A stretch of DNA of 26,545 nt from Candidatus Alcyoniella australis (GTDB lineage Bacteria; Lernaellota; Lernaellaia; JAVCCG01; Alcyoniellaceae): contig JAVCCG010000144.1 of assembly GCA_030765605.1 (NCBI GenBank), forward strand, positions 1-26,545, given 5' to 3'. The notes under the pieces were generated by a model. That model saw nothing but the letters and a program-made list of their open reading frames with translations, ran no database searches and was not told the DNA's origin. Made by a program: the position numbers and the translations under genes. This document shows, in pieces, positions 1-26,545 of the stretch. Within the stretch, counting starts at the first letter, position 1; the number at the start of each line of letters is the position of its first letter.

Positions 1-2
1 AC

Positions 3-233
3 GGCGGATACGACGCCGTGGCCTGCCCGACCCACGACCAGGCGCTGATTCCGTTCAAACTGTTGCAGATGCACAGCGGGGTCAATTTGACCCTCGGCCT
101 ACCGATCGTGCGCACCAGCCCGGCCCACGGCACTGCCTTTGATTTGGCAGGCAGCGGCCGGGCCGACCCCGGCAGCCTACAAGCGGCGATTGTGTTGGCT
201 GCCTCTCTTGCCTCTCGCCGCTCATCGTCATAA
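3..233 (+). CDS. pdxA: 4-hydroxythreonine-4-phosphate dehydrogenase, C-terminal part (5' end outside window)
   Basis: Only the last 76 codons are in the window; the frame is open from the left edge and ends at TAA 231-233. The translated tail carries the PdxA signature: a HDQ motif followed by LIPFKLL, then [20 protein letters not shown] and the GRADPGSL segment. In characterised PdxA the His of this HDQ motif is a metal ligand. The family oxidises 4-phosphohydroxy-L-threonine in the cytosol for pyridoxal 5'-phosphate synthesis. The gene runs in the same direction as uvrA, 69 bp downstream, with a hairpin between them. The final residues (SLASRRSSS) are not conserved family sequence. Identification is firm; completeness cannot be judged here. 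Confidence 0.93.
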
Positions 234-248
234 TCTTGAATGTTTAAT

Positions 249-269
249 GGGGCGTTCCAAAAACGCTCC
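249..269 (+). terminator. Hairpin after pdxA, possible weak terminator
   Basis: GGGGCGTT (249-256) pairs with AACGCTCC (262-269) around a 5-nt loop, with one G-U pair. The following sequence, TTGTAACCCC, is not a proper T-run. An alternative stem ATGGGG (247-252) with CCCCAT (276-281) would compete with it. It may be a weak terminator or an mRNA structure in front of uvrA. Confidence 0.35.
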
Positions 270-302
270 TTGTAACCCCATCTCGTAAGAAGTCAGTCGG
301 AT

Positions 303-3137
<2,835 letters not shown>

Positions 3138-3171
3138 GCGTGGTCGATCGGCCCGCGCGCCACTCCCGGCC

Positions 3172-3188
3172 GATTGTGTGGCACAATC
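3172..3188 (+). promoter_or_regulatory. Inverted repeat just before the envC-like start
   Basis: GATTGTG (3172-3178), a TGG spacer and CACAATC (3182-3188) form a perfect 7-bp inverted repeat ending 7 nt before the preferred ATG at 3196. It overlaps the alternative GTG start at 3178. It could be a protein-binding site or a hairpin affecting translation of a gene that has no clear Shine-Dalgarno sequence. Function is inferred only. Confidence 0.3.
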
Positions 3189-3195
3189 TTTCTCG

Positions 3196-4395
3196 ATGAG
3201 AGCCTCGACCGCCCTCACGCTTCTTGCGGCGTTGGCCTTGGCGGTGCTGTGCATTTTAGCGGCCGCTGCCCAGGACGAAGACGGGGATTCGCCGCAGGTC
3301 CAGCAGGCGCCGCCGCCGGAACAACGCGAGCAGTTGATCGAGCAGGAGCGCGAACGCGTGCGCAGCGACGCGCCGGGCATGCGCAACCTGCTGGCCGGCC
3401 TCGAGCTGATCGAGGAGCAGGAGCGGCACGCCGCGGACGAGCTGCTGCGGATCGACGGCGCCATGGCCCAGGTCGGTCACGACATTATTTTTACCGAGGC
3501 CGACAGCTACCTAACCCGCAGAGCGATCAGCCGCGAGGAGCTGCAGCTTTCACACCGGGTACGCTCGCTGTACATCCTCAGCCGCGGCGGCATGGCCCAA
3601 GTGCTGCTGGCCTCGCGGGATTTCTCCAACTTCGTGCTCGGCACGCGGCTGGTTAACCGGGTGGTCGAACGCGACCTTCGCCGGCTGCACCGCAACCGCG
3701 AGCATGTGATCAACCTGGCGCGGGTACGGCAACGGTTGCAACAGGACCGCGATTACCTCGAGCGGCTAAAGTCGCGCGCCGAGAGCCAGCGCTTTTGGGT
3801 CGATCTCGAGCGCCAGCGTCGGCTGGCGTTGATCGAGCTGATCAGCTCGGACCGCGCGCTGTACTCGCGGGCGGCCGGCGAGCGCGAGCAGGCGGGATTC
3901 GACTTGGCTGCGACCCTCGAGCGGCTGAGCGACGCGGGCACGCTGCAGCCGATCAGCGCGCCCCAGGGGCGCGCCTTCGCCTCACAACTGGGCAAGCTGC
4001 CGCCTCCGGCCGTGGGCAGCCTGCTGCGGACCTTCGGTCGGCAGGTGCACCCGCAATTCGGCACGGTCACTTTTTCCAACGGCGTGGGAATCGGGGCCGA
4101 GTTCGGAGCGCCGGTGCGGGCGGTGTATGCCGGGGTTGTGCGTTACGCCGGCAGCTTCTATGGTTACGGACGCGTGGTGATTCTGGACCACGGCGATAGA
4201 TTTCATTCAGTATATGGGCACCTGGACGCGATTACGGTGTCACAAGGCGATAAGGTTTTACAGTCTGAGGTAATTGGAACCGTGGGACGCAGCGGATCGT
4301 TGGTCGGTCCGCAGCTCCACTTTGAAATACGACACAAAGGAAAATCGATCGATCCCCTGCAATGGCTGGCCTGGGGATCGCAGGAGGATCAATGA
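3196..4395 (+). CDS. EnvC-like periplasmic coiled-coil protein with degenerate LytM (M23) domain
   Basis: This 399-residue protein starts with a Sec signal peptide (hydrophobic residues about 5-24, cleavage near AAAA-Q). Charged coiled-coil helices follow to about residue 270, including the EnvC-family segment RVRSLYILSRGGMAQVLL. A C-terminal LytM fold spans about 285-395. Against active M23 enzymes the first metal ligands are gone: the HxxxD positions are S294 and G298, and the first His of HxH is Q373. H342 (YGHL) and H375 remain. EnvC proteins with such losses do not cut peptidoglycan but activate septal amidases, so the same role is inferred here. ATG 3196 is preferred over GTG 3178 because it gives a normal signal peptide. 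The stop overlaps ctpA by 4 bp (ATGA), so the two are translationally coupled. Confidence 0.85.
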   Translation: MRASTALTLLAALALAVLCILAAAAQDEDGDSPQVQQAPPPEQREQLIEQERERVRSDAPGMRNLLAGLELIEEQERHAADELLRIDGAMAQVGHDIIFTEADSYLTRRAISREELQLSHRVRSLYILSRGGMAQVLLASRDFSNFVLGTRLVNRVVERDLRRLHRNREHVINLARVRQRLQQDRDYLERLKSRAESQRFWVDLERQRRLALIELISSDRALYSRAAGEREQAGFDLAATLERLSDAGTLQPISAPQGRAFASQLGKLPPPAVGSLLRTFGRQVHPQFGTVTFSNGVGIGAEFGAPVRAVYAGVVRYAGSFYGYGRVVILDHGDRFHSVYGHLDAITVSQGDKVLQSEVIGTVGRSGSLVGPQLHFEIRHKGKSIDPLQWLAWGSQEDQ

Positions 4396-5744
4396 GTAAG
4401 CAAAGAACAAACCGCGGCCGGTTCACCCGGATCACGGTCGCCGTTTGCGTGGCGTTGGTTGCGGCCCTGTTGTTCCCCGCCGCAATAAGCGCGGTGGAGG
4501 AAAAAGTCTACGAGCCGCTACGGTTGTTCAACCGTGCGCTGAGCATCATCCAGGCGCGCTACGTCGACGATGTGGACATGCGCGAGCTGGTCTACGGCGC
4601 CATCGAGGGCATGCTGGCCAAGCTCGATCCGCACTCGAGCTTCCTCACGCCGGAGTATTTCAACGAGCTCAACGTCGACACCCAGGGTTCGTTCGGCGGA
4701 CTGGGGATCGAGATCACCACTAAGGACGACTACATCCACGTGATCAGCCCGATCGAGGACACACCGGCCTGGAAGGCCGGGATCCGCGCGGGCGACTACA
4801 TCGTGCGCATCGAGGGCCAGAGCACCAAGGGCATGGACCTGATGGAGGCGGTGAGCCTGCTGCGCGGTCCCAAGGGGACCGACGTGACGATCTCGGTAAT
4901 GCACGAGGGCTACCCCGCTCCCAAGGACGTGACGATCACCCGCGCGATTATCCAGATCGTGGCGGTCAAGTCCCGAATGCTCGAGCCGGGCTACGGCTAC
5001 GTCAAGCTGACGCAGTTCAACCAGAACGCCGATCGCGAGCTGAAAAAAGCCATCGACAGCCTCGAGCGCGAGGCCGGCGGCACGCTCAAGGGTTTGGTGC
5101 TGGACCTGCGCAACAATCCCGGCGGACTGCTCGACCAGGCCGTTAAAGTCTCCAACGAATTTATCGCCGAGGGACTGATCGTCTCGACACGCGGCCGCGC
5201 CTCGAGCCAGAACCTCGAGGAGCGGGCCACCAGATCGGGCACGCGCGACAATTTCCCGATGGTCTGCCTGGTCAACGGCGGCTCGGCCAGCGCCTCCGAG
5301 ATCGTGGCCGGTGCGCTGCAGGACCACAAGCGCGCGGTGGTGGTCGGCACTCCGAGCTTTGGCAAGGGCTCGGTGCAGACGATCATCCGCCTCGACGACG
5401 GCTCGGGCCTGCGGCTGACCACTGCCAAGTACTACACTCCCGCCGGCCGCGACATCCAGGCCAAGGGGATCATCCCCGACATCCGGGTCGACGCCAGCCC
5501 CTACGCGGGCGAGGATGCGGAAAAGGTACGCTTCTATAAGGAGCGCGATCTTGAGAACCGGCTGCCCAACGATGAGGAGCAGCCCGCCCAAAGTTCTGCG
5601 CCGGACATGGACGCCCCGGGCTTCCTGCACGGCCTGGAGACTGAGGAGTTGCAACCGGCTTCCGAGGAGGAGCCCGACCCGCAGCTCGACCGGGCGCTGG
5701 AGCTGCTCAAGAGTTGGAGCATCTTCCAGGTCACCGGCATTTAA
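4392..5744 (+). CDS. ctpA: C-terminal processing peptidase, S41 family
   Basis: The 450-residue protein has an N-terminal membrane or signal segment (about 14-34) and a PDZ domain near residues 85-165 (GSFGGLGIEI, GIRAGDYIVRIEG). The S41 core follows. The catalytic Ser-Lys dyad is visible as S300 in GGSASASEIVAG and K325 in FGKGSVQ, with the 25-residue spacing seen in E. coli Prc. Such proteases trim the C-termini of periplasmic substrates, often peptidoglycan hydrolases or their regulators. The start is ATG 4392 behind an AGGAGG-like site at 4383-4388, overlapping the stop of the envC-like gene. The acidic tail after about residue 390 is poorly conserved. It sits in an operon with the EnvC-like protein and the YibQ-like deacetylase, an arrangement common in proteobacterial relatives. 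Confidence 0.95.
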   Translation: MSKQRTNRGRFTRITVAVCVALVAALLFPAAISAVEEKVYEPLRLFNRALSIIQARYVDDVDMRELVYGAIEGMLAKLDPHSSFLTPEYFNELNVDTQGSFGGLGIEITTKDDYIHVISPIEDTPAWKAGIRAGDYIVRIEGQSTKGMDLMEAVSLLRGPKGTDVTISVMHEGYPAPKDVTITRAIIQIVAVKSRMLEPGYGYVKLTQFNQNADRELKKAIDSLEREAGGTLKGLVLDLRNNPGGLLDQAVKVSNEFIAEGLIVSTRGRASSQNLEERATRSGTRDNFPMVCLVNGGSASASEIVAGALQDHKRAVVVGTPSFGKGSVQTIIRLDDGSGLRLTTAKYYTPAGRDIQAKGIIPDIRVDASPYAGEDAEKVRFYKERDLENRLPNDEEQPAQSSAPDMDAPGFLHGLETEELQPASEEEPDPQLDRALELLKSWSIFQVTGI

Positions 5745-5758
5745 CCTTTCAGGGTAGG

Positions 5759-7024
5759 GTGGCCGGCCCGCCGTTGATCCGTTTTCTCAAGCGCGCCGAG
5801 GAACTGCTGGGCAGGGCCTCGGCAGCGCACGTGCTGTTCATCGGCCTGGCCGGGCTCGCGCTGTTCCTGCTGATCACCGTGCCGCTGGTGTCGCTGATGG
5901 GCGATGCGCAGCCCGGGCAACCCGCACCGCAGCGAGAAACAGCGGTCGATCCGGCGTCGGCAGAGGGCGGCTCGTCCCCCGCGGCGCTGGCCGTGTCCGC
6001 CGCGGCGTTGGAATTTTTGGCCGACCTGGGCGTGACCCGCGAGGACTTCACCACCTTCTCCTCGGCCCAGGTTCCCGGCTCGTCCGAACCGCTACGCATT
6101 TGGGAGCTGGCCCTGCCCCACGGGCAGCAGGCCCAGGGTCTGGCCGAGCGGCTGGCCGCAACCCTGGTCGATCCGCAACATGGCGTGCGGGCCCAGGTGA
6201 CGGTCTTTGACTCCAAGACCGCCCAGGTCGAGGTGACCATCGATGACGCGGCCACCCACAACATCCTGATCAGCGATCTGCGGGCCGAGATCGTCCCGGG
6301 CGAGGTGGTCTACGGCCACAACCTGCGCGACATCCCGCCGCCGCCGCACCTGACCCAGGGACCGGCCAAGGTGGCGATCATCATCGACGACATCGGCTAC
6401 CGGCCGCAGATTGAGGCGGCGCTGCTTGAGCTGCCGGCGCAGCTGACTTTCGCCGTGCTGCCCCAATCGCCCTACGGCCGCGAGTTCGCACAGCGGGCCC
6501 ACGACCAGGGGCGCTGCCTGTTGCTGCACCTGCCGCTGGAACCGTTGGATCGAGCGAACAACAACCCGGGTCCCGGCGCGCTGTTCGCGGCCATGGACGA
6601 TGAACAGATCAAGCGCATCGTCGAGCAGGACATCGAGTCGGTGCCATTTATCGAGGGCGTCAACAACCACATGGGCAGCCGCTTTACCCAGGAACAGCGG
6701 CCGATGCGCACTGTGCTGCGCTTGGTGCAGGCCCACGGCCTGTACTTCATCGACTCGTTGACCACCGGACGCTCGTTGGCTTTCAGCGAGGCGCGCAGCC
6801 TCGGGGTGCCCACGGCGCGGCGCGACGTGTTCCTTGACCACGTTCCGTCCTACGAGCACGTGCTGGGTCAGCTCCAGCGCCTGGGCTCCCAGGCCAAGAG
6901 CCGCGGGTATGCCGTGGCCATCGGCCACCCCTACGAGGTGACCCTCGCCGCGCTGCGTAAGGGGCTGCCCGAGTTGGAGGCCCAGGGAGTGGTTGTTGTC
7001 CCGATTCGGGACATTGTTTATTGA
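5759..7024 (+). CDS. YibQ-type divergent polysaccharide deacetylase
   Basis: The 421-residue protein has one N-terminal transmembrane helix (about 25-47), an alanine/proline-rich linker, a small alpha/beta domain, then the divergent polysaccharide deacetylase domain (Pfam Polysacc_deac_2) from about residue 200. Visible motifs are VAIIIDDIGY (D210, D211), LLLHLPLEP, NNHMGSRFT, FIDSLTT and AIGHPY, which match YibQ proteins. The substrate is unknown; a periplasmic role in peptidoglycan or envelope glycans is inferred from the EnvC and CtpA neighbours. An ATG at 5714 would overlap ctpA by 31 bp and add a non-conserved leader. GTG 5759 lies 14 nt after the ctpA stop with AGGGTAGG in front, and is preferred. 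Confidence 0.88.
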   Translation: MAGPPLIRFLKRAEELLGRASAAHVLFIGLAGLALFLLITVPLVSLMGDAQPGQPAPQRETAVDPASAEGGSSPAALAVSAAALEFLADLGVTREDFTTFSSAQVPGSSEPLRIWELALPHGQQAQGLAERLAATLVDPQHGVRAQVTVFDSKTAQVEVTIDDAATHNILISDLRAEIVPGEVVYGHNLRDIPPPPHLTQGPAKVAIIIDDIGYRPQIEAALLELPAQLTFAVLPQSPYGREFAQRAHDQGRCLLLHLPLEPLDRANNNPGPGALFAAMDDEQIKRIVEQDIESVPFIEGVNNHMGSRFTQEQRPMRTVLRLVQAHGLYFIDSLTTGRSLAFSEARSLGVPTARRDVFLDHVPSYEHVLGQLQRLGSQAKSRGYAVAIGHPYEVTLAALRKGLPELEAQGVVVVPIRDIVY

Positions 7025-7036
7025 TCGGTCGATCAA
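7021..7036. repeat. Palindrome overlapping the stop codon of the deacetylase gene
   Basis: TTGATCG (7021-7027), a GT spacer and CGATCAA (7030-7036) form a perfect inverted repeat containing the TGA stop at 7022-7024. The 2-nt spacer is too short for an ordinary RNA hairpin and no T-run follows, so a protein-binding site is as likely as a terminator. Confidence 0.3.
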
Positions 7037-7220
7037 TCATGCCGATTAATTTTGTGATGTTGCTTACAAAAACAAGCCCGAGCACCTGATCAGATTGAAA
7101 AAAGTTATATATAAACAGTTAGTTATAATAAATGCGTGAATCATATGCATTTGAAAGTAAATAATGATATTTGTAACCAAGGATACTTATAATACGATTG
7201 ATTCACATATAATTTAAGCG

Positions 7221-7250
7221 TTGACACTGCTCATGGGGCTGTGCTAAAAA
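7221..7250 (+). promoter_or_regulatory. Candidate sigma-70 promoter for the Rrf2 gene
   Basis: A perfect TTGACA at 7221-7226 is followed, after 18 nt, by TAAAAA at 7245-7250. The latter is preceded by TGC, giving an extended -10 form. The predicted start of transcription is near 7257, about 68 nt before the ATG. Confidence 0.45.
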
Positions 7251-7277
7251 CTCGCACCTTTGAATAGGCAAAATCAC

Positions 7278-7307
7278 GAAACCATGAGAACAAAATAAGA
7301 AACCACG
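7278..7307 (+). promoter_or_regulatory. Paired direct repeats, possible operator
   Basis: GAAACCATG (7278-7286) and GAAACCACG (7299-7307) start 21 bp apart, which is two helical turns. They lie between the predicted transcription start and the Rrf2 ATG. Their position and phasing suit binding of a dimeric regulator, possibly autoregulation by the Rrf2 protein. This is inferred from spacing only. Confidence 0.35.
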
Positions 7308-7324
7308 GGAAAAAGGGTTAAAAA

Positions 7325-7753
7325 ATGATCAAAATTAGCGCGAAGGCCGAGTACGCGGTGTTGGCAGTGATGGAACTGGCAATACGCAAGGAGAATCCCG
7401 AGCCGTCCAAGATCAGGGATATTGCCAAGGCGCAGGGGATTCCCGAGAAGTATCTGGTTCAGATACTGATTCAACTGCAGCGCGCTGATTTCGTCCGTTC
7501 GGTCAGAGGAGCCCGCGGCGGCTACAATCTGGCCATGGATCCCAACGAAATTAAGATCGTGGACGTAGTGGCGGCTGTGGACGGTCCGATCAAGGCTCCG
7601 AGCAAGCGCGGCAAACAGCAGGACAAGGCCCGCATAATGCTCAGCAGCCTGTGGGACGAGGTCTACAAGCGCACCTCCAACTGCCTGAGCGATATCACGA
7701 TCAGCACCCTGGTCGCCCAGTATCAGGGCGGCGAGCAGATGTACTACATCTAG
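7325..7753 (+). CDS. Rrf2-family transcriptional regulator
   Basis: The 142-residue protein opens with the Rrf2 signature (MIKISAKAEYAVLAVMELA) and a winged helix-turn-helix, including IRDIAKAQGIPEKYLVQILIQL and the wing motif RSVRGARGGYNLA. IscR and NsrR members ligate an Fe-S cluster with three cysteines near residues 90-105; this protein has none there and only C120. It therefore looks more like the cluster-free CymR type, although the effector is unknown. The start is ATG 7325 behind an AAAAAGGG stretch. It is a single-gene unit with its own AT-rich promoter region and terminator, and no target gene is obvious apart from possible autoregulation. Family assignment is firm; function is open. 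Confidence 0.92.
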   Translation: MIKISAKAEYAVLAVMELAIRKENPEPSKIRDIAKAQGIPEKYLVQILIQLQRADFVRSVRGARGGYNLAMDPNEIKIVDVVAAVDGPIKAPSKRGKQQDKARIMLSSLWDEVYKRTSNCLSDITISTLVAQYQGGEQMYYI

Positions 7754-7818
7754 TCTGCCTGCAACGGCGAACGATGCCGAGTGTATCGGTCGCACAATAG
7801 AATAAGTCAATCAAGACC

Positions 7819-7853
7819 ACGGGCTTGGCATATTGCCGGGTCCGTTGTTTTTT
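7819..7853 (+). terminator. Rho-independent terminator of the Rrf2 gene
   Basis: ACGGGCTTGGCA (7819-7830) pairs over 12 positions, three of them G-U, with TGCCGGGTCCGT (7834-7845) around a TAT loop. It is followed by TTGTTTTTT. It separates the Rrf2 gene from the next unit. Confidence 0.75.
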
Positions 7854-7923
7854 GCGACTGCGCTTCGGCTTGCCTGTTGCGCGGTTTGCCGCTAGTTTTG
7901 TCTTCCAAAACAGGGGGGATGAA

Positions 7924-8148
7924 ATGAGCGTTAGCATGCGTGTGATCGTCCTGATTACGGTTCTGGCCCTGGGATTGACCACGGTCTGGCTGCTCAATCC
8001 GTCGCAGGCCGCTGCCCAGGGCGACGACCAGGGTGAAGACGGTGACGCCGACGTGATCTACGTCTGTCCCAACCATCCGGAGATCTGGTCGGAGAAGCCC
8101 GGCGTGTGCCCCAAGTGCGGCGCCACGTTGGTCAAGAAAACCAAGTAG
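7924..8148 (+). CDS. Small exported protein with heavy-metal-binding (HMBD-like) domain
   Basis: The 74-residue protein has a hydrophobic N-terminal segment (about 6-24) that serves as a signal peptide or anchor, an acidic linker, then one domain: YVCPNHPEIWSEKPGVCPKCG. This matches the heavy-metal-binding domain found in copper/silver export proteins, whose typical form is YxCPMHPE...CPKCGM. Cysteines C48, C62 and C65 and H51 are kept. The two methionines that normally follow the first CP and the CPKCG are replaced by N50 and A67, so metal preference may differ. ATG 7924 follows a GGGGGG run at a suitable distance; a longer upstream frame lacks these signals. It lies 12 bp before the glycoside hydrolase gene and is probably co-transcribed with it. 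Confidence 0.8.
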   Translation: MSVSMRVIVLITVLALGLTTVWLLNPSQAAAQGDDQGEDGDADVIYVCPNHPEIWSEKPGVCPKCGATLVKKTK

Positions 8149-8160
8149 CTTCCTCACGCA

Positions 8161-10191
8161 TTGACCAAAAGAATTAACGCACGCGCGTTTCCGCGGGCTC
8201 TGTTCGCCGTCTGGATGCTCGTGATCATGTTTGCAGGCTGCGACGCGGGCGGTGATGACGACCAGGACAATGGGGATCAGCTACCTGCGCCGCTGCTGAT
8301 CGAACTCGGAGCGGCCCCGGACGAGGTGCCGCTGCTGTGGGGCGTGGACCAGCCGTACCCCACGCGCTTTGATTCAACCCACCGCGATGCCCAGAGTCTC
8401 GACGGCCGCTGGCTGTTCACCGTTGATCCCGACGATCAGGGATTCGATCAAGCCTGGTATTCGCCGCAGTACGACCGCGCGGACTGGGACGGCCTGGAGG
8501 TCCCCGGCTCGTGGAACGCACTGCGGCCGGAGCTGTTTCGCTATCGCGGCCCGGCCTGGTACGCCCGCGGATTCACGGTTGCGCCGCGCGCAGGGCGCAC
8601 GCGCCTGCGTTTCGGCGCGGCATTCCTGCGCGCCCAGGTCTGGGTCAACGGCAGCTACGTGGGTTCGCACAGCGGCGGGTACACGCCGTTTGAGATCGAC
8701 GTTACCGACGTAATCCGGCATGGACAGAACCTGGTGGTGGTCCGCGTGGACAACCGCATCACTCGCGAGACGATCCCCTGCCTGACCCTGGCCAATTCCG
8801 AGGGGCACGGCTGGTATCCCTGGGGCGGTTTGACGCGCAGCGTCGTGCTCGAGCGCGTTGACGAACCCTATGTGGCCAAGGTCGACCCGGGCGCGAGCGT
8901 CGATCCGCAGACCTCTCGCGGATCGATCGACGCGCGGATCGTCTTGCATCGCATGACCCTCGGCTCAACGGATGCGACCGTGCGCGTGCTGGTCGAGGAT
9001 CTCGAGGGCCGGGCTTTGGCCGACTCGGGCCAGGTGGCGCTCGAACCGTTCGAGTCGGGTAGCCGGGCCCTGGCCGCCACGGCAGAGCTGGGCGAGGTCG
9101 AGCTGTGGGACCACAACACGCCGCAGCACCAGTACCAGCTACGGGTGATCGTCGAGTCCGAATCGGGCCGCGACGAGACCGTGAGCCGCTTGGGCTTTCG
9201 CAGCTTCGAGGTGCGCGGACCCGATCTGTATCTCAACGGTCGGCGTGAGTGGTGGCGCGGGATGAACCGCCACGAGGACTGGCCCGGCGTGGGCGCGGCG
9301 CAGAGCGACGAATCGATCGTCAGCGACGTGGCGAGCATGCTCGATCTGGGCGTCAACCACCTGCGGCCCGCGCACTATCCGCCCGACCCGCGCTTCCTCG
9401 ACGCCTGCCGCGACGCGGGAATCAGCCTGACTCTCGAGGTTCCGGTCTACCAACTCGACCTCTGGCAGTTAAACGACGAGGCGCTGCGCCTTGAGGCGCA
9501 GCAGCAGCTGGCCGAGATGATCGAGCGCGACCGCAACAACCCGGCGATCGTCGCCTGGAGCCTGAGCAACGAGATTTGGTCGATGGCTCCATCGGCCGAG
9601 CTGTTCATGTCCGGGATGAACGCCACGGCCAAACGTTTCGATCCTCGGCGGCCGACCATGGTCGTGTTGGTCGGCGACTTGCTCAATTGGTTCCCCGAGG
9701 AATTCGCAACATCCAACGCCGACATCGTCGGCGTGAACATCTACCTGGGCTGGTACAGCGGCACCCTGGGCGCGTGGGGACCGTTTCTCGATTCCCTTGA
9801 GCAGCGGTTCGCCGACCGGCCGCTGGTGATCTCGGAGTTCGGCACCGGCGCGCTGCAAGGGCGTCACCTGCCGGCTTTCCCGACCCAGGACGAGCCGCTG
9901 GACGACCACAGTTACTCTGAGGAGTTCCAGGCCGTGTTCCTGCAAAACGCCCTGGATGCCGTTGTCGCGCGGCCCTGGATCGACGGGACCATGCCTTGGT
10001 CGCTGACCGACTTTCGCTACGAGTGGGTGCCGGACACCGGCGTGCATCCGATTCCGTTTCGCAACCTCAAGGGGCTGCTTTCCCTTGATCGGATTCCCAA
10101 GCTGGGCTACGAATTCGTGCGACTGCAATATCAGGCGCTGGCCGCGGACGAGCTCTGGCCGTTGCCTGGAGATTCACAGGAAAACCGATGA
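8161..10191 (+). CDS. Lipoprotein glycoside hydrolase family 2 (beta-galactosidase/glucuronidase type)
   Basis: The 676-residue protein has a lipoprotein signal peptide with lipobox FAGC (C27). Next come the GH2 jelly-roll sugar-binding domain (about 75-235, with WYARGFTV, VWVNGSYVG and GGYTPFEIDVTD), an immunoglobulin-like domain (about 240-350) and a TIM barrel. The acid/base residue is E471 in WSLSNEIW and the nucleophile is E559 in LVISEFG, so it should be an active retaining enzyme. Substrate cannot be named; beta-glucuronidase or beta-galactosidase are the nearest types. It should be tethered to the cell envelope. TTG 8161 is the only start giving a full signal peptide, though its Shine-Dalgarno is weak. 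The stop overlaps the next ATG by 4 bp. Confidence 0.92.
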   Translation: MTKRINARAFPRALFAVWMLVIMFAGCDAGGDDDQDNGDQLPAPLLIELGAAPDEVPLLWGVDQPYPTRFDSTHRDAQSLDGRWLFTVDPDDQGFDQAWYSPQYDRADWDGLEVPGSWNALRPELFRYRGPAWYARGFTVAPRAGRTRLRFGAAFLRAQVWVNGSYVGSHSGGYTPFEIDVTDVIRHGQNLVVVRVDNRITRETIPCLTLANSEGHGWYPWGGLTRSVVLERVDEPYVAKVDPGASVDPQTSRGSIDARIVLHRMTLGSTDATVRVLVEDLEGRALADSGQVALEPFESGSRALAATAELGEVELWDHNTPQHQYQLRVIVESESGRDETVSRLGFRSFEVRGPDLYLNGRREWWRGMNRHEDWPGVGAAQSDESIVSDVASMLDLGVNHLRPAHYPPDPRFLDACRDAGISLTLEVPVYQLDLWQLNDEALRLEAQQQLAEMIERDRNNPAIVAWSLSNEIWSMAPSAELFMSGMNATAKRFDPRRPTMVVLVGDLLNWFPEEFATSNADIVGVNIYLGWYSGTLGAWGPFLDSLEQRFADRPLVISEFGTGALQGRHLPAFPTQDEPLDDHSYSEEFQAVFLQNALDAVVARPWIDGTMPWSLTDFRYEWVPDTGVHPIPFRNLKGLLSLDRIPKLGYEFVRLQYQALAADELWPLPGDSQENR

Positions 10192-10862
10192 ACAAGACCG
10201 CTTTTATCGCCGGGGCCACGGCCTACACAACGCGCTACGTGCTCGAGCAGCCCAGTGACGTACAATTCCGATTGTGGCTGCGTCCGGACTCGCCGCACTT
10301 CGAGCGGTTCAAGGACGACCCGCGTGTGGTGATCGCGGCGAGCGACGACCAAAAGGCGCTGGCCGACGCAATGCGCGGCTGCCAGGCCGTGCTCTCGCTG
10401 ATCGGCACGTTGCGCTCGCGCTTCAAGGCCGAGAACGTCAACTACGAAAGCGTGGACTTCGGGGTCAACCGCGCGATGATCGACGCTGCGGTGCGCGCCG
10501 GGATCGAGCACTTTTTACTGATGAGTTCTGCGGGCGCCTCGCCGCGCGGCGGCGCGTACCTGGCGGCCAAGTATCGGGCCGAGCAGCACCTGATCGCCTC
10601 GGGCTTGCCGCATACGATCTTCAGACCGGCCTACCTACTGGGCGGCGAGCGGCGCTTCGTGCCCGGCGTGGGCGCGCTGATGGCCGCGCTGGGCAAACTG
10701 CCGGGCCTGGGCGTGCTGATGGACGACTGGCGGCCGATCCCGCTGGAGGTCCTGGCCTGGAACTATCTGCGGCTGATCGAGTACGGCCCGGTCAACGGTG
10801 TGCTGCGCGGCCGCGACCTGTGGCAAGCCTCGCGCGCCGCGTTGACGAAGCCTGGAGAATAA
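10188..10862 (+). CDS. Atypical SDR / NmrA-like NAD(P)-binding protein
   Basis: This 224-residue Rossmann-fold protein resembles NAD(P)H-binding NmrA/atypical SDR proteins: KTAFIAGAT at the N-terminus, GCQAVLSLIGT, then FLLMSSAGASP and a YxxxK pair at Y124 and K128. The usual GATGxxG dinucleotide motif reads GATAYTT (G9 to T15), so its second and third glycines are replaced by A12 and T15. Binding of a normal cofactor is therefore uncertain. The ATG overlaps the stop of the glycoside hydrolase (ATGA) and is preceded by AGGAAAA, so the two are translationally coupled. Substrate and pathway are unknown. Confidence 0.8.
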   Translation: MNKTAFIAGATAYTTRYVLEQPSDVQFRLWLRPDSPHFERFKDDPRVVIAASDDQKALADAMRGCQAVLSLIGTLRSRFKAENVNYESVDFGVNRAMIDAAVRAGIEHFLLMSSAGASPRGGAYLAAKYRAEQHLIASGLPHTIFRPAYLLGGERRFVPGVGALMAALGKLPGLGVLMDDWRPIPLEVLAWNYLRLIEYGPVNGVLRGRDLWQASRAALTKPGE

Positions 10863-10880
10863 TCCAGGCTAGCCTCTTTT
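10851..10880 (+). terminator. Possible weak terminator between the SDR gene and carB
   Basis: CCTGGA (10851-10856) pairs with TCCAGG (10863-10868) over the SDR stop codon. The overlapping palindrome AGGCTAGCCT (10866-10875) leads directly into CTTTT. Either stem is short, so termination would be partial at best. Confidence 0.3.
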
Positions 10881-10899
10881 AATAACCTCAGGGAAGCGC

Positions 10900-13800
10900 A
10901 TGCCCAAGTTGGAGCAAATCAAGAACGTACTGGTCATCGGCTCGGGTCCGACGGTGGTCGGCCAGGCCTGCGAGTTCGACTACGCCGCGTTGCAGGCCTG
11001 CCAGGCGTTGCGCGCCCACGGCTGCTGCGTGACGCTGCTCGAGTCCAATCCGGCCACGCGCTCGTCCGACATCGACATCACCGACCGCACTTATCTCGAG
11101 CCGGTCACGGCCGAGGTCTGCCGGCGGATAATCGAACGCGAACAGCCCGATTCACTGCTGCCCACGGCCGGCGGCCAGACCGGGCTCAACCTGTCTTACG
11201 AGTTGGCGCGTAGCGGCGTGCTGGACGAGTTCGGCGTATCGCTGCTCGGAGTGCCGGCCGAGGCCATCGAACTTTCCGAGGACCGCGAACAGTTCAAGGG
11301 CGCGATGGAGCGCATCGGCTTGCGGGTTCCGGACTCGGGCGTGGCGCGCTCGGTGGAGCAGGGGATGGAGATCGGCCTGCGCATCGGCTTCCCGCTGGTG
11401 ATCAAGCCCGCATTTACCCTCGGCGGCATCGGCGGCGCCACGGTCTACAACCGCGACGAGCTGTCCGAGGCGCTGGTGCAGGCGATCCACGTCAGCCCGG
11501 TGGGCCAGACGTTGGTTGAGCGCTATTTACGCGGCTGGCGCGAGTTCGAGTGCTCGGCGCTGATCGATCGCAACGGGACCGTGCTGGTCGCGGTGGTGAT
11601 GGAGGACCTCGATCCGATGGGCGTACACACCGGCGACTCGGCTGTGGTCGCGCCGGCGATCACCCTGGGTCCCCAACGCCACGCCGAGCTGATCGAGCTG
11701 TGCGGCCGCGCCCTGGGCGGACTGAAGTTGACCGGCTGCGCGGCGAGCATCCAGTTCGCCCTTGATCCAGATGGCGAAGAGGCGCTGCTGATCGAGGTCA
11801 ATACCCGTTCGACGCGCAGTTCGACCCTGGCGATCAAGGCCACGGGCCTGCCGATCGCACGCATCTCGGCCGAGCTGAGTTTGGGCTTCACACTCGAGGA
11901 ACTGCTCGGCGAGCTGCCGCCAAAGGGCTCGGCGCTGCTTTGCCCCGATGCGGGCCACTATGCAATCAAGCTGCCGCGCTTCGCCGCCAACCGTTTTCCG
12001 GGCCTCAGCCGACTGCTCGACACCTCGATGAAGAGCGTGGGCGAGGCTGTGGCCGTGGGCGACTCGTTTAACGAGGCGCTGCAAAAAGCGATCCGCGCCA
12101 TCGAGATCAACCGCGCCGGGTTGGGCTGCGACGGCAAGGATCTGCGGCCCGAGCAACTCGACGACGAGGCGTTGCGCTCGCAGCTGATCAATCCCAACGA
12201 CGAACGATTGTTCTATTTGCGAATTGCCCTGGGGCGCGGGATGAGCGTCGATCAGGCGGCGCAGCTGTGCGGCATGCGGCCCGAGGTGATCGAGAACATC
12301 AAGGCGATCAACGACGCCTGCGACGAGCTGGCAGGACGATCCCTGGACACACTGGACGCGCAACGGCTGCTCGAGCTCAAGGCCGAGGGTTTCTCCGATT
12401 TGCAACTGGCGTATCTGCTGGGAGCGACCGAGGAGCAGGTCCGGCAGCGCCGGCACGAGCTGGGCGTGGTTCCAGAATTTAAGCGACTCGCGATCAGCCC
12501 GTGCTACGAGGGCTTTGCCAGCCGCTATTCGACATATGCCCGCGGCTCGCAGCCCACTGAGATGGACGAGGGCCGCGACAAGGTGCTGGTCCTGGGCCCG
12601 GGCCCCAACCGCATCGGCCAGGGGATCCAGTACGACCACAGCACAGCCCACGCCCTGGCGGCCCTGGCCGGGCTGAACCTGCGCGGCCTGATCGTCAACT
12701 CCAACCCCGAGGCGGTGAGCACCGCGCCGATCGGCGCCCATACGCTGTACCTGGAGCCGTTGAGTCTCGAGCACGTGATCGAGGTCGTGCGCGCCGAGCA
12801 ACCCCTGGGTGTGCTGGCGCAGTTCGGCGGCCAGTCGGCCCTCGAGCTGGCGGCGGCCCTGGATCAAGCCGGGGTGCGGCTGCTGGGCACGCCCGCCGAG
12901 GCGTTCGCCCTGACCCGCGATCACAAGCGGCTGTGCGATCTACTGACGGAGCTGGGGCTTAACCGGCCGGACAACGGCACGGCTCACGATTTGGAATCGG
13001 CCAAGGCCCTGGCGCTGAGCATCGGATACCCGGTGGTGGTGCGTCCGTACTACGCCCTGGGCGGCCGAGCGATGCAGATCGTCTACAACGAATCGCAGCT
13101 TACGCACTTCATCGGCTACGCCTCGCGCGGCGAGGGGATCGGGCAGATCCTGGTCGACCGCTTCCTGGACTACGCGGTGGAGGTCGACGTCGACGCGATT
13201 TGCGACGGCGTGGACGTGTTCATCGGCGGTATCGTCGAGCATATCGAGGAGGCCGGTGTGCACTCCGGCGACTCGGCCTGCGTGCTGCCGCCGCGCACGC
13301 TGTCCTTGGCGATGACCGAGGAGCTGTGCCGCCAGACCCGCGAGCTGGCGCTGAAGCTCGGCGTGATCGGACTGATCAACGTGCAGTTCGCGATCAAGGG
13401 CGAGACGATCTACGTGCTCGGGGTGACCCCGCGCGCCAGCCAGGCCGTGCCCTTCGTGACCAAGGCCACCGGAGCCCCGCTGGCGCAGCTGGCGGTGAAG
13501 GTGATCATGGGCGCGAGTCTACGGGAGCTGGGCTGCCTGGAGACGCCGCAGGTCAAGCACGTGGCGGTCAGGGAGGCGATCTTCCCCTTTGTGCGCTTCC
13601 CGGGAGTCGATCCGCGGCTGGGCCCGGAGATGAAGTCGGTGGGCGAGGTGATCGGCATTGACAGCGCTTACGGTATGGCGTTCATCAAGTCCCAGCAGGC
13701 GGCCGGGCAAATGCTGCCGACCTCGGGCCGCGCGTTCTTCAGCCTCAAGGATCAGGATAAGGGCGCGCTGGTGAGCATGGCCAAACGTCTGGTGCAGATG

Positions 13801-14124
13801 GGTTTCGAAATTATCGCCACCGAGGGCACGGCCGACGTGTTTCAGCGCCACGAGATCCCGGTGACCACGGTGCTCAAGTTTTCCCAGGGGCGTCCCAATT
13901 GCGTGGACCTGCTGATGAGCGGCGGGATCGACCTGATTATCAATACGCCTTCCCAGCGTCAGGCCCAGGGCGACGAGGGGCAGATTCGCACCAAGGCCTA
14001 TGCCTACGGCGTGCCGCTGATCACCACGGTCAGCGGGGCCTACGCCGCGGTCAACGGCATCGAGGCCCTGCGCGGCAAACCGCAGCTCGAGGTGCGTAGC
14101 CTGCAGGAATATTTGAAAGGCTAA
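10900..14124 (+). CDS. carB: Carbamoyl-phosphate synthase large subunit, divergent in the second ATP-grasp domain
   Basis: The protein has 1074 residues and keeps E. coli CarB numbering exactly. Both ATP-grasp halves, the allosteric linker and the C-terminal MGS-like domain (from about 940) are present. CarB uses two ATP to turn bicarbonate and ammonia into carbamoyl phosphate for arginine and pyrimidine synthesis. In the first site R129, E215, H243, Q285, E299 and N301 are kept, with K169 for R169. In the second, carbamate-phosphorylating site E761, R715, H788 and Q829 remain, but R675 is H, E841 is G and N843 is T (LGVTPR for the usual IEVNPR). The central VDTCAAEF motif is also replaced. 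No carA is nearby. It may be a divergent but working enzyme or a paralogue with changed activity. ATG 10900 follows a GGGA site 5 nt away. Confidence 0.88.
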   Translation: MPKLEQIKNVLVIGSGPTVVGQACEFDYAALQACQALRAHGCCVTLLESNPATRSSDIDITDRTYLEPVTAEVCRRIIEREQPDSLLPTAGGQTGLNLSYELARSGVLDEFGVSLLGVPAEAIELSEDREQFKGAMERIGLRVPDSGVARSVEQGMEIGLRIGFPLVIKPAFTLGGIGGATVYNRDELSEALVQAIHVSPVGQTLVERYLRGWREFECSALIDRNGTVLVAVVMEDLDPMGVHTGDSAVVAPAITLGPQRHAELIELCGRALGGLKLTGCAASIQFALDPDGEEALLIEVNTRSTRSSTLAIKATGLPIARISAELSLGFTLEELLGELPPKGSALLCPDAGHYAIKLPRFAANRFPGLSRLLDTSMKSVGEAVAVGDSFNEALQKAIRAIEINRAGLGCDGKDLRPEQLDDEALRSQLINPNDERLFYLRIALGRGMSVDQAAQLCGMRPEVIENIKAINDACDELAGRSLDTLDAQRLLELKAEGFSDLQLAYLLGATEEQVRQRRHELGVVPEFKRLAISPCYEGFASRYSTYARGSQPTEMDEGRDKVLVLGPGPNRIGQGIQYDHSTAHALAALAGLNLRGLIVNSNPEAVSTAPIGAHTLYLEPLSLEHVIEVVRAEQPLGVLAQFGGQSALELAAALDQAGVRLLGTPAEAFALTRDHKRLCDLLTELGLNRPDNGTAHDLESAKALALSIGYPVVVRPYYALGGRAMQIVYNESQLTHFIGYASRGEGIGQILVDRFLDYAVEVDVDAICDGVDVFIGGIVEHIEEAGVHSGDSACVLPPRTLSLAMTEELCRQTRELALKLGVIGLINVQFAIKGETIYVLGVTPRASQAVPFVTKATGAPLAQLAVKVIMGASLRELGCLETPQVKHVAVREAIFPFVRFPGVDPRLGPEMKSVGEVIGIDSAYGMAFIKSQQAAGQMLPTSGRAFFSLKDQDKGALVSMAKRLVQMGFEIIATEGTADVFQRHEIPVTTVLKFSQGRPNCVDLLMSGGIDLIINTPSQRQAQGDEGQIRTKAYAYGVPLITTVSGAYAAVNGIEALRGKPQLEVRSLQEYLKG

Positions 14125-15782
14125 TCGCTACGGCCGAACAGCAGCAGCTTTCTGTTGTTCGATTCTACGCGCTCGAGTTCGATGAACATCCCGCTGACAT
14201 CGCGGCCATAGTACTCCATGCGTTCGACTTTGCCGGTCCGCGGATCGATGGTCGGCACCAACGCGCACGGCTCGGAGAATGGTGGAGTGGACGAGGCGGT
14301 CAGCCTGTTGTCCTCCAGCTCGACCACGATGAAATCCACGCGCTCGGCCGGCGGCCCGCCGCGTTCCGGGGACGGCGGGTTTTGGATCCAATTCCGCTTC
14401 TCGTCCCACGGCCGATCGGCCTGCATGAAGAAGTTGTTTACCGGCACATAGCACGAGTGCATCAGCACCAGGCAGGACGACTCGCGCGACTGGCACTCTG
14501 CAGTTATCGGCTTAAATACCTGCTCCACCTGCTGCCGGCTGAACCGCGGTTGCGAGAACAGCGTGTAGCCGATGCTCAAAGCCATGAATCCGACCGCGAC
14601 GGTCGTCAAAAGGGCGCGCCGACGTTTGAACGGGTTCGCGTCCAACGCCAGACACAGCGGATATCCGATCACCGGCACCAGCGGAAGCAGATAGTAGGAG
14701 GTCTTGTTCCAGAACAGGACGCAGAACAGGATTCCGGTGAGGGAGGAGAAAAGTAGCATTCCGCCCACATGGTTGGGTCGCAGTATTCTGCGAGCGCCCC
14801 TGGTCGCGGGCAGCAGGCGCGAGCGGCCGATTAACATCAACAGCAGGGCCAACGGTGTGAGCCACTGGAACAGCGACCAAATCAGGAACGCCGCGTTGTT
14901 CAACGCAAACATCGGAGCCATGAAATAGAACGGGACATTGCTCTCCGATGCCAGGCGGACCTGTAGCTCGTCGGGTGTGATCCGCTGCACGCCCCAGTCG
15001 ACGGCAAATCCCGCCAGGTAATACGGCGAACAAGCGATGAACACGATAGCGGCGAACAGCAGCGCCTGGTTGAACACGCGCCCCTTTTGCGTCGGATTTT
15101 CGCGCCAGGCCAGCACCAGCGCGTAGAGCGCCGTAGGGCCGATGAACAGCGGCATGCTGTAGTACAGCATCAGCGCCGCTACGCTGATTGCGGCCAAGCC
15201 CAGGGTGTCGCGGGTGCGCTCGAACACCCGGCCGCGGGCCACGATTGCGAACGCCAGGAAAAGCAGGGCCATGCACGGAAAGTTGTGCGAGTAGGCGGCA
15301 GCGGTCTTTAGAATGCCTGGGCTCAGGCAGACCAAGGCGGTGCCGATCAGGGCTGGACCCCTGCCCAGCTTGACGCGCAGCAACATGTAGAATCCGACGT
15401 TGAACGCCACGAAGAACGGCAGCATCACAATCAGCAGGTCGAGCCTATCATCCCCGAACGGCCTCAGCCCGCGAAACGGCAGAGTCGCCATATAGAGCAG
15501 CGGTGGGAATTTAACCTGAGAGTTGAACAGTAGGGCATAGAAGCCCGCCAGGGAATCGACCTGCGGGAGGTTCCCCTCGATGCTGAGCATGTTGTAGAAA
15601 TCCCTGCGGTGTCCCTTGATCAGCGACAGGGCGAACATTGAGGCCAACCAGACGCTCAGCCCCCACGCGCAAAGCGAGATCAGCAGCAGCGCCGCTGCGG
15701 TTTTCAGGCGTTCGAGCGATGTCCTGTTGTTGGAGCCCAGGGCGATTCCCTTTCTTAAATAATCAGGATTGGCATAAGACAA
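14121..15782 (-). CDS. GT-C type membrane glycosyltransferase-like protein
   Basis: The 553-residue protein has about ten predicted transmembrane helices and a soluble C-terminal part of about 120 residues. After the first helix a loop carries GHRRDFYN and then KFPPLLYMATLPF. This is the arrangement of ArnT/PMT-like GT-C glycosyltransferases, where an acidic residue in the first periplasmic loop and a PPL segment are typical. Such enzymes move sugars from polyprenyl-phosphate donors onto lipid or protein acceptors; the acceptor here is unknown. The start is the TTG at 15782; no clear Shine-Dalgarno or better in-frame start was seen, so the N-terminus is uncertain. It lies 47 bp downstream of a second membrane protein gene and converges on carB, with the two stops overlapping by 4 bp. 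Confidence 0.7.
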   Translation of the reverse strand: MSYANPDYLRKGIALGSNNRTSLERLKTAAALLLISLCAWGLSVWLASMFALSLIKGHRRDFYNMLSIEGNLPQVDSLAGFYALLFNSQVKFPPLLYMATLPFRGLRPFGDDRLDLLIVMLPFFVAFNVGFYMLLRVKLGRGPALIGTALVCLSPGILKTAAAYSHNFPCMALLFLAFAIVARGRVFERTRDTLGLAAISVAALMLYYSMPLFIGPTALYALVLAWRENPTQKGRVFNQALLFAAIVFIACSPYYLAGFAVDWGVQRITPDELQVRLASESNVPFYFMAPMFALNNAAFLIWSLFQWLTPLALLLMLIGRSRLLPATRGARRILRPNHVGGMLLFSSLTGILFCVLFWNKTSYYLLPLVPVIGYPLCLALDANPFKRRRALLTTVAVGFMALSIGYTLFSQPRFSRQQVEQVFKPITAECQSRESSCLVLMHSCYVPVNNFFMQADRPWDEKRNWIQNPPSPERGGPPAERVDFIVVELEDNRLTASSTPPFSEPCALVPTIDPRTGKVERMEYYGRDVSGMFIELERVESNNRKLLLFGRSD

Positions 15783-15829
15783 AAAAGTCTATCACAGCGC
15801 CGGCCCGCTCCCGTAGGTTTTGTCCCGGC

Positions 15830-16999
15830 TCAGTCGCAGTCCGGGGTCAGCAGCAGGATGCGTCCCAGGGCGTCGGGGTCGACGTCGTCGTTGCGCCGGA
15901 AGAAAAACCGTACGTTGACCCGCAGGTCGTATTCATCCAGCGGTTCGACAAATGACAGCTGTTTCTCAAAGGAGTAATCGCGCTTGAGCATCGAGATCAG
16001 CGTTTGAACGTCTCGTTTGTTCCAGTTGTTTACGAGGTTGATGATCGCGATCTTGCGGAACTGCCCGCGGTACAGCTGGGATTGGATCTCCTTGAGCTGC
16101 GGGCCTTGCAGATCTTCGAGCCTGATCATGTAGGTCCAGCGTTGCAGTCGCCACATCCGCCGGTAGTTGTGCTCGTCGGTCGAGTACCACAGTTGGATGT
16201 TGCGGTCGGTCAGCTCCGGGGCCAGGTTGCATCGGCCGCGCGCGATGACCACGAATCCCATGCCATCGAGGTTTTCGGTCCGTTTCAGCCGGGAGTAGAT
16301 CTGGTGGTGCATCGGCGGTTTGGCGGTCGCCTCGTCGCGCATCTTGTCGCCGATCTCGTCGATGGTATGGCTCAGCAGGTAGATCACCGTCAGCCAGGCC
16401 ACCGCCTGCAGCAAGGTGGCCCATCGGCCCCGGGCCGCGGTGAAGATCCGGCCCGCGCCCAGCGCGAACAACAGGAACACCAGCTCGAGCACCGGGTAGA
16501 AGTACCAGTAGACATTGGCCCAGGTGCGGAAGTACAGCAGCACGCACAGCAAATAGCTGAGCACGATCATCATCCAGATCACGGCCTGAACCAGCACGTA
16601 GACCATTTTCAGCGCGACAACCGACTTGCCGAACACCAGGAACACCGTGAAATAGAACAGGAACATCCCGGCGAAGTAGCCGCGGGTATTGAACCTCCGA
16701 TAATCGCGGTTGAACTGTCCCAACTTGTCCAGCAGCTCTTCGATGGCTTCGGGGTCGGCTTGGCCGTCGAGGCGGTCGACCACCAGTTCCCGCACCTGCA
16801 GCGAGAGCAGCAGCGGGTAGTAGGCGTAGCCGCTCTCGTGCATGTCCATGCTCGGGGCCGCCGGACTGTAATAGACTGTGCTCAGGCCGTAGAACAGCAT
16901 GATGGCAATCAGCAGCAGGGCCGGCAATTGTTGCGAGCGCACTTTGCGGCCCAGCAGCAGCGATAGCCAGTCCATGCTGGGTTTGAATTGAAACTTCAT
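15830..16999 (-). CDS. Multi-pass membrane protein of unknown function
   Basis: The 389-residue protein has a short cytoplasmic start, a first helix at about 26-45, a periplasmic segment with SMDMHESGYAYYPLL, then about four more helices between 108 and 230. A charged soluble C-terminal domain of about 150 residues follows. The layout and the short acidic motif after helix 1 recall GT-C membrane glycosyltransferases, but I cannot assign it to a family. ATG 16999 is preceded by AAGAGAA on the minus strand. It is first in a two-gene minus-strand unit with the GT-C-like gene and divergent from clpB. A shared role in an envelope glycan or lipid is only suggested by position. Confidence 0.7.
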   Translation of the reverse strand: MKFQFKPSMDWLSLLLGRKVRSQQLPALLLIAIMLFYGLSTVYYSPAAPSMDMHESGYAYYPLLLSLQVRELVVDRLDGQADPEAIEELLDKLGQFNRDYRRFNTRGYFAGMFLFYFTVFLVFGKSVVALKMVYVLVQAVIWMMIVLSYLLCVLLYFRTWANVYWYFYPVLELVFLLFALGAGRIFTAARGRWATLLQAVAWLTVIYLLSHTIDEIGDKMRDEATAKPPMHHQIYSRLKRTENLDGMGFVVIARGRCNLAPELTDRNIQLWYSTDEHNYRRMWRLQRWTYMIRLEDLQGPQLKEIQSQLYRGQFRKIAIINLVNNWNKRDVQTLISMLKRDYSFEKQLSFVEPLDEYDLRVNVRFFFRRNDDVDPDALGRILLLTPDCD

Positions 17000-17014
17000 G
17001 ATTGTTCTCTTGAT

Positions 17015-17034
17015 GATACGTCATCGATCGTATC
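17015..17034. promoter_or_regulatory. Inverted repeat in the divergent promoter region
   Basis: GATACG (17015-17020) and CGTATC (17029-17034) form an inverted repeat with an 8-nt spacer. It lies between the minus-strand membrane gene and clpB, 16 bp from the former's start codon. A second small palindrome, TGATTGAATCA, is at 17076-17086. I found no CIRCE element or convincing sigma-32 promoter for clpB. Confidence 0.25.
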
Positions 17035-17166
17035 GAGTATAAGTGTGGAAAAAATATTGAGGATGAAAGTGCATCTGATTGAATCAATGGTTACATTTTA
17101 TCTGGGTCCGGCGGCGCATTGGGCTGCCGCGACTAATACAAGATGAGATAAGGAGATGAAATTATT

Positions 17167-19749
<2,583 letters not shown>

Positions 19750-19758
19750 ACACACAAC

Positions 19759-19790
19759 GGGACCGCCCACGAAGGGCGGTCCCTGATTTG
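19759..19790 (+). terminator. Rho-independent terminator of clpB
   Basis: GGGACCGCCC (19759-19768) and GGGCGGTCCC (19774-19783) form a perfect 10-bp stem with a 5-nt loop (ACGAA). It is followed by TGATTTG, a weak T-run. Confidence 0.75.
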
Positions 19791-19861
19791 TCATATAGAA
19801 GATATTTATAGTAAACTTTCGCAAAATGAAGCAGTACGACTGCGTTCAGCAGGATCGCCGC

Positions 19862-20917
19862 GTGATCAATGGTCGGCGGACGGGAGAGCGCCTGGCATGG
19901 GCGTTGGCCGTGGTCTGCCTGTTGTGGACCGTCGGCGCCTGCTCTGATCAGCGGGAAGGGACGCAGGGCCGCGGCGCGGGCACTGCCTGCGATGGCGGCC
20001 CGTGCGTGCGCGAGATTGCGCTGCAAGCCGGGCTGAACGAGCCCCGTGATCCGGCGGAAGAGTTCGCCGACTATCTGCGGTTCACGGAGCTGGCCGCGGA
20101 TCATGCGCGGCCGATCCCGCCCAAGGGGCTGGGGAAGATCATCGACCGCTGCCTCAACGGGACGCTCGGTTCAATTGCTCAGCGGGTTGATGCCGATCAG
20201 CTGCGCGCGGTTCTGCTCCACGAGCTGAACATCGGCTTCCTGGTCCAGGGCATCGAGCAACGTCCGCTGACAGTGGCAGCTTCGCAGCCCATCGAACATC
20301 CGAACTATCTCGAGCGCAGGCTGGTGTTCGACGACCCGTTCGTCGGACGCTTCCGCGCGCTGCTGCTCAGGCCGCGCGAGGCGGGCCCGCACAGCGCAAT
20401 AATCGCCAGGCACGGACACCGGGACGACGAATCGACCTTTGTCGAGCTCTACGGCGGCAGGCGGCTGGCTGAGGCGGGTTTCGTGGTCCTGGTTTTGCAG
20501 TCGCGCATCTGCGGCGCGGACGAGCTCGAGGACCGGACCGCGCGGCTGCTGCTGGGCAACGGCTTTACGCTGATCGGCCTGCGTTGCTACGAGAGCCTGC
20601 TGGCCCTGCGCTACCTGGAGCAGCTCCAGGGCGTGGACAACGGGCGCATCGGCCTAGTGGGGCATTCCGGCGGCAGCGTGGTCAACAACCTCACGGCGCG
20701 CATCGACCCGCGATTCAAGGCGGTGGTGATCGACTGTCCGGGCCGCTGGGTCAACGTGATCAACGGCCGGATCGTGGATGAGACCGCGCCCGGACTCTAC
20801 CCCTATCGCAAGCAGCTCAACGACTTCAGTTCGATCCCCACGCAGACGCTGGTCGTGCCCTACGGCTACGCAGAACAGGTCGAGGACATGGTCGAATTCC
20901 TGCAGGACGAGCTGTGA
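19862..20917 (+). CDS. Lipoprotein alpha/beta hydrolase, catalytic His not visible
   Basis: The 351-residue protein has a lipoprotein signal peptide with lipobox VGAC (C27) and an alpha/beta-hydrolase domain. It includes ARHGHRDDE near the oxyanion region and the nucleophile elbow GHSGGS (S269). It resembles dienelactone hydrolase or acetyl-xylan-esterase-like proteins. After the elbow no histidine occurs before the stop; the C-terminus reads VPYGYAEQVEDMVEFLQDEL, so the usual catalytic His is missing or the chain is shortened. Activity is doubtful. GTG 19862 has AGGA 7 nt upstream and gives a normal signal peptide; an ATG at 19826 lacks a ribosome site and gives an overlong basic leader. The stop overlaps the next gene's GTG by 4 bp. 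Confidence 0.78.
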   Translation: MINGRRTGERLAWALAVVCLLWTVGACSDQREGTQGRGAGTACDGGPCVREIALQAGLNEPRDPAEEFADYLRFTELAADHARPIPPKGLGKIIDRCLNGTLGSIAQRVDADQLRAVLLHELNIGFLVQGIEQRPLTVAASQPIEHPNYLERRLVFDDPFVGRFRALLLRPREAGPHSAIIARHGHRDDESTFVELYGGRRLAEAGFVVLVLQSRICGADELEDRTARLLLGNGFTLIGLRCYESLLALRYLEQLQGVDNGRIGLVGHSGGSVVNNLTARIDPRFKAVVIDCPGRWVNVINGRIVDETAPGLYPYRKQLNDFSSIPTQTLVVPYGYAEQVEDMVEFLQDEL

Positions 20918-22587
20918 AACGCGCCGCAGCCGCCACAGGGCAGGGGAAAGGCGGCCGCCTGCTGTCCGGCCAGGCCTATTTGGTGCGCGCTGGTTTAGTT
21001 GGCCTGGTCTATTTTCAGATCGTGTACGGCGCGATCAAGGACAACGTCAATCCCAAAGATCTGTTCTCCCTGGTGAACTACATCGCGGAGTTGGACGTAT
21101 ACCGCAACGTGTTCTACGCCGCGTTGCCCGCGGCCGTGCTGCTGCTGTTGACGCCGTGGAGCGCGAAGAGCAACAGCAGGGCCGGGCGTGTTTTGATCGC
21201 CCTGCTGTGCCTGGCGGCCGGGGCGGTGTGCGGCCTGTTGATCGTGATCAGCAACGTATCGGTCAGGCCCGGGGCGCTGCAGCACACCGCGCTGATCGCG
21301 CTCTCGGCCTGGTACGTGGGGATCAACGTCTTGCTGTTCGTCCTGTTCTCGCTACGCGGCGACCTGGCCGTTAAATACGGAGCCGCCGTATCCCGGATGT
21401 TTGTACTGGCCGACGTGCTGTTTCCCGGAGCGCTGTGGCCCGTGTATCGAGCGGTCAACCGCGGCCCTCTGTTCCGGTTGACAAAGGCGGCGCCGGTCCT
21501 GGCGATGCTGCTGGTGCCGCTGTTGCCCTGGGTCCTGGTGCCCATGGAGCAGATTTCGACCAAGGGCTCGCCGCAGCTCAATCTTGATCCGGCCGTGCAT
21601 ATCATGCCCGGAGTGCCTGAGACCTATTACCAGGTGATGTTTCTGGACAGTGGCCGCAGCCTGATTCTCACCCGCGATCACGACGGAACAATCGACAGGT
21701 TCGACGCCGATTTGTTCGAGCGGATCGCATCGCACATTGTCGATGATCAACCGCGCGTGGCCTCGATGCTCCAAGACAGCGGCGACGGCCTGCTGTACTA
21801 CGTCGATCCCAAGCTTGGACGGTCTGTGCTGATCGACCCGCTCTCCCTTGAAATCCGCAAGACGATCCAGATGCGCAACCGTGTCGACGACGTGATGCCA
21901 AACTGTTTCTGGAGGTTGTTGTCAACGCCCTCCGATGGCTTGATCACCGCCTTTTGCCCCAATTCCCTGGTCTCGATCGAGCCCTCGGGCCGCTCGATCC
22001 AGGCATCCTTTGCCGCTGACATCCGCCACGCGGTTTTCGACGGCGCCCAAGGCCGGATTCACCTGGTCAAGTCCGACCCGGGCTGTCTGCTCGGGCTCGA
22101 TGCCCATACGCTGCAGTTGACGGGGCAGGCGAGAATCCCGGACAACGCGGGGCACATCGTTCTGGACGAGCAGGCGCGCCTGCTGTACATCGCACTGCCG
22201 CTGCAGGGCCAAATCCTGGTCATGGACGCGGACGACTATCGCACGCTCGAACACGTCCGCGCGTTTCCCGGGGTGCGCGTGCTGTTGATCGACAGGCCCG
22301 GCGACCGGCTGTTCTGCGCGGGCATGTCGCCACTGTTGGAGATTCGGCGCCTGAGCGACCTGAGCCTGATCGATCGGCTGGAGATACCCCCTTGGTCGCG
22401 CTGGATGGCCCTGGATCAGGCGGGCAACAAGCTGTTCCTCACCTCGTTCTCGTACGGCCTGGTTACAGTCGACCTCAACGTGGTGGCCCAGGGCTCGCCG
22501 CGCAGAACGCTCCTGAGACACGATCCCTTCTACTCGGCCTGCACCGTGCCGACCGGCCTGGTCCTGCGCCTGATCGGCCTGCAATGA
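20914..22587 (+). CDS. Membrane protein with C-terminal beta-propeller-like domain
   Basis: The 557-residue protein has about six hydrophobic helices in its first 210 residues. A soluble part of about 340 residues follows, in which short beta-strand units recur (for example YQVMFLDSGRSLILTRD, GRIHLVKSDPGCLLGLDAHT and GDRLFCAGMSPLLEIRRLSD). These look like blades of a WD40/YVTN-type propeller placed in the periplasm. I do not recognise a named family. The GTG start overlaps the hydrolase stop (GTGA), so the two are translationally coupled and probably work together. The stop TGA is followed, in the same frame, by the second copy of the clpB tail. Confidence 0.75.
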   Translation: MKRAAAATGQGKGGRLLSGQAYLVRAGLVGLVYFQIVYGAIKDNVNPKDLFSLVNYIAELDVYRNVFYAALPAAVLLLLTPWSAKSNSRAGRVLIALLCLAAGAVCGLLIVISNVSVRPGALQHTALIALSAWYVGINVLLFVLFSLRGDLAVKYGAAVSRMFVLADVLFPGALWPVYRAVNRGPLFRLTKAAPVLAMLLVPLLPWVLVPMEQISTKGSPQLNLDPAVHIMPGVPETYYQVMFLDSGRSLILTRDHDGTIDRFDADLFERIASHIVDDQPRVASMLQDSGDGLLYYVDPKLGRSVLIDPLSLEIRKTIQMRNRVDDVMPNCFWRLLSTPSDGLITAFCPNSLVSIEPSGRSIQASFAADIRHAVFDGAQGRIHLVKSDPGCLLGLDAHTLQLTGQARIPDNAGHIVLDEQARLLYIALPLQGQILVMDADDYRTLEHVRAFPGVRVLLIDRPGDRLFCAGMSPLLEIRRLSDLSLIDRLEIPPWSRWMALDQAGNKLFLTSFSYGLVTVDLNVVAQGSPRRTLLRHDPFYSACTVPTGLVLRLIGLQ

Positions 22588-22590
22588 TCC

Positions 22591-22661
22591 GACGGCCAAG
22601 GCGGCCTCAAGCTCGAAAGCGCCTAAACACACAACGGGACCGCCCGGATAGGGGCGGTCCC
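22591..22661 (+). repeat. Direct repeat copy 2: clpB-tail relic plus terminator
   Basis: This is the second copy of 19714-19783. It still reads [11 protein letters not shown] and a TAA stop, against [11 protein letters not shown] in clpB. It has no clpB sequence upstream, so it is a displaced 3' end. It marks the change from GC-rich to AT-rich sequence. Confidence 0.9.
22636..22661 (+). terminator. Rho-independent-type hairpin of the duplicated tail
   Basis: GGGACCGCCC (22636-22645) and GGGCGGTCCC (22652-22661) form the same 10-bp stem as the clpB terminator but with loop GGATAG. No T-run follows. It can serve the hydrolase/propeller pair. Confidence 0.6.
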
Positions 22662-22744
22662 GCAATGCCTGCCAATGATTATTTCAGAGGGAAAGCCATC
22701 GCATGTTCAAGAAATATGTTATTATAAAATTAGACGTATCGCAT

Positions 22745-22750
22745 TATAAT
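22745..22750 (+). promoter_or_regulatory. TATAAT-like -10 element upstream of the ankyrin gene
   Basis: A perfect TATAAT lies 67 bp before the preferred GTG start, but the hexamer 17 bp upstream (TTATAA) is a poor -35. A GGGAGG stretch at 22753-22758 looks like a Shine-Dalgarno sequence with no gene behind it. Confidence 0.25.
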
Positions 22751-22817
22751 TAGGGAGGTGCCTAGTTAAAAAGGGCAAATCAATCGAATTCCATAAATGA
22801 AGACAAAGGAGAAAGAA

Positions 22818-23567
22818 GTGAAAAAAATAGTGCTATTTTTAGTCGTGATATCTTTGAGTTGTCTTTGTAGCACTTGTAAGCAGAAATCTTCCAATGAAAC
22901 CGTGGTTCCGGCACAGAAAATGGTCCAAAACGAGTATCGCCAAGACGACATCGAAAATCTTGCTTCAGGGGCTGAAGTAGAAACAATTGAAAGCAATTCA
23001 GGTATATCTGAAGAATTACAGGAAGTTTCAGAAAACAAAAATTCTAGCCAAGATGCTATAGAAGCTGCTAGTAAAGAGAAGGATATTTTTGCAGCAGCAC
23101 TGAATAATGATTTGCTGGCAGTAAAAGGGTTTCTTTTAAATGGCGTAAGTCCCAACAGAAAAGAGCCATCTGGTGGTTGCGTGTTGATGGTTGCAGCACA
23201 AGAAGGGAATTTAGATATAGTCAAATTACTAGTTGAAAAAGGAGCGGTCGTTGATTGTAAAGACAATACAGGGTGGACTCCCCTCGGTCAGGCGGCTAGC
23301 GGGGGTCATTTAGATGTATGCAAATATTTAGTAGAAAACGGGGCAAACGTAAATGCAAAGGACAAAACGGGTTGGACGGTACTTCACGCTGCGGCTATAA
23401 ATGGACAACTGGAGCCAACAAAGTTTCTTATCGAGAACGGTGCAAGGACTAATGTCAAGGCAGGCAACGGCTGGAGTCCACTTGATGCTTGTAGGTCGCC
23501 AATGGGGCAAACAAAACCTCAATGGCACGAAGTAGTGAAAATTCTTCAGGAACACGGAGGAAGTTAA
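22818..23567 (+). CDS. Exported ankyrin-repeat protein
   Basis: The 249-residue protein has an N-terminal signal peptide with three cysteines (C15, C17, C20) and no canonical lipobox. A low-complexity acidic linker runs to about residue 88, followed by four to five ankyrin repeats to the C-terminus (for example GWTPLGQAASGGHLDVCKYL and GWTVLHAAAINGQLEPTKFL). Ankyrin repeats bind proteins; the partner is unknown, and location would be the periplasm or cell surface. GTG 22818 is chosen because GGAG lies 6 nt upstream and it gives a standard signal peptide; the in-frame ATG at 22797 has no ribosome site. The gene is clearly richer in A+T than the backbone, which suggests transfer. Confidence 0.85.
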   Translation: MKKIVLFLVVISLSCLCSTCKQKSSNETVVPAQKMVQNEYRQDDIENLASGAEVETIESNSGISEELQEVSENKNSSQDAIEAASKEKDIFAAALNNDLLAVKGFLLNGVSPNRKEPSGGCVLMVAAQEGNLDIVKLLVEKGAVVDCKDNTGWTPLGQAASGGHLDVCKYLVENGANVNAKDKTGWTVLHAAAINGQLEPTKFLIENGARTNVKAGNGWSPLDACRSPMGQTKPQWHEVVKILQEHGGS

Positions 23568-23633
23568 AGTATTTTCCGGAGACGGCATATAGAAATCGAA
23601 ATTTATTATTATATTAATACAATAGCCAGATAC

Positions 23634-23792
23634 CGACAAATTCAGCCCGCGCACCAAGATTCTTCGTCTGCGGCTCAGGATGACGGAAAGCGAAGGATAA
23701 CTAGCACTTACTAGGCCACACACCGCCCGCTGGGCGTCATTCTGAACAAAGTGCAGAATCTACTTTCGTAGAGCTAAATTTCAGCCCGGCGG
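23634..23792. repeat. 159-bp repeat with conserved inverted arms, copy A
   Basis: It aligns without gaps to 25748-25906 (about 124 of 159 positions identical by hand count). The outer blocks are near 85% alike and the middle 38 bp near 50%. The arms CTCAGGATGACG (23674-23685) and CGTCATTCTGAA (23735-23746) can pair, as can AGATTCT (23657-23663) and AGAATCT (23755-23761). A small hairpin CGCCC-GCT-GGGCG is at 23724-23736. It ends 9 bp from the stop of the minus-strand remnant. Confidence 0.88.
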
Positions 23793-23801
23793 GAAATGAG
23801 G

Positions 23802-23972
23802 TCAGGCGCGGGTAATCGCCTCAACGGCCGTGGCGAGTTTGGCATTGGGTTGTGAGAGCATTTCGTCCCACAGGTCGTATTCGAAAAAGTCGACGTGCAG
23901 GCCGCGGCGGGTCAAGGTCCATCCGTTGGAACGGTCGAAACTCGAGAGAGTGCCGGGGACACGAAATGTAAA
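23802..23972 (-). pseudogene. Remnant of the 3' end of an unidentified GC-rich gene
   Basis: On the minus strand a frame ending with TGA at 23802-23804 is open back to a TGA at 23973-23975. It reads as ordinary protein: FDRSNGWTLTRRGLHVDFFE, then YDLWDEMLSQPNAKLATAVE and AITRA. It has no start codon context and begins at the change from GC-rich to AT-rich sequence near 23960. About 50 codons of a lost gene therefore remain. I do not recognise the family. Its third-position G+C is high, as in the backbone and unlike its AT-rich neighbours. Confidence 0.6.
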
Positions 23973-24021
23973 TCAGGGGAAATTATACTTGTCTATATAG
24001 TCTGAATAGAGAAAATTATGA

Positions 24022-25626
24022 TCAAGATATTCGTTTGGTTCGGCCCAAGGCCACGAAATATAACTCGTCAAACCATTTCCGTAGTTTGGACAACTGCTTG
24101 TATTTGGGATCGAATGTACGGCGAATCCTCCGGTATAAACTCAGCAAGCGCGGGAGCCGAAGCGGCCAGCTCTGGGTCTTACGCACTATTTCTCGCTGGA
24201 AGTACCAGGAATGCAGCCATCTTCGCTGCAAGACCGCGCTTTCGTCAAGGCCGCCTATTTCTTCGTAATGTATATTTTCCCGCGTGAAAAGAGTGGGGCC
24301 GATTTGATCGATCAATTTGATTTTAAAATTATCTGGATTATAGAATAGCGGCGATGCCCGCACCAATTTCAGCGGACACACTTCAACAATGCAACCGTAC
24401 TTCATTTTTATTGCGGCGGCATCTCGGGCTACATCAATGATGGTCGTTGTTTTTTCAAAGGGCCATCCGATGATGAATGAGCATTTCTGATTTATTCCAC
24501 ATTTCGCTGCGGTTTTTATTGTTGACAATGCCTGCCGACCGTCAAATGGCTTGTTGATGCTACGCAAAATAGTATTATCCGTACTCTCAATACCCCAGGA
24601 GACAAAGTCGCATCCAGACCTTTTCATTTTTCGGAGCAAGGCTTCTGTTATATGGTTGGTTATCGCATAGCTTTTCCACTTAAGATCGCTACCTGCAAAA
24701 TGGTCGCAAAACGCCTCGAGCAATTTGGGATTGTTGTTGATTGCCGAGTCGTAAAAAAGAAAATGGTTGCTGTCATATTCTTTTCGTAGCTGATCTATCT
24801 CGGCGGTTATCTTACTTATTGATTTGTACTCCAACCGCGACACGCTGCGATGGGAGCAAAAAGAACAATTTTGCGAACAACCACGAGAGAAACGATATGG
24901 CAGCCAGCACGCACCGTTGCTGTCCGTATATTGCCGAAGAGACAGACCGGCGAAGGATGCCGGCGGCTCGCTCTCGATATGTGAATCATCAGAAGCGCTG
25001 GTTACAACCTGACCGTTCTCTCTGTATATAATGCCCGGCGTACCCTGAATGGGGGCGCCATGGAAAAGATGGTCTGCAATACCATTGAGCGCCGCAGGTC
25101 CGTCAGGCTGGATGCAGAGGAAATCCACAGTATGTAAAATTTCCGCTATTGCTTCGGGAGACGACGCCTGAGCAAGAACGATAAAGGGACCGCCAAAAAT
25201 AATTTGTATATCCTCATTATACCACTTGCAGATCATTGCCAATAGATAGCTGGAACGCAAAGCGCTTTGTGACATGATTGTGAAGCCCACAGCCGCGATA
25301 TCGTCGAAATATTTTAAAAAAAGATTTTTAGTTATGCGCTTCTCTTCGCTGGAGAGGGAATGGAAATCAATTTGCGCATTCGATCTCAGGCCTTCCAGAT
25401 ATTGATCGAGCAATGCAAGCTCGGTTTTATCAAACTTTGGCAACCCATTATTTAGATATACCAATCGATTGAAATCGATTATCTGCGTGTTAATATCGGG
25501 GAAGTTATTTTTCAGGCTTGAGGCGAGCACTCCAACGCCATAGGGCAAGGTCGCGGACCCAAAGAGATCATTGGTATCGGATCGTGTAAACCTTCTTGAT
25601 GGTTGAATCAGTGCAATGTTCTTCAT
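24022..25626 (-). CDS. Radical SAM protein, B12-binding-domain type (class B-like)
   Basis: The 534-residue protein has an N-terminal Rossmann-like region (about 1-190, with LPYGVGVLASSLK and IIFGGPFIVLA) as in cobalamin-binding-domain radical SAM proteins. A radical SAM core follows with the CxxxCxxC cluster motif C250, C254, C257, then GIESTDNTILRSINKP and SFIIGWPFEKTTTI typical of the barrel. I saw no DxHxxG, so base-off cobalamin binding through His is not supported. The reaction is unknown. ATG 25626 is preceded by AGGA 5 nt away on the minus strand. Base composition is much richer in A+T than the backbone. The gene stands alone between two copies of the 159-bp repeat, which suggests acquisition as a unit. 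Confidence 0.9.
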   Translation of the reverse strand: MKNIALIQPSRRFTRSDTNDLFGSATLPYGVGVLASSLKNNFPDINTQIIDFNRLVYLNNGLPKFDKTELALLDQYLEGLRSNAQIDFHSLSSEEKRITKNLFLKYFDDIAAVGFTIMSQSALRSSYLLAMICKWYNEDIQIIFGGPFIVLAQASSPEAIAEILHTVDFLCIQPDGPAALNGIADHLFHGAPIQGTPGIIYRENGQVVTSASDDSHIESEPPASFAGLSLRQYTDSNGACWLPYRFSRGCSQNCSFCSHRSVSRLEYKSISKITAEIDQLRKEYDSNHFLFYDSAINNNPKLLEAFCDHFAGSDLKWKSYAITNHITEALLRKMKRSGCDFVSWGIESTDNTILRSINKPFDGRQALSTIKTAAKCGINQKCSFIIGWPFEKTTTIIDVARDAAAIKMKYGCIVEVCPLKLVRASPLFYNPDNFKIKLIDQIGPTLFTRENIHYEEIGGLDESAVLQRRWLHSWYFQREIVRKTQSWPLRLPRLLSLYRRIRRTFDPKYKQLSKLRKWFDELYFVALGRTKRIS

Positions 25627-25664
25627 GGAAATCCTAAAAGATTATTTTCAAGAACCAGAAACAA

Positions 25665-25693
25665 ATTATATTCTAGCGGCTAAGATTAGTAAA
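25665..25693 (-). promoter_or_regulatory. Candidate promoter of the radical SAM gene
   Basis: On the minus strand TTTACT (25688-25693) and TATAAT (25665-25670) are separated by exactly 17 bp. The -10 is 38 bp before the ATG. Confidence 0.5.
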
Positions 25694-25747
25694 CGATAAT
25701 CTGCACTGACGTCCAAGAATAAATCTGTTTTGGACAAGAGTGATTTT

Positions 25748-25906
25748 CGACAAATTAAGCCTTTGCACCAAGGTCCTTCGTTTGCGGCTCAGGATAACGA
25801 TTGACTTAAGATAATCAGCAGTTACTACGATGATCGCCGCCCGCTGGGCGTTATCCTGAATAAAGTGAAGAATCTACTTTCGCAGCGATGAATTTCTGCC
25901 CGGCGG
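25748..25906. repeat. 159-bp repeat with conserved inverted arms, copy B
   Basis: Second copy of 23634-23792 in the same orientation. The main arms are CTCAGGATAACG (25788-25799) and CGTTATCCTGAA (25849-25860), forming an 11-bp stem. Relative to copy A one G-C pair has become A-T and one G-U pair has become G-C, so pairing is preserved. The CGCCC-GCT-GGGCG hairpin is kept. It ends 4 bp from the stop codon of the methyltransferase gene. Confidence 0.88.
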
Positions 25907-25910
25907 AATA

Positions 25911-26531
25911 TTATTGGATAAAGGGTGAGCTGCGCAGCAGCCCCAGGCCGGGCATAAAACGGCCGACTCGTCCGGCGTAGCGCAAATACGCCTCGCCGTG
26001 CAGCGCGACCAGGTGCCGCTCCTCGATCCGCACCTGCACGCTGATCAGCGCAAACACCAGCACCATCACCGCGATCGTCCAGGCCGATGGAGTGATCGCC
26101 GCCATGCCGCACAGCGTGACGATCATCCCGGCAAAGATCGGATTGCGGCTGAGGCTAAACAGGCCGCGTTGCACCAGGGCTGTGGGCCGATCATCCACGC
26201 CCACACGCCATGCCTCGCCCATATGACGCTGCGCCAGCAACGTGATCGCAGTGCCCAGGACCAGCAGCATCCAGCCGACGGCGCTCACCCATCGCGGGGT
26301 GCTGAGCACGCCCAGGGTCTGCGGATCAATGCGCCAGTAGAGGATGCTCCAGAAAAACAGGCCCAGCAGCAGCAGGCCGAAGAGCACGCCGATGGTGCGC
26401 GCCACCACCCCGGATTCCCGATGGATCACCAGCGGGCAGACCCCGTGATTGCGCCAGACGCGGATTGTGGGCAAAACCAGGGCGATCACCAGGTAGACGC
26501 TGACTGCGATTGGAAATGCGATGCATTCCAT
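25911..26531 (-). CDS. ICMT/PEMT-like integral membrane methyltransferase
   Basis: The 206-residue membrane protein has about five hydrophobic helices. It carries the conserved C-terminal pattern of the isoprenylcysteine carboxyl methyltransferase-like family: LVQRGLFSLSRNPIFAGMIV, then IEERHLVALHGEAYLRYAGR and VGRFMPGLG. These residues form the S-adenosylmethionine site in family structures. Bacterial members methylate small lipophilic or membrane substrates that are mostly unknown. ATG 26531 is preceded by AAGGGA 6 nt away on the minus strand, so the gene is complete. Its G+C-rich codon use matches the chromosomal backbone, marking the right edge of the AT-rich segment. Confidence 0.88.
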   Translation of the reverse strand: MECIAFPIAVSVYLVIALVLPTIRVWRNHGVCPLVIHRESGVVARTIGVLFGLLLLGLFFWSILYWRIDPQTLGVLSTPRWVSAVGWMLLVLGTAITLLAQRHMGEAWRVGVDDRPTALVQRGLFSLSRNPIFAGMIVTLCGMAAITPSAWTIAVMVLVFALISVQVRIEERHLVALHGEAYLRYAGRVGRFMPGLGLLRSSPFIQ

Positions 26532-26545
26532 TGTTTCCCTTCCGG

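Follow-up and report, generated by a model that had tools for sequence, protein, structure and literature searches.

A CarB-like paralogue of Candidatus Alcyoniella australis that has probably lost carbamoyl phosphate synthesis

Background

What is left for a CarB protein to do when the site that should phosphorylate carbamate has lost its metal ligands? Few enzymes of central metabolism are conserved as strictly as CarB, and a copy that is maintained although its second site no longer works would provide a natural test of its two halves and of its 96 Å tunnel apart from each other. The question is raised by a gene in the window analysed here, the whole stretch of 26,545 nucleotides of contig JAVCCG010000144.1 from the genome assembly GCA_030765605.1 of Candidatus Alcyoniella australis. 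The two ATP sites of carbamoyl phosphate synthetase (CPS) have separate tasks: carboxyphosphate and carbamate arise at site 1, and carbamate receives its phosphate at site 2 (PMC6022934). A first-pass annotation, made from the DNA alone, had proposed that the second site of the encoded protein has either been rebuilt or belongs to a paralogue that acts beside a normal carB. No paper describing divergent CarB paralogues or a bacterial CPS of the ammonia type was found in a literature search.

Results and discussion

The CarB-like gene and its neighbourhood

The gene occupies positions 10900..14124 of the forward strand and encodes a CarB-like protein of 1074 amino acids, here designated WIN. 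It begins with ATG, contains no internal stop codon and is preceded closely by a ribosome site of the AGGGA type. Pfam, NCBIfam and fold comparisons agreed on the CarB domain order, with two CPSase ATP-grasp halves, an oligomerisation domain and an MGS domain in one chain, and the NCBIfam model TIGR01369 was passed narrowly (1044.9 bits, cut-off 1027). The gene of an NAD(P)H-binding (NmrA-like) protein (10188..10862, forward strand) ends 37 bases upstream and is possibly co-transcribed with the WIN gene; its own start overlaps the 3' end of a GH2-family gene (8161-10191), and a convergent membrane protein gene abuts the 3' end of the WIN gene. The neighbouring GH2 and NmrA-like genes provided no clue to function.

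Elsewhere in the window, two genes at positions 22797-25626 were named by reading as ankyrin-repeat-like and radical-SAM/B12-like. Their G+C content of 0.42-0.46 is far below that of the rest of the contig and their codon usage is very different, and both were likely acquired horizontally.

Loss of ligands from the second ATP site

The E. coli CarB numbering, which had been said to hold one to one, aligned without gaps at the three positions in question, and the substitutions were confirmed at codon level as R675H (CAC, 12922..12924), E841G (GGG, 13420..13422) and N843T (ACC, 13426..13428). Each of these codons can be reached by one base change from a codon commonly used for the original residue. 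The proposed check whether relatives share the changes gave a negative answer: Arg, Glu and Asn are unchanged in all 68 other CarBs aligned with WIN (E. coli CarB and 67 fetched sequences; 69 including WIN) as well as in 12 CarBs fetched later, which retained all catalytic residues of both ATP sites. The departure of WIN is thus well beyond chance.

Alignment also confirmed that R715, E761, H788 and Q829 are present in site 2, together with N827 and R845. Accordingly, Q829 is the one retained metal-ATP ligand of three, E841 and N843 being gone, and the wider site has in addition lost E673, F678, S717, V719, R848 and T849. As neither position 841 nor 843 offers a substitute acid or amide, the idea of a rebuilt second site found no support in the alignment. 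Altogether, the second ATP-grasp domain (residues 673-935; 12916..13704, forward strand) has lost 12 of 51 family-invariant residues, compared with 0-3 in other diverged CarBs. Nine of these 12 fall in the ATP/metal-ligand segments 673-678, 715-725 and 841-849, which corresponds to 9/17 invariants lost in the ligand segments versus 3/34 elsewhere in the domain (Fisher p 0.001, with the segments chosen post hoc). The identity of 0.495 in this domain is similar to that of the CarBs at L082, L034, L064 and L029, which lost 0-3 of the 51 invariants; judged from the alignment, the domain without metal ligands is otherwise just as diverged as several working CarBs.

The first half, the tunnels and the linker

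In the N-terminal half (residues 1-400; 10900..12099, forward strand), the pattern is opposite to that of the second ATP-grasp domain, since metal ligands are retained and pocket and tunnel positions are altered. Site 1 keeps R129, E215, H243, Q285, E299 and N301, as had been claimed, along with R303. It is not intact, however: seven of nine carboxyphosphate-site residues are retained, and the substitutions R169K and N283S, which had been missed, may already cripple the site. Further changes of the first half are I18T, I20V, C232V, N236D, G280C, G281A, P302T, A309T and S312I. For the tunnels, we take the relevant E. coli positions to be C232, A251 and A314 at the gate and the glutamates E25, E383, E577, E604 and E916. 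The tunnel or near-tunnel changes of WIN comprise C232V, A309T, S312I and E577Q, the last of which affects a carbamate-tunnel glutamate position across the interface from the first half. It belongs to the strongly diverged pre-ATP-grasp part of the second half (residues about 554-672; 12559..12915, forward strand), which also carries T605A and D609A. Work on CPS1 has named the equivalents of the gate in the ammonia tunnel and of the glutamates in the carbamate tunnel (PMC4655335).

Divergence is broad across the N-terminal half. The terminal branch of WIN amounts to 4.18 changes per column for residues 1-400 (median of the other sequences 0.26), 1.03 for residues 673-1073 (median 0.47, others up to 1.4) and 2.26 over the full length (median 0.35). 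Likewise, the mean identity of WIN to other CarBs, set against the mean among those CarBs, is 0.41 versus 0.63 in the first ATP-grasp domain, 0.45 versus 0.67 in the second pre-ATP part and 0.50 versus 0.56 in the second ATP-grasp domain.

The oligomerisation domain (residues about 401-553; 12100..12558, forward strand) has the sequence AISPCYEGF in place of the linker motif VDTCAAEF. The loss of this motif had been reported correctly, but it carries little weight on its own because another carB of the same genome, on C90, also lacks VDTCAAEF and has PVSGAD.

Other carB and carA genes of the genome

The genome is a draft of 157 contigs with a completeness of 98%. A search of the kind proposed earlier detected three CarBs, namely those on C17 (59% identity to E. 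coli CarB) and C90 (52%) and WIN. The proteins on C17 and C90 keep every catalytic residue, and the sole carA of the genome, on C104, has C269, H353 and E355 intact. The statement that carA is absent thus applies to the neighbourhood of WIN and not to the genome, whereas the suggestion of a paralogue beside a normal carB is supported by two such genes. The C90 CarB belongs to a second clade that is common to one class-mate and two other phyla; its gene (L036 6858-10064, forward strand) has no carA nearby and adjoins genes read as encoding ferredoxin-like proteins and a 2-hydroxyacyl-CoA dehydratase-like protein. Contamination was considered and rejected: the uvrA gene on the WIN contig is single-copy and closest to those of class-mates, and the contig therefore belongs to the genome.

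No orthologue of WIN was detected among the complete CarBs of six class-mates, in which some CarBs are fragments. Nor was an orthologue with more than 50% identity detected in class or phylum mates, a phylum of 195 genomes, 395 genomes of a large phylum, or genome, viral and plasmid collections; in the two large phylum searches, matches were listed at E <1e-300 and residues were checked in the fetched loci.

Probable origin in a clade with triad-less CarA

The best matches of WIN outside its own genome have 47-50% identity, come from several phyla and in many cases carry the gate substitution C232T. All six C232T CarBs checked adjoin a CarA that lacks C269 (G or S instead), H353 and E355, encoded at L038 9792-10970 (reverse strand), L108 420-1487, L109 426-1493, L110 395-1480, L112 5002-6096 and L116 332-1471. 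These six genes span at least two phylum-level groups. More than 40 CarBs with C232, on the other hand, adjoin CarAs with the triad, the few partial exceptions being L033, L047 and also L068, where the gate residue was not read. Each of the six C232T genomes also encodes another CarA, in which C269 is kept; the full triad is seen in five, and in the sixth (L122) the match did not cover the gene end. Going by these residues, the pairs of C232T CarB and triad-less CarA look like a bacterial ammonia-type CPS that is run beside a normal one. The association is a separate lead and better replicated than the case of WIN, which rests on one example.

In a tree that included the C232T members, WIN grouped with this six-member clade (SH-aLRT 98) on a long branch, and the rare residues E278T, T279G, C192L, A155G and Y1040L are common to both. 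An alternative tree with WIN beside the C17 CarB of its own genome fell short by 31 log units (AU p 0.064). Placement of WIN in the C232T clade is consequently regarded as probable. An earlier tree had suggested L038 as the specific sister of WIN, and wider sampling replaced it by the six-member clade; a tree of the C-terminal part was uninformative, since the partners of WIN shifted from L009 and L038 to L016 and L020. WIN has no adjacent CarA of the triad-less type, the one CarA of the genome having its C-H-E triad intact, and it looks like an orphaned member of the ammonia-type clade.

What the protein may do

Since two of the three metal ligands of site 2, R675, one carbamate-tunnel glutamate, the gate cysteine and a cognate CarA are all missing, WIN very probably does not make carbamoyl phosphate. 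As far as residues and their conservation can tell, it is probably a maintained paralogue that does something else. The reading that we prefer combines an ATP-grasp enzyme with one remaining site and descent from the ammonia-type clade, and for the two jointly we would give a probability of about one half. Its ancestor would have been the large subunit of a bacterial ammonia-type CPS that was later orphaned of its CarA. Site 1, with its metal ligands retained and its pocket remodelled, could use ATP to activate bicarbonate or a different carboxylate, while site 2 would at most bind a nucleotide, carbamate phosphorylation being lost; the C-terminal half would then serve as scaffold and effector sensor, with an MGS domain that may still sense a nucleotide. 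The product might be an acyl phosphate of a new kind, carbamate that is wasted or, in a regulatory pseudo-subunit, nothing. The full version, in which the carboxylate activated at site 1 is a new one (or is bicarbonate, with no onward transfer), the second half is a nucleotide-sensing pseudo-kinase domain and the ancestral ammonia-type CPS had already shed its glutaminase, is put forward tentatively.

A possible, though doubtful, alternative is that WIN performs no catalysis at all and joins a normal CarB through its oligomerisation and MGS domains, relaying nucleotide or ornithine signals. The MGS domain (residues 936-1074; 13705..14121, forward strand) evolves at a normal rate, its mean identity being 0.38 both for WIN and among the other CarBs. 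We take the nucleotide-effector positions of E. coli CarB to be 948, 954, 974, 977, 993, 1015, 1016 and 1017. WIN retains S948, K954, T974, T977, K993, N1015 and T1016 and deviates at the freely variable position 1017; E783, D791, S792 and T1042 are likewise retained. The catalytic residues of both halves, taken as one set, were lost at the background rate (5/19 versus 50/205), which as a residue count fits the loss of all catalysis equally well as a loss confined to site 2. The full predicted fold is also in line with a pseudo-subunit. Against it, the oligomerisation domain has diverged rather more than is usual (0.31 versus 0.40), the normal CarBs of the genome are just 41-45% identical to WIN, which renders mixed oligomers uncertain, and the metal ligands of site 1 are retained without need.

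It is unlikely that WIN is a relic, a CarB once of the ammonia type which lost its CarA partner, was recently inactivated and is now drifting. The missing partner, the very long branch and losses that are common to no relative would fit such a history, as would the deviation of WIN at 50 of 210 near-invariant columns, where the next worst sequence deviates at 8. The 1074 codons are nevertheless free of stops and frameshifts, with a GC3 of 0.87 and a codon usage that correlates at r 0.982 with that of the other genes of the genome. A simple simulation of neutral change put 4.5 stops on average into the frame after 7% divergence; neutral drift soon brings stops, and most of the divergence of WIN therefore arose under selection. 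The uneven pattern, with the MGS domain and the bulk of the second ATP-grasp domain normal, also argues against drift. Compensated frameshifts were rejected as a source of the changes, as no convincing stretch of WIN reads better in another frame. The earlier verdict that the gene is not simply decaying accordingly holds for nearly all of its history. Purifying selection is not directly measurable where no orthologue with the same changes has been found, and for the same reason a recent loss of function, i.e. a recent pseudogene, is possible. The structure prediction gave a complete CarB (pLDDT 88.8; Z 51.3 to 1BXR over 1058 residues, 1.7 Å). It was made with an alignment of CarBs, for which reason pLDDT and fold do not test activity; the model shows an intact predicted scaffold and says nothing of activity.

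That WIN is instead a working CPS, with substitute ligands in its second site, appears very improbable. The retained Q829, H788, E761, R715, N827 and R845 and the conserved bulk of the second ATP-grasp domain speak for it, but two metal ligands, R675, E673, F678, S717, V719, R848 and T849 were lost together, the carbamate tunnel carries E577Q, the CarA partner is missing, and such an enzyme would be unnecessary in a genome with two intact CarBs. A sequencing or assembly artefact, conceivable in a draft of 157 contigs, can practically be dismissed in view of three separate single-base changes, some 47 other unique invariant losses, the absence of a frameshift signature and a genome-like composition and codon usage.

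Comparison with other carbamoyl phosphate synthetases

WIN matches the E. coli type of CarB (PDB 1BXR/1JDB) in length, order of domains and predicted fold (Z 51, 42% identity) and shares the site-1 metal ligands and the MGS effector residues. It differs by R675H, E841G, N843T, R169K, N283S, C232V and E577Q, by the lack of an adjacent carA and by the presence of two normal CarBs in the genome. The CarA/CarB pairs with C232T (six loci, e.g. L038, L108 and L110) are closest to WIN by tree and rare residues, and the gate residue is altered in both; in contrast to WIN, their CarBs have every residue of both ATP sites and still have their CarA.

Vertebrate CPS I is an ammonia-type enzyme with a Cys to Ser change in its glutaminase domain (PMC4655335). 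This uncoupling from glutamine is analogous to the one that triad loss would imply in the relatives of WIN. The fold of CPS I is similar to that of WIN (Z 47.5) with only 32% identity, yet CPS I keeps both ATP sites in one chain and presumably has an independent origin. A route through CPSs with a dead glutaminase, if true, would provide bacterial counterparts to vertebrate CPS I, of which no description was found in the literature searched.

Two further loci were recorded. A sequence labelled Syntrophomonas sp. (L068 4592-5734, forward strand), outside the C232T set examined, encodes a CarA without the glutaminase Cys and His, which are replaced by G and D. In genome G043, a carB without carA (L105 21-4595, forward strand) lies 12 bases downstream of a gene read as glutamate dehydrogenase, an arrangement which suggests that this enzyme supplies ammonia to the CarB. 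The same CarB was placed near the C90 type of Candidatus Alcyoniella australis in the full-length tree and elsewhere in the C-terminal tree, and may be a mosaic.
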